Assembly (NCBI GenBank): GCA_001898035.1
Contig: MKRX01000016.1
Span: forward strand, 67,371 to 131,370
Length of the DNA: 64,000 bases
DNA from: Armatimonadetes bacterium 55-13
Lineage (GTDB): Bacteria > Armatimonadota > Fimbriimonadia > Fimbriimonadales > Fimbriimonadaceae
Direction: 5' to 3'
Positions 1 through 64,000 of the stretch are shown here, piece after piece. The notes under the pieces are model-generated. The model saw only the letters and a program-made list of their open reading frames with translations, was not told the DNA's origin and did not search any database. The translations under genes and the position numbers were made by a program. Each line of letters starts with the position of its first letter. The first letter of the stretch is position 1.

Positions 1-271
1 TGATCGCGGTAGGATCGGTACCGAGAAGGAGGGCGTGGGCGTGGTCACGGTAGGCCGTAATCACGTAGTCGTAGCCTTTCTTTATGGACTCCAACCAGCC
101 TACAGCTAGGGCTTCCATGCCGATATACGTGTGCATGTAGCCTCCAACCTTGCCCTGGCGGTATGCCAAATTGCACTTCTCTTCGAAGTGCCGAATGAAA
201 AGCATGTCGCGGTAGTACTGCTCTAATTGAGCTGGAGTCTCTGTGGGATTCTTGACGGCTTGTTTAGCCAC
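1..271 (-). CDS. pdhA: Pyruvate dehydrogenase E1 alpha subunit, N-terminal part (cut by window edge)
   Basis: Reading the minus strand from a GTG at 271 gives 90 residues containing YRDMLFIRHFEEKCNLAYRQ and later ITAYRDHAHALLLG, the start of the thiamine-diphosphate fold of the alpha subunit of 2-oxoacid dehydrogenase E1. That enzyme decarboxylates pyruvate and passes the acetyl group to lipoylated E2. The GTG is chosen because an in-frame TAA lies two codons upstream, no ATG occurs before the conserved region, and an AGAGG motif sits about 7 bases upstream. The rest of the gene lies off the left edge. A branched-chain E1 alpha is a less likely alternative. Confidence 0.85.
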   Translation of the reverse strand, partial: MAKQAVKNPTETPAQLEQYYRDMLFIRHFEEKCNLAYRQGKVGGYMHTYIGMEALAVGWLESIKKGYDYVITAYRDHAHALLLGTDPTAI

Positions 272-385
272 GCTTTACCTCTTGAAGAAATACTAAAAGG
301 AGGTCTCGGCATACCTTGCTGCGCCATTGGAGCTGGTCAGCCTGACAATTAGTTATACCCTCTTGGGCATGTCGAAGGGACGGCT

Positions 386-1471
386 TTACTCAGGGTTCCC
401 GCCAAAAGCCAGTGCCGCTTTCAAGTACGCCCTAGCCACGCTGGCCTGGTTGATGAGCATGAAGTTCTTTTCGTTGGACTGGGTTTGCCGATCCCATCGG
501 CTACCGTAACGGCCGTCGGCGTTCCTCACATTTTGGTGGAGAAAGTTCAACGCAGCAAAAATCTTCTGCTCGGCGTCGCGGTTTCGTGGCCAAGCCGTTT
601 CGAGACCCTCAAAGAGAAGATGCGCGAACTTCCCTTCATCCTTCGCCGCGCCTGTTTCAGGATCGAACCACTTCTTCATGGCAGATTCAATTGTTTGTTC
701 CAGATGCTCGGAATTGATCTTCGCATTCTGACCGAGGATCGTCCAAACTCGAATTGGCAAACCCGTGTTGTAGGTCCACTTCATTTTGCCGATTTTCCGA
801 TCTAGATTAATCGCGTCCCAATACAGTCCATCGGATGGATCCCGCAAATTCTGATCTGTCCAAGCCATGATGTCTCGTGCCCTTTTGACGAGATCAGGCT
901 TCCGTCGGTATTTGGCAACGGCCAAGCAAGCTGCCGCACTCGGCGCGTTAGAACAGGTGTTTTTTGAAGCCTTATCGCTCTCGCGCCAATAGATTCCGCC
1001 CCCTAACTTGTTGTCCCATCCGCTCAAAACGTAGGTCAGGGCTTGTTCTGCCCAATCGAGATATTTTGAGTCGCCCAGAACTTCGTAGGTCTCAACCAAC
1101 GACATCACCATCCAGGCGTTGTCGTCGTAATAGCGGTCCACGGGTTTGGGAGCCGGAAGAACGTCATACCCAGGGACAGGTCCCTTGTCGTTCCAATAGA
1201 CGCGGGTGGCTTCTGCATATTCTTTGAGCCAGGGTTTGAACTTGTCGTCGAGTTTAGCGGCAGAGTTCAACGCAGAGAGCATAACCCCGACTCCCCAATT
1301 GAAGGCCGGGTGATTTTGCTTTCCTTTTGCATCGATGTCTTCGCAATAGAGCTTGGTCTTCGGGAGATAATATTCCTTCCGAATTTGCTCGATGACTTCG
1401 AAGCCCTGCTGCTTGAGCACGTCTGCACTTTGAATCTGTCCCATCATCATGATTGCCGCCGCAAAAAACAT
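386..1471 (-). CDS. Glycoside hydrolase family 76 (alpha-1,6-mannanase-like), secreted
   Basis: The 361-residue protein starts with a short hydrophobic stretch (about residues 1-16) that could be a signal peptide. The DDNAW motif at about residues 116-120 carries the two adjacent acidic residues that act as nucleophile and acid/base in GH76. Other GH76 features are the W- and G-rich (alpha/alpha)6 barrel and a GGGIYW segment near residue 158. GH76 enzymes cut alpha-1,6-mannan backbones, so extracytoplasmic mannan or mannoprotein is the likely substrate. An AGGAG motif lies just before the ATG, and the gene follows the previous secreted gene by 18 bases. It is the last gene of a five-gene minus-strand cluster with a GntR-type regulator. 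Confidence 0.85.
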   Translation of the reverse strand: MFFAAAIMMMGQIQSADVLKQQGFEVIEQIRKEYYLPKTKLYCEDIDAKGKQNHPAFNWGVGVMLSALNSAAKLDDKFKPWLKEYAEATRVYWNDKGPVPGYDVLPAPKPVDRYYDDNAWMVMSLVETYEVLGDSKYLDWAEQALTYVLSGWDNKLGGGIYWRESDKASKNTCSNAPSAAACLAVAKYRRKPDLVKRARDIMAWTDQNLRDPSDGLYWDAINLDRKIGKMKWTYNTGLPIRVWTILGQNAKINSEHLEQTIESAMKKWFDPETGAAKDEGKFAHLLFEGLETAWPRNRDAEQKIFAALNFLHQNVRNADGRYGSRWDRQTQSNEKNFMLINQASVARAYLKAALAFGGNPE

Positions 1472-1489
1472 CCCGCTCCTATTGCTCCC

Positions 1490-2179
1490 TTAATGGATTT
1501 CCGAAATCCTGTAACTTAACGAGACGCGCGAGTTGACGCTCATCTTCGTCCGATCTTTGGGATCGGGACGGATGAAAGCGATGTCGAACTTAGCGTTGCC
1601 GTGGCTCAAGACGCCATTGCTCATCCGAATGAACAGCTTGCCCACCCCCGTAACTTTACTTGCGCCGACTGCGGAAGACTTCAAGTCGACAATGGCAAAT
1701 TTGCCGTCGGATGAAACTGAACGGAATGTGTAGACCGCCGTCAGTCCTGCCGGTAACGGAGCGCCTCCAAAGAACGGTGCCTTCCAAGTGGTTCCCTTGA
1801 CCACCCCAACTTTGGGATAGCAGACGAAGAAATTTATCGGCGCTTGGCTACCGCTAAAGCCACCAATGTCAATTTTGGAGGTCGTTACTCGCGCTCTGCC
1901 TACCGAACGGCCCCGAACGATCATAGGGCCCTGGGTGATCTCGAGTTCGGATGAAGTACGAGTCACGTTCACCACTTTGAGTCGGTAGGGCATTTCTAAT
2001 CGAGTTGATTCACTGACTTTCTTCCCATCCCCCGAAAGCGTTTTTTGCTCCGTCACCACGGAGTACCCGAACGATGCAGACGGTTTCAGGCGAAGCTGAA
2101 GCCTTGCATCGGCGCCTCCCGGAGGGACGAGAGCCGCCATGGCAAGAGTGGCCATTAAAGCAAGGTTCTGGCTCAGCAC
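1490..2179 (-). CDS. Secreted protein of unknown function (229 aa)
   Basis: I do not recognise the family. Translation begins at a GTG that overlaps the upstream lipoprotein stop codon by one base (TAGTG), which suggests translational coupling. The N-terminus (residues 1-25) looks like a signal peptide ending near PPGGADA. The rest is rich in beta-strand-like alternating residues and has no cysteine pair or catalytic motif I can name. It resembles the general style of DUF6263-like secreted proteins, but I would not assign it there. Its position between a pseudopilin/lipoprotein pair and a GH76 enzyme suggests a role in polysaccharide binding or cell-surface assembly; this is inference only. 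Confidence 0.6.
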   Translation of the reverse strand: MLSQNLALMATLAMAALVPPGGADARLQLRLKPSASFGYSVVTEQKTLSGDGKKVSESTRLEMPYRLKVVNVTRTSSELEITQGPMIVRGRSVGRARVTTSKIDIGGFSGSQAPINFFVCYPKVGVVKGTTWKAPFFGGAPLPAGLTAVYTFRSVSSDGKFAIVDLKSSAVGASKVTGVGKLFIRMSNGVLSHGNAKFDIAFIRPDPKDRTKMSVNSRVSLSYRISEIH

Positions 2180-2403
2180 TATTGCCGCTGCCCTGCCTTC
2201 GCCTTTAATGAATTGATGTAAGTCTCCTTGTATTGCTCCGGAATCTCTTTGCTATTCCGAACTTGCTCGATCTGCTGATCGACGGTGAGTCCCTCCGTGT
2301 TCATCGTTCCTTGGACCGGGCCGGATGTGGCCTGTTGCTTCGAGCCACATCCAACTACCGTTAGGAAGACGATGAAAAGGACTGAGAAATGGGTCGTTCT
2401 CAT
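2179..2403 (-). CDS. Small lipoprotein
   Basis: A 74-residue protein with a basic N-terminus, a hydrophobic core and a lipobox VVGC (cysteine near residue 19), followed by a charged tail with a helical QQIEQVRNSKEIPEQYKETY segment. The ATG at 2403 is preferred over a TTG 15 bases upstream because AGGTGA lies 6 bases before it. It sits 21 bases after the pseudopilin gene and overlaps the next gene by one base. The exposed helical tail may bind the pseudopilin or another envelope partner, but no function is known to me. Confidence 0.7.
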   Translation of the reverse strand: MRTTHFSVLFIVFLTVVGCGSKQQATSGPVQGTMNTEGLTVDQQIEQVRNSKEIPEQYKETYINSLKAKAGQRQ

Positions 2404-2424
2404 TCTTTTCACCTGCAATCCCTG

Positions 2425-3267
2425 TTACTTGTATTCCGCAATCGTGCTAGAGTCAGTCTGAATCTGCTGGACTTGGGCGGCGCCAATGTATTTGTTGATG
2501 CCCCAAAGGTCGCTAGCAATCGTCTGACGCAACTTATACGTCTTCGCATGACCGTCGAAGAAAGTGAAGTTTCCACCGCCTCGACCATCCGTCATCGAAC
2601 AGCCGATACCTGTTCCTCCCCAGGGTTGACCTTGATCGGTGCATTGATAGGTCAGGCCAACGTAAATGTCAATGTCAGGGAATGGTAGTTTCGATGGGGC
2701 CACCATGATGGTGCCGGACGGATTATCGAACAGGGTCATGGATCCGCCACCCCCGGAGTCGCCCACGTTGGGCCAGAACCGCCCGCCGAGTTCGTTGTAT
2801 CCGGCGCTCATGTTTACTGCGTAAGAGCGTGGCCATCGCGTAGTGTCGTCTCCCGCTCCGGCTAAAGACCACCATACCGGCGCCTTTGACCAGGCATTCT
2901 TCGAAATTGGCGATTCAAATATTCCGCCTGGCGCGGCCGTCTGGAATGCTGTCCCCACACTGTTGGCTCGACTTCCTCCGTTCTTAATGTACGGATAAGT
3001 CAAGTCCTTCCAGTTCAACATATTTGCCGTCCACCAATACGAGGGATCCGAAACCACTCGATTGAACGGAGCTGTATCGTCGTAGTCGGCCGCATACATC
3101 ATAAAACCCAGCCCGATTTGCTTCATATTGCTCAGATCGGCTGTCTTCTTGGCAGCTTGCTTAGCCTGAGCAAAGACCGGAAACAGGATTGCGGCGAGGA
3201 TCGCGATGATGGCGATGACGACGAGTAATTCTATCAGGGTAAATCCCCTTCGGCGAAATGAATACAT
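2425..3267 (-). CDS. Type II secretion/type IV pilus-like pseudopilin (H-X9-DG group)
   Basis: The 280-residue protein carries a type III prepilin signal: RRRG at 5-8, then FTLIELLVV, with glutamate at position +5 of the mature chain, so a PilD-type peptidase would cut after Gly8 and methylate Phe9. The hydrophobic helix spans about residues 9-30. The C-terminus ends with [12 protein letters not shown], the DG block of the H-X9-DG (DUF1559-like) family. The usual histidine ten residues before DG is a glycine here, so the motif is degenerate. GGAGG lies 8 bases before the ATG at 3267; a longer reading frame would contain this ribosome site inside the gene. Such pseudopilins often accompany carbohydrate genes in Armatimonadota and planctomycetes. 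Confidence 0.88.
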
Positions 3268-3295
3268 GGCTTTAACCTCCATTGGCTGTGACCTT

Positions 3296-4417
3296 TTACT
3301 GTGATGAAGCGGAAAGCCGACCGTTAGCGATAATCTCGCCTTCGGCCGGACATAAATCGGCGTGTACTTGGTGGATTTCAGGCTTATTGCCTTCCCCACT
3401 CATGGCGCGGCGGAGAACATCTCCGGCGGTGCGCCCAATTTCAAAGACTCGGGGCGTAATTCGATGGATCGCCCAGGGCTTTCGAAGAATCATCGGCGGT
3501 CCATCGTTAAACGTTGCGATCGCGATGTCTTCCGGCACGGATTTTCCGACCTTGTCGCATACGTCCAGAACGATGGGGACGAACATATCCTGGACGCAGA
3601 AGATAGCGGTTGCCGGATGGTCTCCATAGACCAACATGCTCCTAACCGCGTCTTGAACGGCCAGTCCAAATCTTCGATCGGGGGAATGTTCCAAATCGGC
3701 AGACAAGAACCGAATACGATCTTCTGCGATGGGCAATCCGTCCGCAATCAACGCATCTTCATAAGCCTTGAACCGTTCCTGGACGGTTGACACGTGAGGC
3801 TTGTGAAAACTCAAGAACGCCACGCGATCGTGACCTTGGTCGATCATCGCCTTGATCGCTTGCCTCGTGATGATGTAGTTGTCAGAAAGGGCAACTGGCG
3901 CGCTGACGCCTTCAGGTACGCGGTCCAACATCACCAGAGGAAAGCCCCGTGCGATGATGCGGTTCAACAACGGCGTGTTTTCACGGGCGCTTGTGGGGAG
4001 CAAAACGATGCCGTCGGTTTCCTCACTCATCTTCCAGAGAAGTTCGGCCTCGCGCAAAGGATCGTTCTGGGAATCGCAAAGGACGAGAGAATACTCGTCG
4101 GAAAGTCCGGCCTGAATACCCCGGAGTAGCCCTGGTTGAGGAAATCCATACGACTCGTCGACAATATCGACGATGAATCCTATGCGCTTTGTCTTTACAA
4201 TAGAGCGTTCAGCGACAACGGTTCCCCACCGGCGCTGTCTCGTAACCAGTCCCTTGGCCTGAAGTTCCCTTAGCGCACGGTGCGCCGTTGGACGGCTGAC
4301 GCCGTATGTGACAGCAATGTCATCCTCGGATGGCAGGCGATCGCCTGGATTTAACTCACCGGCGAGTATCTGCGATTCGAGAGCGGCAGTGATGTTCTTC
4401 CATCGTGCTTCGCTCAT
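3296..4417 (-). CDS. GntR-type winged-helix regulator with sugar-binding LacI-like C-terminal domain
   Basis: Residues 1-75 form a GntR winged helix ([20 protein letters not shown] is the recognition region), and residues about 77-365 form a periplasmic-binding-protein-like sensor as in LacI and AraR of Bacillus ([25 protein letters not shown]). Such hybrids bind DNA as dimers and release it on binding a sugar. It is the first gene of the cluster, 28 bases upstream of the pseudopilin, so it most likely controls the pseudopilin-to-GH76 genes and itself in response to an oligosaccharide. I could not identify its operator. Confidence 0.88.
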
Positions 4418-4488
4418 CTATATTCACTTTACAATAGGTTTTTAACTTTGTGTACGAGAATAATAATGAGATGCTCTGAGGCAATAGA

Positions 4489-4516
4489 AAGGCGGGGAGA
4501 CTTCTCTCCCCGCCTT
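4489..4516 (-). terminator. Rho-independent terminator after the symporter operon
   Basis: A perfect 12-bp stem (AAGGCGGGGAGA with TCTCCCCGCCTT) closes a four-base CTTC loop. It lies 25 bases after the symporter stop and before the GntR-type regulator gene, so it separates the 4541-9051 operon from the 386-4417 cluster. The T-run on the minus strand is short (TTTC), so termination may be partial. Confidence 0.75.
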
Positions 4517-4540
4517 TTCACTTAGCAATATGGACGAAAT

Positions 4541-5869
4541 CTATTCTGCGGCAAATTCGGGAATCGCCGATATTCCGCCGGACCGTTCCTCCATGGATGC
4601 GACGCAGGTCGCGATGGTCATGTCTCCCGTCACGTTGAGGACGGTTCTGCTCATGTCCATGATGCGGTCTATCCCTACGATCAGGCCAACGGCGCTCGCT
4701 GGAACGTTGAGCGTAGAAAGTACTCCTGCCACCATCGGCAACGAGCCAGCTGGCACCCCAGCGGTACCTATGCCGCCGACAATCGCCAAGCCCATCACCA
4801 TGAATTGTTGACTCACGGTCAGATCCACCCCAAAGAGGCGGGCCAGAAAAACAATTGTGATCCCTTCGAAAAGCGCGGTGCCGTTCTGGTTGGCGGTAGC
4901 GCCTACCGTCAAGACAAAGTTTCCAATTTGTCGGGGAAGACCAAGGTCTTCTTCAGCGGCTTTAAGGGCGGTAGGCAAAGTGGCGTTGCTTGAGCTCGTG
5001 GCGAAAGCGGTTGCCATGACCGTCCGCATTTGTTTGAAGAACTCCAAGGGACTTCTTCGCGCGATGAATTTGATCACCAAACTGTAGGTGACAAATTGGT
5101 GAATCGCAAGCGCGACAAGCACCACCATAACGTAGATTCCCAGGGTTGCAAAGAGCTCATAGCCAAGCTTGGCTGCGCTTCCGAAGACCAGACAGAAGAC
5201 GCCGATAGGGGCAATCGCCATGGCGTAGTCGATGATCTTGAGCGAAACGGCAAAAAGACCTTCCAAAAATGCCTTGACGGGAAGAGCCTTCTCCGGCTCA
5301 ATCGACGCTAAGGCAATCCCAAAGATCAGCGCGAAGACCATAAACGGCAGAATTCCGCCGCTAAAGGCCGCCACCGCGTCTCGAATGGGATTCTTAGGAA
5401 TCATCCCCAGCGCGGCCTTGTCCTTTTCCTGCACAGGGTCGCCAACCGACTTTTCTTCTTTCGAGTGCTCCTGAATCAACGTTTGCTTTTGGGCCGCCGA
5501 AATTCCCTTGGAAGGGTCGACTAGATTAATCGCTCCGACGCCAATGAGGACGGCGATTCCGCTGAGAAATATCGTCATCAGAAGCGATCGAATGCCAATA
5601 CGGCCCACCTTCTTGATGTCGCCAAGTTCCGAGACCCCTAGGACGAGTGCCGCAAAGAGAAGCGGAACCACGATCATGAAGATCATGTTCAAGAAGATTT
5701 CTCCGACCGGCTTTGTCCAGTCGACCATCTTGCCCAGCACCTCTGAACCTGGGCCAAGGCCTTGGCGTGCTGCAAAACCCGCTAAGGCACCCAGCGCGAG
5801 GCCAATGAGAATTTTCGTGTGAAGCGGTACGCGTTTGCGAGCGCCCGGTTCAACCGCGCCTAATTTCAT
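4541..5869 (-). CDS. Dicarboxylate/amino acid:cation symporter (DAACS family)
   Basis: The 442-residue protein has about eight membrane segments and the family hairpin motifs: TSSSNATLP at 291-299 (usually TSSSAATLP), ANQNGTAL at 326-333 (usually NMDGTAL) and GIGTAGVPAG near 372-381. Family members import glutamate, aspartate, succinate or similar substrates with Na+ or H+. An unusual polar, lysine/glutamate-rich insert lies at about residues 118-160. The change of NMDGTAL to NQNGTAL removes an acidic residue linked to cation binding, so coupling may differ. The gene begins 3 bases after the preceding small membrane protein and is last in a six-gene operon. Confidence 0.87.
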   Translation of the reverse strand: MKLGAVEPGARKRVPLHTKILIGLALGALAGFAARQGLGPGSEVLGKMVDWTKPVGEIFLNMIFMIVVPLLFAALVLGVSELGDIKKVGRIGIRSLLMTIFLSGIAVLIGVGAINLVDPSKGISAAQKQTLIQEHSKEEKSVGDPVQEKDKAALGMIPKNPIRDAVAAFSGGILPFMVFALIFGIALASIEPEKALPVKAFLEGLFAVSLKIIDYAMAIAPIGVFCLVFGSAAKLGYELFATLGIYVMVVLVALAIHQFVTYSLVIKFIARRSPLEFFKQMRTVMATAFATSSSNATLPTALKAAEEDLGLPRQIGNFVLTVGATANQNGTALFEGITIVFLARLFGVDLTVSQQFMVMGLAIVGGIGTAGVPAGSLPMVAGVLSTLNVPASAVGLIVGIDRIMDMSRTVLNVTGDMTIATCVASMEERSGGISAIPEFAAE

Positions 5870-5872
5870 CCA

Positions 5873-6172
5873 TCACTTCCCTAACCCGACCGATTTCAAC
5901 AGTGCCGCCGGAATTTCTGGATTGATGATGAATATCCAAGCGATGACAGACACGGTTCCCCAAAAGGCCGAGATCAGAACAGGATAGCGCAGGATACAGC
6001 GTGTGTCACGTTTTCCCTTGAAATGAGCGGCCAAATAAAGGATTGCCGCCAGCGAAGAGGCGACCGGCAATGTGTATCGGCCGGCCAAAAACGCCACCGT
6101 AGCAATCTTACAGAACTGGAATGCAACTCCCTCTAGCCTTTCCCCGGTCGTCTTTGTAGGTGAAGTGATCAT
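5873..6172 (-). CDS. Small integral membrane protein, unknown
   Basis: A 99-residue protein with two clear hydrophobic segments (about residues 36-52 and 66-86) joined by a basic loop (HFKGKRDTR). I do not recognise the family. Its ATG overlaps the stop of the preceding zinc-ribbon gene in an ATGA arrangement and its own stop is 3 bases before the symporter, so it is almost certainly co-translated with both. It could be an accessory subunit of the transporter or of the lipid-related proteins upstream. Confidence 0.65.
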   Translation of the reverse strand: MITSPTKTTGERLEGVAFQFCKIATVAFLAGRYTLPVASSLAAILYLAAHFKGKRDTRCILRYPVLISAFWGTVSVIAWIFIINPEIPAALLKSVGLGK

Positions 6173-6492
6173 CGCTTCTTAAACCCTCGAATCATCATCG
6201 CCAGAAGGGCGATGAAGACTAAGATTCCGACCAGTCCTATAAGCCCTGTGAAGACAGAGTCCTGCTGATTGGGAACGCCAGATAGCGCCAGAAAACAACC
6301 ACCCAAGCAGCCAGCGGGCAAACCAAAAATGATAAAGAGAACGATCCAAACGATAGGAGTCTGACGCGTCGCCCCTTGTCCGTCTCCTCGGTAACCACAA
6401 GCCGCACAGTAGATTTGGCTTGAGGGACGATACGCGCCACAGTTTGGACAGGGCGATCCTGGTGTTTGGACAGGCGGAGGTGTGCTGCTCAT
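6169..6492 (-). CDS. Zinc-ribbon membrane protein A
   Basis: Starting at the ATG at 6492, which overlaps the Lgt-like stop as ATGA, the protein has 107 residues. The N-terminal third holds a CPNC-X10-CAAC zinc ribbon (about residues 16-33), followed by two hydrophobic segments (about 44-66 and 76-99) and a basic FKKR tail that suggests a cytoplasmic C-terminus. This zinc-ribbon-plus-two-helices layout is shared with the protein at 7205-7510, so the operon encodes two similar adaptors. Function is unknown to me. Confidence 0.75.
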   Translation of the reverse strand: MSSTPPPVQTPGSPCPNCGAYRPSSQIYCAACGYRGDGQGATRQTPIVWIVLFIIFGLPAGCLGGCFLALSGVPNQQDSVFTGLIGLVGILVFIALLAMMIRGFKKR

Positions 6493-7208
6493 GGTCTTTG
6501 AGGAATGGTTGAATGGACTTGCGATTCGCGAATGCGAATCCACATTGCGCGCAGGAGAACATAGGCGACCAATTCCAGGCAAAGCCATTGCATAGCCGTT
6601 AGTCCCAAGATGTAAGAGTCGTTAGCGCGAAGAAATTCAAGAAAGAACCGGGTGCTCCCAAATCCAAGCAGGTAGGTCCGCCAAAGATCACCCTCGCGGC
6701 GGAGTCGAGGCTTGAGAACAATTAGGATGGCAAAGAGAATGGCTGCTGTTAGGGCGCTGTAAAGTTGAACGGGATGTCTCTCAGCTCCGTGCTGGTGTAC
6801 CGACCAAGGCGCCTCACACACCGTTCCGTAGCAGCACTGATTAAAAAAACAGCCCAGCCGGCCAACGGATTCGCCCGCCGGTAGTGCTAAGGCAAAGAGG
6901 TCGCCCGTGCCGCGCTTAATCCCCAACTTGCGTTTCGTGACGATGACTGAGATCCAACCAAGGATCAGTCCTCCAAAAAGGGCCTTACCTCCAGCCTTTG
7001 GATCGAAAATAACCCACCAAGGGGCGGTAATGGGCCAGCCATCTACCAATAACTGGGTCACCTTGGCGCCCAAAATTCCTCCGATGAATCCGGCAAGCGC
7101 GATAACTTGCATACCCGTCGTGAGGAGCTTCTGGCGACGCGCCTCCAGCCAAAGGACGACAAATCCAACGACAAACCCCAACCCGGTAAGAACTTCTCCC
7201 AGCGTCAC
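6489..7208 (-). CDS. Lgt-like prolipoprotein diacylglyceryl transferase family membrane protein
   Basis: From the GTG at 7208 (GTGA overlap with the previous gene, AAAGAGG upstream) the protein has 239 residues and about seven membrane segments. Lgt family landmarks are KALFGGLILG near 75-84, VGRLGCFFNQCCYG at 115-128, HPVQLYSAL at 145-153 and RFFLEFLR at 187-194. Lgt moves diacylglycerol from phosphatidylglycerol to the lipobox cysteine. The classical GRxGNFxNGE signature is altered: the Arg is kept but Asn becomes Cys and a CC pair appears. It is also shorter than typical Lgt (260-290). I therefore call it Lgt-like, possibly acting on another acceptor or lipid. A longer start would overlap the upstream gene heavily. 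Confidence 0.8.
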   Translation of the reverse strand: MTLGEVLTGLGFVVGFVVLWLEARRQKLLTTGMQVIALAGFIGGILGAKVTQLLVDGWPITAPWWVIFDPKAGGKALFGGLILGWISVIVTKRKLGIKRGTGDLFALALPAGESVGRLGCFFNQCCYGTVCEAPWSVHQHGAERHPVQLYSALTAAILFAILIVLKPRLRREGDLWRTYLLGFGSTRFFLEFLRANDSYILGLTAMQWLCLELVAYVLLRAMWIRIRESQVHSTIPQRP

Positions 7209-7510
7209 CTTCGCATTGCCCTCTTTAACCAGCCTAAGACCCAGATACCAACAAAGACGAATGCGAGGACTTGGAAGAATCTGCTCCTTCCCAACAGCCC
7301 GAAACCAAACAGAGCCCCCACCGCTGTATAAGCCAGAAATCCGCAACCTCCCAACATCCCGAAGATAGCCGCCCACATCGTCAGTCCTTGAAGCCATTTC
7401 GGAGGGCGCTTAGGCGCGTTGACCTGCCAGCCACAATTCGAGCACGTCATGGTCCCGTGCATCGGCTTTTCGCAGTTGGGACAATGGGTGGGGATGACAA
7501 TGGGGTTCAT
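7205..7510 (-). CDS. Zinc-ribbon membrane protein B
   Basis: A 101-residue protein with a CPNC-X9-CSNC zinc ribbon at about residues 10-26, a linker (NAPKRPPKW) and two hydrophobic segments (about 43-73 and 79-95) ending in a basic tail KRAMRR. The start overlaps the radical SAM stop (ATGA) and its stop overlaps the Lgt-like GTG start. Both overlaps imply coupled translation. No enzyme motif is visible; a membrane adaptor or regulatory role is the simplest guess. Confidence 0.75.
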   Translation of the reverse strand: MNPIVIPTHCPNCEKPMHGTMTCSNCGWQVNAPKRPPKWLQGLTMWAAIFGMLGGCGFLAYTAVGALFGFGLLGRSRFFQVLAFVFVGIWVLGWLKRAMRR

Positions 7511-9051
7511 CGAGCCATCTTCAATGGGACCCGGCCCTTGGGAAAGTCACTGGCATCTGGAAAGAGCCAGCGCCAACAAAAAGAGTGTCTTCGAGGATCG
7601 TCTTCATACGTTCCGACATGAACGCAACATTGCCGAATCCTTGCTTCGTGAAAAGTATGCGCGTCCATGAACTGTTTGACCGTCACTCTGAAAGTGCGTT
7701 CAGCCATTTTGTCGAGTAATTTTTCGCCCCTCGCCTTCGACCAAACGGCTCCGAGCAAGTCGGTGAGTCCGGGTATGCAGTCGCACATTCGCATCATGTC
7801 TCCGGCCAATTGAATCGCTCCAACCTTCTGCTGCTCGCTGAATACCCGTTGCAAGACGCCTGACTGAATGAGCTCCTTCACGCTGTCGGAGGCGTTTTCA
7901 AAAGATATGGTGTTGGCGACGAAGTGAATCCAATTCTTCAATTCGTTGCGGCCAATCAGCTTGGGTAGCGATCGCCACTCTCCGTCTTTCATCTGAATGA
8001 GATAGCTGATGTCGCAGCAGTCTTTGTGGGAACAGGGCAGCGGGATGAAGTCGGAAGCATCCACTAAACCGGCTGTCTGTTCGCCTAAGCGACTAAGCAC
8101 CCCGGTGGGAGTGACGCGATCAAGCGGATCATACGTGGTCGTTCGACCGGATCCGAACATCGGCTGTATCGCAAGTCCTGCGCATCTTGGAATTGCTAAA
8201 CCGGTCCGAAGAACTGCGCCCACCTCGTCCTGGTTGACACCCTTGCAAACGGTCATGACCAAGGTAGTGAATACTCCCGCTTGGTTCAGGCGACAAAGTG
8301 CTAGCTGCTTCTCTTCTGAAACGTCTTCGCCTCGAAGAATTTCGTAGGTTTCTGACCTTATTCCATCGAATTGTAGATACACCTCGATTTTCTTTCGGTG
8401 TTCCGCTAGGAATCGGAGGAAGGCGTCATCTTTGGCAATTCGTCTCCCATTCGAGTTGAGCATCACGCGAGTGACGTTCCGCTCCATGATTCGCAACAGT
8501 ATCTCTTGAATATCTTGTCGCACGGTGGGCTCTCCCCCAGAGATCATCACGACACTTAACTTCCCCGCTTCCCGATCGATCGTGGTATCCACGGTATGAA
8601 GAATCTGATCAAGGCTTGGAAATGAATCGATCGCGGGAGACCCGGGGGGAAGGGCCGTTGCGTAGCAAGTCGGACAAGAGTAATTGCAGTTCTCCGTAAC
8701 GTTTAAGAGAAGAATACAACTGTGCTGACCATGGCTGGCGGGGAGACCGAGGCGATAGCCATCGGGAAATCCGGCGAAATTGTCCGCTCGATCCGGGGTG
8801 ACTTCAAGCGTCGGTGTACTCCACCCCATTCTTGCCGCCCAAATCTCTCGACTCTCTTCATAAAGACTCTCCGTAGTTCCATGACTTTTGCAGAATCTTC
8901 GGAGCCAAACTTTCCCATCGTGCGAAATCAACATTCCGTCAACGAATGCATCGGCATCGGTGCTTGTGCGAGGACGTTCAGCAAAACACTGTGGGCAAAC
9001 CGTTCGTGTGTATTCCTCAATGAGATAGGGTCGCGGAGATAGCCCAGCCAT
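7507..9051 (-). CDS. Radical SAM enzyme of the Tes/MSS-like (MJ0619-type) family
   Basis: The 514-residue protein has an N-terminal cysteine module (VCPQCF at 18-23, FCKSHG at 53-58), then a radical SAM core with CX3CX2C at Cys122, Cys126 and Cys129 (TENCNYSCPTCYA), SGGEPT at 171-176 and NSNGRR at 199-204. More cysteines follow: PCSHKDCC at 339-346, MCDC near 420, and CCVHVG at 475-480 with Cys492. This arrangement of N-terminal CPxC/CxxHG module, core and auxiliary cluster cysteines matches the archaeal tetraether synthase (Tes) and bacterial membrane-spanning lipid synthase relatives, which join fatty or isoprenoid tails through C-C bonds. That match is by memory of motifs, so substrate is uncertain. 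First gene of the operon. Confidence 0.8.
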   Translation of the reverse strand: MAGLSPRPYLIEEYTRTVCPQCFAERPRTSTDADAFVDGMLISHDGKVWLRRFCKSHGTTESLYEESREIWAARMGWSTPTLEVTPDRADNFAGFPDGYRLGLPASHGQHSCILLLNVTENCNYSCPTCYATALPPGSPAIDSFPSLDQILHTVDTTIDREAGKLSVVMISGGEPTVRQDIQEILLRIMERNVTRVMLNSNGRRIAKDDAFLRFLAEHRKKIEVYLQFDGIRSETYEILRGEDVSEEKQLALCRLNQAGVFTTLVMTVCKGVNQDEVGAVLRTGLAIPRCAGLAIQPMFGSGRTTTYDPLDRVTPTGVLSRLGEQTAGLVDASDFIPLPCSHKDCCDISYLIQMKDGEWRSLPKLIGRNELKNWIHFVANTISFENASDSVKELIQSGVLQRVFSEQQKVGAIQLAGDMMRMCDCIPGLTDLLGAVWSKARGEKLLDKMAERTFRVTVKQFMDAHTFHEARIRQCCVHVGTYEDDPRRHSFCWRWLFPDASDFPKGRVPLKMAR

Positions 9052-9139
9052 GTCGACTACTATCCATCAATGAGCGCCGCTATATCTACGAAGTCGCAAT
9101 AAACTGAGACGTGAGTAAGCAGCGAGGCGTCAAGATAGG

Positions 9140-9697
9140 ATGATGATCGCGCTCATTTCCCTCCTTCTAGGACTCCAGGCTCAAGCAAACGGCCCAAGTC
9201 TGGTTGCATATGACCTCAAGGGAAAACCAGTAGCTCCCCTGGTTGCCGATGGTCAGAGCAAGGCAACCGTATTGATCTTTTACATCGCCCATTGTCCAAT
9301 TGGCCAGAAGATGACGCCCGAGATCAATCGCGTGTTTCGAGAATTCAAGCCAAAGGGAATGCGAATGTACATGGTCCATGAAGAAATGACCATGCCTCCG
9401 GCAGACTTGGCCAAAGAGGCGCGAGAGTATGGTCTCATGCCGCCTATTCTCATAGATAGAGAGCATCGGTTAATGAGTCACTGCGGTGCAAGGATCAGCC
9501 CGCAGGTCTTTGTTTACGATGCCCGCATGAAACTGCAATACCATGGCCGCATCAACGACTTCTTTTATGGTCTCGGGCAGATGAGATCCAAGGTGACTCA
9601 CCATGACCTGCGCGACGCAATTGCTGCGGTCGTGCAGGGTTTAGCGCCTAAGGTAGCCAAGACGGAAGCGGTGGGTTGCGTCTTACCGACCGACTAG
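9140..9697 (+). CDS. Secreted redoxin (thioredoxin-fold) protein
   Basis: A 185-residue protein with a signal peptide (residues 1-16) and a thioredoxin fold. The active-site region reads HCPIGQKMTPEINR, so it has a single peroxidatic-like cysteine followed by Lys and Pro-Glu as in redoxin/SCO-like proteins, and a cis-proline-like SPQVFVYD later. The C-terminus ends in AVGCVLP, a second cysteine that could resolve or bind metal. It belongs to the AhpC/TSA-redoxin superfamily; electron-transfer partner is unknown. Its stop overlaps the convergent exonuclease III stop by 4 bases. ATGs at 9140 and 9143 are both possible. Confidence 0.78.
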   Translation: MMIALISLLLGLQAQANGPSLVAYDLKGKPVAPLVADGQSKATVLIFYIAHCPIGQKMTPEINRVFREFKPKGMRMYMVHEEMTMPPADLAKEAREYGLMPPILIDREHRLMSHCGARISPQVFVYDARMKLQYHGRINDFFYGLGQMRSKVTHHDLRDAIAAVVQGLAPKVAKTEAVGCVLPTD

Positions 9698-10467
9698 AGA
9701 TTAAAAGTCGCGGTCACAAACGTGTGGTCGCTTGGTCTCTCGCGCGTACGTGCATCTCGATCGATGACGCACTCCTTGCACAGACTAGCCAAGACCTCAG
9801 TGGCGTAGATGTGGTCGATCCGCCACCCAATATTCCGTTTAAAGCCATTTGGGACGGTGAAGTCCCAAAAGGTGTAATTCCCGCCCTCGGTCGTGAACAT
9901 TCGGAAAGTATCGATCAACCCAAAGTCTAGAATCGTGTCTAAGCGGGCAAATTCATCGGGATGATGACCAATCCCTCCCAGCAGTTTGGGAGAGTCGTAG
10001 ACATCTTCCGGCTTTCGGGCTACGTTGATGTCTCCTAGCCAAATCAGGGGCTCATCAGGACGATATCGCTCGCGCAGATACTTCGCGAAGCGATCCATCC
10101 AGGCCAACTTGTATTCAAATTTTTCGCTGCCGACCGTATTGCCATTTGGCACATAGGTGTTGATGACGGGGATTCCGTCGATGTCCGCCGAGATGATTCG
10201 GCAATCGGTTGGAAAAAGATCGTCGCCAAAACCCGTACGGACGTTTTGAAGCGGACTCCGACTCAAGAGCGCGACGCCATTCCAAGACTTTTGCCCGTGG
10301 ATAGCAACGTGATAGCCGAGGTCCTCGAAATCAGACAGCGGGAATTTGTCATCTTCCACCTTCGTTTCTTGGATCGCCAGGACGTCCGGTTCGTTTTCGG
10401 CCAACCAGTCGAGAGTCAATGGGAGGCGGGCTCGAATCGATGCGGCGTTGTAAGTAGCGATCTTCAT
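9694..10467 (-). CDS. xthA: Exodeoxyribonuclease III
   Basis: The 257-residue protein carries the exonuclease/endonuclease/phosphatase fold with Asn7 (IATYNAAS), Glu34 (IQETK), YVPNG, LGDINVA and the terminal SDHTFV block that holds the catalytic Asp-His pair. Exonuclease III cuts abasic sites and degrades one strand 3' to 5' in base excision repair. It is slightly shorter than E. coli Xth (268). It is convergent with the redoxin gene and lies 13 bases downstream of an unknown secreted gene on the same strand. Confidence 0.93.
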   Translation of the reverse strand: MKIATYNAASIRARLPLTLDWLAENEPDVLAIQETKVEDDKFPLSDFEDLGYHVAIHGQKSWNGVALLSRSPLQNVRTGFGDDLFPTDCRIISADIDGIPVINTYVPNGNTVGSEKFEYKLAWMDRFAKYLRERYRPDEPLIWLGDINVARKPEDVYDSPKLLGGIGHHPDEFARLDTILDFGLIDTFRMFTTEGGNYTFWDFTVPNGFKRNIGWRIDHIYATEVLASLCKECVIDRDARTRERPSDHTFVTATFNL

Positions 10468-10480
10468 CTTGGCGCGGAGT

Positions 10481-11281
10481 TTACTTTCCCCGAGCTGTCA
10501 GATCGAAGCGCGCAATAGGTTCTTTACCTTCCGCAAAGACTCTTAGTTCCAAGTTCTTTGCCGGAATTCCCTCTTCAGGTACGGGAGCCTGGACCAAATA
10601 CACGGCTCGCACATAGTCTCCCACAACACCATCGTATTCGGTAGGACGCCGCGTTCCAAACTCGGGCGCAAGGGGATCGAATCTCTGATCGAGCGCATAC
10701 CAGGGCCAGCGTTCGATTGATCCGAGATCGTATCCTCGAAAGATGCCAAGGTTACTTACAAAGGGGTCCTGAAGGAGTAAAGGAGCCTCTTTTCTCTTTT
10801 GTCCGACGGCTGTCTCCTGATGCCGATTATCGCCAGAACCAGCCTCAGAGAGCCAGGAAACGGCGAAGCGAACTTGGAGCGCTGTGCGTGGTTTACTTTC
10901 GCCGCCATCGGTCAGATCAAAGAAGCCTTGTTTCGGCAATGCATAGGTCTGCACCACAAAGCTGAGAGTGCCATTAAAGCTTTCTTTGAGGGTCTCCCAC
11001 CTTCGAGCGAGTTCGGTTTCCGACCATTTTTCTTTGGCATTGAGATACCCGAGCCAACGCGACAGTAAGTTGGGTGAAAGCCATGTGACATCGTCCATGT
11101 CCCGGCGTAACTGACCGTCGAACCAACGACCAATGATTTGGCGGTCCTCCATCATGATGCGATCCACTCCCTTTCCGGCGTAGTAGACCTTCTCGCCTCG
11201 GGCAAGTTCAGTTTGTATCGGTTCCGAAGGGAATTCCAGAGGCACACCGATCGCCAGTAAAGCTGCGAGGGTCGCAAGCAT
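10481..11281 (-). CDS. Secreted protein of unknown function (266 aa)
   Basis: The protein starts with a likely signal peptide (residues 1-15, MLATLAALLAIGVPLEF). No family is recognised. It is rich in Trp, Arg and Asp, with a central stretch that names no catalytic motif and no cysteines, and ends in a beta-like FDLTARGK. The gene is 13 bases upstream of exonuclease III, so both may share a transcript. Confidence 0.6.
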   Translation of the reverse strand: MLATLAALLAIGVPLEFPSEPIQTELARGEKVYYAGKGVDRIMMEDRQIIGRWFDGQLRRDMDDVTWLSPNLLSRWLGYLNAKEKWSETELARRWETLKESFNGTLSFVVQTYALPKQGFFDLTDGGESKPRTALQVRFAVSWLSEAGSGDNRHQETAVGQKRKEAPLLLQDPFVSNLGIFRGYDLGSIERWPWYALDQRFDPLAPEFGTRRPTEYDGVVGDYVRAVYLVQAPVPEEGIPAKNLELRVFAEGKEPIARFDLTARGK

Positions 11282-11362
11282 TGATTTCTATTATCGGTTC
11301 GTTCCCCTTCTCCAGTAGATCTCCCTTCCTGTGCTCTTCGATGAAGACGCAAATCCGTCAAA

Positions 11363-12700
11363 ATGAGAACAATGACGTACGACCTGATTATCCGAAACGC
11401 CTTAATCACCACGTCCGAATCCGAAGCGCTTGGGTCGGTGGGAATTCAAAATGGCAAGTTCGTCAAAATCGGCGTCGTCGAAGACAACGGACGGTCTGAG
11501 ATCGATGCTAAGGGACTTACTCTGATTCCCGGTGTGATTGATACTCAAGTTCACTTCCGTGAGCCAGGTCTGGAACACAAGGAAGATCTGGAGTCCGGCA
11601 CTCGTTCCGCCATTCTCGGAGGAGTCACCTCAATCTTCGAGATGCCCAACACTAATCCCACGACCACGACGGCCGAAGCTCTTCGAGACAAACTCGGTCG
11701 AGCGGCGGGAAGGGCTTGGTGTGATTTTTCTTTCTTCGTAGGAGCATCCAAAGAAAACGTAAGTGCGCTGTCCGAGTTGGAAATGCTTCCCGGTTCGCCC
11801 GGTGTGAAAATATTCATGGGAAGCTCCACGGGACCCTTGTTGGTGGACGATGATGAACATCTCCGCCAAGTGCTTAGAAACGGAAAGAGGAGATGTCCCA
11901 TTCACGCGGAAGACGAAGAGCGGAATGTGGCCAGGAAATCCCTTATGAGTGATCATCCCCACGCTCGCGAGCATCCGTTCCTCAGAGATGCGGAAAGCGC
12001 ACGTCTAGCCACCACCAGAATTTTGGCGCTGAGCAAGGAGACGGGACGCCCTGTCCATGTCTTACACATTTCTACCGCCGATGAATTGCCAATACTAAAG
12101 GCAGCCAAAGATGATGGGTTAGGCACCACATGTGAAGTCACTCCCCAGCACCTCTGGTTTGCTGCTCCGGATTGCTACGAGAAGCTCGGCACATTTGCCC
12201 AAATGAATCCACCGCTGAGATCGGCGGAACATCGCGAGGGATTGCGAAAAGCCACGAAGGCAGGTCTGTTCGATGTCATCGGCAGCGACCATGCTCCCCA
12301 CACAATTCAAGAAAAACAGCGACCTTACCCCCAGAGCCCGAGTGGAATGCCAGGCGTCCAAACCTTGCTGAGCGTTATGCTCACACTCTGCAGCCAGGGG
12401 CTCATCACCCTCAAGGACTTTGTGCGGATGGCTTGCGAAAACCCCGCTCGGATTTATGGAATCAAAAACAAAGGCTTTCTCAAGGAAGGCTATGACGCGG
12501 ACTTTGTGCTGATTGATCCCCAGCAGAAACGTGTCTTTGAGCGATCCATGATCGCGAGTAAATGTGGCTGGAGCCCTTATGAGGGCGAGGCACTAACGGG
12601 CTGGCCCATCCATGTCTTTTTAAGGGGAGAACAAATGGTTACCGAGGGGCAACTCACGGGCCGCCAAACGGGGCAGGCGGTGGAATTTACGTGGAAGTAA
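11363..12700 (+). CDS. pyrC: Dihydroorotase (class I, Gln-variant metal motif)
   Basis: The 445-residue amidohydrolase catalyses closure of carbamoyl-aspartate to dihydroorotate in pyrimidine synthesis. Visible blocks are PGVIDTQVHFREPG (57-70), KIFMGSSTG (about 149-157), PIHAEDE, VLHISTADE and GSDHAPH. The usual DxHxHxR motif reads DTQVHFR, so the first histidine is glutamine, as in the Bacteroidetes-type dihydroorotases (DDQVHFR). This probably changes the two-metal site rather than abolishing it. ATG at 11363 or 11372 are both possible. The downstream DinB gene overlaps its last ten bases. Confidence 0.88.
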   Translation: MRTMTYDLIIRNALITTSESEALGSVGIQNGKFVKIGVVEDNGRSEIDAKGLTLIPGVIDTQVHFREPGLEHKEDLESGTRSAILGGVTSIFEMPNTNPTTTTAEALRDKLGRAAGRAWCDFSFFVGASKENVSALSELEMLPGSPGVKIFMGSSTGPLLVDDDEHLRQVLRNGKRRCPIHAEDEERNVARKSLMSDHPHAREHPFLRDAESARLATTRILALSKETGRPVHVLHISTADELPILKAAKDDGLGTTCEVTPQHLWFAAPDCYEKLGTFAQMNPPLRSAEHREGLRKATKAGLFDVIGSDHAPHTIQEKQRPYPQSPSGMPGVQTLLSVMLTLCSQGLITLKDFVRMACENPARIYGIKNKGFLKEGYDADFVLIDPQQKRVFERSMIASKCGWSPYEGEALTGWPIHVFLRGEQMVTEGQLTGRQTGQAVEFTWK

Positions 12701-13116
12701 AGAGAGAATTCACGACCCTGTTCGATTACGATCTTTGGGCGAACCTCAAGTGGTTTCCCTTTTGTGAGGAGGAACCCCTCCGCCGCATCATGGAGCATAT
12801 CCTTCGAACTCAGATCATTTGGCTAGAGCGCAGCGGGGGAAAAAATTCATTCACTGCGGGCACTCCTTGGGATTTGATCGAAGAGATCAACATGGCTTGG
12901 AAGGAGCACATATTGAGCTCCGATCTTGAGCAAACAATCCACTATCAAAACTCGCTGGGTCAAAAATTTGCTCAACCACGTCGCGACGTCGCTCGACACG
13001 TCATTAACCACGGTACTTACCACCGTGGTCAGATTCGAGGAATGGCAGAAATGATGGGCGTTGAGGACTTTCCCGATACCGATTACATCTTCTACCTTCG
13101 AGAGCCTCGCGGCTAG
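12691..13116 (+). CDS. DinB-family protein (copy 1)
   Basis: A 141-residue four-helix protein of the DinB/YfiT metal-binding superfamily. The N-terminal FDYDLWANLKW helix, MEHILRTQIIW with its His, and the C-terminal HVINHGTYHRGQI give the three-histidine metal site of the fold. Family members include bacillithiol and mycothiol transferases, but most are of unknown role. The GTG start lies inside the end of pyrC (10-base overlap). Four more DinB-type genes are in this window. Confidence 0.88.
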   Translation: MEVKREFTTLFDYDLWANLKWFPFCEEEPLRRIMEHILRTQIIWLERSGGKNSFTAGTPWDLIEEINMAWKEHILSSDLEQTIHYQNSLGQKFAQPRRDVARHVINHGTYHRGQIRGMAEMMGVEDFPDTDYIFYLREPRG

Positions 13117-13133
13117 CCGGTATGCTCTAAGCA

Positions 13134-13736
13134 ATGCCGAAGTTGATTCTCGTTCGTCACGGCCAGTCGATCTGGAACCTAGAAAACCGATTTACGGGAT
13201 GGGTGGACGTCCCACTTACCGAACAGGGGCAAAAAGAAGCTCGTGCTTGCGGCCAAAAGCTCAAGGGCGTCGATATCCAAGTCGCCTATACCAGCGCTCT
13301 CACTCGCGCTCAGAACACCCTCGCCCTGATCCTGGAGGAAATGGGAACTACCGTTCCCGTCATCCGAGACCAGGCTCTTAATGAGCGCCACTATGGGGAC
13401 CTTCAAGGGTTGAATAAGGAAGAGACCGCGGAGCGATTTGGCGCCGACCAAGTCAAAATATGGCGACGAAGCTACGACATTCCGCCCCCCAATGGTGAAG
13501 CCCTCAAAAATACCGCGGAGCGCACTATTCCCTTCTTTGAGCGTTGCATCCTTGGCGACATCAAGCAAGGCAAAAATGTGCTCGTTGTGGCTCACGGTAA
13601 CTCAAATCGATCTATTGTCATGATGCTGGACAACCTTTCGAAAGAAGAGGTGCTGGAGTTAAACTTGGATACGGGTGTTCCGTTGGTTTACGAACTAACT
13701 CCCGCCGGAGAAGTTCTCGGTAAAGAGATTCTCTGA
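13134..13736 (+). CDS. gpmA: 2,3-bisphosphoglycerate-dependent phosphoglycerate mutase
   Basis: The 200-residue protein has the histidine phosphatase motif LVRHGQSIWN (His9 is phosphorylated), TSALTRAQNT, NERHYGDLQG and VVAHGNSNR (the second catalytic His). It interconverts 3- and 2-phosphoglycerate in glycolysis. It is on the short side for dPGM (usually 230-250), as in compact bacterial forms. Its 3' end overlaps the convergent Lnt gene by 42 bases. Confidence 0.9.
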   Translation: MPKLILVRHGQSIWNLENRFTGWVDVPLTEQGQKEARACGQKLKGVDIQVAYTSALTRAQNTLALILEEMGTTVPVIRDQALNERHYGDLQGLNKEETAERFGADQVKIWRRSYDIPPPNGEALKNTAERTIPFFERCILGDIKQGKNVLVVAHGNSNRSIVMMLDNLSKEEVLELNLDTGVPLVYELTPAGEVLGKEIL

Positions 13737-15092
13737 TTCAGTCGCCTTGGGTTTTCGGCACAGAAAGATGCCGAAAATCCAAGCCCCTATGCAAATGTAC
13801 AGAAACAGATCGCCGATTTTCGAGTACATCGTCTGACGTCTCCCGGTCACATTGGCCGCGCCAACCACTTCTCCATCTTTTGCCTCGAAAACAATCTGGC
13901 CATCGCTATCGACGATCATAGAGTATGCGTACCCATCATCTCTTATCATAGCGACCCCATTCTCGGCCGCCCGAAAGGGCAAAAACGCGGCATGGACTGC
14001 CGCAATAAAATGGTGAGTTGAAGGAGGATCGATAGTGGGTAGCGCAATCATCGTCACCCCAGGCAAAGCCGCCGTCTCGCGCATCAAGACCGGGAAGCAA
14101 GAATCAAAACAGATACTCAATCCGACGTTTCCGGATGGCCCCGGCGCCGCCACAGGCGAGGACCCGGGCGTATGCATCGTGATTTCACCACCAAAGAGAT
14201 GAATCTTGTAATAGGGTGCAGAAACGCTGTCTTTCGAGATCAGCGAGGCGACATTGTGAGGGCGAGGCGCAAAGTCATCGTTATAAGAGGTTACGATGGC
14301 TGAAGCTCCGGGGGCTGAAGCAATTGCTTGAAGAGCCGTCGTATCTCCTCGTGGAGCTAGGACCAAGCCACCGAACTCTGGCCAGACCACCAGGCCCCCA
14401 TCAGCCAGGCGAGACGCCTTCTGATGAAGTTTGGTTAGGCTTTCTTCATCGGTCGCTTCGCTTTGAAGAATGCCAACGCGGGCTTGCGGCACTTTCTGGT
14501 TGACAGTCACCTTCTGAATGCCGGCGACACCCAAAAGAGCGACCGGCAGTACCCCAGCTAGCAGATACTTCCCGCTTGAAAGACACCGTGCTAAGGCAAA
14601 ATTTGCTAGCCAGAGGAAGAACGAAACAAGCCATATACCACCGATCGAGGCCATATAAAGCAGGCACGGCTGCCGATATTGTGTGAGCGCCAGATGAGCT
14701 GGAAGTTGTACAAGGAGACAAGCTTCCAACATCGTGGCGAATGCGGCATACCACCAGAGTGGTTTGTGCTCTGACCCTTTGTCGGCCCAAGCGCCCGCGA
14801 CAATGGCGACGGTAAAGCCGTAAAACAGGCAGCCTGTATACACCCATGCATCAAGGCCTGAGAATGATTTTAGCGAATAGAACCAACCTGCCCTAATGCA
14901 AATGGCGCTGGAGGTGAGGGCAACAAGCCCTCCGATGAATCCGGCGACAAATCCACGGCCTCTGGCCGCAAGAAGGAGTGGTACAAAGGCAAACCAGGCG
15001 AGCCACCAAACGTCTGCGGGAGGCAATGCCAATGCGAACAAGGCCCCTGATATTAGACTGCCAACGACTAGTCTAACAAAGGGCAATCTCAT
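13695..15092 (-). CDS. lnt: Apolipoprotein N-acyltransferase
   Basis: The 465-residue protein has six to seven N-terminal membrane segments (residues 1-180), a carbon-nitrogen hydrolase domain and a last membrane helix. The catalytic triad can be read as Glu in VWPEFG, Lys in YYKIHLFGGE and Cys in SICFDSCFP. Lnt adds the third acyl chain to the N-terminal cysteine of lipoproteins in Gram-negative-type envelopes. The start is 1 base after the CrtI stop, so it lies in a minus-strand operon of CrtI-like and coiled-coil genes. An Lgt-like protein lies at 6489-7208. Confidence 0.85.
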   Translation of the reverse strand: MRLPFVRLVVGSLISGALFALALPPADVWWLAWFAFVPLLLAARGRGFVAGFIGGLVALTSSAICIRAGWFYSLKSFSGLDAWVYTGCLFYGFTVAIVAGAWADKGSEHKPLWWYAAFATMLEACLLVQLPAHLALTQYRQPCLLYMASIGGIWLVSFFLWLANFALARCLSSGKYLLAGVLPVALLGVAGIQKVTVNQKVPQARVGILQSEATDEESLTKLHQKASRLADGGLVVWPEFGGLVLAPRGDTTALQAIASAPGASAIVTSYNDDFAPRPHNVASLISKDSVSAPYYKIHLFGGEITMHTPGSSPVAAPGPSGNVGLSICFDSCFPVLMRETAALPGVTMIALPTIDPPSTHHFIAAVHAAFLPFRAAENGVAMIRDDGYAYSMIVDSDGQIVFEAKDGEVVGAANVTGRRQTMYSKIGDLFLYICIGAWIFGIFLCRKPKATESENLFTENFSGGS

Positions 15093-15093
15093 G

Positions 15094-16548
15094 CTAAGTG
15101 GACGGATTCCGTCTTGCTAGCCGTTCAACTGCGAACCGTCCGCTGAGAACCGCCATCGGCATCCCTGCCCCGGGTTGGACGGATCCACCACAGTAGAAGA
15201 GATTCTTGAACTGTTCATCGTAATTTCGGAGTGGCAAAAGGCCAAAGAGTCTGTATTTCTCGTCCGGCCCGTAAAGGGAGCCCTGATAGTTGCCATGAGT
15301 TTCCTCAAAGTACTGAGGAGTCTGAATACGTTCGAATACGACATCCTCCTGATCAAACTGAAGGCCGTATTGACGCAATGCCCCTCTGATTCTTTCGGCC
15401 AATAGTTGCGCATCTCGATCCCAATCTACATCTCCACATTGGGCGGGAACCGTTACCACGGCAAAGAGATTCGTCATTCCCTGCGGCGCGGTAGCTGAAT
15501 CCGTCTCGGACGTTACGTTAAGGTAAATGATGGAGGGATCAGGGAATCTTCGTTCGCCATAGAGTTTCTCAAAACCCTGCACGAACTGCTGGGGGACAAG
15601 CAGCGTGTGGTGACTGAGTCCGGCGAGCTTTCGACGAATGCCCCAATGCACTGTAAAATAGCTGAAGCTAGGCTCCCATTCCACCCGTTCTCCTAGCCAC
15701 TCTCGGGTCTTGAGGCGATCTCGGTTTGAAATGACCAATTCAGCCTCGATTACGCCATCAGTCGACAGGACTCCCGTAAGCCTGTTCCCTACCGAGCGAA
15801 ATCCCGTAACCGCCTTCCCTGTTTGAATTTCAACGCCAATCTCACGGGCCAGTCGTTCTAGCGCCCTTGGAATAGCGGCTACCCCGCCCTTGGGATAATA
15901 GACTCCACCCTCCAACATGAAATAAGGGATCAGAAAAGCCCCCGGCGCCTTGGCATCGTAGGTCTGTCCTCCATACGATGGAAAGCCATAGAAGAAAGCA
16001 CGGAGCAAAGGACTCTGAAACCATCGATCAACGATCTGTCGGTACGAACTCCGAAGATCAAACGCGACCCCAACTGCTGCAAGCCTGGGATCGAACAATT
16101 GCCACCATTGGTCGTAAGGGTGGTCGAACACGGACTGGCGAACTTTAGGTGCGACCTGATCTAGCTTTCGCATTAATTCATCGAAGCTAGCCGCGTCCGC
16201 AGGAAATTGCCTTTGCAGAAGTTCTAGGCATTGATATCTATCGGCGGGTAGGTCTAGGAACCCTTCGTTCTCAAAATAGACTCGACTAAATGGATCAAGG
16301 CGTTGAAACGTAAGATAATCTTCGCTTTGCCTTCCTGCCGCCCTAAAAACGCTTTCGTAAATCTCGGGCAAGATAACGATAGAAGGCCCTGGATCGAGTG
16401 AAAAGCCATCCTGCTCAATCCCTGCAGCTTTCCCACCTACAACAGCATGTTGTTCGAGAAGAAGAACATCAAAGCCTGCAAGACGGGCATAGATTGCCGC
16501 ACTTAACCCGCCGAGTCCCGCGCCTACGATGACTACGCTACGGCCCAA
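15094..16548 (-). CDS. FAD-dependent phytoene desaturase-like (CrtI family) protein
   Basis: The 484-residue protein begins with the dinucleotide-binding VIVGAGLGGLSAA (Gly9-Gly14) and ends with the CrtI/CrtN-type GGSVQPGAGMPMAVLSGR block. CrtI enzymes add double bonds to phytoene or to diapophytoene, using FAD. No other carotenoid gene is in the window, so the substrate could be a C30 or C40 carotenoid, or another isoprenoid. It sits between a small coiled-coil protein and Lnt in one minus-strand operon (spacings 6 and 1 bases). Confidence 0.85.
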   Translation of the reverse strand: MGRSVVIVGAGLGGLSAAIYARLAGFDVLLLEQHAVVGGKAAGIEQDGFSLDPGPSIVILPEIYESVFRAAGRQSEDYLTFQRLDPFSRVYFENEGFLDLPADRYQCLELLQRQFPADAASFDELMRKLDQVAPKVRQSVFDHPYDQWWQLFDPRLAAVGVAFDLRSSYRQIVDRWFQSPLLRAFFYGFPSYGGQTYDAKAPGAFLIPYFMLEGGVYYPKGGVAAIPRALERLAREIGVEIQTGKAVTGFRSVGNRLTGVLSTDGVIEAELVISNRDRLKTREWLGERVEWEPSFSYFTVHWGIRRKLAGLSHHTLLVPQQFVQGFEKLYGERRFPDPSIIYLNVTSETDSATAPQGMTNLFAVVTVPAQCGDVDWDRDAQLLAERIRGALRQYGLQFDQEDVVFERIQTPQYFEETHGNYQGSLYGPDEKYRLFGLLPLRNYDEQFKNLFYCGGSVQPGAGMPMAVLSGRFAVERLARRNPST

Positions 16549-16554
16549 GGGAGA

Positions 16555-16749
16555 TCAGGACTGAGGAGAAATGCGCGATTCCAGTTCGTTCGCGCGCTGC
16601 TCCAATTCTTCAAGAGATGCGTTGATCTTATCTACAAGCCGATCAGGCTGCTCCTCTTCAACGATCACAAGAATCCGTTTGATCAGTACACCAGCACTGA
16701 CTCCAACGACTAAACCAAGTAAAAACGATGCGCCAGACTTCACCACCAT
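16555..16749 (-). CDS. Small membrane protein with C-terminal coiled coil (YtxH-like shape)
   Basis: A 64-residue protein from ATG 16749 with one membrane helix (about 5-25), a short basic patch, then a heptad-like acidic helix (DKINASLEELEQRANELESR). A TTG 12 bases upstream is the alternative start. The shape resembles YtxH-like or similar small proteins, but no domain is certain. It lies 6 bases before the CrtI-like gene. Confidence 0.55.
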   Translation of the reverse strand: MVVKSGASFLLGLVVGVSAGVLIKRILVIVEEEQPDRLVDKINASLEELEQRANELESRISPQS

Positions 16750-16766
16750 CGTTTTACCCAATAAAA

Positions 16767-16794
16767 AAGCCCGGGTCTTTATAGACCCGGGCTT
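16767..16794 (-). terminator. Rho-independent terminator of the 1455-aa protein gene
   Basis: A perfect 12-bp stem (AAGCCCGGGTCT and AGACCCGGGCTT) with a four-base TTAT loop. On the minus strand it is followed by TTTT, and it lies about 20 bases after the stop at 16814. It leaves only 17 bases before the start of the next gene, so the downstream operon must be read through it or start from a promoter nearby. Confidence 0.9.
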
Positions 16795-16813
16795 AACCTC
16801 GCTTAAAGGATTG

Positions 16814-19800
16814 CTAGCGAGTGACGGTCAAGGACCCAGAGACGTTGTTTCCACCGTAGGTCGCCTTCACCTGAGTGGTGAGGGTTCTTGAGACCTTGTT
16901 TGTGGTCAACGTCTGGCTTGCCGAGGTGTTGCCCGCCAGAATGGTGATCGAGGATGGCATGTTCAGAATCTGCGGATTCGGAGACTTTGTCAACGAAACC
17001 ACTGCACCGCCTGCAGGAGCAGGTCCATCCAACGTTACCGTCATCGTCGTAACCAGAAGCCCACGAACGACGCTCGGCGAGAACGTGATTCCGACGACTC
17101 GAGGAGCTCGAACCGTTAGATTTGCCGAGTGAATATTCGTGGCGATCTGACCCGTGATTTGAACCGTATCCGTTTCCAGAACGGCCGTTGTGGTGATTGG
17201 GAACGTCTGCGTCGTGTTGCCCGCAGATATCACCACCGGGTTGCCGCCGTTGACAATCGCGCTTCCCGTTGCATCCGGAGGATTCGGAGCGACGCTCGAC
17301 TTCGAGATCGCGATCGGAACGCCACCGACGGGAGCCGCACCGGTAAGGGTGATGGTCATCGTCGCGCCGTTGCCGCCCAGAACGCTGCTGGGTGAGATCG
17401 AGATCGTGAAGTCGACAGGCGTAATCGTTAATGCTCGGTTGATCGGAGCGCCGCCTCGTGAAGCGCTCACCGTGGCATTAATGGTCGTGACAACCACCTG
17501 AGTACCAATCGAGAAGCTTCGCGAGTTACTGTTCGCCGCCACCAGAACCTGGCTTCCAGCCGTAGAGGGATCCTCGTCCGGCAGAACCACCTCTGGATTG
17601 GCACTCGAAAGGGTTACGAATGCGCCTCCCGGAGGCGTTGGCTGATTCAACGTTACCGTCCCCGTAACCGAACCGCCGCCCTGAATGGAGGTTGGGTTGA
17701 TGACGAAGTCGGTAAGGCTGATGTTGTCGATCAGTAACGTTGCATCCTTATTCGACGAGTTATAGCTCGCACGAACGACCGAGAAGGTGTTCGAGGCTAC
17801 CAAGTTTGTCGTCAGCGAGAACGTTGCCGACCGTCCGCCAGCCGGAATGGTAACGGAGACGGGCATGCTGCCGATGTTGCCTGCGTTCGTGATCCCCGTG
17901 AGGGTCACAAGCGCACCCGTGCTTGGAGCGTTGCCATCAAGAGTTACGGTGCCGGTAGTAGTTCCACCACCCGCTACACGATTCGGATTGAACGATAGTG
18001 TAGCCAACGAAGCGGGCTTTACAATCAGTGTCTGCGTTCGAGTCTTGCCCAAGAACGAGGCGCTGATGTTGCCGCTCTGTTGTGAGTCAACCGTCGCAGA
18101 CTGAATCGTAAAGTTCGCAGACTGCTGACCAGTCGGAACGGTTACCGTGCTGCCACCCGGGAAGGAGATCAGCGACGGATTATCGGTAGTCAACGCAACG
18201 GTGACATCTTCTGTTGCCGTGGTAAAGAGGGTCACTCGGCCCGTGCTCGTGTTACCGCTGACGACCGTTGCCGGCGTCAAGGTCAACTGAGACAGCCAAG
18301 GGTTGACCGTAAGCTGCGCGATCTTGAAGCTACCCAGATACTCAGCCTTGACCTGCACCTGCGTAGGATCGATCACGGGGCTTGAGAACAGGGTAAACGT
18401 TGCCGACGTTGCGCCAGGAGCAATCGTAACCGTTTGCTGAGCAACGGCGCTATTGGCGTCCAAAGAAGCTGCCGTGGTGCTGTCAATCGAAACGACGACA
18501 TCGACGCCTTCCGCCGGTGCCGGGCCACTAATGGTGACGGTACCGACCGACTGTTGACTCAGCCCACCGGCGATTGACGATGGAGCCAAAGTCAGATTCT
18601 GAACGAGAGGAATGTCGAGTCGGAAGCGGAAAAGGAATCCATCCCGCATTCGAATGACGCCCTGGTCGGCTCCTGATGGAATCGTAAGAGGGCCAGCCTG
18701 AGGATTCACTCGGCTTCCGTAAGGAACGTTGCTGAAGGTGGTCTGTCCGGTTACGTCAATCTGCTCTTTGAAAGCCAGCGGAGTGATAAACCCGGCGTCA
18801 AGACCACCATCGGTGACCTGGAAGACGGTCGGGGTTCCACCACTCGACACACGAGTATAAGCTCGGATCGAATCGGAAGATCCCATGACCCAGACGTCGC
18901 CAACTCCATCGACAAAGGGTGCGAACACCATTTCATCGAGATGGCCACCGATGTAAGTGCTGAATAGCACATCCTCCGCGGTCGAATTCAAGATCGTCAA
19001 GAATCCGTCAGTCGCAGGAAGATCGCCGGGGCCAGGGAACGTGTTGGCCGCTCGAATCGGATCCTTGGTAAAGATCGTTCCCGTCGACGAACCATTCGGT
19101 ACGTTGGGATCGGCGGGGGGATTGGGGAAGGTAATCGAACATTCCACAACGCCCGTGACAAAGGCGAAACCTCGTTGGTTGACGCCAATTCCAGTCGGAA
19201 TAACCGGGCCCTGAGTTCTCAGATTCGTACTGTAAACGATCGAAGATCCATCTGTATTGATCTTCGTGACGAATACATTGGCAAAGCTTGTGAACGTCTG
19301 GCCGAAGGTGCCCGTCGTGCGGGGAAAGTCAGAAGATGAAGCGATTCCAGTGAGATAGGCATTGCCGGATTCGTCAACTGCAATCGAGCTGCCCGTATCG
19401 TTGCCAGCTCCACCCAGAAGCGCGGAGTAGACGACGTTCCCGTCGGGATCGAATTTGGCAACGTAAATGTCATTGTTTCGCAACAATCGACCGGTAGCAA
19501 AAACGCCAGCCGTAGTCGGATAACCCGGAGTTCCAGCCGATGCCGTGTCCTGGTTGCCCGTGAACGCGACCGTGCCGGTAATCAGAATGTTATCGACGCT
19601 GTCGATGGCAACGGAGCTACCCGTAATCGTTGAAGTCGCGTCGCTATCTAGTCCCGTTCTTCCACCGGATAAGCTCCCCATCGTGCCGGTCGGCAGTCCG
19701 GAAGTTTGGGCGGCAGAACCACCATGGAATTGAGCCCAAACGAGTGACTGACCTGTAGGCGCAAATCTCGCCACAAACGCGGCGCTGGTCGAGCCACCTG

Positions 19801-21181
19801 GGAAAGAAGCGGTGCCAGGCATCAAAGCGTTGGCATGTCCTGAAACCACCAAGTCGCCCGAAACCGGGGCAATGGCAAATCCGGTCAAAGCTTCTGTGGT
19901 CGCGGTCGAACCGTAGTAGGTCGAATAGGAAGGAGTAAGAACGGAAAGAGCATCCTTATCGAAAGCGATGAGGAAGATATCCGAACTGCCACTTCGGGCC
20001 GCCTGGAATGATGAACCGCTAATTCCTGGAAAATCCGCCGACGTTGTAACACCCGCAATCCATATTCGATTTCCCGTAGGATCGACCGAAATGAACTTGC
20101 CAGTCTCACGTCCTGAACCACCTACATAGGCTGAATACTCGTGGACGTAAGCGTCGCCGCGGAGCTTAGCGATAAAGGTGTCCGAAGCGCCGGTGATATT
20201 AACGCTAAACGGTCCGAACAGAATCGGAAAGTCCGGCGCCTGAGTTGCACCCGTGAAATAGATGCCTGCATCGGAATCCGCCGCTACCGCCCGGACTTCA
20301 TCGATACCGCCGTCGCCGCCGTAGTAGGTGCCGTAAACGATCGGGTCAACCACAACCGGAAGCGAGGAATCATGCGTTCCAACTTCGATGCCAACCGTGT
20401 TTTTGCCCTGCTTGACGAAGTTAGCTGGAACCTGAACCTTCTGTCCCTTCTTCATCTGATAGGCAAACAGCCCTCGATGCTCAAGCAAACCCTTTTGGGT
20501 TCCAAGAGTCAAATCGGTTTTGTTGACATCTACCGAGGAAGCGCCATTGAAGCGCATCTTAATAATGTCTGACTTTGCGCCTGGCTGGAGAATAAGGTCG
20601 TATCGAGGTCGGTCGCCATCGTTGTACACGCGCATGTCGACACCTTTGTAGATGGACGACAGCTTGACCTCTCCAAAACTGTGGACAGTCTTCGTGTCCT
20701 TGAATGATTTCCCTTGAATGAACTGGGTAACCGTCGGCAGTTTATCGATTCCCTTGTGCGTCAGCGCTTTACCGCCCACAAAAGACATATCGATAACTTG
20801 ACCCTTCTTGTAGGTCTGTCCCTTCTCCACGGATTGCGAATAGTATTCGGATCGCAAACCGTGATCGGTAACCCACAGGTTCAAGTTCGGGCTCTGGGCA
20901 AGATACAAGGCATTCTTATCCCACTGGCCGCCGTTCTCCATAAACGACTTTGCCGTCTTACGGAGTCTTTGCTTTAAAATCGACTGCTGGTTAGTCTCCG
21001 TCGACTGGCCCGTATTCCCCTGTGCGGGGGCGGGGGCAACCGATGGATCCTTGTCCAGCATCGCATTGACCGCGCCAAGCCCCATAGGACTTGCTCCGGC
21101 GGTCGAAGCTGCGACGATCGTTCCCAGGAACGCCGACAGCCTCAGCGGAAGACTAAGTTTTCCAATCACAGACGCATACAC
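16814..21181 (-). CDS. Large secreted protein: DUF7948-like N-terminus, SBBP beta-propeller repeats, tandem Ig-like repeats
   Basis: The 1455-residue protein has a signal peptide-like start (about residues 1-30), then a DUF7948-like region (about 75-290, FMENGGQWD... and VDPIVYGTYYGG). Next comes a propeller built of SBBP repeats (about 285-800; YSTYYG, DSVDNILITGTV and YLTGIASS type blades). From about residue 860 to the end, at least six Ig-like repeats follow, each starting like LTLAPSSIAGG, LSFNPNRVAGG or FVINPTSIQGG and having a VTIAPG-type strand. No C-terminal sorting signal is visible. Probably a surface adhesin or scaffold. AGAGG lies 7 bases before the ATG. The gene is followed by a strong terminator. 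Confidence 0.82.
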   Translation of the reverse strand: MYASVIGKLSLPLRLSAFLGTIVAASTAGASPMGLGAVNAMLDKDPSVAPAPAQGNTGQSTETNQQSILKQRLRKTAKSFMENGGQWDKNALYLAQSPNLNLWVTDHGLRSEYYSQSVEKGQTYKKGQVIDMSFVGGKALTHKGIDKLPTVTQFIQGKSFKDTKTVHSFGEVKLSSIYKGVDMRVYNDGDRPRYDLILQPGAKSDIIKMRFNGASSVDVNKTDLTLGTQKGLLEHRGLFAYQMKKGQKVQVPANFVKQGKNTVGIEVGTHDSSLPVVVDPIVYGTYYGGDGGIDEVRAVAADSDAGIYFTGATQAPDFPILFGPFSVNITGASDTFIAKLRGDAYVHEYSAYVGGSGRETGKFISVDPTGNRIWIAGVTTSADFPGISGSSFQAARSGSSDIFLIAFDKDALSVLTPSYSTYYGSTATTEALTGFAIAPVSGDLVVSGHANALMPGTASFPGGSTSAAFVARFAPTGQSLVWAQFHGGSAAQTSGLPTGTMGSLSGGRTGLDSDATSTITGSSVAIDSVDNILITGTVAFTGNQDTASAGTPGYPTTAGVFATGRLLRNNDIYVAKFDPDGNVVYSALLGGAGNDTGSSIAVDESGNAYLTGIASSSDFPRTTGTFGQTFTSFANVFVTKINTDGSSIVYSTNLRTQGPVIPTGIGVNQRGFAFVTGVVECSITFPNPPADPNVPNGSSTGTIFTKDPIRAANTFPGPGDLPATDGFLTILNSTAEDVLFSTYIGGHLDEMVFAPFVDGVGDVWVMGSSDSIRAYTRVSSGGTPTVFQVTDGGLDAGFITPLAFKEQIDVTGQTTFSNVPYGSRVNPQAGPLTIPSGADQGVIRMRDGFLFRFRLDIPLVQNLTLAPSSIAGGLSQQSVGTVTISGPAPAEGVDVVVSIDSTTAASLDANSAVAQQTVTIAPGATSATFTLFSSPVIDPTQVQVKAEYLGSFKIAQLTVNPWLSQLTLTPATVVSGNTSTGRVTLFTTATEDVTVALTTDNPSLISFPGGSTVTVPTGQQSANFTIQSATVDSQQSGNISASFLGKTRTQTLIVKPASLATLSFNPNRVAGGGTTTGTVTLDGNAPSTGALVTLTGITNAGNIGSMPVSVTIPAGGRSATFSLTTNLVASNTFSVVRASYNSSNKDATLLIDNISLTDFVINPTSIQGGGSVTGTVTLNQPTPPGGAFVTLSSANPEVVLPDEDPSTAGSQVLVAANSNSRSFSIGTQVVVTTINATVSASRGGAPINRALTITPVDFTISISPSSVLGGNGATMTITLTGAAPVGGVPIAISKSSVAPNPPDATGSAIVNGGNPVVISAGNTTQTFPITTTAVLETDTVQITGQIATNIHSANLTVRAPRVVGITFSPSVVRGLLVTTMTVTLDGPAPAGGAVVSLTKSPNPQILNMPSSITILAGNTSASQTLTTNKVSRTLTTQVKATYGGNNVSGSLTVTR
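16817..18604 (-). repeat. Tandem Ig-like protein repeats within the large surface protein
   Basis: At least six repeats of about 90-105 residues. Each opens with a hydrophobic-Pro-x-x-(V/I)-x-GG block, then TGTVTL or TMTVTL, then PAPAGGxxVxL, then a VxI(A/P)xGxxSxxxxL strand. They diverge at nucleotide level, so they do not give near-identical DNA repeats and look old. Confidence 0.75.
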
Positions 21182-21400
21182 CTCTTAAGCGAGTATCAGA
21201 CCACAAATCCATGCGCACGCTTCCCTCTCCCTCGGCGTGCTCACACGTGACTTGCGGGCATTTTAACTCAGATCGATCACGATACACCAGTAATCCTATC
21301 AAACGCGCGCAGATTTGAGAACCCACAGAGCACCTAGACAGAATCACCCGTGTGTTAGGACGGGACAATCCCGTACTTCGTTCTAGGATTTCTCAGCGAT

Positions 21401-22744
21401 TTACCAGAGTTGAGCGAGCTTGCCCGTACTGTTGCCCAACGACTCGATTCGCACACCCATTCGGTCCAACATGGATAAGTACAGGTTATTGAGCGGAGTG
21501 TGATTTTTATAGACCACATGCCTCCCCGTCTTGAAGGCGCCTCCCGCCTTTCCTGCGAATAAAATGGGCAGGTTATCGTGGTTATGACGATCACCATCGC
21601 TAATCCCGGCGCCATAAACAACCATGGTGTTGTCCAGCATCGTGCCATCGGTTTCCTTGATTGACTTGAGCTTTCGCAGCACATATCCAAGTTGGTCGAT
21701 ATGATACTGATCGATTAGGCGCTTCTTTTCGAGCTTTGCCGGGTCCTTTCCGTGGTGCGACATGTCATGATGCCCTTCCGGAACGCCAATCATCGGATAG
21801 CTTCGGTTGCTGCCATCGTTTGCAAACATAAAGGTGCAGATGCGAGTCAAGTCGGCTTGAAAGGCTAACACCATCATGTCGCCCATGAGGCGAATGTGCT
21901 CGCCGTAATCGTGGGGAATTCCGGTAGGGCGGCTTGCCTGTGCAAGGGCCATGTCGCGACCAACCTGCTCCAACTTAATGATCCGCTTCTCTATATCCCG
22001 AACGCTCTCGAAATACTCGTCGAGCTTGCCTTGGTCCCGCTTGCCAAGTCGAGACTTGAGCCGCGTCGCGTCCTCCATGACGATGTCCAGAATGCTCTGG
22101 GTAAAGAGATCGCGCCGCGCGCGGCTCTGCTCCTGCCCTGCCTTGTCTCCAGACCCGAATAATCGTTCAAAAACCAAACGAGGATTTACTTCCTTGGCCA
22201 CGGGAGTCGACTCGGATCGCCAAGCGATGTTAGAGGAGTAAGCGCAACTGTATCCAGAATCGCAATCACCTGCCATTGCCCCGCGTTCGCATCCAATTTC
22301 AAGCGAGGCAAATGGCGTCAATCCTCCCACTGCCTTTGCCGCAACTTGATCAACGGAAATGCCACTCTTGATGTCTGCGCCCGACGTCTTCTTAGGATGA
22401 ACTCCGGTGAGCCAGCACGCTGTGGACCGAGCGTGATCGCCTGGGCCATCCCCCAGCGCAAAAGCATTGTCTTGGCTCAATCCGGTCAAGATAGAAAAGT
22501 CATCCTTCAGATCCTTAATAGGATCCAACACAGACGGCAAGGCGTATCCCGCGCCTTCGGATGCCGGAGTCCAGTGCTCCATGCTAATTCCGTTGGGGAC
22601 GAACATAAACGCCATCCTCATCGGCTTCACGGCTTTGGCGGCAGATTGCGCTAAAGCATTTAGAGGGAGCATCGCATCCAGCAACGGCAGGGCCATCGCC
22701 GTTCCTACTCCTCTCAAAAACGTCCGTCTATTTATTGGGTTCAT
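21401..22744 (-). CDS. DUF1552 family protein (secreted, sulfatase/alkaline-phosphatase-like fold)
   Basis: The 447-residue protein has a twin-arginine-like leader (NRRTFLRGVGTAMALPLLDAM) and the DUF1552 pattern (MAFMFVPNG, HGKDP, VVYGAGISDGDRHNHDNLP, GKAGGAFKTGRHV). DUF1552 genes are nearly always paired with DUF1592 cytochrome genes, mainly in Planctomycetes and relatives; the joint function is not known. Here the ATGA overlap (4 bases) with the upstream DUF1592 gene shows the usual pairing. Confidence 0.9.
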   Translation of the reverse strand: MNPINRRTFLRGVGTAMALPLLDAMLPLNALAQSAAKAVKPMRMAFMFVPNGISMEHWTPASEGAGYALPSVLDPIKDLKDDFSILTGLSQDNAFALGDGPGDHARSTACWLTGVHPKKTSGADIKSGISVDQVAAKAVGGLTPFASLEIGCERGAMAGDCDSGYSCAYSSNIAWRSESTPVAKEVNPRLVFERLFGSGDKAGQEQSRARRDLFTQSILDIVMEDATRLKSRLGKRDQGKLDEYFESVRDIEKRIIKLEQVGRDMALAQASRPTGIPHDYGEHIRLMGDMMVLAFQADLTRICTFMFANDGSNRSYPMIGVPEGHHDMSHHGKDPAKLEKKRLIDQYHIDQLGYVLRKLKSIKETDGTMLDNTMVVYGAGISDGDRHNHDNLPILFAGKAGGAFKTGRHVVYKNHTPLNNLYLSMLDRMGVRIESLGNSTGKLAQLW

Positions 22745-25122
22745 TTGCTTGCTCCGGCACTTCCACGCCTTCTAAAGGAGTCGCTCTGTACAACGGCATT
22801 GACCATAGCGGAAAACTTAAATTTTCCTTTTTCAGTCGCTCGTAAAATCGTGTCAATGTGGCATCGGTCGCTGACATCGAGTCCCCGACCAAGGGCGTAA
22901 GTCAAAAGCTTCTCACTGAGACTCCTCACGAAAAGCTCCTTATTTTTCATCAAGTATTTCCGTAGTCCCGTCGGTCCAACGAACTTCTCTCCATTAGGAA
23001 GTTCACCGGAGGCGTCAATCTTATTGGCGCCTTCCATCGCACGCCACACGCCAATTGGATCAAAATTCTCCAGTCCAAACCCTAACGGATCCATTTTGGA
23101 ATGGCAACTAAAGCACTCAGGCTTATTACGATGGTCGGCGAGCTGTTCCCTAAGTGACTTGCCTGCCGAATTCCCATCGTTCTCGGCTAAGATGCCGACC
23201 CCTGGCGGGGGTGGGGGAGGAGGCGTGCCAAGGATTTGTTCCAATACCCACTTTCCGCGCTTCGTGGGAGATGTGCGCGTGGGGTTTGAGGTGACTGTCA
23301 GAACACTAGCTTGAGTCAGGATTCCTGCCCTCTCCGTCCCAACCAAGGAGACCTTCCTGAATTCCGGCCCTGTCACATTGGGAATGCCATAGAGCTTGGC
23401 CAGCGGACCATTGATATACGTAAACTGCCCTTCTATGAAGTCCAGCACGCTTCGATCTTGGCTCACCACAGCTTTGAAGAATGACTTCGTTTCCGTCATC
23501 ATTGCATCCCTTAGATCTTCGTTGTACTGAGGGAATTGCTTCGTATCCGGGTGAATGATGGCAAGCTTCCTGAGGTTCAGCCACTGAGATGCAAAATTGT
23601 CCGCCAAAGCCTTCGACTTGGGGTCCTTGAGCATCCGCTGAACTTCTTGAAGCAAAATAGCCGACTTTGAGAGGGTTCCATCGGCTGCAAGTCCCATCAA
23701 TCTGTCGTCAGGCATGGAACTCCACAAAAAATAGGACAAGCGGGACGCCAACTCATAGCCGTTAAGCTGACGAGAAGCATTCGGATTAGCTTTGGGATCT
23801 ACTTCGGCTCTGAACAAGAAATGAGGAGAGACCAACGTCGCTTGCACGCCAAGTTGAATGCCGCGTTCAAAAGGCTCCTTGTACTTCATCGCAAGGTCGA
23901 AAATCTGAAGGAGTCGCTCAACTTCTTCAGGTGTCGCCGGACGACGATAGGCTCGCGACGCAAAATTCGAGAGAATCTTCCGCGCGTACTCACGGGGGTT
24001 GTTTGTAGGCGGAGGACCAGGAATGATGCGGCTATGACTGGCGGGAATGATCGCCGCGCCGCCAACCGGGCCAGAAACTTCAGCAAAGTCAATCCAAAGG
24101 TTTCGGTCCCGATCTCCCTCTGCGTTCTCTGGTCGATAGAAGTCGTTAGTAAACGTTAGGGCGATCTCCGAAGCCCCTCCTTCGATCTTAACCAGAGCCT
24201 CGTACATCTGAGGCGACCGCTTTCGAGCCTGGACATCAAACTGTTGAACCGGCTTTCCGTCCAAGGACAGAACCATTTTTGCCGACTCGGGCCCGGCGTG
24301 GTCTTCATAGGCTCGCACCTTCACCCGATACATTCCAGGCTTAGGCGCCTTAAATTGGAACTTGAACGACCCGTAGGAAGCCAGACAGCCAAATCCGTCG
24401 TTTCCATTGAGACTATCTTCCGCCTCAAACCGAGACGAATCGCTCGTCGGAACATAGATCGCTTCCTTGGCGATCTTCTCCGCCGCCGACATGTACTTTT
24501 CCATCAAAAGCGGCGACAGTGATAACACATCTCCAATGTTGTCAAAGCCATAGCCAACGTCGTCAGAAGGAAAATCGTCAGCTAATCTGAGATCGAGTCC
24601 AACCAAATCCCGAATGGTGTTGTTGTACTCTTCCCGATTCAGGCGTCGGATCGTCACGCGACCAGGGTCGGCCAACCGACAGTCGCCAGTGATCGTTCGA
24701 TCGATCCACTCGACGATGTTCTTGCGTTGAATGGGCGAAGGTTGAGGCATGCCTTTGGGCGGCATATGCCCGCTCCCCAGGTTTTTGGAAATCTTCTCCC
24801 AGGTCGCCAAATCCTTCTTGACGTCGGCTTCGCTCTTAAACTTTGAAACGGAAATGCCAGCCGTCGCATCCTTCCCGCTATGACATCCCCCGCAATACTT
24901 GGTCAGAACCGGAAGGACGTCCTTAGAATAGCTTGTTGCAAGGACCTTGGCGGTGCTTTTCTTTGTGTTCTGCGGTTTGCCTTTACTTTGCACGAGCGCA
25001 GCCCCACTGACGAACACAAGCGAACTGACCAATCCCAGTATCTTAAGTTCGCCAATAAATCCCCTCGTCTTGCTCCGTTGAACAGCCGAGGGTCCTTTGA
25101 TGTTCCGATTCAAAAACGACAC
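22741..25122 (-). CDS. DUF1592 multidomain c-type cytochrome (with DUF1587, DUF1595, DUF1588, DUF1585)
   Basis: The 793-residue protein is the classic planctomycete-type arrangement. A CGGCH haem-binding motif lies at 77-81 (YCGGCHSG), a signal-anchor-like segment at about 30-46, then RRLNREEYNNTIRDLVGL (DUF1587), a carbohydrate-binding-like module (about 230-340), YRRPATPEEVERLL (DUF1595), FLWSSMPDD and LADNFASQWLNL (DUF1592), TSPTKRGKWVLEQILGTPPPPPP (DUF1588), CFSCHSKMDPLGFGLENFD (second haem-like CxxCH) and LTYALGRGLD (DUF1585). Probable role: extracellular oxidation of a surface polymer, together with the DUF1552 partner. Function is inferred only. Confidence 0.9.
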   Translation of the reverse strand: MSFLNRNIKGPSAVQRSKTRGFIGELKILGLVSSLVFVSGAALVQSKGKPQNTKKSTAKVLATSYSKDVLPVLTKYCGGCHSGKDATAGISVSKFKSEADVKKDLATWEKISKNLGSGHMPPKGMPQPSPIQRKNIVEWIDRTITGDCRLADPGRVTIRRLNREEYNNTIRDLVGLDLRLADDFPSDDVGYGFDNIGDVLSLSPLLMEKYMSAAEKIAKEAIYVPTSDSSRFEAEDSLNGNDGFGCLASYGSFKFQFKAPKPGMYRVKVRAYEDHAGPESAKMVLSLDGKPVQQFDVQARKRSPQMYEALVKIEGGASEIALTFTNDFYRPENAEGDRDRNLWIDFAEVSGPVGGAAIIPASHSRIIPGPPPTNNPREYARKILSNFASRAYRRPATPEEVERLLQIFDLAMKYKEPFERGIQLGVQATLVSPHFLFRAEVDPKANPNASRQLNGYELASRLSYFLWSSMPDDRLMGLAADGTLSKSAILLQEVQRMLKDPKSKALADNFASQWLNLRKLAIIHPDTKQFPQYNEDLRDAMMTETKSFFKAVVSQDRSVLDFIEGQFTYINGPLAKLYGIPNVTGPEFRKVSLVGTERAGILTQASVLTVTSNPTRTSPTKRGKWVLEQILGTPPPPPPPGVGILAENDGNSAGKSLREQLADHRNKPECFSCHSKMDPLGFGLENFDPIGVWRAMEGANKIDASGELPNGEKFVGPTGLRKYLMKNKELFVRSLSEKLLTYALGRGLDVSDRCHIDTILRATEKGKFKFSAMVNAVVQSDSFRRRGSAGASK

Positions 25123-25346
25123 GCCAACAGACTCCCTTCAACCTAGCATCTTACAACTGATTGAATGATAAATCAACGACGAATAAGAAAGCATAAAGAA
25201 TCCACCAGCTATCACTGACATCTCATTCTTCTCATTCGTTTTTCATTCTTTCTCGGAACTCATTGGCGGAAAGTGGAGTTACCATTACTTCGAAAGCCAT
25301 GTCTTAAGCGTGCTCATCTCAGGCACGATGACAATTGGAGGGAATT

Positions 25347-25913
25347 ATGGTCAAGAAGGTTTTGGCGGCAGCGACGCTCGTTTCCGCACTCTCAATTTCG
25401 GTTTTGGCAATGCGCACGGGCGCAGAGTCGGGCATCAAGGTAGGAGAATACGTTTCCGCGTTCCATCCTCACCACATTTCAGGTCCGCATAAGGGCACCG
25501 ATGCTTGCCCCCCATGCACCTATGGCGCGCTTCCCGCCGTACAAGTCTGGGTCAATGGCGATGACATCGCAAATGTCGAAAAAGTGGCCAAACTCCTGAA
25601 TGATCGCGTCGGCGATTGGAACAAGTCCAAGTTCAAAGCGTTCTTCATTTTCGTCACAGATGGTGCCAAGAAAGCGGATACCACCAAGATGATTGAGACC
25701 GTTGTGGGAAAGGTCAATGCAAAGATCCCCATGGCCTGGATCGATAAAACAGACGGAGCAATCAAGGACTACAAAGTCAACACCGATGGCGCAGTTAAGA
25801 ACACCATCTTCGTTTATAAGGACAAGCAGGTTCAAACCAAGTTTGTAAACTTTGAAGCGACCAAAGATGGTCTTGCAAAACTAACGACAGCAATCGACTC
25901 GGTTAACAAGTAG
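25347..25913 (+). CDS. Secreted thioredoxin-fold protein with CPPC motif
   Basis: A 188-residue protein with a signal peptide (residues 1-24). ACPPCTYGALPAVQVWVNG gives a CxxC motif on a thioredoxin-like fold, here placed next to a leading HPHHISGPHKG metal-binding-looking stretch. I do not know the function. The start is the ATG at 25347, with GGAGG 6 bases upstream, rather than the TTG at 25335. A strong terminator follows. Confidence 0.72.
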   Translation: MVKKVLAAATLVSALSISVLAMRTGAESGIKVGEYVSAFHPHHISGPHKGTDACPPCTYGALPAVQVWVNGDDIANVEKVAKLLNDRVGDWNKSKFKAFFIFVTDGAKKADTTKMIETVVGKVNAKIPMAWIDKTDGAIKDYKVNTDGAVKNTIFVYKDKQVQTKFVNFEATKDGLAKLTTAIDSVNK

Positions 25914-25932
25914 AAGTTCTTACATCGGAGGC

Positions 25933-25971
25933 AAAACGGATGCCGCACACCAGGGCGGCATCCGTTTTTTT
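25933..25971 (+). terminator. Rho-independent terminator
   Basis: A 14-bp stem (AAAACGGATGCCGC with GCGGCATCCGTTTT), 8-base loop and a T-run (TTTTTTT) on the plus strand, 19 bases after the thioredoxin-fold gene stop. Confidence 0.92.
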
Positions 25972-26048
25972 ATTCACGTTTCGCGAGACGATTCGCCCCG
26001 TTGCAACGGTAGGTTGTCGGTAGCGACACATTCGCAGTGGAAGTGTTT

Positions 26049-26501
26049 ATGGATATCAAAGAGTCAATCATCAATCAAATCAAATACACCTCGGCAAACT
26101 ACTTGAAGGATCTCGGATTCATTCCTGACGACAAGCTATCCGCGTCGCCAATGGGTTCTGCTCGTCCTCCGCTTGAATTCACGGCTGAATGTGCAGGCTT
26201 TAACTTTTATGCGGCTCGGGCCATCAATGGCGAAGAACAAGAAGCGCCGACTCAGGAAGTGAGAGATGCCTACTTCGCCACCATCGATACTCGCGAGAAA
26301 GCTAACGAGGCTCTCTCATCAAGCGCTGAAGCCCTTATCACCGCCGTTCAGGGTGCAGACATGAGCAGCGAAGTGAGCGTCGCTTGGGGAGAGCCGATGC
26401 CGGTAGCTCGGCTGGCCACCATGTGCAGCTACCACATGATGTACCACGATGGCCAACTTAACTACATCCAAACTCTCTACGGAGACAGCGAGAGCCACTA
26501 G
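26049..26501 (+). CDS. DinB-family protein (copy 2)
   Basis: A 150-residue protein with the DinB fold: IKYTSANYLKDLGFIPDDKL at the N-terminus, ECAGFNFYAARAI (a cysteine in place of the usual first His), and the SYHMMYHDGQLNYIQ helix with two His and a Gln. Metal binding is plausible but incomplete at the first ligand. ATG 26049 is preferred over the GTG at 26037. The stop overlaps the convergent antiporter stop by 4 bases. Confidence 0.83.
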   Translation: MDIKESIINQIKYTSANYLKDLGFIPDDKLSASPMGSARPPLEFTAECAGFNFYAARAINGEEQEAPTQEVRDAYFATIDTREKANEALSSSAEALITAVQGADMSSEVSVAWGEPMPVARLATMCSYHMMYHDGQLNYIQTLYGDSESH

Positions 26502-27562
26502 CCCCACCAAAAGGCACTCACGATGATGGCGTAGAGCCCTATCAGCGCTACGCCTTCTAGCCAAATCGATTCGCCGTCATAGACGATGAAGGCGGAAATG
26601 ACCGACGCTAAGACAAGGCCGACCACCAACAAAGGAGGCAAGACTAGTGTCAAGGGAGTGCTGCCAATGACAAACGAAGCCAAGACTAAAAGCGGCGTAA
26701 GCGCAAGAGCTATCTGAAGAGAGCTATTCAAAACGACGCTCATCGCGTAATCGGGTTTGTTCCTCGCCGCAAGTTGGATGCCTACCAGGTTCTCGATGGC
26801 GTTTCCAGCGATCGCAACCACAACTAGACCTGAGAACGCTTGAGACAGTCCCATTGCCTTCGTTGCCGGTTCCAAGGCGGCAACAAACCACTCTGAGACA
26901 AAGGCGGCTCCGACGCCAGCAACGGCAAGGATAGCCATCGAAGTACCCAATGGCCATGCATGTTCTGGGCTGTCGTGTGGCGCGGGGGTGACCGCGGGAT
27001 TTCCTTTAATGAAGAAAGGAACCGTGCAGATGAAAATGATCAGCAACACGACTGCCACCGCCGCCGAGAAGGGCACCTCGTGCTGGCTGGCCGGTGTGTG
27101 TAACTCATGAGCCAGAGTAGGCATGATGAGGGCAGCCGTAGCCACCAACATCAAGGTCGCCATCATTTTTGGAGGTTCAGAGGAGAATTTTTGGGTTCCG
27201 TGCTTAACGCCTCCAACGGTGATTGCAATTCCTAAGACCAGCAATGAGTTCGCCAGAATCGAACCGGCAAGTGCTCCCTTCACAACATCGACAAGTCCCG
27301 CTTTGAGACTGAAGATACAGACAAAAAGCTCGGGCAGGTTTCCGAGGCCCGATTGAAGAACTCCCGTCGCCCCGGGGCTCATCCGCGAACCTAGATGATC
27401 GGTGGCTTCGCCCACCACGACAGCCAACAAGCTAAGCGCCAAGCCGGAGGAGAGAAACGCCGGTACTGGTCCTATCCGGTCATGCCCTAGGAATCCTGCA
27501 AGCAAGGTAGCCAAAATGGCGCCCCCCAATATCATTCGGTCTTTTGATGAGAGGCCCTTCAC
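26498..27562 (-). CDS. Calcium/proton antiporter (CaCA superfamily, CAX-type)
   Basis: The 354-residue protein has about ten or eleven membrane segments in two halves. Each half contains the CaCA alpha-repeat: GNLPELFVCIFSLKAGLVDV in the first, and AIAGNAIENLVGIQLAARNK in the second, with acidic residues placed for cation binding. Ca2+/H+ exchangers of the VCX/CAX type are 350-400 residues long, in agreement. It expels calcium from the cytoplasm. Convergent with the DinB gene. Confidence 0.87.
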   Translation of the reverse strand: MKGLSSKDRMILGGAILATLLAGFLGHDRIGPVPAFLSSGLALSLLAVVVGEATDHLGSRMSPGATGVLQSGLGNLPELFVCIFSLKAGLVDVVKGALAGSILANSLLVLGIAITVGGVKHGTQKFSSEPPKMMATLMLVATAALIMPTLAHELHTPASQHEVPFSAAVAVVLLIIFICTVPFFIKGNPAVTPAPHDSPEHAWPLGTSMAILAVAGVGAAFVSEWFVAALEPATKAMGLSQAFSGLVVVAIAGNAIENLVGIQLAARNKPDYAMSVVLNSSLQIALALTPLLVLASFVIGSTPLTLVLPPLLVVGLVLASVISAFIVYDGESIWLEGVALIGLYAIIVSAFWWG

Positions 27563-27719
27563 GGGCGCAAATTCTACCGCCTTTGATTTCGCCGGCTAAA
27601 GAATCCCGCTGGGCGCTAATCAACATGAGCAGCCGGATGCCCAGATGAAGACCCTGAGAAACTTGGCGAAAGCGGTGAACTGAATCCCTTGCTTTCGGCA
27701 CTCAGGTCCAGAGGCAAAA

Positions 27720-29168
27720 ATGAAACTCGAACACTGTCTTCTGGGCGCGGTCGCCGCCGTTCTTGTCATTTCCGGGTGTAGCCGAGCGGTCGCCCAGAAC
27801 GAAGCGACCAATGGCGAAAAGGGGCGCGAAGTTGAACTGGTGATCTACTCTCAAAACTTCGCAATGGTCAGAGATGTTCGGCAGGTCGATCTCAAGAAAG
27901 GAGCCACTCATATCGCGATTCAGGGTGTGAGCAAGGTTCTCGACCAGAATTCAGTCATTTATTCCTTCCCTAAAGTTGCTTCCGCAAAGGTGACCTCAAC
28001 CACTTACGATCTCGGAACCAGCGATGGCTCGCAACTCTTGCAGCGCTTCCTGGGAAAGCAGATCGACCTGGTTTACCGAGGAGACGACGGTAAAGAAGGG
28101 GCACGCGAATCGGGAGTTCTGCAAGTCGCCGACCCAGGAAACATCGTTGTCAAAGTTGGAGAGCGACTGGTCGTCAATCCAAAGGCCACGATTGAGGCAC
28201 CTGCCGATGCCGGCATTGTAACGATTCCCCAGCTGTCCGCCTCGGTAGAGTCTGATGCCGATACCTCTTCCCCGCTGTCGGTCAATTATATGACCCAAGG
28301 CCTTTCATGGTCCGCTGACTACACGGCGACATTGGAATCGGATAAACCTGAGATGCATATGGAATGCTGGGCCACCGTCACCAACACCACCGGCGCCGAC
28401 TTTCCCGACGCCACCATTCGCTTCGTAGCAGGATCCCCCAACCGGCTCTCAGAAAACCGTGCCAAATCGCCGCGATTTCTTGATGCTGAACAACATGTAT
28501 ATCTAGGTTCACCGTCTCGGATGCCCGGAGAAAGTCCATCTCCCCAAGAAATGGGTGAACTGTACGCGTACCCATATAGCTCGAAGGCAACCGTCGTTCA
28601 GAACCAGATGAACCGCGTTCGTATGATGGAATCTAGCTCCGTCAAGATCGCAAAATTTTACGCCGTTAGCGTTCCCCCGCTCATGAAGGAATACGACAAC
28701 TTAAGCGGAAATCCCGAACGACGTATCAGCGCAACCCTTGGCATTAATCTCACTAATGGCAAGTCGGAAGGATTGGGTAATCCCCTTCCTGCCGGAGCCG
28801 TTCGGTTCTACGAGCCGGATAGTAAGGGAGTCATCCGTTACATGGGCGCCGCGGCTATATTGGATACTCCCAAGGATGCTCGAGCCAGTTTCACGCTGTC
28901 TAATGTGTTCAACGTCTATGGGCGAGCAAAGCAGGTTGCCGGCAAACAAATCGATAAACGACATGTCAGCAGAACCGTTGAAATCAAACTGAACAACGAG
29001 AAGGCGAATCCTGTAGAAGTTCGTGTGGTTCAGCCTTTCGGCGAAAATTGGAAAATATCCAATCAATCTCACCCTGGCGCGAAACTTAATGCCGGATCTA
29101 ACCAGTGGACCCTTGAAGTGCCGGCCGGCGGAGAGGCAAAGCTAACCTACACGGTGATTCTGGGCTAA
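27720..29168 (+). CDS. DUF4139 domain lipoprotein
   Basis: The 482-residue protein starts with a lipobox (LVISGCSR, cysteine near 20) and continues with a DUF4139-like pattern: ELVIYSQNFAMVRDVRQVDL, DPGNIVVKV, VNYMTQGLSWSADYTATL and PNRLSE, then a C-terminal beta-rich domain KRHVSRTVEIKLNNE. DUF4139 proteins are secreted beta-rich proteins of unknown function. The gene lies 22 bases before a TlpA-like gene with its own AAGGAG site; the two probably form an operon. Confidence 0.87.
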   Translation: MKLEHCLLGAVAAVLVISGCSRAVAQNEATNGEKGREVELVIYSQNFAMVRDVRQVDLKKGATHIAIQGVSKVLDQNSVIYSFPKVASAKVTSTTYDLGTSDGSQLLQRFLGKQIDLVYRGDDGKEGARESGVLQVADPGNIVVKVGERLVVNPKATIEAPADAGIVTIPQLSASVESDADTSSPLSVNYMTQGLSWSADYTATLESDKPEMHMECWATVTNTTGADFPDATIRFVAGSPNRLSENRAKSPRFLDAEQHVYLGSPSRMPGESPSPQEMGELYAYPYSSKATVVQNQMNRVRMMESSSVKIAKFYAVSVPPLMKEYDNLSGNPERRISATLGINLTNGKSEGLGNPLPAGAVRFYEPDSKGVIRYMGAAAILDTPKDARASFTLSNVFNVYGRAKQVAGKQIDKRHVSRTVEIKLNNEKANPVEVRVVQPFGENWKISNQSHPGAKLNAGSNQWTLEVPAGGEAKLTYTVILG

Positions 29169-29190
29169 CATAGCCGAAAGGAGTCCCAGC

Positions 29191-29745
29191 ATGAAGAAGA
29201 TCGCTTTAGCTCTCTGTCTCGCGTCTGCGCTCGGCGCCGTTATCGCGGCCTCGCCTAAGGCAGAACCAACATACCCTGCCGTAGTCACGACCAAGACGCT
29301 CTACGCAAAGACTGACCTGCGCGGCAAGCCAGCACCCAAATTCGAGGTCGAAACTTGGCTAAATCAAGCTTCGCCAAAGACCAAAGGCAAGGTTTTGGTT
29401 GTCGACTTCTGGGCAACTTGGTGCGGCCCTTGTCGCCACCTCATTCCGGAGATGAACGAGTGGGCAAAGAAGTTCGAGAAGGACGTGGTCTTTGTAGGGG
29501 TCAGCGACGAACCGGCGGAAACCGTGAAGAAGTTCATGACGGATACGCCGATGAACTACAGCGTAGCTGTCGATCCGCAGAAACGAATGAGCAAGGTCCT
29601 TGGCGTTCAAGGCATTCCCCACGTGATGATTGTCTCTGCCGATGGCGTCGTCCGATGGCAAGGATTCCCTGGAAGTACCGAGGACCCCTTAACTGCGGAA
29701 AAGATTCAGCAGATTGTCGAAGCGAGCAAGGCCGGAGTTAAATAG
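29191..29745 (+). CDS. TlpA-family thioredoxin-like disulfide reductase, secreted
   Basis: The 184-residue protein has a signal peptide (about 1-20) and a thioredoxin domain with VDFWATWCGPCRHLIPEMNE, a CGPC active site. The cis-proline loop is visible as QGIPHVMIV. TlpA-type proteins reduce disulfides in the periplasm, for example in cytochrome c assembly. AAGGAG lies 7 bases before the ATG. Downstream of the DUF4139 lipoprotein gene. Confidence 0.88.
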   Translation: MKKIALALCLASALGAVIAASPKAEPTYPAVVTTKTLYAKTDLRGKPAPKFEVETWLNQASPKTKGKVLVVDFWATWCGPCRHLIPEMNEWAKKFEKDVVFVGVSDEPAETVKKFMTDTPMNYSVAVDPQKRMSKVLGVQGIPHVMIVSADGVVRWQGFPGSTEDPLTAEKIQQIVEASKAGVK

Positions 29746-29756
29746 CTCTCGCCAGA

Positions 29757-30170
29757 TTAACGAGGCGCTCCAACTAGGGGTGCCTCTTCCTCGACCTCTA
29801 TTTGCAGCTCGATCCGCAGTTCTTCGGTTGCGTCCGCGGGCCACATTTCAAATGGACCACCATAGTATTGGTTCCAACGAGGATGCCATCTGCCTGAAAC
29901 GAAGCTGCCATCCCAAGAACCGACATATTCATATGGGATACCGACGCCTTCCTGAGATGGCTCAGTCGTTCGAGTATAGGTCCGTGTCATCAACACTTTC
30001 TGCCCCCGCTCAATATAAGCGCCCTGCAATTCAAACTCTCCGTCCTTGTCCGTGCCTGAACCCGAAATAATGCCCTTTTGAATCGTAAGGCGTATCGATT
30101 CGGTAATGCGTAGTCCGTCTTGGATCGACCATCCGATCCAAGGTCCAGAGAGGCTATTGAAGTCCTTCAT
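29757..30170 (-). CDS. Beta-rich protein of unknown function (137 aa)
   Basis: I do not recognise it. The pattern GPWIGWSIQDG, SGSGTDKDGEFELQGAYIE, GQKVLMTRTYT and GSWDGSFVSGRWHP with regular W/G spacing suggests an eight-stranded barrel like avidins or lipocalins. The start at 30170 (MKDFNSLSG) fits the fold best; an upstream start at 30221 adds 17 residues. It is convergent with the TlpA-like gene (11 bases) and has no visible partner. Confidence 0.55.
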   Translation of the reverse strand: MKDFNSLSGPWIGWSIQDGLRITESIRLTIQKGIISGSGTDKDGEFELQGAYIERGQKVLMTRTYTRTTEPSQEGVGIPYEYVGSWDGSFVSGRWHPRWNQYYGGPFEMWPADATEELRIELQIEVEEEAPLVGAPR

Positions 30171-30254
30171 CAAATTGACGGAGTTTCCGTGATGGGATAG
30201 TAATCGGAAAACTGCTCCCATTTTACCGACGCCTCAAGTGTCAAACTGATCTCT

Positions 30255-30887
30255 GTGGACTCCGAACTTGGTCGCTACGACTATCGAAAAGGCGAATTGC
30301 TGGAAGAAGACCTGCAATCCGATCCAATACAAGCGTTGAAGGATTGGCTGGAAGTGGCCCAGGCTGCATCCGTTATCGAGCCCATGGCGATGTGCCTCTC
30401 GACCGTAAACTCTGAAGGTCGCCCCAGTTCCCGCATGGTTCTCTTGCGCGGAATCGATGAACTAGGCCTTCGTTTCTTTTCCAACTACGAGAGCCGCAAA
30501 GGACACGATCTCGCGGTCAACCCATATGCCGCACTCAACTTCTGGTGGTCGACCTTAGAGCGCCAAGTGAGGGCTGAAGGTCGAGTACAGAGGCTGTCTG
30601 ACTCAGAATCGGACGCCTACTTCACATCCCGACCCTATGAAAGTCAACTTGCCTCTGCCGCGAGTCCCCAAAGTCAAGTTGTGCCAGAGAGAGAGTACTT
30701 GGATCGACTCGTTGACGAATTGGGGTCCAGATACCCTACCGATGTTCCTCGTCCAAGTCATTGGGGAGGCTACGTTCTTGTCCCTGATCGAATCGAGTTC
30801 TGGCAAGGACGTCCCGCGCGCCTCCACGACCGAATCGAATTTGTCCTCCAAGACAAAGTCTGGCGCAAACAGAGACTTGCCCCCTGA
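30255..30887 (+). CDS. pdxH: Pyridoxamine 5'-phosphate oxidase
   Basis: The 210-residue protein has the PdxH pattern: RPSSRMVLLRGID and FFSNYESRKGHDLAVNP for FMN binding, NFWWSTLERQVRAEGRV, SYASSSPQSQ-like ASAASPQSQ, and the C-terminal EFWQGRPARLHDRIEF signature. It oxidises pyridoxine or pyridoxamine 5'-phosphate to pyridoxal phosphate. The start is a GTG. It converges with the next gene after 2 bases. Confidence 0.93.
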   Translation: MDSELGRYDYRKGELLEEDLQSDPIQALKDWLEVAQAASVIEPMAMCLSTVNSEGRPSSRMVLLRGIDELGLRFFSNYESRKGHDLAVNPYAALNFWWSTLERQVRAEGRVQRLSDSESDAYFTSRPYESQLASAASPQSQVVPEREYLDRLVDELGSRYPTDVPRPSHWGGYVLVPDRIEFWQGRPARLHDRIEFVLQDKVWRKQRLAP

Positions 30888-30889
30888 AG

Positions 30890-31336
30890 CTATCGTTGCC
30901 AGACGGGACCTGAAGGTTGGGGATAGGACATCCCTCCTCCACGAAATTGATCAAATTGTTTCTGAGATCGACTTTCAAAATTCAAAAAGAGGGTCGCAAA
31001 AATGACCGCCATCACAATAAACAGAACCAAACCAATCCAATTGCTGGATGATTCTCGGGTCTGAACGTTCGGCTTAACCGCAGAAGTAGTCTCTTCTCGG
31101 GCTCGTTCAAGCAAGAATCTAAGATTCTGGTTTTCCAATTCAAGCGCCGCAAATCTTGTCGAAGAATCGCTCTCCGTTCTCAGTTCCGTCAGCGCCGCGC
31201 GTACTTGCTCTTCCGGGACTCCCCATGCTTCGGCGGCATCCGAAACGGTTATAGAGTCCGATCCCCTTCCGCTTAATTGAAGCCGGTTTGCTACCTTCCA
31301 CAACTCGTCGGGTGATATTTGGTCGTTACCTTTCAT
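30890..31336 (-). CDS. Membrane-anchored protein with helix-turn-helix-like N-terminus
   Basis: A 148-residue protein. Residues about 10-55 read like a short winged-helix segment (DELWKVANRLQ, DAAEAWGVPEEQVRAALTEL); then a coiled segment (ALELENQNLRFLLERAREE); then a membrane helix (about 100-118). The orientation would place the N-terminus in the cytoplasm. Possible regulator of an adjacent gene, but unproven; the nearest partner is the hydrolase gene 38 bases upstream. Confidence 0.55.
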   Translation of the reverse strand: MKGNDQISPDELWKVANRLQLSGRGSDSITVSDAAEAWGVPEEQVRAALTELRTESDSSTRFAALELENQNLRFLLERAREETTSAVKPNVQTRESSSNWIGLVLFIVMAVIFATLFLNFESRSQKQFDQFRGGGMSYPQPSGPVWQR

Positions 31337-31374
31337 CCCGCATCAACTACGTGAACCGATGACACATCGATTCA

Positions 31375-32235
31375 CTACTTGGTTGCCCAATTGTGTTCCC
31401 GCAACCAGCGAAGCAACTCCATGGTCCAAGGATGAAGGTGTTCACTGTCGGGAGCTCCAGCAAGCCCCATCCCGTGTCCTCCCTTTTCGTAGAGATGCAA
31501 TTCAAAGGGCACCCCGGCCTTTCGCAAAGCCCGCGCAAAGTCGATACTGTTCTCGACTGGAACGGCCGCATCTTCAACGGTGTGCCATACGAAACATGGT
31601 GGGCAATCCTTTGTGACTTGCTTCTCATTAGAAAGCAAGTCCACCAGCTTGGGATCGGGCGTTTTTCCGAGCAGATTTTCTCGCGAACCCGCATGGGTGA
31701 ACTCACCCATGGTAATCACGGCGTAACAGAGAATCGCAAAGTCTGGACGACTCGACGCCCTGTCGATCAAGTCCTCCGATTGAGCGTTGCCGCTATCAAA
31801 ATGGGTCGCCGCCGTTGCTGCCAAGTGACCACCCGCAGAAGACCCGATGATCCCGATTCGACCTGAGTCGACTCCCCACTCAGACGAGCGACTTCGGACC
31901 GTCCGAATCGCGCGTTGGGCGTCCCACAACATGACGGGATGACGATATCCGTTGGAACCTAGCCGGTATTTCAGAACGAATGCGGTGATTCCGTATCGAT
32001 TGAGCCAGACCGCGTAGTCGTTCCCCTCGTAAGAAGTCAACCCATAGTATCCGCCTCCTGGGCAGACGACAACCGCCGTACCGTTGGGATGCTCAGGGCG
32101 ATATACCGTGAGAGTAGGAATATCTTTGGCTTCTTTGCCAAGCGCCCCTGGTGCGTCACCTTTCCAAAGAGGAAACGAATCTGGGGCGCCAAAGCTCATC
32201 AAAGCGAGTGTGGAAACGACAATGCCAGCAAGCAT
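31375..32235 (-). CDS. Alpha/beta hydrolase, acetyl-esterase-like, secreted
   Basis: The 286-residue protein has a signal peptide (about 1-18). PGGGYYGLTSYEGNDYAVWL is the oxyanion HGG-like block, GIIGSSAGGHLAAT holds the nucleophile Ser (GSSAGG), WHTVEDAAVPVENS holds the Asp, and GGHGMGL holds the His. This pattern fits the BD-FAE/axe-like carbohydrate esterase group (acetylxylan or similar). The nearest same-strand neighbour upstream is the DinB gene, whose stop lies 35 bases before this start. Confidence 0.85.
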   Translation of the reverse strand: MLAGIVVSTLALMSFGAPDSFPLWKGDAPGALGKEAKDIPTLTVYRPEHPNGTAVVVCPGGGYYGLTSYEGNDYAVWLNRYGITAFVLKYRLGSNGYRHPVMLWDAQRAIRTVRSRSSEWGVDSGRIGIIGSSAGGHLAATAATHFDSGNAQSEDLIDRASSRPDFAILCYAVITMGEFTHAGSRENLLGKTPDPKLVDLLSNEKQVTKDCPPCFVWHTVEDAAVPVENSIDFARALRKAGVPFELHLYEKGGHGMGLAGAPDSEHLHPWTMELLRWLREHNWATK

Positions 32236-32270
32236 CTAATCTTTCTACCCTTCATGTAAGGGCATTGCAA

Positions 32271-32753
32271 CTATTTTGGAAATCCCGGCGCGTTTCGGAT
32301 CAAATACGCTTGTCCCTGATGATATCCGGGGTGGAACGCGAACCTCGCCAGAGCCCCCTTTCCTGTAATCACTGGCCCAAGGGCACTCACCAACTCAACC
32401 GAAAGGGCCTCCTCTCCTGGGTTGGAAATCAGCGGTTCCACCATATCGTGAGCGACGCTCAGCGCATGCTTGACCGCATCCGGAGTCATCTCTTCAGGAG
32501 TGAACGGAAAAGGCTTGTCGTTAACCACACCATCCGTGGCCGCCGCCTTCAGACGAGTTTTCAACTCATCCAACGACAATCCCAAAATCTGGGAGGTAAA
32601 TGAAATTTCAACTCCTGCTACGTGCATCGCCATTTCGGCAATGGTCAGCGCTTCAGGATAAATCCGCCAATTGAGTTGCTCCTGATTGAGGTCGGAAATC
32701 GTCTTAACGAATCGATGTCGGGAGAGCTGCCAAGAAACTGCGAAATCGCTCAT
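32271..32753 (-). CDS. DinB-family protein (copy 3)
   Basis: A 160-residue protein with the DinB fold: SWQLSRHRFVKTISDLNQEQLNW at the N-terminus, IAEMAMHVAGVEISF with its His, and FHPGYHQGQAYLIRN with two His. This gives the usual three-His metal site. The gene is 67 bases downstream of the short EamA gene on the same strand. Confidence 0.87.
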   Translation of the reverse strand: MSDFAVSWQLSRHRFVKTISDLNQEQLNWRIYPEALTIAEMAMHVAGVEISFTSQILGLSLDELKTRLKAAATDGVVNDKPFPFTPEEMTPDAVKHALSVAHDMVEPLISNPGEEALSVELVSALGPVITGKGALARFAFHPGYHQGQAYLIRNAPGFPK

Positions 32754-32820
32754 GGATTGAAGTTACCCAGCAGGTCCAGCAATCCTGAAGTGTTATGCCT
32801 TTCCTGATGACTTCTGATCT

Positions 32821-33234
32821 CTATCGCAACGTAAGAAGCACGCCCGCAACGATCAAGACAGCTCCTCCTAGGAGCGACGGAGTAACCTTTTCTTTCAGGA
32901 ATATGACTCCAAAAACCATCGCAAGCACAAAGCTTAACTTGTCGATCGGAGCAACTTTGGAGACCGGCCCCAATTGCAGGGCACGGAAATAGCAAATCCA
33001 AGAGGCGCCCGTTGCAATACCTGAGGCGACTAAAAACCACCAAGTGCGCGAAGAAAGTTCATTAACCTTGGTTTGTCGCGTGACCAGCGCTATACAAACC
33101 GCAAAAATGAGAACGACCGCCACCCGCACGGCAACCGCCAAATTGGGAGGCACGCCTTCCACGCCCTTTTTTGCCAAAAGAGCCGTGAGCCCAGCAAAAA
33201 GAGCCGACAAAAACGCCCACATCCTAAAGTCCAT
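32821..33234 (-). CDS. Short EamA-type transporter (five-helix half)
   Basis: A 137-residue protein with five hydrophobic segments and the EamA pattern (ALFAGLTALLAKKGVEGVPPN, RALQLGPVSKVAPIDKLSFVLAM, FLKEKVTPSLLGGAVLIVAGVLL). Most EamA proteins have two such halves (about 290 residues). Single-repeat forms of about 140 residues exist and would act as dimers. The substrate is unknown. Confidence 0.83.
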   Translation of the reverse strand: MDFRMWAFLSALFAGLTALLAKKGVEGVPPNLAVAVRVAVVLIFAVCIALVTRQTKVNELSSRTWWFLVASGIATGASWICYFRALQLGPVSKVAPIDKLSFVLAMVFGVIFLKEKVTPSLLGGAVLIVAGVLLTLR

Positions 33235-33276
33235 TTCGAGATGATAACCCGTTCAGTGGGCGTTCAGGATGAAAGA

Positions 33277-33732
33277 TTATGCCTGCAGTAGCATTCCGAT
33301 CATCGTGATTTGACCTTCGTGATAACTCATGTTCCAGTAGTGATAGGCCAGCACGTCCGCCAAGGTGTATGAGCCGGGGAAAGGCAGTTCCACCGGTTTG
33401 GTTAAATCTTCCGCCGATAGACCCTTCATAAACTCGACAAGCTTCTTTGTGCTTTCTCGGGTCTTGGATTCGAGCTCTGCGAGCGAAGTGATCTTGGAGC
33501 GAGACTCTTTCCACTCCGCAAACATCTCGTCACTCCACTCGATCTTTCGTTCGGTGAAGCTAGCCCAAAAGACATCCAAGGCGGTGGCTACCTCTTGGAG
33601 CTGGTCCAGGGCGCTTCGAGTGTTCGCGGAAGGCTGCCAGTCCAATTTGTCCGCTGGCAAGGCGCTCGCGGCTCGAAACAATGAATCGATTTGATTTTCT
33701 GTGAGTCGGGTGAGAAGTTCGAAAGCGTTCAT
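33277..33732 (-). CDS. DinB-family protein (copy 4)
   Basis: A 151-residue protein: LTRLTENQIDSLFRAASALPADKLDWQP opens the fold, and YHYWNMSYHEGQITMIG ends it with the His pair; the first His is less clear (ALDQLQEVATAL lacks it), so the metal site may be incomplete. A promoter with an operator-like palindrome lies just upstream and suggests regulation. Confidence 0.83.
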   Translation of the reverse strand: MNAFELLTRLTENQIDSLFRAASALPADKLDWQPSANTRSALDQLQEVATALDVFWASFTERKIEWSDEMFAEWKESRSKITSLAELESKTRESTKKLVEFMKGLSAEDLTKPVELPFPGSYTLADVLAYHYWNMSYHEGQITMIGMLLQA

Positions 33733-33740
33733 GACGCCTT

Positions 33741-33770
33741 ATTATAGTAGACGTATTTCTACTTTGTAAA
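33741..33770 (-). promoter_or_regulatory. Promoter with operator-like inverted repeat for DinB copy 4
   Basis: On the minus strand, TTTACA (33770-33765) and TATAAT (33746-33741) are separated by 18 bases. Between them lies AGTAGA-N6-TCTACT (33746-33763), a perfect 6-bp inverted repeat that overlaps the -10 edge. The -10 box ends 8 bases before the ATG at 33732, so the transcript may have a very short leader. The repeat looks like a repressor site. Confidence 0.7.
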
Positions 33771-33784
33771 TCACTTTCGAATTC

Positions 33785-34627
33785 TTAATGCTTTACTCTC
33801 TTGAGACGCTCCGCAACTGCGATCACAAATCGTTCAAGGGCATAGGGACTTTGCTTAAAGAAGAGGGACGGCTCGATCAGTTCTAGCTCAGAGAGATACA
33901 GCTCACCTTCATGAAGAATAAGATCGATCCTCGCATACAGAGGATTCTCCGAGATGCCCTCCATCAGTTCCATGGCAAACTTTCGCTCGTCATCCGATGG
34001 ATCCACCGCATGGGATACGCTCTCCTCGTCGTCATCGAAACGAGGCGCTTTTCTCACGCCGTGAGTGACCTCTCCGTCGATCCAGACGCAGGCAATCTCG
34101 CTTCCAATCTCGACTGAGTTGAGATAAGGCTGCACCATCATGTCCCGCTCTTGGAGGCTTTCGGATAGAAATTGGAGCGCGAGGGGGTTCGTTGCATCGA
34201 ATCGCTTGGTGAGCCAAGAACCAGCCGAAATGGAGGGCTTGATCACAACATCCGGCCACGGGAAACGCATAGATTCGATCCTGCTTCCCTGACTCAGCCA
34301 CATGGTAGGTACCACCTTAACTCCGCGTTCCTCCAATCCTGCCAAATAGCGCTTATCGATATTCGAAGCCATCGTCTGGGCGGAATTGAGGATCGGCGTC
34401 AGAGAATCGACTCGTTGGAGCCACTCTTTGAACTCTTTTGGAGTTTCAGGGTAGTTCCAAGTTGATCTCACCACACTGAGGTCGAACTGTTGCCAATCCA
34501 CCGTTTGGTCATCCCAAGCCACCATCGTCGCATCAATCCCTTTTGCACGCAGTGCAGCCAAGAGAATTTCTTCGTCTACATCAGGTTCTGGCAGTTCTAG
34601 GCAGGTGACGATTCCCAGACGACTCAT
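33785..34627 (-). CDS. ATP-grasp enzyme of unknown substrate (RimK/DcsG-like)
   Basis: The 280-residue protein has the ATP-grasp fold: [53 protein letters not shown] (Lys for ATP) and [25 protein letters not shown] with metal-binding Glu and Asp/Asn-type residues. These enzymes form amide or thioester bonds through acyl-phosphates. The pattern resembles O-ureido-D-serine cyclo-ligase (DcsG) and glutathione synthetase-like proteins. The ATG overlaps the purT stop as ATGA, implying co-translation. Confidence 0.83.
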
Positions 34628-35805
34628 CGCGTCGACCTTGGCTGGACTCGTATGCATGCTGCCGCCTCAGTTGCACGACGTCTAACTTCTTCGGTACCCG
34701 TGCCGATCGGCGCGCTTGAAACGGCAACGGCCATTCTTCGATTGACTCGGGTAGAGGGTTTGCCAAAAACGCTTACATTTACCGAGGCATCTTCCATTGC
34801 CGCTTCAATTCCGACGAACTCGGGCGAGACAGGAGAATCGAAGTCAGCCAACACAACTGCGCTGGCGGCCGTGCGGCGCAGTTCGATAGATGGAATGGGT
34901 AAACCCAGAACAGCCCGGGCGTGCAACTCAAATTCGTTGAGAGAAAGGCAGTTGGCCAGGGTCACCATGCCAGTGTCGTGTGGCCGGGGAGAAAGCTCGG
35001 AAAAAACGACGCCGTCCCTCGCCAGAAAGAATTCCACACCCCAAATTCCTGCTCCTCCTAACGCCTCGGTGACCTTGGCCGCCATTTCTTGGGCGTCATG
35101 TAACTCTCGTTCACTGATCGCACAAGGCAACCAACTCTCTTGGTAGTCTCCGCGCTCCTGACGATGACCGATCGGAGGGCAAAAGAGCGTTTCTCCGCTT
35201 TTCTGGGTGACCGTTAGCAGCGTGATTTCGCTCTCAAAATCGATGAAGCCTTCAACAATCACTTCCGCCAAGTCGCCTCGTCCCTTTTCCACGGCTGCAT
35301 CCCAGGCTTTGGTCAGATCTTCCCGAGATCGGACGGTCGACTGTCCCTTTCCGCTAGAAGACATCAGCGGCTTCACAACGCAAGGTATTCCCACCTCGTC
35401 CGCGGCTTTCTCTAACTCCTCAAGGGAAGTTGCGTACCGATAGGGAGCCGTACGAAGACCTAACTCCACGGCGGCAAGATCGCGAATGGCCCTTCGATTC
35501 ATCGTGAAGTTCGCGGCCCTGGCGCTGGGAACGACTTGAATACCCTGTGCTTCATAGTCATAAAATCGCTCCGTTCTGATCGCTTCGATCTCGGGAACAA
35601 TCAAATCAGGCCGATGCTTTTCAACCAACCGGTCCAACGCATCGCCATCGAGCATGTCAATGACCTCACGATAGGGTGTGACCTGCTGAGCGGGCGCTCC
35701 ATCGTAGGAGTCAACGGCTATAACTCGCTGGCCCAGCCTTCCCATGGCGATGGCAAATTCTTTCCCTAGCTCCCCTGACCCCAACAGGAGAATCGTCTTC
35801 TGCAT
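34624..35805 (-). CDS. purT: Formate-dependent phosphoribosylglycinamide formyltransferase
   Basis: The 393-residue protein matches PurT in length and pattern: [131 protein letters not shown]. It makes formylglycinamide ribotide from glycinamide ribotide, formate and ATP in purine synthesis, without folate. It directly precedes the ATP-grasp gene at 33785. Confidence 0.94.
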
Positions 35806-35818
35806 TGGATTAGTTTAT

Positions 35819-35850
35819 TCGCCCAGCGACCAAGAATGTTCGCTGGGCGA
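35819..35850 (-). terminator. Hairpin between the 35860 gene and purT (possible terminator)
   Basis: An 11-bp perfect stem (TCGCCCAGCGA and TCGCTGGGCGA) with a 10-base loop. The minus-strand tail (ATAAACTAATCC) has no real T-run, so it could instead be an attenuator or a translation-shielding structure ahead of purT, whose ATG lies 13 bases after it. Confidence 0.5.
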
Positions 35851-35859
35851 TCATCCGAT

Positions 35860-36345
35860 CTATGCTCCCCAGGAACTCTGTGTAGAGACGATGTCATCGG
35901 CCAACTTGTCGATGATTCGCCGAAGAATGCCGGTAGTAATTCCACGATTGTCGATCGCAATTGCCACCATGAGACGATTGCTGCTCGTGATGTAGAAGAA
36001 ATTGGGCTGGATCTTCGAGTTTTGAACCAGAAGGTCCTCAAATTTCGTGGTAGCTTTTTTCTCGCCCAAATTTGCCGTCAGCCAAACATAATTCTTGCTT
36101 GGGCTGATTTCCGCGCCAAGGGGAATCTTAAGCGTGGGTCGGGTCACGTCAAAGGAGAACTTCTCCTTCCCTGCTTCGGTGTTCAAGTCTTTGACCTCAT
36201 AACCCAGGTCTTTGATCAAGCCCTTCAGAGCGGGAGCGTCCACGACGTTTGCCTGAGGTGGTCCCGCAACCGAGATTTGCGAGGTGAACGCAGTGATCGA
36301 AATCAGCGACGCTAAGAACGCCGCAAAAACAATAAAACGCCTCAT
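35860..36345 (-). CDS. Secreted YbjN-like (type III secretion-chaperone fold) protein, unknown
   Basis: The 161-residue protein has a signal peptide (about 1-26) and a body that reads like the YbjN or T3S-chaperone-like fold (LKGLIKDLGYEVKDL, YVWLTANLGEKKATTKFEDLL, QPNFFYITSSNRLMVAIAIDNRGI). I do not know the function. The start ATG is certain: a TGA lies 18 bases upstream in frame, with no other start between. No Shine-Dalgarno is visible; instead the start lies inside a long RNA hairpin (see the entry at 36336-36405). Confidence 0.65.
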   Translation of the reverse strand: MRRFIVFAAFLASLISITAFTSQISVAGPPQANVVDAPALKGLIKDLGYEVKDLNTEAGKEKFSFDVTRPTLKIPLGAEISPSKNYVWLTANLGEKKATTKFEDLLVQNSKIQPNFFYITSSNRLMVAIAIDNRGITTGILRRIIDKLADDIVSTQSSWGA

Positions 36346-36405
36346 ATCTGCGTTTGACGATCAAGTCAAGGGACTCGATTCGAAAAAGTGCAGATACGAG
36401 GCGTT
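36336..36405 (-). promoter_or_regulatory. Start-codon-sequestering RNA hairpin
   Basis: Two 16-base arms, 36405-36390 and 36351-36336 read on the minus strand (AACGCCTCGTATCTGC and GCAGATATGAGGCGTT), flank a 38-base loop. They match at 15 positions and the one mismatch is a U-G wobble in the minus-strand RNA but an A-C mismatch on the plus strand. The AUG of the gene at 36345 lies inside the second arm. The arm is followed by TTTATTGTTTTT, so it might also act as a terminator or attenuator for the upstream desaturase gene. Confidence 0.65.
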
Positions 36406-36413
36406 GGGACGTT

Positions 36414-37883
36414 TTAGAGTTCGCTCTTAATCGGCCGCGGTTTAGCTGATCCCCGTCGTCGAGGTCTTGCGATCTCTTCAGAAAGTCGGGCTCGATAGCC
36501 TTGCATCTCTGGCTCTCGATGTCGCCAGTTGATCCAAGACCGAACGATCTCTTGTCGGGTTGGCAGATTCAGATTGGAAGCTAAGCCCACCGCACGAAGT
36601 GACTTGATGAGGACCGCCGCCAGATCGAATTGCCAGGCGAAAATTCCGTGTTGTGCCCAAAGCTCAGACTTGTGGTGAGTGTTGTGACCGCCCTCGCCCA
36701 AAGCCAGAATCTCGATGACCGCGTTGTTCTTGGAGTTGTCCGGCGTCTTGAACGGCGTTTCACCCCAAAGGTGGCAGACCGAGTTCACGCAGAAGGTCAC
36801 CCAATTCACAAAGCAGACACGAGCCAAAGATTCCCAAATGGTGATGCCGCCAAGGTACCAAGGAGCGGCCACACTCAGCGTAATAATGCTCAAGTAAACC
36901 GCCGGGTGGCTGATGACCTGTACCGTCTTATCCTGCTCGATGTTGACGATCGTATCGACCAATTTCCCCCATCGCTTCTTGATCAGAGTTTCCGTCGTGA
37001 CGATGACCTTTCCGTCCTTGTCTCGTACTTCCCAATAATAGGCGTCGCCATCTCTGTATCTGAACGTTGCCGGATCTGGAGCGCTGTTCAAGAGTTGAAC
37101 CTTCCAGTCCTCAATGCTCATTCCCTTCGGACGTCGGAGGCTGGGTTCTTTAAACGCCCACATCATGAATGAATGCAGGAACGCCAGCACTTGCTCCTTA
37201 AAAATTGCTCGTTTGGATTCCTCAAACACGTAAGGAGAATGCACATCCGCCGAGGTGTCGCCAAATGCGTGGTGCTTACTGTGCTTCTTCATCCACTCTG
37301 CAGGCGGCCCCTGCATGGCACAGGCTCCCATCGTCAAAAACAAAGCTCGAATAGGAGTCGGCGCCTTGAAGCTTGGATGTGTGCCAATTCTGTGATATCC
37401 CACGGTAATGCCAAAACCACAAACCGCGTATCCCGCCAGGAACCAAATGAAATGGTGTCCGTGCAACACGTACAGTCCGTAGAAAATCAACGCAATGGGA
37501 ATGGCAAAGAGAATCCGATAGGTGGACCGGAGAATTCGATTTCGCCAAGCCCGGCGCACAAGTTTGGGATGCTCACCGTTAAACATCTCGGTGGCTGCCT
37601 TTAATTCCGAATAGCCAGCCACCCAGGGGTAACGTCGGAAGTAGGGCCGGATCCACTTAATATGGATCCCCACAAGGGTGCAGAGGCCAGCCAAGAGACC
37701 AATCGTTTCCATCAATTTGATGGGATCGCGCCAAGCGTACGCCAGCACAACCAGCGCCGCTATCGGCGGGAGGAAAATGAAAACGCTGACGATCAGCTTC
37801 TCGAAATTCGCGTTGGATGAGGAATGGTTATCAGACACGGCGTTATCGGTCATCCTTTTTAAGCGTCCGTCTGGCCGTCGCAT
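36414..37883 (-). CDS. Membrane fatty-acid (acyl-CoA-type) desaturase
   Basis: The 489-residue protein has four-plus membrane helices and the three histidine boxes of the stearoyl-CoA/acyl-lipid desaturase family: GYHRIGTH, KKHSKHHAF and GGHNTHHKSE, spaced as expected for a di-iron enzyme that introduces a cis double bond. It has an N-terminal extension (about 1-130 with two extra hydrophobic segments). MTDNAVSD at residue 12 (ATG 37850) is an alternative start; the upstream ribosome sites are not decisive. The palindrome at 37904 lies ahead of it. Confidence 0.85.
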   Translation of the reverse strand: MRRPDGRLKRMTDNAVSDNHSSSNANFEKLIVSVFIFLPPIAALVVLAYAWRDPIKLMETIGLLAGLCTLVGIHIKWIRPYFRRYPWVAGYSELKAATEMFNGEHPKLVRRAWRNRILRSTYRILFAIPIALIFYGLYVLHGHHFIWFLAGYAVCGFGITVGYHRIGTHPSFKAPTPIRALFLTMGACAMQGPPAEWMKKHSKHHAFGDTSADVHSPYVFEESKRAIFKEQVLAFLHSFMMWAFKEPSLRRPKGMSIEDWKVQLLNSAPDPATFRYRDGDAYYWEVRDKDGKVIVTTETLIKKRWGKLVDTIVNIEQDKTVQVISHPAVYLSIITLSVAAPWYLGGITIWESLARVCFVNWVTFCVNSVCHLWGETPFKTPDNSKNNAVIEILALGEGGHNTHHKSELWAQHGIFAWQFDLAAVLIKSLRAVGLASNLNLPTRQEIVRSWINWRHREPEMQGYRARLSEEIARPRRRGSAKPRPIKSEL

Positions 37884-37903
37884 TCCTTCCTTGGGACGGG
37901 AGA

Positions 37904-37915
37904 GAGCTTAAGCTC
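37904..37915 (-). promoter_or_regulatory. 12-bp palindrome GAGCTTAAGCTC upstream of the desaturase gene
   Basis: A perfect 12-bp palindrome, 20 bases upstream of the desaturase start and in the only promoter-sized gap (37884-38077). It could be a repressor operator; chance is also possible. Confidence 0.35.
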
Positions 37916-38077
37916 ATAGATTCTGTCATATAAGACTCCGGAATCTCCGACAACGGTGCTGACGCCTTGCATATTTTGAGGCAATTAACCCAATAATCCG
38001 CGCCCCGTCGGAGTCCGAGATAATTGTGGACCTAGGCTGTCATGCCCTTGCCATGATCGGTGTCATAGAGTCAGATT

Positions 38078-39037
38078 TCATGGGCGGGGTCGCCAGTCGA
38101 ACGAGACATAACGGTTGTCATAGAACCCGTCCTCGTACAAGTCGATTAAGCCATACCCGTTGTGGCACTCTTGAAACGGTCCACCCCACCAACCCGCACT
38201 AACCGCTCCATTGCAGTAGTAGCTAATGCCGTTGTATTTGATTCTATCAGTCAAGTGGATGTGACCACTAACGCACAACTTGATGTTGGCATACCGCCTG
38301 AACAAGTCTTTGATCGCTCGGGCATCGATGTGCATCCAGGCTCCCGGCACCGCCCAGTTGCCCATCTTTTCGTTCATGCCGTGGAAGTAAGCGCAGACAG
38401 AAAGGATCGGGATGTGGCTAAAGACAATGATGGGCCGACTGGCCGGCACCCGCTCCAAATCGTCTTTGAGCCACTCAAATTGCTCGGGATCTAACTTAGC
38501 CGTGTATCCGTTTCCTCGCCCTGGATGAGTGCTGTCGAGAAGAATAAAGTGCCATCCCGCCTTATCGAAACTTCGGTAAGGGCGCGATAGCTCGAGTTGA
38601 TCCATCGCCATCCTCTTCCCGAAGCCTGACTCGCTCGAATACTTCTGCCGATTTCCCCAACCCCACACATCGTGATTGCCGATGCATGCCTCCACGGGCA
38701 AGCCGTTATTTGCCTTCAGAACTCGCTTATAGATTTCCCACTGATCCAGGACGCGAGACCGATCCGCATCCAAGGAGTCCATCACCAGGTCTCCTCCCAT
38801 CACGATCATATTGGGCTTAGTGCGATGGCTCTGAAGATGTTCCAGACATGCCTCCATACCAAGCGCCGCCTGTCGCTCCGGCTGAACATGGATGTCCGTG
38901 AGATGAGCGATTCGCAAGACCCGTTTTTTCCCCATAATCGGTACCTGAGCGTCCGCCGTCGCGACCAAGCTCGGAACAAGTGCCCCAGCGGTCGCCGCCT
39001 TGATCACGGATCGCCTTGATATCTTGGGTTCGGTCAT
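38078..39037 (-). CDS. Tat-exported metallophosphoesterase
   Basis: The 319-residue protein has a twin-arginine leader (SRRSVIKAATAGALVPS). The calcineurin-like motifs are all visible: AHLTDIHVQ, VMGGDLVMD, CIGNHDVWG, VFSHIPILS and VSGHIHLTD. It probably cleaves a phosphomonoester or phosphodiester in the periplasm with two metal ions. It stands alone, with no near same-strand partner. Confidence 0.88.
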   Translation of the reverse strand: MTEPKISRRSVIKAATAGALVPSLVATADAQVPIMGKKRVLRIAHLTDIHVQPERQAALGMEACLEHLQSHRTKPNMIVMGGDLVMDSLDADRSRVLDQWEIYKRVLKANNGLPVEACIGNHDVWGWGNRQKYSSESGFGKRMAMDQLELSRPYRSFDKAGWHFILLDSTHPGRGNGYTAKLDPEQFEWLKDDLERVPASRPIIVFSHIPILSVCAYFHGMNEKMGNWAVPGAWMHIDARAIKDLFRRYANIKLCVSGHIHLTDRIKYNGISYYCNGAVSAGWWGGPFQECHNGYGLIDLYEDGFYDNRYVSFDWRPRP

Positions 39038-39151
39038 ACGGGTTTACTCTCCTGGTTTAAGTGTATGAGAATCGACAAATTGAGGACACCTTCCGATACT
39101 TGTCTCTCAATTGCCAACAATTGTTCGAACATTGCGCCAAATCAAGCTAAA

Positions 39152-39193
39152 ACGAAAAAAGAAGCCACCCACTCCGAATTTGTGGGAGGCTTC
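39152..39193 (-). terminator. Rho-independent terminator of the PEP-CTERM/HAF gene
   Basis: Minus-strand stem GAAGCC-T-CCCAC with GTGGG-T-GGCTTC (one mismatch) and a TTTTTTCGTTTT tail, 23 bases after the gene stop at 39216. Confidence 0.82.
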
Positions 39194-39215
39194 CAAAGAG
39201 GGAGATCCAAATAAT

Positions 39216-40328
39216 CTACTTCGTGGACTTGGACCGCCTGCGTCGAGCCAACATTCCCAGGGCTCCAATACCAAGCGCGGCCATGCTGGCTGGTTCCGGT
39301 ACGGGCGCCGGAAGCTGTACGACGAACCCATTTGCCGTCGAATCCAGACCAACGATCGTTCGGCCGTCGGCCGAGATTCCCAGCGGAAGCGCCAGTGTTG
39401 TTCCTTGCAGATCGATTCCCAAGCCCGTCACATAGCTGGTCAAATTCGTCATTCCGCCATCGGCCGTCCAGATGAAACCCTGCCCCCAAGTCGCCGGGCC
39501 AAATCCGCGAGAGAATCCGACAATCGTGTTTCCATCGTCGCTAATGCCAACCGCCGCCGCCGAATCGCCGAAGGAGAGGGGAGCCCCAAGAGAAAGGTAG
39601 CCGGTCGATTCGCTCCACCGCCAAGCTTCACCGCCATTCCCCCAGACGCCTTCGCCAACGACCCATTCTCCATTAGCTGAAACGTCGGAAGCTTCGCCGA
39701 GTTGGTTGCTTGCGTTATCGAACAACAACGTCTGGACTCCGTTTTTCCAAACGGCTCCTTGTCGGAATCCATCTTCGGAGTCCTGCCATCCGACGATCGT
39801 GGATCCATCGTTGTTGACCCCGTTTGCGCGAGATGAGCGATCAGTCACCGTCGAGCCCATATCGGTCGTCGTTCCTGCCTGATATTTAATGGCGTGGGCG
39901 GTTCCAGCGTCGACCCAGCCCAAACCAACCGACGTTGAACCATCGCCCGACAACGACCAGCCTGAACTCGTAGAACCGTCAGAAGAACCACCGATTCCCC
40001 CCAGAGTCGTCCAGGTCTCGCTCCCCATGTTGTAAAGAGCCATTTCGCTGTTTCCGGTCGATGTGTTAATCGCTGAACCGCCGATTTTGCTTCCGTCCGT
40101 CGAAATCGTTGCCGTTCCAGCGCTGAAGTATCCACCGATGTCTTCCAGGCCGCCAGAGGCGGTCCACTTGAAGAACGTCTCGCCGTGATACCCGGCCACG
40201 ACCGATCCATCCCCGCTGGCGGATGAAGCGAAATTCAGGAAGCCCAGATTCCAATACTGAGCAGAAGCTGACGGAGCAATTACTGATGCCAGCGCGGCGA
40301 TGAGTAAACCTTTGTGATTGATATGCAT
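39216..40328 (-). CDS. PEP-CTERM surface protein with HAF-type repeats
   Basis: From ATG 40328 the protein has 370 residues: a signal peptide (about 1-23, ending near APSASAQ), then a repeat-rich body (repeats such as ASSASGDGSVVAGY, ISTDGSKIGG, GVNNDGSTIVGW, ISDDGNTIVGF and ISADGRTIVGL: HAF/beta-propeller-type blades). The C-terminus is VPEPASMAALGIGALGMLARRRRSK: PEP motif, hydrophobic helix and basic tail, as sorted by exosortase. A longer start at 40403 would add 25 residues that do not look like a signal. LacI-like operators lie upstream. Confidence 0.88.
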   Translation of the reverse strand: MHINHKGLLIAALASVIAPSASAQYWNLGFLNFASSASGDGSVVAGYHGETFFKWTASGGLEDIGGYFSAGTATISTDGSKIGGSAINTSTGNSEMALYNMGSETWTTLGGIGGSSDGSTSSGWSLSGDGSTSVGLGWVDAGTAHAIKYQAGTTTDMGSTVTDRSSRANGVNNDGSTIVGWQDSEDGFRQGAVWKNGVQTLLFDNASNQLGEASDVSANGEWVVGEGVWGNGGEAWRWSESTGYLSLGAPLSFGDSAAAVGISDDGNTIVGFSRGFGPATWGQGFIWTADGGMTNLTSYVTGLGIDLQGTTLALPLGISADGRTIVGLDSTANGFVVQLPAPVPEPASMAALGIGALGMLARRRRSKSTK

Positions 40329-40371
40329 GTGGATTTCCGAAGGAATGGTCTGGCCAACGCTGGCCGTTGCA

Positions 40372-40381
40372 ATAACGTTAT
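40372..40381 (-). promoter_or_regulatory. Possible second LacI-type operator (ATAACGTTAT)
   Basis: A perfect 10-bp palindrome with the CG centre typical of LacI-family operators. Its centre lies 31 bases (about three helical turns) from the centre of the element at 40400-40415, which would put both on one DNA face. Confidence 0.5.
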
Positions 40382-40399
40382 CACAGTTCAGAAAGATAT

Positions 40400-40415
40400 G
40401 CAAAAACGTTTTCGC
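40400..40415 (-). promoter_or_regulatory. LacI-family operator
   Basis: GCAAAAACGTTTTCGC: a 16-bp palindrome with 14 matching positions and a CG centre, the form expected for LacI-family sites. It lies between the LacI-type regulator gene (stop at 40458) and the PEP-CTERM gene (start at 40328), 72 bases upstream of that start. Confidence 0.65.
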
Positions 40416-40457
40416 GTGAACCCGTAGAATTACGGTACTTGGTACTATCGCTTGAGG

Positions 40458-41483
40458 CTAGCGAGAGGATTCTCGCTCAACCAATTCCATCTCAAGCAGC
40501 GCTCGTCGCCCCTCAGTCTCTGGCGCATCGACCCGCTCAATCAACCAATCCCAAGCTTGCTCGACGACGGCGGAAATGGGGATGCGAATCGTTGAAAGCG
40601 GGACTCGAAAGTCCTTACCCTCGGGAAGGTCGCCGAATCCCCACACCTTACAATCTTGAGGCACCGAGCCGCCTTTTGCCATGACTGCGCGAGTGGATCC
40701 GATCGCCAAAGCATCCGTCGCCCCGAAAACGGCATCTGGGACCGAATGGTCCTTCAAGTAGGCGGTGACTGCATCCTCTGAAGCTGAACTCGATTCGCCG
40801 GTAACGGAAACAAATTCAGGCGTCAAGCCAGCGGCTTCCATGGCTTCTGAATAACCACGTCGCCGCTGTTCTCGAGGATAGTCATTCAATATCCAGTCAA
40901 GCGTGACGTGAACGATTCGACGACAGCCCTTTGCGATCAGTCTCTCCGTCACCTCACGGGCGGCCTTCATCAAGTCCCAAGAAACTGAGTCGGTATTGTC
41001 GAAAAGCTCGAGTCCAAAGATCGCGACGGGAATGGAGTCATTGCGCGCATCTTCCCGAAAAACTCGAACTGCCTTGCCTGCGTCAACGGCGATCAATCCA
41101 TCTACGGGCCACACATAGGGCGTTTTTCCCTGTGCGCCATACGCTAAGGTTCCTTCGATTCCGGTAATCAATATATCGTAGCCACTAGCTTTCGCTTTGG
41201 CGTCAATGGCTTGCAAGAACCACAAATAGGTCAGATTCGGGCGCTCAAGCGGTACCCAGACCGCAATCATCTTTGTGCGGCCTCGCTTCATGGCCTGCGC
41301 CAGCCGATTTGGACGATATCCCACTCGCTCGGCAGCTTCCGCCACCTTCTTTCGCGTGCTTTCCGGCAACCTGACAGTCAAATTCCCCGCCAAGACGTGT
41401 GAGGCCGTCTGGACAGATACGCCCGCTTCCTTGGCGACATCGGCAAGCGTAATGCGCCTAGAAGCGCGACGACCAGTGGACAT
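40458..41483 (-). CDS. LacI-family transcription regulator
   Basis: From ATG 41483 the protein has 341 residues: the HTH at about 11-35 (ITLADVAKEAGVSVQTASHV) with hinge (YRPNRLAQAM), then a ligand-binding domain of the periplasmic sugar-binding type (IAVWVPLERPNLTYLWFLQAI). It probably represses the PEP-CTERM gene next to it through the 40400 operator. The effector is unknown but should be a sugar or nucleoside. A TTG 9 bases upstream is an alternative start. Confidence 0.87.
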   Translation of the reverse strand: MSTGRRASRRITLADVAKEAGVSVQTASHVLAGNLTVRLPESTRKKVAEAAERVGYRPNRLAQAMKRGRTKMIAVWVPLERPNLTYLWFLQAIDAKAKASGYDILITGIEGTLAYGAQGKTPYVWPVDGLIAVDAGKAVRVFREDARNDSIPVAIFGLELFDNTDSVSWDLMKAAREVTERLIAKGCRRIVHVTLDWILNDYPREQRRRGYSEAMEAAGLTPEFVSVTGESSSASEDAVTAYLKDHSVPDAVFGATDALAIGSTRAVMAKGGSVPQDCKVWGFGDLPEGKDFRVPLSTIRIPISAVVEQAWDWLIERVDAPETEGRRALLEMELVERESSR

Positions 41484-41787
41484 GTTGCTCAAAGATACCT
41501 GCCCTATCTGGCAACGACAAGAGCGACCCTTAAACCAACAATCAAGCCGCTCGCTGGCAAAAATGTGTTCTGAGAACAGGTGCAGACTCTCTTAAGACAG
41601 AGCAAGATCATTAACGCAGACGATGTCGAGACAAGGGCCTCCGAGATTCGCATATCTTACAAGGTGGCGGATCCGCCCATCTGATATCAAAATTCGCAGA
41701 AAAAGGCTAATTTTGGGACCTTCATCCAGTTTTTAAGAACAGTCGTCTATTGAGACAGCTTTTCTTGAGCAAAAGGAGGATATTTCT
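41484..41787. promoter_or_regulatory. Divergent intergenic region with palindromes
   Basis: This 304-base gap between the LacI gene (minus) and a YjbH-like gene (plus) holds no ORF I would support. It has two perfect palindromes: TGTTCTGAGAACA (13 bp, odd centre) at 41566-41578 and GGCGGATCCGCC at 41666-41677. An AAGGAGG ribosome site lies about 8 bases before the GTG at 41788. The stretch at 41706-41727 resembles one at 55987-56008. Confidence 0.45.
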
Positions 41788-42465
41788 GTGAGCGTTATCG
41801 TTTTACCGGCCCTTGCTACATCGCTGTTAGGAGTTCACACCGCCCCCATTCAATTTACAGAAGGCACTAGAGCTCCCCTTACCCGAGCGAACACAATCTA
41901 TGGTCCTACAGGTCTCATTACGATACCAACCGCATACACCGTGCGGAGGGGCGAGGCTAGAGTAAGTGCTTCATTCAGCAAGAACCTTCGTGGACCGGCA
42001 GTAAATTACGGCATTTGGAACTCGATCGAAATTGGCGGAAGTTACATGGACATCGAGAATGCGCCCGATAAAGCCCTGGCTAATGCCAAAGTAAGCATCG
42101 TGCCTGCTAACTTTAAATACTTTGAACTGGGAGTAGGCGTAATTGATGCTGCCGATGCCATTGATCAAACGTTCTACTTCGTTGCCTCTGCCGATCTCAT
42201 ACCACCCGATGTAAATTCTCCAAAAGACGGGTCTCTTCCCATTGGTCTAAAGGTTCATGCCGGGGCTGGAACAGGACTCTTTAAGGAAAAACTATTTGGT
42301 GGAGCAGAACTCCTCTTCGGCAACAAATTCAGCATCGTGGGCGAGTGGGATACCAAGAACTTCAACGCTGCCCTGCGATACTCTCCAAGTGACAATCTAA
42401 GTCTGCAGCTTGGAGTTCGGGATACCAACCTGTTCTTCGGAATGACCACTTCCCTTCGCTTTTAA
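41788..42465 (+). CDS. YjbH-like outer-membrane protein
   Basis: The 225-residue protein has a signal-like start (MSVIVLPALATSLLGVHTAP), then ANTIYGPTGLITIPTAYTVRRGEARVSAS, as in YjbH-like beta-barrel proteins. The remaining chain alternates as a membrane beta-barrel (about 10-12 strands) and ends in Phe (TSLRF), the C-terminal residue typical of outer membrane proteins. AAGGAGG stands before the GTG start. Role: probably polysaccharide-related export at the outer membrane; inference only. Confidence 0.72.
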   Translation: MSVIVLPALATSLLGVHTAPIQFTEGTRAPLTRANTIYGPTGLITIPTAYTVRRGEARVSASFSKNLRGPAVNYGIWNSIEIGGSYMDIENAPDKALANAKVSIVPANFKYFELGVGVIDAADAIDQTFYFVASADLIPPDVNSPKDGSLPIGLKVHAGAGTGLFKEKLFGGAELLFGNKFSIVGEWDTKNFNAALRYSPSDNLSLQLGVRDTNLFFGMTTSLRF

Positions 42466-42467
42466 GT

Positions 42468-42800
42468 CTAAATTCCTTCCGGTTCCACAAGGACGTGGAA
42501 CTGGAGGCCATAGGGATCTCTTACATAGAAGCCACAGGGAGACTCGCCTGTGATTTCCGATTGGGTCGATTCAATTATTGCCCGAGCTTCCGAACCATCG
42601 CGAACTGAAAACTCTTGAAGCACTTGAGGAGTTTCCTTTGCCACATCGACCCATATCGTGAAGTCGATACCCACAAGTTCGACGCTGTCTTCTGAACGAC
42701 TTTTTTCTTTCAGCCCAAATAGCTTGATGTAGTGATTCACGGCCTCCGACACCTTTTCGGAAGGCACGGAAACCGCAATGTGACTACTCCTTCTGAACAT
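42468..42800 (-). CDS. VOC (glyoxalase) superfamily protein
   Basis: The 110-residue protein follows the VOC pattern with paired beta-alpha-beta-beta-beta halves (HIAVSVPSEKVSEAVNHYIKLFGL and CGFYVRDPYGLQFHVLVEP), a metal-type Glu at the end. A function such as glyoxalase or fosfomycin-type resistance cannot be assigned. It follows the DinB gene at 42804 by 3 bases, suggesting an operon. Confidence 0.82.
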   Translation of the reverse strand: MFRRSSHIAVSVPSEKVSEAVNHYIKLFGLKEKSRSEDSVELVGIDFTIWVDVAKETPQVLQEFSVRDGSEARAIIESTQSEITGESPCGFYVRDPYGLQFHVLVEPEGI

Positions 42801-42803
42801 GAT

Positions 42804-43259
42804 TCACAACTTTCCCATTCTCTTTGACCAGTCCCAAAGTGAGTAGATCGCTTCGTCGCTTGGTTCTCGATCGTGAATGCGCAAGGCAATCTCAATTTGA
42901 GCACGGTGATTCGCTTCGTGGGCGATGCAGTAAGTAAACAATCCAAGGGCACTGGACGTATCGTTTAACTTAACGAACACCTCCTGCATCCCTTCTTTCG
43001 AAGACTCCAACCCGGCGATGATCTGTTCCCGATTTGCCACCTTCCAATCGAGTTTCGGCACCCGGTCGATGGCCTTCTTCATCATCGCTTCGATCCACTG
43101 ACGGCGCACGGATACGATATGGACAAAGTTGGATCGAATCGTCTTTCCTTTACCCGGCTTAAGCTCAAAGTCCTCATCTTCGCAAAGACCGAGCAATTCT
43201 AAATTGATCGCATGGTTGACCTGCCAAGCATGGATCAACTCATCAAACCGCACCTTCAT
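42804..43259 (-). CDS. DinB-family protein (copy 5)
   Basis: A 151-residue protein: ELIHAWQVNHAINLELLGL at the start, NFVHIVSVRRQWI with the first His, and YCIAHEANHRAQIEIAL with two His: a complete three-His metal site. AGGAG lies directly before the ATG. It is translationally close to the VOC gene. Confidence 0.88.
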   Translation of the reverse strand: MKVRFDELIHAWQVNHAINLELLGLCEDEDFELKPGKGKTIRSNFVHIVSVRRQWIEAMMKKAIDRVPKLDWKVANREQIIAGLESSKEGMQEVFVKLNDTSSALGLFTYCIAHEANHRAQIEIALRIHDREPSDEAIYSLWDWSKRMGKL

Positions 43260-43338
43260 CTCCTGTGGGATCGCTTTTATTGCAATAAATATTCATGAAT
43301 TAATGAAACGGCTTCCGTAGTATGTCGTCAAGTTTAAG

Positions 43339-43896
43339 ATGATTACCGCCATTGCGACTCTATTCCTTGCACAACCAGTCCTGGAACTCCAGATCAAAGC
43401 GCAGAAGGCGACGTATCGCGCGAATCAAGACATCTACATCGATGTGGCGGCGAAGAACGTTTCAAAGAAGACGTTCGAGGTTGTTCCCGCCCTTGACGGT
43501 TGCGACACCGGGCGCCGAGGACCGTCGGGAAGGTTCTACGTCCGAAGTGGAAAGAAAAACTGGGAACCTCTTTCCTACAAAATTGGACGCTGTGGCAATA
43601 CGAACCCGTTAGAAGCGCAAAACTTCTTGCCTGTCCTTCCAGGACAAAGGGCGATGCTGGTGCAAGGTCCTTCCTGGTATCCGTCGTCTCGCTTTTCACA
43701 ACTCGGTGCGCCCGGGCAATACGAAGTCAAATTCATCTACGATACGACCCTTCCTTTTGAAAGCTGGATTGGAGGTCCGCTCCCCGCTGATCGAATGACC
43801 CAAAGGATGATCGACCTGCAAAGTCACTTTGCGTCTGTTCCCAAAGGCGAGTTTGAGAGCAACGTGATTCGCATTACGGTCTTGCCAGAAGAATAG
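43339..43896 (+). CDS. Secreted protein with Ig-like (proteinase-inhibitor-type) fold, unknown
   Basis: The 185-residue protein has a signal peptide (1-16). The pattern LQIKAQKATYRANQDIYIDVAAKNVSKKTFEVVPALDG is like the intracellular proteinase inhibitor (BsuPI-type) or other Ig-like fold, with two cysteines (Cys56 and near 85) that could form a disulfide. Function not known. It lies 62 bases upstream of the ARPP-1 lipoprotein gene. Confidence 0.6.
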   Translation: MITAIATLFLAQPVLELQIKAQKATYRANQDIYIDVAAKNVSKKTFEVVPALDGCDTGRRGPSGRFYVRSGKKNWEPLSYKIGRCGNTNPLEAQNFLPVLPGQRAMLVQGPSWYPSSRFSQLGAPGQYEVKFIYDTTLPFESWIGGPLPADRMTQRMIDLQSHFASVPKGEFESNVIRITVLPEE

Positions 43897-43958
43897 TCTG
43901 AACACCCCATCGTTTCTCCGGCACTCAAGTCACAAGTGACCCTTTCCAACCGGAGGAA

Positions 43959-44993
43959 ATGATGAAACAATTTCTTTCCCTATTAGTTTTCGGCGCAATC
44001 CTGACCGGCTGCGGCTCGCCGATAACAACCGCAACCGCCCCGTCGCAAGAAGATCGACTCACCGCCATTGCCGACGTCCCGCAATACGCTCTTGGCAAGC
44101 CCATCGCTCAAGGCAACTTAACCCTCTATCCGGTCATCCTGACCAAACACAATTCCATCCCGCACGAAGATTACATCTCCCTCGCCGAGGCAAAGAAGCT
44201 CGGCGTCGTTGAGATTTCGGAAATGCCTGGGCAAGAGGAAGTCAATCGGCTGATGGTGAAGAACATGGGCCCAAAGCCGCTCCTCCTGTTGGCCGGAGAG
44301 ATGCTGCTAGGCGGAAAACAAGACCGAATTGTGGGTAAGGACACCGTCGTACCCGCCGGTGAAGAAATGGCGATGCCGGTCTATTGCGTCGAACACGATA
44401 GGTGGACAGGCTCATCCAGTAAGTTCGAGTACTCCGACAGCATGGCGCCCGCAGAAGTTCGTCTCAAAGCAAGCGTCGGTGGTCAGCAAGAGGTCTGGGA
44501 TGAAGTCGCTTCCTACAATGCCTCTCTGAAAGTGTCTGAAAGACAGTCGAGTGTCAGAGCAGGGTTCCAAAATAAGGAAGTTCAAGATCGAATAGCCAGC
44601 GACCTCACCCCCATCCAAGAAAAATTGGAAGCCGAGAAGCAAGTCGTGGGCGTCGTTTACGCTGTGAATGGTGAGATTGAGAATCTCGAACTCTTCGGGA
44701 GCGAACCGCTGTTCCGGGCCAGCCAGAATGCCTTGCTGAAGAGTTTTCTTGCTGATGCCTCATCCAAAGTCGAACGCAAACCGAAGGTGTTGGACATCAA
44801 AGATGTAACCGACTTCATCCGACGCGCGCTGGACGGCCAACGAAGCCAAACCCGCATTGCGGGCAAGATATCTAACTGGAACTACCGTTCCGATGGCATC
44901 AAAGGCGCCGAAACTACTCTTGCCGACTCTCCAGTCAATGGTACCGATCGTTCTGGCTTCGTCCACGGCAGTTACGCATCGGAAAAGCACTGA
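43959..44993 (+). CDS. ARPP-1 domain lipoprotein
   Basis: The 344-residue protein has a lipobox (ILTGCGS, cysteine near 18). The region GEMLLGGKQDRIVGKDTVVPAGEEM is the ARPP-1 (ARG and rhodanese-phosphatase-associated) domain signature, followed by RWTGSSSKFEYSDSMAPAEVR. ARPP-1 proteins have no settled function. GGAGG lies just before the ATG pair (43959/43962). A hairpin follows the gene. Confidence 0.8.
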   Translation: MMKQFLSLLVFGAILTGCGSPITTATAPSQEDRLTAIADVPQYALGKPIAQGNLTLYPVILTKHNSIPHEDYISLAEAKKLGVVEISEMPGQEEVNRLMVKNMGPKPLLLLAGEMLLGGKQDRIVGKDTVVPAGEEMAMPVYCVEHDRWTGSSSKFEYSDSMAPAEVRLKASVGGQQEVWDEVASYNASLKVSERQSSVRAGFQNKEVQDRIASDLTPIQEKLEAEKQVVGVVYAVNGEIENLELFGSEPLFRASQNALLKSFLADASSKVERKPKVLDIKDVTDFIRRALDGQRSQTRIAGKISNWNYRSDGIKGAETTLADSPVNGTDRSGFVHGSYASEKH

Positions 44994-45003
44994 CATGCTA
45001 AAT

Positions 45004-45028
45004 AGTTGGGAAGCTTAGCTTCCCAACT
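45004..45028. terminator. Bidirectional hairpin terminator
   Basis: An 11-bp perfect stem (AGTTGGGAAGC and GCTTCCCAACT) around a three-base loop, between the convergent ARPP-1 (stop 44993) and NTF2-like (stop 45038) genes. The T-tails are weak on either side. Confidence 0.65.
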
Positions 45029-45037
45029 TAATCGGTC

Positions 45038-45523
45038 TTAACCACCGGTCTTGAATGACCACGGTTCGTCTTTGGGCAACTCTTGTGAGTAGAAGAAGAC
45101 CCAACCCTTATCCGTCTTGCGAAGAGATTCTGCCCACCGACTGGTAGATTTCATCGTCTTCCAACCGTTGCCCTCGCGAATGGTGTACACAAAAACCTCT
45201 TCACACCATGCGATCGCTTCATGCTGATTCCCCCGGACGTGCTTTACCGTGACCTTACTGGAAATGTTCTTAGACTGCGCCGTCATATTTCTCACGGCTT
45301 CCTTGAACTCACCACGATTCATTCGATGTCCTTGGGTGTCGACATTGGTGTAATCCGGCGCCAGCAGATCAAAGATTCCATTCGTGTTGCCGGCTTTCAT
45401 CAATTTGTCGAATCGATGAAAGAAGTTTTCCAACTCCTTACGTAGTCCAGGGTCTTCCGCTTGACCAAACGCACTTCCGGCGAACACCGAGATCGCCAAT
45501 ATGAGCAGAACACGAATCTTCAC
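45038..45523 (-). CDS. Secreted SnoaL/DUF4440-like (NTF2-fold) protein
   Basis: The 161-residue protein has a signal peptide (about 1-20) and the NTF2-like alpha-beta barrel pattern of DUF4440 (LENFFHRFDKLMKAGNTNGIFDLLAPDYTNVDTQG, EVFVYTIREGNGWK, SRWAESLRKTDKGWVFFYSQ). Function is unknown; small-molecule binding or a scaffold is usual for the fold. Confidence 0.8.
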   Translation of the reverse strand: MKIRVLLILAISVFAGSAFGQAEDPGLRKELENFFHRFDKLMKAGNTNGIFDLLAPDYTNVDTQGHRMNRGEFKEAVRNMTAQSKNISSKVTVKHVRGNQHEAIAWCEEVFVYTIREGNGWKTMKSTSRWAESLRKTDKGWVFFYSQELPKDEPWSFKTGG

Positions 45524-45592
45524 GATAATCCTCCTTTTCCGTTCAAGGCAATATTAGTACTCTAGACGCATAAAGTCCAACTGTCCGCCTGA

Positions 45593-47251
45593 TTAATGCG
45601 GTGGAGTAGTAGTTGTTGGCGGCGTCTGCTGCTCGCGAGTTCGCCGAAGAATCTCCTGAAATCGCTGGCGCTGTCTATCTGGTAGGTGTTGCCAATCGAC
45701 AGGTTTGACCTTCTCGTCGCTCTTCACCTCAGAGAACCCTGTCTCCACTCGAACCCGTTCAAGTTCCGCCCCACTCTCGCCGCTCTCCGGTGAGGAGCCA
45801 AGAGCGGCGGGCCAAATCTCAAGTTTCAATCTCCTTCGAGTCCCTAAGCGAAACAATGGCTCTTTTCCGTAATGAGTTTTGTTCCAATCGTAGTTGCTGG
45901 CCATGTTCTCGAGCGTCGCGATGTTGGGGATTTCTCGGCACCAGCCAATGAGAATTTCCTCTCCATCCAAGTGCGCTCGAATCATTAAATCGCGAGACGC
46001 CAGCGAGGGCCATGTCGCTGGATCAGAGCGGCCGGTAAGGATTCGATCCCTTGCGTAAAGCAAGAGCGGCAGGAGCGCCTGTTGCGCCCTCATACTCAAC
46101 ATGCTGGCAAGAAAAGGCTCCTTGGATTCGCACAGTTCCCAATCCTGGGAAGTAAGGTGCGAGTAAAGACGTATGTTGTACGGATAGCTTCCAATGAATT
46201 CCTCGTCGAGGACAATGCCCGAAAGCGCTAGGAGCATAGCGTCTGTCCAACTATCGCTCGACCATGGCCGTTGTTTTTCAACGAACTTGCCTAGTTCCGA
46301 AATATTGGCGACAGCACCACTTCCAAGCGCCTGGATGTACTCACCCAAAACGGCGCGTTTAGCTTGCGTCGGCGTTGTACTCTCCATGACTGGAAGTTGC
46401 CCCACCAAAGCTCCGTCGTACACGATCCAGTTGATGGAACTGCAATATCCTCCCAAGATTGAGCGAACGGTGCCCGCGCCACTTGCCGCAGATATCGCGC
46501 TAAACAGAGAAAAGTCGCAAAGTGCGACGGCAACATCCTTGTCGATAGCCTTCGCCACTCCAGTCAAGGGTATTGCCGACGCTTGTCCCGTCGGATCCGT
46601 TTTGGCCAGATCCTTCAAACTAGACTGAAGCTGTGTAGGGTCTTTCGCCAGGCCCTGAATGGCCTTGATGTCTTCGGCGACGAGCGCGATTTTATTGCTG
46701 TCCGAACCAAGAAATTCCTGAACGGACTTTGACAGTTGGTCGAATGCAAACTGTCCGTCCCCTGATTCAAAACATCCGTATCCCATGCGGCGAATAGACA
46801 TCACTGCCTGTTCGCCATCGGAAGTCGTGATCTTCTTCGGAGCAGACCTGACGTATTTTGTTGCCTTGGCTCCGTACCGCACGATTTCTCCCGGGGCCAT
46901 TCGATAAAAGTCTCGAATGGGCAGATCCTTCCAGGCCGCCTTCAATCCGCTTGACTGTAGAAACTGAAACTCGAACGTCTCAAAGTCGTTATTAGGTTCC
47001 CGCTTGGTCCGCATCAAACGGAGAACGCCTTTGTCGTCTCTCCATTCCGCGTGGTATGCGGCGGCCACTAGCCTTTCCACTCGGGCGGGGTCACCCCCAT
47101 TGACGGAAAGGAAGATGGGATAGTCTCGAAGGTCGCTGTCGGTGGCATGTGCCACGGACGTTTCCTTGGTGAGGATTCGGCAAAGCTCAGGAAGTGTGTA
47201 GGAACCAGCCGAAACCGTGCCCGACGCCAACGAAAGAAAGACGGCCAACAT
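45593..47251 (-). CDS. Secreted protein of unknown function (552 aa)
   Basis: The protein has a signal peptide (1-15) and no family I recognise. The N-terminal region (about 15-100) reads ELCRILTKETSVAHAT... with a DYPIFLSVNGGDP segment that resembles a secretin/STN-type small domain (residues about 20-75); the central region is mostly helical and Ala/Leu-rich. The C-terminus is acidic, then proline/threonine-rich (TTTTPPH). It may be an envelope lipid- or pilus-linked protein; no reliable function. Confidence 0.6.
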   Translation of the reverse strand: MLAVFLSLASGTVSAGSYTLPELCRILTKETSVAHATDSDLRDYPIFLSVNGGDPARVERLVAAAYHAEWRDDKGVLRLMRTKREPNNDFETFEFQFLQSSGLKAAWKDLPIRDFYRMAPGEIVRYGAKATKYVRSAPKKITTSDGEQAVMSIRRMGYGCFESGDGQFAFDQLSKSVQEFLGSDSNKIALVAEDIKAIQGLAKDPTQLQSSLKDLAKTDPTGQASAIPLTGVAKAIDKDVAVALCDFSLFSAISAASGAGTVRSILGGYCSSINWIVYDGALVGQLPVMESTTPTQAKRAVLGEYIQALGSGAVANISELGKFVEKQRPWSSDSWTDAMLLALSGIVLDEEFIGSYPYNIRLYSHLTSQDWELCESKEPFLASMLSMRAQQALLPLLLYARDRILTGRSDPATWPSLASRDLMIRAHLDGEEILIGWCREIPNIATLENMASNYDWNKTHYGKEPLFRLGTRRRLKLEIWPAALGSSPESGESGAELERVRVETGFSEVKSDEKVKPVDWQHLPDRQRQRFQEILRRTREQQTPPTTTTPPH

Positions 47252-47309
47252 ACGCGAAATACTCTACAACGTATGTCGGCCTCCTGTACGGCCTAAGCCC
47301 GGCTAATCG

Positions 47310-47777
47310 CTAATTTTCCTCCATGGCCTTTCGAGCGCCTTCCATCATCTCTTCATCGCTTGGCGACGCAACCTTCTGCCCCATCGACCACCGATATCCG
47401 AAAGGACACCGTAACTGACCATAGCGATCGCCCCAAAACATATCCGCGAGTGGCATCGTAACTTCGCATCCCGCCGCTACCGCGCGCTCCCATTCCGCAT
47501 CGACATTTTGCGAGTCGATGTGAATCGTAATGGGCAAAGGAGCATCTGGTTGCGGACCAAAGGCTCCGTATTCCGGAAACTCGTCGTTTAGCATAAGGAC
47601 CGAGTTCCCGAACACGAGCTGGGCGTTCATGATCTTAGAGCCATCTGGCGTCTTCGCAATGTCTCGCGCAACGGCCCCAAAAGCTTTCTCATAGAAAGCA
47701 ATGGCCGCGGCCGCGTCCTTGGTCACGATATAGGGAGTAAGTCGAGGGAATCTAGATTCAGCGCCGTTATCTGACAT
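47310..47777 (-). CDS. VOC superfamily protein (PhnB/glyoxalase-like)
   Basis: From ATG 47777 the protein has 155 residues. FPRLTPYIVTKDAAAAIAFYEKAFGA and ADMFWGDRYGQLRCPFGYRWSMGQKV are the VOC strand pairs of the PhnB-like group, with acid residues for a metal. A GTG at 47801 is an alternative start, with no better ribosome site. Substrate unknown. Confidence 0.85.
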   Translation of the reverse strand: MSDNGAESRFPRLTPYIVTKDAAAAIAFYEKAFGAVARDIAKTPDGSKIMNAQLVFGNSVLMLNDEFPEYGAFGPQPDAPLPITIHIDSQNVDAEWERAVAAGCEVTMPLADMFWGDRYGQLRCPFGYRWSMGQKVASPSDEEMMEGARKAMEEN

Positions 47778-47804
47778 GAATTCAGTATAGGACCGAATCA
47801 CTGT

Positions 47805-48416
47805 CTATGAGGAGGGAGGCTTAGCAAAGGGGTTGGGCCTCAGTTCTATCCGCTTGATAGACTGCAGATACTCCACCATCCTATCTGCCTCGTTCCCCGC
47901 AAGTTGCGCGTGAAAATGCAGGTTAAAGCCATGAGGACCACGGGAGTCGATCAACTTGGGCTGGAGAGTAAGGAAACTCCGAACTGCTTCTAACTGTCCC
48001 ATCATCGTTGCGCAGAAAATATCGATCCTCGCCCCTTTCTCAAGCAAGAACCCAACGATATCCTTCCTTCCCATGTGGGATGCTCCGCCCAGGGCTGTTT
48101 CCCAGTCGCCACCGCCCCAATCCATCATCGCATTGATGAGCATCGGCTCTCGCTCCAAAAGCTTCTTAGTCATGTCGAGATCACTATGCGCGTAGATGAC
48201 GAAGTCTTCAACGAGCGTCCGATTGATCTGGGGTTTCTTCCAAGACGCCTTGAAATCAGGCGCCGGGTAATCCCGAGTAAACGGCGCCTCAACTGGCCCT
48301 TTAGTTCCCTCTTGCCCCTGGGCCAACAAAGACGTCGCGATCAGGCCCGCTGTGCCCACGATGAAAGTTCGTCTCGAAATGGAATGACTCACAGATGCAC
48401 CTAGATCAGTATCCAT
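47805..48416 (-). CDS. Ankyrin-repeat protein with Tat-like leader
   Basis: The 203-residue protein has a twin-arginine leader (SRRTFIVGTAGLIATSLLAQ). The body has two to three ankyrin-like repeats (LVEDFVIYAHSDLDMTKKLL, ETALGGASHMGRKDIVGFLLEKGARIDIF). It appears to be exported and to bind a protein partner. It lies 14 bases downstream of the PQQ-propeller gene, so an operon is likely. Confidence 0.75.
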   Translation of the reverse strand: MDTDLGASVSHSISRRTFIVGTAGLIATSLLAQGQEGTKGPVEAPFTRDYPAPDFKASWKKPQINRTLVEDFVIYAHSDLDMTKKLLEREPMLINAMMDWGGGDWETALGGASHMGRKDIVGFLLEKGARIDIFCATMMGQLEAVRSFLTLQPKLIDSRGPHGFNLHFHAQLAGNEADRMVEYLQSIKRIELRPNPFAKPPSS

Positions 48417-48430
48417 TGGGAATTCGAGAT

Positions 48431-50941
48431 CTAAGAAATATAGGCCATGTGCATTTCAACGACCACCCAAGTGTCGCCGAACTTGCGAACCGTCGCTCCA
48501 TATCCCGTACCGCTCAGGCCACCGTAGTAAATCGAAATGGAGAAATGAGCCTCCGTTTTGCCGGATTCCCACTCCTTTCCTTCTGTATTCCCCGGTTCAT
48601 CCATTCGAATTAAAGCAGTGCCCTGCTCGTAACATTGTTCCAACGGCAAAGACCAATCCTTGTGGTTCTCCTCGGGAACAAAGATCGTGGGCCCCAGCCT
48701 TCCCGCGAACTCGAGCGGTTTCATCCCCTTTGGCCCATAAAAAATGGCAGGCCAATCGCTATCGATAAAGTGGTTCCTCGCTTCGAAGACTGCCTCCATC
48801 GCCTTCTCTCGGTCAGAGAGTTCGCGAGGCGCCGCGTTGGGCCAAGGGTCAACTTGATCGTTGTCCCCGTCACCATCGGTATCCGCCTTGCTCGGGTCCG
48901 TGCCTAACCGCTTCTCCGCCAAGTCGGTTAGCCCATCGCCATCAGAATCCTTGCGGAATGTCGGATTATTGACCAAATCAATCCATGCTCCCGCGACCAA
49001 CTCCTTGGCGGTCTTACCTGCTGCTTTGGGCTCTGGTGGCTTAGGCTTCGCCCAATTGGACACGCCCGAAGTTGAAACCCCCAGGAATACCGGCGAGACC
49101 CATTTACCATTCACCTTTTCAGCAATCCAAAGGTCTCCATTGCTTGCTAAAACCCCACATTGGAGCAATCCCCAGGTCTTACCGTCGGTAGCCTTCTTCT
49201 CAGACAAGACCATAGTCACGGACCGAGACTTAGGATCACTCGACGCCTTCTCAAGCTCCATCCGATCCGCTAGAGGCGCCAGGAGTCGTCTGCCGTGCCG
49301 TTCGGCTAAAACGGCTTTAACTCCCTCGGCACCAGCCGTTCCCGCCAGATTCCAATACGCTTCGGTCCGAAGCGTCTGATCTCCCTTCGGATTGGATATC
49401 TGTCTCAGCATGAACTTCACGGCATCGGGATGCTTCGACTTGATAATGTAGGATCTCGCTACATAGCTATTGGACTCGTACAATTCAAAATCAGGAGTCT
49501 CAAACCCCTCCAGTTCCTTGAGAAACAAAGGAACGACCACATCCTCTGAGCCAAATTGGGCAAGCATCGTCATCACGAACGGCTTACTCGATGCATTGGG
49601 CTTCTCAGTCTTAAGAACGGCAACTAATTCCGAGGTCCTGCTCTTGCCCGTAATCTTGGACAGAATCTGCGAAAGATCATTGAACTTTGAATACAGAGGG
49701 TAAGTGTCTCCCCCCTTTCCCGAGGCGAGGTCATATGCATGACAAGTGGCTAGGAAAAGCTTGAAAACCGATGGGAAGGCATCATCGCCCAATTGCTCCA
49801 GCTGCTTTATTTCTGCGGGACCCAGTTCATCGTAGTTCGATACGAGCTTGGCGGCCAAAGCCTGGCGGCCCGCGTGGTCCTTAGGAATGGCCGCAGGTTG
49901 ACCGTGAACATATCTCATCAATCCTGTAGGGCTGAGGCTAACCAGTGACTTACCATCGGACCAGATAGGCGTCGGCATTGCTTCCTCAGCACTGCCTGAC
50001 CAAAATTCTTTTCCGTCCAAGGAATAGATTCCGGCCCTCCCGATTCCGCTAGCAAAAACGAAGTTATCGAGAACGTTCAGCTCTTGGTTACCGCCACTCA
50101 CTTCGGGATTTCCGACCGTATGGCGCCAAAGTGGCTTACCCGTTAACAGATGAAATGCACTGATTTCACCTGCCCCTAATCCGATGACAATCTGCCCCTT
50201 GGCCCAGCTACCCTCACCAAAACTATCCTTAGGGAGCGTCCACATCTCCTTACCGGAATCGGAGCTCTTTGCAACCCACCCCTCGCCCCTGGGCGCAATC
50301 ACCACTCGTCGCGAAGCTACTAGCTCATTGCCAAACATGTGGGAATCCTTGACTTCCCAAACCAGCTTCCCTGTTGAGGCGTCAAGACCCCGGGTAACGT
50401 CACCCCAATTGATACAAACTCGGTTTCCTACCGCTAATACAGATTGCGCTCTGCCGTGCAAGCCTTGAGTAAGCGACTTGCCAGCGTTGACCGTCCATTT
50501 GGTTTTGTGAGATTTCAAGTCAACTGCCGACAGCGAATTTGCCGAAAGGCTCACGTAGACTGACTTCGCATCAGCGGCGATTGCGCCCACTTCTCCTTTG
50601 CGCTTAATGTCCCACAGCTTTTTGCCGTTGGTAGCCGCAACGACATGCACGAAGGCTTGATTCTCATCTCGCCAAGATTCGCTTGCCAGAATGACGCTCG
50701 ATCCTGTCGTAATAATTGCCGTTACGCGGATATTGTTCGACGGCAATTTGAACGACCACCGAACTTTGAATGTCTTGAGATCGACCGCGTCACAACGCCC
50801 GGGATAGCCCAAATAGATCGTGTTTCCAGAAACGAAGTGACTGCTAATGTTCTTCAATATCTGAGTCGAAACTCTCTTATAGGGAGGTTGAGGGACAGAG
50901 ATGGGAAGGACGAGTAGCGATGCAATCAACGAGAGAGTCAT
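48431..50941 (-). CDS. PQQ-like beta-propeller protein with HEAT-like and TSP3 calcium-binding segments
   Basis: The 836-residue protein has a signal peptide (1-17), then PQQ-like propeller blades (about 25-370; VDLKTFKVRWSFKL, AATNGKKLWDIKR, DLKSHKTKWTVNA, HLLTGKPLWRHTV). A helical HEAT-like region follows (about 380-560, ELGPAEIKQLEQLGDDAFPSVFKLFL). Next is a TSP3 calcium-binding stretch (DSDGDGLTDLAEKRLGTDPSKADTDGDGDNDQVDPWPN). The C-terminal domain (about 705-836) is unassigned. AGAGGA lies 8 bases before the ATG. Probably an extracytoplasmic scaffold or enzyme. Confidence 0.8.
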   Translation of the reverse strand: MTLSLIASLLVLPISVPQPPYKRVSTQILKNISSHFVSGNTIYLGYPGRCDAVDLKTFKVRWSFKLPSNNIRVTAIITTGSSVILASESWRDENQAFVHVVAATNGKKLWDIKRKGEVGAIAADAKSVYVSLSANSLSAVDLKSHKTKWTVNAGKSLTQGLHGRAQSVLAVGNRVCINWGDVTRGLDASTGKLVWEVKDSHMFGNELVASRRVVIAPRGEGWVAKSSDSGKEMWTLPKDSFGEGSWAKGQIVIGLGAGEISAFHLLTGKPLWRHTVGNPEVSGGNQELNVLDNFVFASGIGRAGIYSLDGKEFWSGSAEEAMPTPIWSDGKSLVSLSPTGLMRYVHGQPAAIPKDHAGRQALAAKLVSNYDELGPAEIKQLEQLGDDAFPSVFKLFLATCHAYDLASGKGGDTYPLYSKFNDLSQILSKITGKSRTSELVAVLKTEKPNASSKPFVMTMLAQFGSEDVVVPLFLKELEGFETPDFELYESNSYVARSYIIKSKHPDAVKFMLRQISNPKGDQTLRTEAYWNLAGTAGAEGVKAVLAERHGRRLLAPLADRMELEKASSDPKSRSVTMVLSEKKATDGKTWGLLQCGVLASNGDLWIAEKVNGKWVSPVFLGVSTSGVSNWAKPKPPEPKAAGKTAKELVAGAWIDLVNNPTFRKDSDGDGLTDLAEKRLGTDPSKADTDGDGDNDQVDPWPNAAPRELSDREKAMEAVFEARNHFIDSDWPAIFYGPKGMKPLEFAGRLGPTIFVPEENHKDWSLPLEQCYEQGTALIRMDEPGNTEGKEWESGKTEAHFSISIYYGGLSGTGYGATVRKFGDTWVVVEMHMAYIS

Positions 50942-51008
50942 TCAGTTTTCCTCTAAAACTCCTGGGTGTCGACGCTTCGGCTCAATGTTCAATCAAGTGA
51001 CGCCCCGT

Positions 51009-51560
51009 TTACAATTCGACTCCAAAAAGCCCCAGGAAGTAACGATAACAAAAGAACAAGCCAACGAGCAAAGCCACCGAAGCCACGGTCTGAACCCCCG
51101 CACGCTTCCACACTTTCGCCAACTGTCCCTTCCCGGCGAGATCATAGATTTTGTCCGCTACGACCAACGAGCCGAAGGTGCCGGCGCACGAGATTACGAT
51201 GATGATCCAGTTAGGCCAGGGCTTTGACAAGATTTGACCAAACGCTCTCGTAATGGGTGTACGTTCATAAACGCTCGGGTCTCGGAAATAGACAATGAGG
51301 TTGAGCGCGATGGCCACGGACCAGACGAAGACCTCTGAAACCACCATTCGCCATCCCAGCACCAGTCGGATAGGAAAGTCCAACAAGAATCCCGCGTCGG
51401 CGATGGGGGTCGCAAGCACAAAGGCGCTCCACGTTAGTCCTCCAAGCAGCAAGCATTGGGATCCAAATTTATAGATGAGATAGCCCGTATAGATGGCCAG
51501 GATGCCCACCAAGAGTAGGTATTTACGAATCGTTTTGGCGTCGCTGGGTTCCTTGGGCAT
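51009..51560 (-). CDS. Multi-pass membrane protein, unknown
   Basis: The 183-residue protein has five hydrophobic segments (about 12-28, 38-56, 70-88, 112-130 and 150-174) and a few charged loops. It loosely resembles Yip1-type proteins, but I would not name it. It lies 69 bases from the reaction-centre-type cytochrome gene, which is upstream on the same strand. Confidence 0.6.
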   Translation of the reverse strand: MPKEPSDAKTIRKYLLLVGILAIYTGYLIYKFGSQCLLLGGLTWSAFVLATPIADAGFLLDFPIRLVLGWRMVVSEVFVWSVAIALNLIVYFRDPSVYERTPITRAFGQILSKPWPNWIIIVISCAGTFGSLVVADKIYDLAGKGQLAKVWKRAGVQTVASVALLVGLFFCYRYFLGLFGVEL

Positions 51561-51629
51561 GCCTCAAGCTTACCGACATAGACTCTATTCGGCTCGCTGA
51601 AGGAACGTTCAGCGAGCCGATAAGCCAAT

Positions 51630-52673
51630 CTAGTTTCCAGGCTTCTTGAAAACGTCGTCCGAAACCTTAGCGTCGACCTTGGCGGTCTTGAAATCCATGA
51701 TCCACTGCTGACCATCGGCGAAGGTCACCACGACCTTCATCGGAACCTTGATACCATCCACTCCTTTATAGTTCGAGTAGTCAACGGTTGAAACCACCGT
51801 CCCCAAGGTTGAGCGCTTTAGATTGGTCGCTCTCAACAGCAATCCTGTCTTCGTGTCAAAGGACAGATCCTCGGTCGAGGTCGTGGACGCTCGCTGCCCT
51901 CTCACCGCAACAACTGGGGTCTTACCTACCGTGTCTTGTCCGGAGACCGCGGTGTTGCTCAATCCAGCAAAGTCATCATTTCCCCGCCAGGTACGTCCGA
52001 TGCGCTGGAAAACTGCCACGGGTTCGCCGAACATTGCCATCGCGCCGTACCATGTCGTCGAACCATCAGAACCGATCTTTCGATCACCAGCCGAGAGCAA
52101 GAATTTCCCACCCGAGGCCTGAATGAACTCAAGCGGTTTGGACTCCACCTTGTGCGTCGCATCGTTAGGCGCGGTCAGCGTTCCCGTTCTCACCAAGATC
52201 TTGCTGTCCTCACCGACTGCCTTCACGTGATTAGCAAAGTACTGCTCGGGTCTCAAGGCCCCTTCGAACCGCTTGTGCCGCAGACTCAACCCTTCCGGCA
52301 TGGCGACTCCCATCGGATGCTCCGCCCCTCGGTGACACGTCATACACGTCACTTCGGTCCGATTGTTGAAGTTCTTTGCGTTGATGTCGCGTTGCATCAA
52401 GATCATCTGGCGGGCCGTGTCTTTCGTTCGATTGTCGGCGGAATAGTCCTTAGGATCGTGACAGTCCTCGCACTCCATTTTTAGCGATGCTGCCATGAAC
52501 TGCATCGAGGGAATGAGATCGCTTGAAGGGACACCTTTGAAGACTTTGATGTTTGCGAATACTTCTTCGCACATCGGTTCCTTTTGCTTTTGCCCATCCT
52601 GTTGGGCAAAAGCAAACAAGAAAGGCATCGTAGCCAGGGCCAGGAGCATCGTGCGTTTGGAGAAGCATCGCAT
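51630..52673 (-). CDS. Reaction-centre-type multihaem cytochrome c subunit (PF02276-like), secreted
   Basis: The 347-residue protein has a signal peptide (about 1-23) and two haem c sites, CEDCH at 68-72 and CMTCH at 110-114, in the context VFKGVPSSDLIPSMQFMAASLKMECEDCH. That is the 'photosynthetic reaction centre cytochrome c subunit' family, found in non-phototrophs too. The C-terminal half (about 150-347) has a beta-rich DUF-like domain. It is probably an electron carrier in the periplasm. A TATAAT is only 5 bases before the ATG, so a leaderless mRNA is possible, unless the start is Met9. Confidence 0.82.
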   Translation of the reverse strand: MRCFSKRTMLLALATMPFLFAFAQQDGQKQKEPMCEEVFANIKVFKGVPSSDLIPSMQFMAASLKMECEDCHDPKDYSADNRTKDTARQMILMQRDINAKNFNNRTEVTCMTCHRGAEHPMGVAMPEGLSLRHKRFEGALRPEQYFANHVKAVGEDSKILVRTGTLTAPNDATHKVESKPLEFIQASGGKFLLSAGDRKIGSDGSTTWYGAMAMFGEPVAVFQRIGRTWRGNDDFAGLSNTAVSGQDTVGKTPVVAVRGQRASTTSTEDLSFDTKTGLLLRATNLKRSTLGTVVSTVDYSNYKGVDGIKVPMKVVVTFADGQQWIMDFKTAKVDAKVSDDVFKKPGN

Positions 52674-52740
52674 GGCTAATTATAGTTTTAGCCAGGTAAA
52701 TTAGCCGGTCCAAATGCCAACTAATTGAGAATTTGCATCG

Positions 52741-53241
52741 ATGAAATCCGCCCACGAGAAAGTAGAACAGGAAATCAGCGAAGGAAAACTTGGCATCGCT
52801 CGAGACCGCCTTCAGGGTCTCGTCCGTTCCTATCCCTTGGACTTCGCCCTCCGGTCACGCCTTGGCGATGTCTATTCCATGCTCGATTACCCCCGAGACG
52901 CTGGAAAGTGGTGGTTTCTCGATGAAGAACTCACCGAAGAAAAAAACGAAGCCATCGACGAGTTCATCCGATGGTGCCGCAACGACCCGCAAATCATTTT
53001 GCGACAACTTAAACTGGGCTTCCATCCCGAGGAACTGCCGTCAGCCGTCCGTCAGAGAATCCTAGACCAAATTGACGAGTGTGTGCGGCGGGGACTCGAA
53101 CCGCCAAAGATCCCTGAAAAGGAGCATCCGCCAATAGGGAGATTCTGGGGTCATGTACTCATGTGGGGCTGTCTCTTGGTTGTGATTGCCATTCTCTTTC
53201 TGGCCTTCATTGGATTTCAATCTCTCATCCACGCAAAATAA
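52741..53241 (+). CDS. DUF6584-like TPR-type protein with C-terminal membrane helix
   Basis: The 166-residue protein begins EQEISEGKLGIARDRLQGLVRSYPLDFALRSRLGDVYSMLDYPRDAGKWWFL, the DUF6584 pattern (two TPR-like helices pairs). A linker follows, then one membrane helix at about 138-160. It would expose the TPR part to the cytoplasm. Function unknown. Confidence 0.82.
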   Translation: MKSAHEKVEQEISEGKLGIARDRLQGLVRSYPLDFALRSRLGDVYSMLDYPRDAGKWWFLDEELTEEKNEAIDEFIRWCRNDPQIILRQLKLGFHPEELPSAVRQRILDQIDECVRRGLEPPKIPEKEHPPIGRFWGHVLMWGCLLVVIAILFLAFIGFQSLIHAK

Positions 53242-53350
53242 GTTCCATCTCTGAAGGCACTAGCTTGGAGATGCATATCCGAATATAGGGCTTCGATATC
53301 GGCATAGTGCTAAGTGTCTTATGCTCAGTCTAGCCGCCGAGCAAAAACAA

Positions 53351-53382
53351 AAAGGCCCCCGCTCCAATAAGAGCGAGGGCCC
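53351..53382 (-). terminator. Rho-independent terminator of the groES-groEL operon
   Basis: Stem GGCCCTCGCTC with GAGCGGGGGCC around a short TTATTG loop, then TTTTTGTTTTT on the minus strand; it lies 36 bases downstream of the groEL stop. A second weak hairpin (CGAATCG/CGATTCG) sits at 53385-53405. Confidence 0.92.
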
Positions 53383-53417
53383 TCCGAATCGCCAATTCCG
53401 ATTCGCGAGTTCCTAAC

Positions 53418-55112
<1,695 letters not shown>

Positions 55113-55121
55113 TTAAATCTG

Positions 55122-55508
55122 CTAGGTGGTCGATACCGTGGCTTTTGAAGTCAAATCGGATTCGACTTTGAGGGCAAGGTTTCGTAATCGAACTCCAAGG
55201 TCCCTCGCTCGGTCTTCAAATCCAATCATCTCTTCTGATGGGATCATTTCGAGGTCCGAGGCAATCATAAAGAGCGTTTCTGTTTCGTTTAGAGATCCAA
55301 GAGAAATCCTCAAGAATCGGAGGAATTCGCCAGCAGAATCTCGCCCTGCCCCTTCAGCGGTGTTCGCCGGTATCGAAACCGCCGCCCGCCGAATCTGGCT
55401 GATCAACCCAAATTGCTCTTCACGAGGAAAACTATCCGTTAGCCGATAGCAGAGCACTGCTAACTCGCGCCCTAACCGCCAAACTTCTAGCTTTCTGTAG
55501 TCCCGCAT
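55122..55508 (-). CDS. Four-helix-bundle protein (TIGR02436-like, 23S-rRNA intervening-sequence type)
   Basis: From ATG 55508 the protein has 128 residues: MRDYRKLEVWRLGRELAVLCYR, FPREEQFGLISQIRRAAVSIPANTAEGAGR, then EFLRFLRISLGSLNETETLF. This is the four-helix-bundle family often found in intervening sequences of 23S rRNA genes and as stand-alone genes. It is unusual here between groES and groEL (56 and 69 bases away, same strand). An upstream TTG adds 8 residues, but the family generally starts at the MxDYRKLEVW block. Confidence 0.88.
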   Translation of the reverse strand: MRDYRKLEVWRLGRELAVLCYRLTDSFPREEQFGLISQIRRAAVSIPANTAEGAGRDSAGEFLRFLRISLGSLNETETLFMIASDLEMIPSEEMIGFEDRARDLGVRLRNLALKVESDLTSKATVSTT

Positions 55509-55564
55509 CCTCGTTCGCCATTGCTCAGCCAATGAAGGCTAAGCATAGCCACGCCAAGCCTCCC

Positions 55565-55855
55565 TTAGCCAATAATTGCGTAAATCTGGTCCTCGTCCAA
55601 GATCGTGTAGTCTTGGCCGTCGACGTTCACTTCGTTGCCGCCGTACTTGCTGAAAAGCACGCGGTCGCCAACTTTGACCGTCAGGGTGTTGCGCTCGCCG
55701 CTGTCCAGCGTGCGACCTTCGCCAACCGCGATGATCTTGCCCTCGGTGGGCTTCTTCTTGGCGGTGTCGGGAAGGTAAATACCGGAGGCCGTCTTCTCCT
55801 CCTGCTCCACGAGCTGAACGACGACCTTATCGCCGAGAGGCTTGAGATTTGCCAT
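55565..55855 (-). CDS. groES: Co-chaperonin GroES (Hsp10)
   Basis: The 96-residue protein has the GroES fold: [79 protein letters not shown]. It caps the GroEL ring. The start ATG is 46 bases downstream of a CIRCE-like operator; a GGAGGA lies about 15 bases before the ATG, farther than usual. Confidence 0.97.
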
Positions 55856-55900
55856 AGTTTCTTTTGGATTCCTCCGAATCGAATTCGTGTTTTGGCGCCT

Positions 55901-55927
55901 TTAGCAATCAAGCCAAAGGACTGCTAA
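55901..55927 (-). promoter_or_regulatory. CIRCE element 1 (HrcA operator)
   Basis: TTAGCAATC-N9-GACTGCTAA: 16 of the 18 consensus positions of CIRCE (TTAGCACTC-N9-GAGTGCTAA) and exact spacing (27 bp). It overlaps the expected transcription start of groES, as in classical HrcA control. Confidence 0.85.
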
Positions 55928-55958
55928 ATTGTACTTTCAGACCCACCGACGACGTCAA
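55928..55958 (-). promoter_or_regulatory. Sigma-70-type promoter of groES-groEL
   Basis: On the minus strand TTGACG (55958-55953) and TACAAT (55933-55928) are 19 bases apart, lying between two CIRCE-like sites. The expected start is within CIRCE element 1. Confidence 0.7.
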
Positions 55959-55964
55959 GGAAAA

Positions 55965-55991
55965 TTAGCAGAATCGGTCGATGACTGCTAA
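55965..55991 (-). promoter_or_regulatory. CIRCE-like element 2
   Basis: TTAGCAGAA-N9-GACTGCTAA: same 27-bp geometry as element 1, with 14 of 18 consensus positions. It lies just upstream of the -35 box and could bind a second HrcA dimer. The arms extend outwards (AAAATTAGCAG and CTGCTAATTTT, both 11 bp). Confidence 0.6.
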
Positions 55992-56076
55992 TTTTGGACC
56001 TTCTACCCAAAAGGAGTAAGAACGAAAGATTTCCAGGTATTTGAGCCAGTTTTCAGCGAAAACCATCTCATATCCT

Positions 56077-56105
56077 TTGACAATTTATTGAGAGATGCTT
56101 AAAAA
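56077..56105 (+). promoter_or_regulatory. Possible sigma-70 promoter of the PEP-CTERM gene
   Basis: TTGACA at 56077-56082, then a 17-base spacer, then TAAAAA at 56100-56105. The gene's GGAGG ribosome site and ATG (56143) follow at a fitting distance. Confidence 0.55.
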
Positions 56106-56142
56106 GGAAGCAGGTTCGCATTGCGATTCCACTGGAGGGATC

Positions 56143-57033
56143 ATGAATCGATTTGTTTTTGCGCTTCTCGCCGTCGGGGCCGTTGCTACCGTCGGCGCAC
56201 AGAGTTTCTACGCCAGTACAGACAAGTTCGGATATACCGGCGTCGTTACGCGATACAACACCTTGTCCGATGCTCAATCGGAAACGAACGGGCAGGGCAC
56301 CTTCGACGTTTCCCAGCGAGATGCCGGGATCTACTTCGTAAACAATCGTCCCAGCTTCGATGTCGATAGCAATATCTTCCTGACTGCCTGGTGGTACACC
56401 ACCCAAGCCAACACGAACGGATTCCCGATGGATGATCCCTCCGGAGATCGATACTACAGTGGATGGGGCAATCCCAACAACACCGACAACTCATTCGTTC
56501 AACTCTATGACGACAATGGGGATACGGACGTATTCCAGATGGCAGGCTGGACGTCAAATGCTCATGACACCTTCCTCGTTCACGTCGATGGCGTCAACGC
56601 AATGCACTCAGTTTCCCCCGACGGAAACGACTACACCAGATTCTGGAATGCCGGCGATCCCGACGTAGGTGCAGAAGGCACGAAGGGTGACTTCATCAAC
56701 TACTCTTTCGACCTCATGGCATATGGACTCGTGAGTTCGGATACAGGCGGCGGATTCTTTGAGTCTTCTAACCATCCGACGCATATCGAAGGATCATTTA
56801 CCGGAATCTTCCAGAATGTCAGCACGACATCTCCAATCAGCAACGGCTTCTACAAGTTCTCACTGACTTTCAACGATACGAATTGGGCGTTTAGCCAAGG
56901 CGATGCCGCGCTCAATGGCGACTTCAGCCTCAGTGGATTCGGTGCCGGGGCCGCGCCGGTTCCAGAGCCTGCCACCATGGCCGCACTAGGAATGGGAGCC
57001 ATTGCGCTCCTTCGAAAACGGCGAAAGCTCTGA
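56143..57033 (+). CDS. PEP-CTERM surface protein (second copy)
   Basis: From ATG 56143 (GGAGG 5 bases upstream) the protein has 296 residues: signal peptide (1-18, ending near VGAQS), a beta-rich body with repeated Asp/Gly/Ser-rich loops, and the C-terminal VPEPATMAALGMGAIALLRKRRKL. That gives the PEP motif, hydrophobic helix and basic tail of exosortase substrates. No known enzyme motif in the body; function unknown. Confidence 0.86.
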   Translation: MNRFVFALLAVGAVATVGAQSFYASTDKFGYTGVVTRYNTLSDAQSETNGQGTFDVSQRDAGIYFVNNRPSFDVDSNIFLTAWWYTTQANTNGFPMDDPSGDRYYSGWGNPNNTDNSFVQLYDDNGDTDVFQMAGWTSNAHDTFLVHVDGVNAMHSVSPDGNDYTRFWNAGDPDVGAEGTKGDFINYSFDLMAYGLVSSDTGGGFFESSNHPTHIEGSFTGIFQNVSTTSPISNGFYKFSLTFNDTNWAFSQGDAALNGDFSLSGFGAGAAPVPEPATMAALGMGAIALLRKRRKL

Positions 57034-57042
57034 GCTTCGGTA

Positions 57043-57073
57043 GGTCCCTCTGTCACACTGTCGCAGAGGGACC
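57043..57073 (+). terminator. Hairpin downstream of the PEP-CTERM gene
   Basis: A 10-bp perfect stem (GGTCCCTCTG and CAGAGGGACC) with an 11-base loop, 10 bases after the gene stop. No T-run follows, so it could be a weak terminator or mRNA-protecting hairpin. Confidence 0.6.
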
Positions 57074-57152
57074 CAATCCACGGCCCACAAATCCTCTTCC
57101 GGCTGGACAGGTAATCCTCTTATAATCAAGATTCCTGCACTTACACCTGAAC

Positions 57153-58631
57153 ATGCCGGCAAAACAACAAGACGAAGTGGCACTCGGCCACGAGCCACCA
57201 CCATCCATGAGAGGTTCTGGTTCGTGGATTAACGAAGCGGAAGCCTTCCTGTCGGAAGAGGGCCGAACCGCCAAAATTGTGCGGACTTATGCCTGGGTCG
57301 TGCTACTTGTTGCCTTTTTCAATCTTCTGTTGATGCTTCCGTTCCCGATGCCAGCGGTAGCCAGATTCATGACGGCGAGTCACGTGGTCATCAGCGCCGT
57401 CCCCACACTTTTATTATTACGCTGGAAGAAGATTCGGGCCGCAGCCTACTGGATTGTCACCGTTTCGTGGTCAATTATCGCCGTTAACGGCTTCATATTG
57501 AACTCACCTTCCAGGGTCAGCATCAATTGGGTCTTCCTGGTTCTCTCAATTGCCGCCATAACGTTAGGGCGCAGGGCAACCATTGTATTCGGCGCCTTAA
57601 CCGTCGTTCTCAACATCCTGCTTTACTTCTCAAACGTCAACCAATGGTTTCCGGAAACTCCGTTGCAGAAGCCCCTCGCCTCCACAGTTGTCCTGGTTCA
57701 GCAGTCGATCGTGTGGCCAATCGTTCTATGGGTCACCATCAGCGTCTTCAGACAGGGGCTCGTCCACCTGGAGAATAATCTGGCGACGCTTCAAGAGACG
57801 ACCGTAGCGCTTCAGGATGAAGTCGATCAACGTTGCCGCGCTGAAGTCAGCGTGAGTGAACTCAACGAAGAGTTGCGCACGATCAACAGTGAACTAGAGT
57901 CGAGGGTACAGACGCGAACAGAACAGCTTAGGCAAGCTAATACCGATCTGGAAATGTTCGCCGCCAGGATCTCACATGACCTTCGCGCGCCACTTCGCTC
58001 CATTAACGGCTTCGCAACTATCCTGAAAGAGGATGAACCCAACCTTACGGATGATTCCAAGCAAATGCTGGATCGCATTCAAAAGAGTTCCGTTCATATG
58101 AGTGAAATGATTGATGCCGTCCTGCGATTCGCGCGGGTTGGGCGTGAAGGGCTGAGAATTGCGCCCGTCGACCTCAATGAGATCATTCGCGCGTCACTGG
58201 ACGTCTTCCTGGCCCATGACGATGGTTCGAACCTCAAAATCCACTGCCCGAAATTGCCGACGATTGAGGCCGATCCAATTCTGCTTCGACAGGCGCTCGA
58301 CAATCTTATCGGCAATGCCATCAAGTTCTCGGCGACAAGTCCACGACCAGAGTTGTGGTTTCAAAGTAGCGAAGAAGACGGTCGGTTCTGCCTTGAAATT
58401 CACGACAACGGCATTGGTTTCCCAGAAGGCGATCCGAACAAGGTATTCGAGCCCTTCCTGCGCCTCCATGGCAAAGAATATGATGGCGTTGGCTTGGGCC
58501 TAGCCACCGTCAAGCGAATCGTCGAGTTACACGGAGGAAGCATTGAAGCGATGAAGTCGAACCTGGGAAGTGCGGCATTTAAGATTCGCCTCCCTCGCCA
58601 TGCATCGGCGGCCGTAGAAACTCCGGCCTAA
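57153..58631 (+). CDS. Membrane sensor histidine kinase
   Basis: The 492-residue protein has five or six N-terminal membrane segments (about 45-200), a coiled coil (about 205-265), a HisKA domain with phosphorylated His275 (ARISHDLRAPLRS), and a HATPase domain (DNLIGNAIKF, HDNGIGFPEG, GVGLGLATVKRIVELHGG). It autophosphorylates in response to a membrane-sensed signal. No partner regulator gene lies next to it. A TATAAT at 57121-57126 lies 27 bases upstream of the ATG. Confidence 0.9.
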   Translation: MPAKQQDEVALGHEPPPSMRGSGSWINEAEAFLSEEGRTAKIVRTYAWVVLLVAFFNLLLMLPFPMPAVARFMTASHVVISAVPTLLLLRWKKIRAAAYWIVTVSWSIIAVNGFILNSPSRVSINWVFLVLSIAAITLGRRATIVFGALTVVLNILLYFSNVNQWFPETPLQKPLASTVVLVQQSIVWPIVLWVTISVFRQGLVHLENNLATLQETTVALQDEVDQRCRAEVSVSELNEELRTINSELESRVQTRTEQLRQANTDLEMFAARISHDLRAPLRSINGFATILKEDEPNLTDDSKQMLDRIQKSSVHMSEMIDAVLRFARVGREGLRIAPVDLNEIIRASLDVFLAHDDGSNLKIHCPKLPTIEADPILLRQALDNLIGNAIKFSATSPRPELWFQSSEEDGRFCLEIHDNGIGFPEGDPNKVFEPFLRLHGKEYDGVGLGLATVKRIVELHGGSIEAMKSNLGSAAFKIRLPRHASAAVETPA

Positions 58632-58677
58632 GTCCTTGCCACTGGACTCACCCGCCGTGGTAGAATCTTTCCCTCGC

Positions 58678-58753
58678 CCGGACGTAGCTCAACGGATAGA
58701 GCATCAGTCTTCGGAACTGAGGGTTGGGGGTTCGAATCCCTTCGTCCGGGCCA
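58678..58753 (+). tRNA. tRNA-Arg (anticodon TCG)
   Basis: A 76-base cloverleaf including a coded CCA: acceptor CCGGACG with CGTCCGG and discriminator G, D-arm GCTC/GAGC, anticodon stem TCAGT/ACTGA with loop CTTCGGA (anticodon TCG at 58711-58713), T-loop TTCGAAT. It reads CGA Arg codons. The T-stem has two G-U pairs. Confidence 0.95.
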
Positions 58754-58833
58754 CTCCTCTTTAACCCCTTCCCTAGCTTTTGAAGCAGGCCAAGAACTCA
58801 ATCGCTGAGTCCTTGACCATCGCAGATGTTTCG

Positions 58834-59643
58834 CTAAGGCGTCACGGTCAAGCCCAAGAACTCCGCTCCGCCTTTGTAGCAGATCAGTTTCGCGGTGTTG
58901 CCGGTTCCAATCGTCGTCGCCGGAGCGCTCGCCGTCAGGTAGCTGACAATCTGCGCCTCCAACGCGTTCAGCACGGTCATCGTTGCAATGGTATAGCCAT
59001 TGGCATCTACTGAAACCACTGCCGAGCCGATGATTACGGGCCGCACGTAGTACCTCGCCCCGTCCACAATAACCGTTGTATCGGGGTCATAACCAGAGGA
59101 TGGAGGCCAGGAATAGGACATTCCAAAAAAGGGAGACATTCCTGGGCCGGAGCCCGTCCAGAGCGCTTGGACGTTAAACAGTGCGTTCCAACCCCACAAT
59201 CCCAGAGAAACGGTTCCGGCGATATTGTAAGAAGTCTGGGAGATCTGCTGCATTCGTTCCAGCGAATAGCCGTAGACGTTACTGCTAACGCTGGCGGATG
59301 GGGGCACGTCTGTTGGAAGATCTGGCACCCACTCGTAGATATAGGTGTAATAGGAGTCGACCGTCGGAATGTAACTCACCATCCCTGGATTCGAAATGGT
59401 GATCTTCTTGAACATGTCGTCCTCTTCGCCATAGAAGGCAAAAGGTCCAGAGCCATAGACGCTGAGAGCCGGCAAGGTGACAGTTGCCGTTCGCCCAGAG
59501 TGTCGGGTCACATCGGGCCCGGAAGTGGTAGAGCCTAAGATTGATTCATCCATCGACCGGACTTTCCAATGACCAGCCATGGCAAAGGTGGATAGAGACA
59601 AACTAACGATTGCCGCCAATGCGGATTTAAGCAGTAATTTCAT
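58834..59643 (-). CDS. Secreted protein of unknown function (269 aa)
   Basis: From ATG 59643 (AGGAGG 4 bases upstream) the protein has a signal peptide (1-23, ending at AMA) and a beta-rich, Ser/Thr/Tyr-rich body. There is a repeated W-x-P pattern but no known motif. I do not recognise it. The gene stands between the tRNA and the redoxin gene; its role is not predictable. Confidence 0.6.
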   Translation of the reverse strand: MKLLLKSALAAIVSLSLSTFAMAGHWKVRSMDESILGSTTSGPDVTRHSGRTATVTLPALSVYGSGPFAFYGEEDDMFKKITISNPGMVSYIPTVDSYYTYIYEWVPDLPTDVPPSASVSSNVYGYSLERMQQISQTSYNIAGTVSLGLWGWNALFNVQALWTGSGPGMSPFFGMSYSWPPSSGYDPDTTVIVDGARYYVRPVIIGSAVVSVDANGYTIATMTVLNALEAQIVSYLTASAPATTIGTGNTAKLICYKGGAEFLGLTVTP

Positions 59644-59737
59644 GGTCCTCCTAAGAGACAAGTACACAGTAAATATACTGCAGTACTGGAACTTTCCCAT
59701 GAATGAACGGACTGAAGCAAAAACTCAATCGTCGTTG

Positions 59738-60382
59738 CTAGAAATAACAACCTGACGACCGCTCTTTAGGAACGTACTGTGCATCAAAAGGACGCACCTT
59801 TTCTCCAACTTCCTTGGCCATCTTGGAGTTCATTTCTTCCATCATGTCCACGCTGTATCCTGGCCACATCTCAACGATCTCACCTTCTCTTGATATCAAG
59901 GCGCAGTACACCGACTGTCTTGCCCTGTATGCGTGAATGATCTTTTTGTCTGGATCGGGCACCACAGGAAAAATCGGCCGATAGTCGGAGACCCACGCTC
60001 TTCCTTTTTGTGGGTCGTCATTGATGACCCCGATGAAATCCACCTTCCCTTCCCAATGCTTGGCAAAGTTGTTGAAAATCGGCTGGGCATCGATGCTGCA
60101 AGGGCATCCATCCAGAATAAAAAGCACGAACTGCGGCTTCTGTCGCCCCTTTCCCGCGATGGAAGCTGGTGCGCCTTTGACGTCTTTCAAAGAAAAGCTG
60201 GGGGCCACTTTGCGAGCCATCGCCTGAGTCGCAACGATCATGTCTTGGGTAACTGGGTGATGAACCTGACTGAAGTCGATCCCTAAGTCCTTTGCCGCGC
60301 CAGGCTTTGCGCTGACGAACATAGCGACCCCGGCGCAGAATAGGCCGATGCCAATAGGGACCGTGAACCTTGCGAGTTTCAT
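59738..60382 (-). CDS. Membrane-anchored redoxin (AhpC/TSA-like)
   Basis: From ATG 60382 the protein has 214 residues: an N-terminal hydrophobic segment (about 7-25) and a thioredoxin fold with LDGCPCSIDAQPIFNN, which has two cysteines (CPC) in place of a CxxC motif. The chain ends with SSGCYF, adding a third cysteine. It probably reduces peroxides or a redox partner outside the cytoplasm. It is 13 bases from moeA on the same strand. Confidence 0.78.
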   Translation of the reverse strand: MKLARFTVPIGIGLFCAGVAMFVSAKPGAAKDLGIDFSQVHHPVTQDMIVATQAMARKVAPSFSLKDVKGAPASIAGKGRQKPQFVLFILDGCPCSIDAQPIFNNFAKHWEGKVDFIGVINDDPQKGRAWVSDYRPIFPVVPDPDKKIIHAYRARQSVYCALISREGEIVEMWPGYSVDMMEEMNSKMAKEVGEKVRPFDAQYVPKERSSGCYF

Positions 60383-60395
60383 GATCCTGGGCAGT

Positions 60396-61592
60396 TTACC
60401 GATCCCGTCCCGGAAGACGCAGGACCGACACCGCATCTCCATCGAATACATCCCGGTCTGCGGGAAGTCGGGCAAGGCCCCGCGCAAGGGCAAGCGATCG
60501 CAATCCAAACGATGCCTGCTCGGAGACCGCTGTAACTCCTCCCCCTCGCCACTCGACGCGCTGAAAATCCTCTCGCCCCATGGCTAGATGAGTTCCTACA
60601 TAACGCACCTCGTCCCACATCGGAGCACATTCAGAAGCTCCCTCCAAACTTCGAATGGCCTCTCGTACAAAGACCTCAAATCCCACAAACCCGCTGGCAG
60701 GATTGCCAGGCAGACCAAATATCAGGCAAGATCCGATGCTTCCAAATAAGATGGGCTTTCCTGGCCTCATGGAAACACCGTGAAAATGAATGTGCCCCAA
60801 CTCGCGAATGGCCCGTGGAACGAAGTCGCGATCTCCGACCGAGGCTCCTCCACTTAAAAGGATAAGGTCGACCACTTGAGCGAGCCCAAAAAGCTCTGTG
60901 CAAAAGGATTCAAATTCGTCCGGCCAATGGATCTTAGTGACTTGCACCACTCCCGCCGAATGCCCCAACGTCTCCAACATTGGACCATTGGCGTCCCGGA
61001 CTTGCGCTGCACCCGGTACGGAATGTTCGTCAACAATCTCATCGCCTGTGGTGACGATGGCCACCGAGACGCTTTCAGAGACCGAGACCTTTCGAATCCC
61101 TTGCGCGGCCAGCAGGCCTCGTGACCCTGCGTTAATCCGGTGGCCGATGGGAAGCAAGACATCTCCAACGCCGCCGTCACTACCTCGAAGTCGAAGATGA
61201 CTCCCTTCTGCAACGGCTTCTTCAAGGACCGCGAAGTCTCCGATTCGTTTGACATCTTCCTGCATGGCGATGCCAAACGTGTTGGATGGAGTCGGGGCGC
61301 CCGTCATAACGCGGATGCATTCTCCCGGCTCGATTGTTGGCGCCTCAACGTCTCCCGCAAAGGTTGTATTTCGGATGCGCAGACGTCTTCCAGCATCCGC
61401 GTCTTCGCGCGTTCCTATCGCATACCCGTCCACCGCCGAATTGTCGAACCGAGGATAGGCGTCGACCGCAAAGATCTCCTTGGCCAAAACGCGGCCAACG
61501 CAGTCGGATGTGGGGACCTCACAGACACGGCCATGGCCTTTCAAGTGCTCCCGCATGATGCCTAACGCCTCATCATAGGTTAGCAATCCCAT
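60396..61592 (-). CDS. moeA: Molybdopterin molybdenumtransferase (MoeA)
   Basis: From ATG 61592 the protein has 398 residues. TYDEALGIMREHL, YPRFDNSAVDGYAI, MTGAPTPSN, VAIVTTGDEIVD, ILLSGGASVGDRDFVPRAI and IFGLPGNPASGFVGFEVFV are MoeA blocks. It inserts molybdate into molybdopterin to give Mo cofactor, so this organism should use a molybdoenzyme. A long upstream extension (to 61763) is not conserved. Head-to-head with the kinase gene (33 bases apart). Confidence 0.92.
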   Translation of the reverse strand: MGLLTYDEALGIMREHLKGHGRVCEVPTSDCVGRVLAKEIFAVDAYPRFDNSAVDGYAIGTREDADAGRRLRIRNTTFAGDVEAPTIEPGECIRVMTGAPTPSNTFGIAMQEDVKRIGDFAVLEEAVAEGSHLRLRGSDGGVGDVLLPIGHRINAGSRGLLAAQGIRKVSVSESVSVAIVTTGDEIVDEHSVPGAAQVRDANGPMLETLGHSAGVVQVTKIHWPDEFESFCTELFGLAQVVDLILLSGGASVGDRDFVPRAIRELGHIHFHGVSMRPGKPILFGSIGSCLIFGLPGNPASGFVGFEVFVREAIRSLEGASECAPMWDEVRYVGTHLAMGREDFQRVEWRGGGVTAVSEQASFGLRSLALARGLARLPADRDVFDGDAVSVLRLPGRDR

Positions 61593-61625
61593 ACGCCAGA
61601 TTGGCACACTCAGCCACAATGAAAC

Positions 61626-63476
61626 ATGCGTTCGGTTCGCATGCAAGTCCTCGTAAGCCACCTCGTCTTGGTACTTCTGCTCGGACTCGTCCTCGGCGCG
61701 ACTATCCCCAGTTTCTCGGCGCTTAGCCGCAGCGTAGATCGGGTGCTTGAAGACAACTACCAAAGCATCATGGCTGCCACCAAGATGCGCGAGGCGATCG
61801 AAGAAGACGAAAAAGCTCTCGCCTTAATTCTGCTTGGTCGTTCGAAAGATGCGACCCAGCGACTCGATGGCGCGATTTCTCTTTTCAATTCCGGTTTCGC
61901 CGAGGCCAAAGATTCCATTAATGAGCCTGATGAAGACACGCTGGTCAGTAAAATTGACTCTGAATATAAGGCATACCGCGTCGCGCTTGACCATGTGATC
62001 GACAAGTCTTCCAGCATTGAGAACGCTCGTCCAACTTACTTGGCAGAGTTAGCACCCAGCCGCAAACTCTTGTTGCAAAACATCTCGGGCCTGGTCAACA
62101 TGAACAAGACCGCTATGTACCGGGAGAACGATCTCACCAAGCGACTCGTTCAAACCGCATCCATTCGCAGCATCTCGGTCACGGGTATTGCGTTAGCCCT
62201 TGCCATTGGACTCACGTTTCTATTGGCCAGAAGGCTCTTGAGCCCTCTCAAATTGCTGACGTCCAAAGCTGAAGCTATCGGCGCCGGGAATCTAGAAGAG
62301 CGAATTGACTGGAATCGAACCGATGAATTCGGCGCCCTCGGAAAGGCTTTCAATTCCATGGCGGAAAAGTTGCTCGTCGAACGAAAAAATGAGCAATACC
62401 GGCTCCAACGAGCGCAAAAGATGTCAGATCAGGCTCTGGAGAGCCTGTACGATCCAGTCATCGTAACCAACTCCAAGGGCTATATCACCCACCTGAACAA
62501 GGCCGCCGAAGCGCTGTTTGGGCCAAGTCCAGAAGCTCCTCGCCAACCCATCATCGCTCACCTCGGAGATCAACTCATTATGCGAGCGATCAACAAAACG
62601 CTTGATTTAGGCGAATCTGAGACGTCAGAAGAACAAGTTCCCCTCATCCCCATCACCGTCAACGGAATCGACCGAACCTACCGCTTACGCGTGACGAACA
62701 TCAAGAGCGACGATGGTAAGACTCTCGGTGCGGTCGCTGTGATGGAAGATATCACTCACCTCAAAGAGCTAGATCGGCTCAAAACGGAATTCATCGGCGT
62801 CGCTTCTCACGAGATGCGAACGCCGGTCGCTTCCCTTCTCATTTCCGCGCAGCTCTTAGACGAGGGAGCCCTCGGTGAACTGACCCCTTCACAAAAAGAA
62901 GTGGTCGCTCTTCAGAAGCAAGATCTTAATCGCTTGGATCGTCTGATGAAGGAGTTGTTGGACATCACCAAACTTCAGGCCGGGACCTCTGAATCCGACT
63001 TACGACCCACGCAATGCGAAGAATTAGTCGAAGAAGCCGTAAGTGCGACACGATCGGTTGCCAAGCAAAAAGGCGTAGAACTAAGTGTGGCAACCGCCCC
63101 AGATTTGCAACCCGTTAAGGCTGATCGAAGTCAAATTGAGAGAGTTTTGATCAACCTGATCTCAAATGCCATCCGGCATACCAGGTCGGGAGGACACGTT
63201 AAGATTCGCGCAGAAGGTGGAGGAGATCAAGTAACCTTTAGCGTTGAAGACACGGGAGAAGGTATTCCAAAGGAATACCTCGACAAGATCTTCGATCGGT
63301 TTGTCCAGGTACCGGGAGCAACCGGAGGCGGCGCGGGGTTAGGCCTCTCGATCGCATATAAGATTGTGAAAGCACACGGCGGAAAAATTTGGGCGGAGAG
63401 CACACTCGGTGAGGGCAGCGCCTTCCACTTCACCCTACCTACACTAAACGACGCCGTGGGAGAAAAAATTTCTTGA
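61626..63476 (+). CDS. Sensor histidine kinase (KinB-like sensor, HAMP, PAS)
   Basis: The 616-residue protein has a membrane helix (about 7-29), an extracytoplasmic helical sensor domain (about 30-180, KinB-like), a second helix (about 183-203), a HAMP domain (205-255), a PAS domain (about 265-385), a HisKA domain with His395 (GVASHEMRTPVAS) and HATPase (LISNAIRHTRSGG, VEDTGEGIPKEYL, GAGLGLSIAYKIVKAHGG). It senses a signal across the membrane and phosphorylates the response regulator, whose TTG start overlaps its stop codon. Confidence 0.92.
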   Translation: MRSVRMQVLVSHLVLVLLLGLVLGATIPSFSALSRSVDRVLEDNYQSIMAATKMREAIEEDEKALALILLGRSKDATQRLDGAISLFNSGFAEAKDSINEPDEDTLVSKIDSEYKAYRVALDHVIDKSSSIENARPTYLAELAPSRKLLLQNISGLVNMNKTAMYRENDLTKRLVQTASIRSISVTGIALALAIGLTFLLARRLLSPLKLLTSKAEAIGAGNLEERIDWNRTDEFGALGKAFNSMAEKLLVERKNEQYRLQRAQKMSDQALESLYDPVIVTNSKGYITHLNKAAEALFGPSPEAPRQPIIAHLGDQLIMRAINKTLDLGESETSEEQVPLIPITVNGIDRTYRLRVTNIKSDDGKTLGAVAVMEDITHLKELDRLKTEFIGVASHEMRTPVASLLISAQLLDEGALGELTPSQKEVVALQKQDLNRLDRLMKELLDITKLQAGTSESDLRPTQCEELVEEAVSATRSVAKQKGVELSVATAPDLQPVKADRSQIERVLINLISNAIRHTRSGGHVKIRAEGGGDQVTFSVEDTGEGIPKEYLDKIFDRFVQVPGATGGGAGLGLSIAYKIVKAHGGKIWAESTLGEGSAFHFTLPTLNDAVGEKIS

Positions 63477-64000
63477 GCGCAAAAATTCTCATCATTGATG
63501 ACGAAACCAGCGTGCGAACCATGATGCGTCTCGCCCTGGAACACACCGGCTATACCGTCGATATTGCCCAAGATGGCGCCGAAGGAATCGAAAAGTATGG
63601 TGATGGCGCAGGCTATGACCTTGTCCTCCTCGATCAAAGGATGCCAGGCATGAACGGCATGGAAGTTCATCAGGTTATTCGCCAGAAGAATCCAGATGCC
63701 AAGGTCATCATCACCACTGCATTTGGCACGATAGACCTCGCCTCCCGGGCTATGGCCTCTGGAGCGGCGGATTTCTTACGCAAGCCTTTCACGGCCGATA
63801 CGCTTCGGCTCTCAGTAAAATCAGCGCTTGAGCGCCCATCCGATAAACGTCCCAACTCGCCGATGGGGAGCTTCGAACGCACCACCATCAACGGTTATCG
63901 GATCGAGTTGATGACAGAAATCCATGACCGACACTTCGGCGAGGTTATCTGCAAATACAAGGTCCACCAACCAAGTGGCGAGGATGCAATGGTAAAAGTC
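63473..64000 (+). CDS. Response regulator, N-terminal part (cut by window edge)
   Basis: Begins at TTG 63473, in TTGA overlap with the kinase stop, and runs beyond 64000. The receiver has acidic pair Asp9/Asp10, phosphorylated Asp54 (LVLLDQRMPGM), Thr81 and Lys104 (RKPFTADT). After about residue 125 comes a segment NGYRIELMTEIHDRHFGEVI that is not a normal DNA-binding domain. It could be a non-transcription output. The rest is outside the window. Confidence 0.9.
   Translation, partial: MSAKILIIDDETSVRTMMRLALEHTGYTVDIAQDGAEGIEKYGDGAGYDLVLLDQRMPGMNGMEVHQVIRQKNPDAKVIITTAFGTIDLASRAMASGAADFLRKPFTADTLRLSVKSALERPSDKRPNSPMGSFERTTINGYRIELMTEIHDRHFGEVICKYKVHQPSGEDAMVKV

Follow-up and report, generated by a model that had tools for sequence, protein, structure and literature searches.

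What is made by an operon in which a radical SAM enzyme resembling archaeal Tes is encoded beside a lipid transferase of the Lgt family? The question is raised by a 64,000-nucleotide stretch of contig MKRX01000016.1 of Armatimonadetes bacterium 55-13 (the window), in which the initial annotation had described six overlapping or closely spaced minus-strand genes and suggested a pathway that joins membrane-lipid tails. The gene layout is borne out: the positions, the ATGA/GTGA overlaps at 7507, 7205, 6489 and 6169, and the 3-base gap ahead of the symporter gene are all present (Table 1). Pfam and NCBIfam matches at the locus comprise radical SAM, the 'HMPTM' zinc ribbon (the former name of the Tes family), LGT and SDF. 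An Rfam search of the locus gave no match, and a promoter/terminator scan gave no signal exceeding that of shuffled sequence.

Table 1. Genes of the radical SAM-Lgt locus, with positions in the window
Feature	Position	Strand	Product	Evidence
Radical SAM (rSAM), Tes superfamily (Lgt-linked clade)	7507..9051	-	514 aa	PF04055, PF23545, NCBIfam, PDB, AF2/Foldseek, tree
ZR1	7205..7510	-	101 aa	CxxC-CxxC zinc ribbon + two helices; LGGC in first helix
Lgt paralog	6489..7208	-	239 aa, GTG start	PF01790, PDB 5azb, family alignment
ZR2	6169..6492	-	107 aa	CxxC-CxxC zinc ribbon + two helices; helix 1 ends LGGC; weak Zn_Ribbon_1 match
p99	5873..6172	-	99 aa, two-helix membrane protein	Iterative HMM, alignment
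SDF-family symporter (glutamate/aspartate or dicarboxylate type)	4541..5869	-	442 aa	PF00375 E 1e-108

The best NCBIfam match of the rSAM is TrsS (NF045646), at 224 bits over most of the protein. This is far under the TrsS cut-off of 490 bits, on which ground we reject membership, and the window gene has no in-frame TGA for selenocysteine, which the TrsS family name treats as optional; TrsS function is not described in PMC13188914. The Tes/GDGT-MAS model (NF045702) gives 188.5 bits and its cut-off of 450 is likewise not reached. A sequence search of the PDB returned Tes (7tol, E 7e-38), and Foldseek comparison of an AF2 model (pLDDT 84) matched the full-length Tes fold in 7tom and 7tol (TM 0.74 and 0.76), the aligned structures sharing about 22% identity. 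The next PDB matches, SkfB and SuiB among them, cover about half of the protein. Sequence and predicted fold thus agree that the enzyme is related to Tes, as first suggested, and not a member of an unrelated family, the outcome named beforehand as counting against that suggestion.

Much of the cofactor core of Tes (MJ0619) is retained. Taking the residue roles from PMC9433317 (rubredoxin iron and RS-cluster ligands, Gln268 and Arg275; Tes numbering throughout), we find the rubredoxin site C9, C12, C33 and H36 in every row of every group aligned. Among the Lgt-linked rSAMs the alignment also preserves the RS-cluster ligands and Gln268, and Arg275 is kept in 74/75. Both the CPxC...CxxH module and the CX3CX2C core noted initially are present. 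The auxiliary cysteines noted with them are found at the C-terminus and missing at the N-terminus. Equivalents of C338, C455, C456 and C470, putative cluster ligands by alignment, occur in 22/22 near-clade rSAMs, in Eremiobacterota, Chloroflexota and the mid clades, and in almost all Actinomycetota, whereas the N-terminal [Fe4S4] ligands C73, C77 and C80 of Tes are Cys in 0/22 near-clade sequences. Unlike Tes, the window rSAM has an extra CC following the SHxD motif.

The enzymes part at two further positions. Met439, which is labile, and Tyr459 are complete across 1000 archaeal Tes homologs (PMC9433317), and both are conserved in the 20/20 Tes and Tes-like proteins that we compared (Mj Tes and 19 from acidobacteria). 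In the Lgt-linked clade, Met439 is instead Lys (68/68) or Thr (7/7), with Lys in 22/22 near-clade rSAMs, and Tyr459 is always replaced, by V, T or S in all 22 of the near clade. Because residues linked to coupling are replaced, a Tes-type tail-to-tail bond is probably not the product, and the clade probably differs in chemistry from archaeal Tes.

The second enzyme, assigned from the outset to the Lgt family, is a genuine LGT-family paralog. It matches PF01790 at 132 bits (E 2e-38; gathering score 24.9 bits) and E. coli Lgt (5azb) in the PDB, and does not reach the cut-off of the lipoprotein-modifying equivalog TIGR00544 (98.1 against 118.9 bits). It is a second copy, as a separate canonical, higher-scoring Lgt is encoded elsewhere in the same genome; two Lgt are present in most other genomes tested. 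Like E. coli Lgt (5AZB/5AZC), the paralog has equivalents of R143, G154, Y235, R239, E243 and R246 in the family alignment, and R143 and R239 are reported to position the phosphate of phosphatidylglycerol (PG). It differs in the shorter region between GRxGC and HPxQxY. Of the residues essential in E. coli (Y26, H103, R143, N146, G154 and R239), it retains R143, G154 and R239, whereas Y26 and H103 are replaced. N146 is Cys in the paralog, which we do not read as a sign of altered chemistry, because the canonical Lgt of the same organism also carries Cys there, and Phe at H103; Leptospira Lgt has Cys at the N146 position as well (PMC13251419). A candidate mycobacterial Lgt paralog, MSMEG_5408 of M. 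smegmatis, is suggested by N146C (PMC13251419).

The pairing of these two enzymes is widely conserved. A same-strand Lgt lies within a few kb of the rSAM in 33/40 Armatimonadota loci and in 72/80 named loci of a species-genome scan, and 7 of the 8 named loci lacking it are on short contigs or at contig ends; Lgt is thus retained beside the rSAM in related genomes, a test set beforehand. The initial annotation overlooked a third partner, p99, which an iterative HMM found in 86/120 loci, always on the strand of the rSAM and mostly directly downstream, adjoining it in most phyla. Nearly all of p99 is membrane helix, and its alignment contains two invariant cysteines (C21 and C59) and one invariant Gly. 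It has no family match in Pfam or NCBIfam, and the idea that it is a short DUF4395 is unsupported (hhalign probability 0.5%). Judged from these sequence comparisons, p99 is an undescribed family and the third conserved member of the core.

We find the rSAM, Lgt and p99 core again and again in Armatimonadota, Actinomycetota, Chloroflexota and Eremiobacterota, and this conservation in several phyla indicates that the grouping is more than chance. The rSAM-Lgt pair is also found in one acidobacterium, whose rSAM sits in the window's clade. The order is rSAM-Lgt-...-p99 in near Armatimonadota and Lgt-rSAM-p99 in most others. In the tree all Lgt-linked rSAMs form one clade (support 99), separated from Tes and Tes-like proteins (100). 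The acidobacterial Tes and Tes-like proteins (PMC8941075) share the superfamily and the cofactor core with the window rSAM but belong to that separate clade, keep Met439 and Tyr459 in 19/19, and have neither Lgt nor p99 nearby in any of the 19 control loci.

A far Armatimonadota branch keeps the Lgt and lacks the C-terminal cluster cysteines, and its partners are an ICMT/PEMT-type methyltransferase and DUF4395; thus, the chemistry may differ between branches. The far Armatimonadota and acidobacterial branch scores above the window protein against NF045646 (327-376 bits).

The six genes had first been taken as one unit, which stands for the rSAM, Lgt and p99 but not for the symporter and ZR1. 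The symporter is present only in loci L061 and L062 and retained only within the genus; by its distribution it is a lineage-specific downstream passenger of the operon. ZR1 is absent even from the congeneric locus L062. The two zinc-ribbon membrane proteins are present and have the same shape, as first described, but they are variable rather than constant components of the module: their genes number 0-7 per locus, with relatives variable in number in Armatimonadota clusters, which suggests an accessory role. Among the loci inspected, those of Actinomycetota and Chloroflexota showed none, and the Eremiobacterota and mid-clade versions are built differently.

We give about an even chance to the reading that the locus is a membrane-lipid modification module composed of the Tes-fold rSAM, the Lgt paralog and p99, most likely PG-linked and forming a new Tes-superfamily branch. 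The observations behind it are the fold, the linkage, the single clade, the kept PG-binding arginines of Lgt and the lost Met and Tyr of Tes. In such a module, the rSAM would abstract hydrogen from an acyl chain of a bilayer lipid, and the Lgt paralog, acting on the same pathway, would bind PG and hand its diacylglyceryl group to an acceptor that is not an ordinary lipoprotein. The p99 protein may hold or serve the soluble enzyme at the membrane, and Armatimonadota would have added differing numbers of zinc-ribbon membrane proteins, to serve as acceptors or accessory factors.

Tail joining by a synthase of membrane-spanning lipids that is assisted by Lgt, the pathway proposed initially, we now regard as unlikely. 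The full-length Tes fold and the C-terminal cluster cysteines kept in most clades would suit it, and bacterial Tes homologs have been proposed as brGDGT makers (PMC8941075), though this is unconfirmed (PMC11868695). However, loss of Met439 and Tyr459 throughout the Lgt-linked clade, together with the missing N-terminal Fe-S cysteines, makes Tes-type coupling doubtful; the DUF2229 part of a Ger-type ester reductase was not found in the genome; and Tes requires no Lgt neighbour, as the acidobacterial loci illustrate. The same residue losses and control loci weaken the case for a plain Tes or MSL synthase.

Numerous radical SAM enzymes that carry auxiliary clusters act on peptides, and the rSAM might instead be a maturase of p99 or the zinc-ribbon proteins whose product is anchored by the Lgt paralog. 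The invariant Cys and Gly residues of p99, its place directly beside the rSAM in most phyla, and the matches to SkfB and SuiB, related-fold enzymes that act on peptides, are consistent with this. Yet the only whole-fold match is to the lipid enzyme Tes, peptide maturases resembling the rSAM over only about half its length, and no leader-like part was recognised in p99; we consider maturation quite unlikely.

Also improbable, and a little more so, is a system dedicated to protein lipidation, in which the first zinc-ribbon helix bears an internal lipobox: the Lgt paralog would attach diacylglycerol to a Cys at the helix's outer end, and the rSAM would modify either this lipid or the protein. Many zinc-ribbon proteins have a lipobox-like G-x-C closing that helix, both ZR1 and ZR2 carrying LGGC, and the variable number of such genes between Lgt and p99 is a pattern common for dedicated substrates. 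A small-small-Cys motif occurs in 26/43 near-clade cluster proteins and in 2/10 similar proteins elsewhere (Fisher p 0.03), and any Cys at the site in 38/43 and 4/10 (p 0.003), a modest apparent enrichment given the small control set (n=10), the non-independent sequences and a motif spotted before testing. Against lipidation, 5/43 near-clade proteins lack the Cys (two of them in L064), as do the Eremiobacterota and mid-clade versions, and the inspected Actinomycetota and Chloroflexota loci have no zinc-ribbon proteins to modify. Unrelated genes can share overlapping operons, as the passenger symporter does here, but chance descent without a joint pathway is very improbable, since the rSAM-Lgt linkage holds across several phyla with altered gene order.

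One more specific reading, to which we assign only a slight probability, is that the rSAM modifies a tail of PG and the Lgt paralog then joins the modified diacylglyceryl group through a thioether to a new thiol, which would belong to the internal lipobox-like Cys of a membrane-integral zinc-ribbon protein or to a thiol-bearing lipid. If true, Lgt chemistry would be re-used beyond lipoprotein maturation, and the product would be a lipid, or a lipidated membrane protein, of a class undescribed so far. A search of the literature outside subscription journals found no paper describing the rSAM-Lgt pair.

Bacterial Tes homologs are being taken to indicate membrane-spanning lipids and to mark possible producers of the brGDGT palaeothermometer lipids (PMC8941075, PMC11868695). 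Counting the Lgt-linked clade as Tes would mislead, since the catalytic Met and Tyr of Tes are missing from it and an Lgt paralog accompanies it. Because its three genes are defined and occur in culturable actinobacteria, the module makes a putative lipid modification open to direct testing. Soil and water bacteria of several phyla carry the clade, as do a quarter of the sampled genomes of one mycobacterial genus.

The window encodes an operon of six minus-strand genes joined by ATGA/GTGA overlaps and a 3-base gap, at coordinates that agree with the initial annotation, in a genome of 4.5 Mb that is 99% complete. The best supported reading is a membrane-lipid modification module. A lipid tail would be the substrate of the radical SAM enzyme (rSAM); the Lgt paralog would use phosphatidylglycerol (PG), and p99, a 99-aa two-helix protein, would serve at the membrane. 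The analysis establishes the fold, linkage, clade and residues, and we infer the substrate, the order of steps and the role of p99. No lipid data were found for the carrier organisms, and the literature searched yielded no paper describing the rSAM-Lgt pair.

Genes of the rSAM-Lgt operon in the window
Feature	Position	Strand
rSAM	7507-9051	minus
Zinc-ribbon membrane protein ZR1	7205-7510	minus
Lgt-like	6489-7208	minus
Zinc-ribbon membrane protein ZR2	6169-6492	minus
p99	5873-6172	minus
SDF symporter	4541-5869	minus

The rSAM matches the Pfam models Radical_SAM and 'HMPTM' zinc ribbon, and falls below the NCBIfam cut-offs for TrsS (224 bits; cut-off 490) and tetraether lipid synthase (Tes; 188 bits; cut-off 450). 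An Armatimonadetes MAG encodes its closest named relative (62% identity), and the best solved structure by sequence is Methanocaldococcus jannaschii Tes (7tol; E 7e-38). An AlphaFold2 model built from 44 sequences (pLDDT 84, pTM 0.87) aligns along its full extent with 7tom/7tol (TM 0.74/0.76, 22% identity), and the next structural matches (SkfB, MoaA, SuiB) cover about half of the protein; thus, the rSAM has the Tes fold.

We compared active-site residues using the roles assigned in Tes (PMC9433317). The rubredoxin ligands, CX3CX2C and Gln268 are common to all groups aligned, and Arg275 is missing from just one sequence, in the far clade. The near and mid Armatimonadota branches, Eremiobacterota, Chloroflexota and nearly all Actinomycetota retain the cysteines of the C-terminal cluster, whereas in far Armatimonadota and locus L160 the C456 position alone remains. 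Those of the N-terminal cluster are retained in far Armatimonadota and L160 and lost in near Armatimonadota, Eremiobacterota, Chloroflexota and Actinomycetota, and one position mostly remains in mid Armatimonadota. Met439 and Tyr459, reported as complete in 1000 archaeal homologs and discussed as having coupling roles (PMC9433317), are always present in M. jannaschii Tes and 19 acidobacterial Tes/Tes-like proteins. In the Lgt-linked proteins, the Met439 position is instead Lys (68/68) or Thr (7/7), and none has Tyr at 459. Mainly because of these replacements we do not name the rSAM Tes: the Lgt-linked enzymes share its fold and probably catalyze a different reaction step. The joining of lipid tails, as by Tes itself, is an unlikely function.

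In a tree of 96 sequences, made by a quick method and with a long branch for L160, every Lgt-linked rSAM falls in a single clade (SH-aLRT 99), separated from Tes and Tes-like proteins by a 100% branch and adjoined by locus L161. In the Acidobacteriota sample (with loci L202-L220), true Tes scored above the cut-off in 27 of 199 genomes. A second acidobacterial class is Tes-like and widespread, with Met439/Tyr459 kept and the N-terminal cluster cysteines absent. Neither Lgt nor p99 occurred beside any of 19 acidobacterial Tes/Tes-like control loci (flanks of ~8 kb where the contig allowed); the one Lgt-positive locus in that batch was an acidobacterial rSAM already recovered by the species-genome scan. 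Three Tes/TrsS-type matches (G478:C101, G383:C89, G494:C121) each carry one in-frame TGA and are possible selenocysteine versions.

Within Armatimonadota, the rSAM is present in 51 of 291 genomes searched, across several branches. Of 40 loci from this phylum searched with iterated HMMs, 33 have an LGT-family gene close to the rSAM and 25 have p99. A single scan of 84,980 species genomes gave 80 loci in Armatimonadota, Chloroflexota, Eremiobacterota, Actinomycetota and others; Lgt lies on the rSAM strand within a few kb in 72, and seven of the other eight are short contigs or contig ends, leaving L161 as the only locus without Lgt despite full flanks. Over both sets p99, which matches neither Pfam nor NCBIfam models, was found in 86/120 loci, on the rSAM strand every time and mostly directly downstream. 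Near Armatimonadota have the order rSAM-Lgt-(zinc ribbons)-p99 and most other loci Lgt-rSAM-p99, and the persistence of the set through these changes argues for a joint function. That this function is the maturation of a peptide seems improbable, slightly more so than tail joining. The rSAM is also carried by 38 of 148 sampled genomes of one mycobacterial genus; across its phylum 12/296 sampled genomes match, about half of them close copies.

Far Armatimonadota and L160 combine the rSAM with an ICMT/PEMT-type membrane methyltransferase, DUF4395 and Lgt, in an order that varies at L058; p99 was not found in these operons, and a comparison gave no support for p99-DUF4395 relatedness. Lgt is retained beside other auxiliary clusters and other helpers, and the Lgt link therefore outlasts both swaps. 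This layout (L050, L054, L058, L160) is a second Lgt-linked arrangement that may merit separate study.

The Lgt-like protein belongs to the LGT family (132 bits) and scores 98 bits against the TIGR00544 equivalog, under its cut-off of 118.9. A second LGT-family protein in the genome scores higher, and most other genomes tested also have two. Equivalents of Escherichia coli Lgt R143, G154, Y235, R239, E243 and R246 are conserved, and R143 and R239 are reported to position the PG phosphate in Lgt (PMC13251419). The N146 position is Cys, which we rejected as a sign of altered chemistry since the organism's canonical Lgt shares it (H103 is replaced there too). With these residues conserved and the Cys not distinguishing, PG-dependent transfer by the paralog is plausible.

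Near Armatimonadota encode 0 to ~7 small two-helix zinc-ribbon proteins between Lgt and p99. Among 43 cluster proteins, 26 end helix 1 in a lipobox-like small-small-Cys and 38 have any Cys at that place; for similar proteins encoded elsewhere the counts are 2/10 (p 0.03) and 4/10 (p 0.003). This is a small comparison of related sequences, with the motif spotted before testing. Eremiobacterota and mid-clade versions do not have this Cys. We treat these proteins as accessory or possible acceptors, outside the core; protein lipidation, as an alternative to lipid modification, is about as unlikely as peptide maturation. At L071, ~7 occur in tandem in the Lgt-p99 interval, no two alike, a locally expanding family. 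Elsewhere in the window's genome (L231; G000:C6, ~749.7 kb), a zinc-ribbon protein is predicted to have one helix, which contains IGGC and precedes a larger domain that looks soluble.

A divergent thioredoxin/AhpC-like gene (9140-9697, plus strand) adjoins the rSAM, a position kept only within the same genus (L042, L062). Immediately downstream of the operon, 3296-4417 (minus) encodes a LacI-type sugar-binding domain fused to a GntR-type DNA-binding domain, and the N-terminal segment of the ORF at 2425-3399 (minus) resembles that of type IV pilins ([25 protein letters not shown]).
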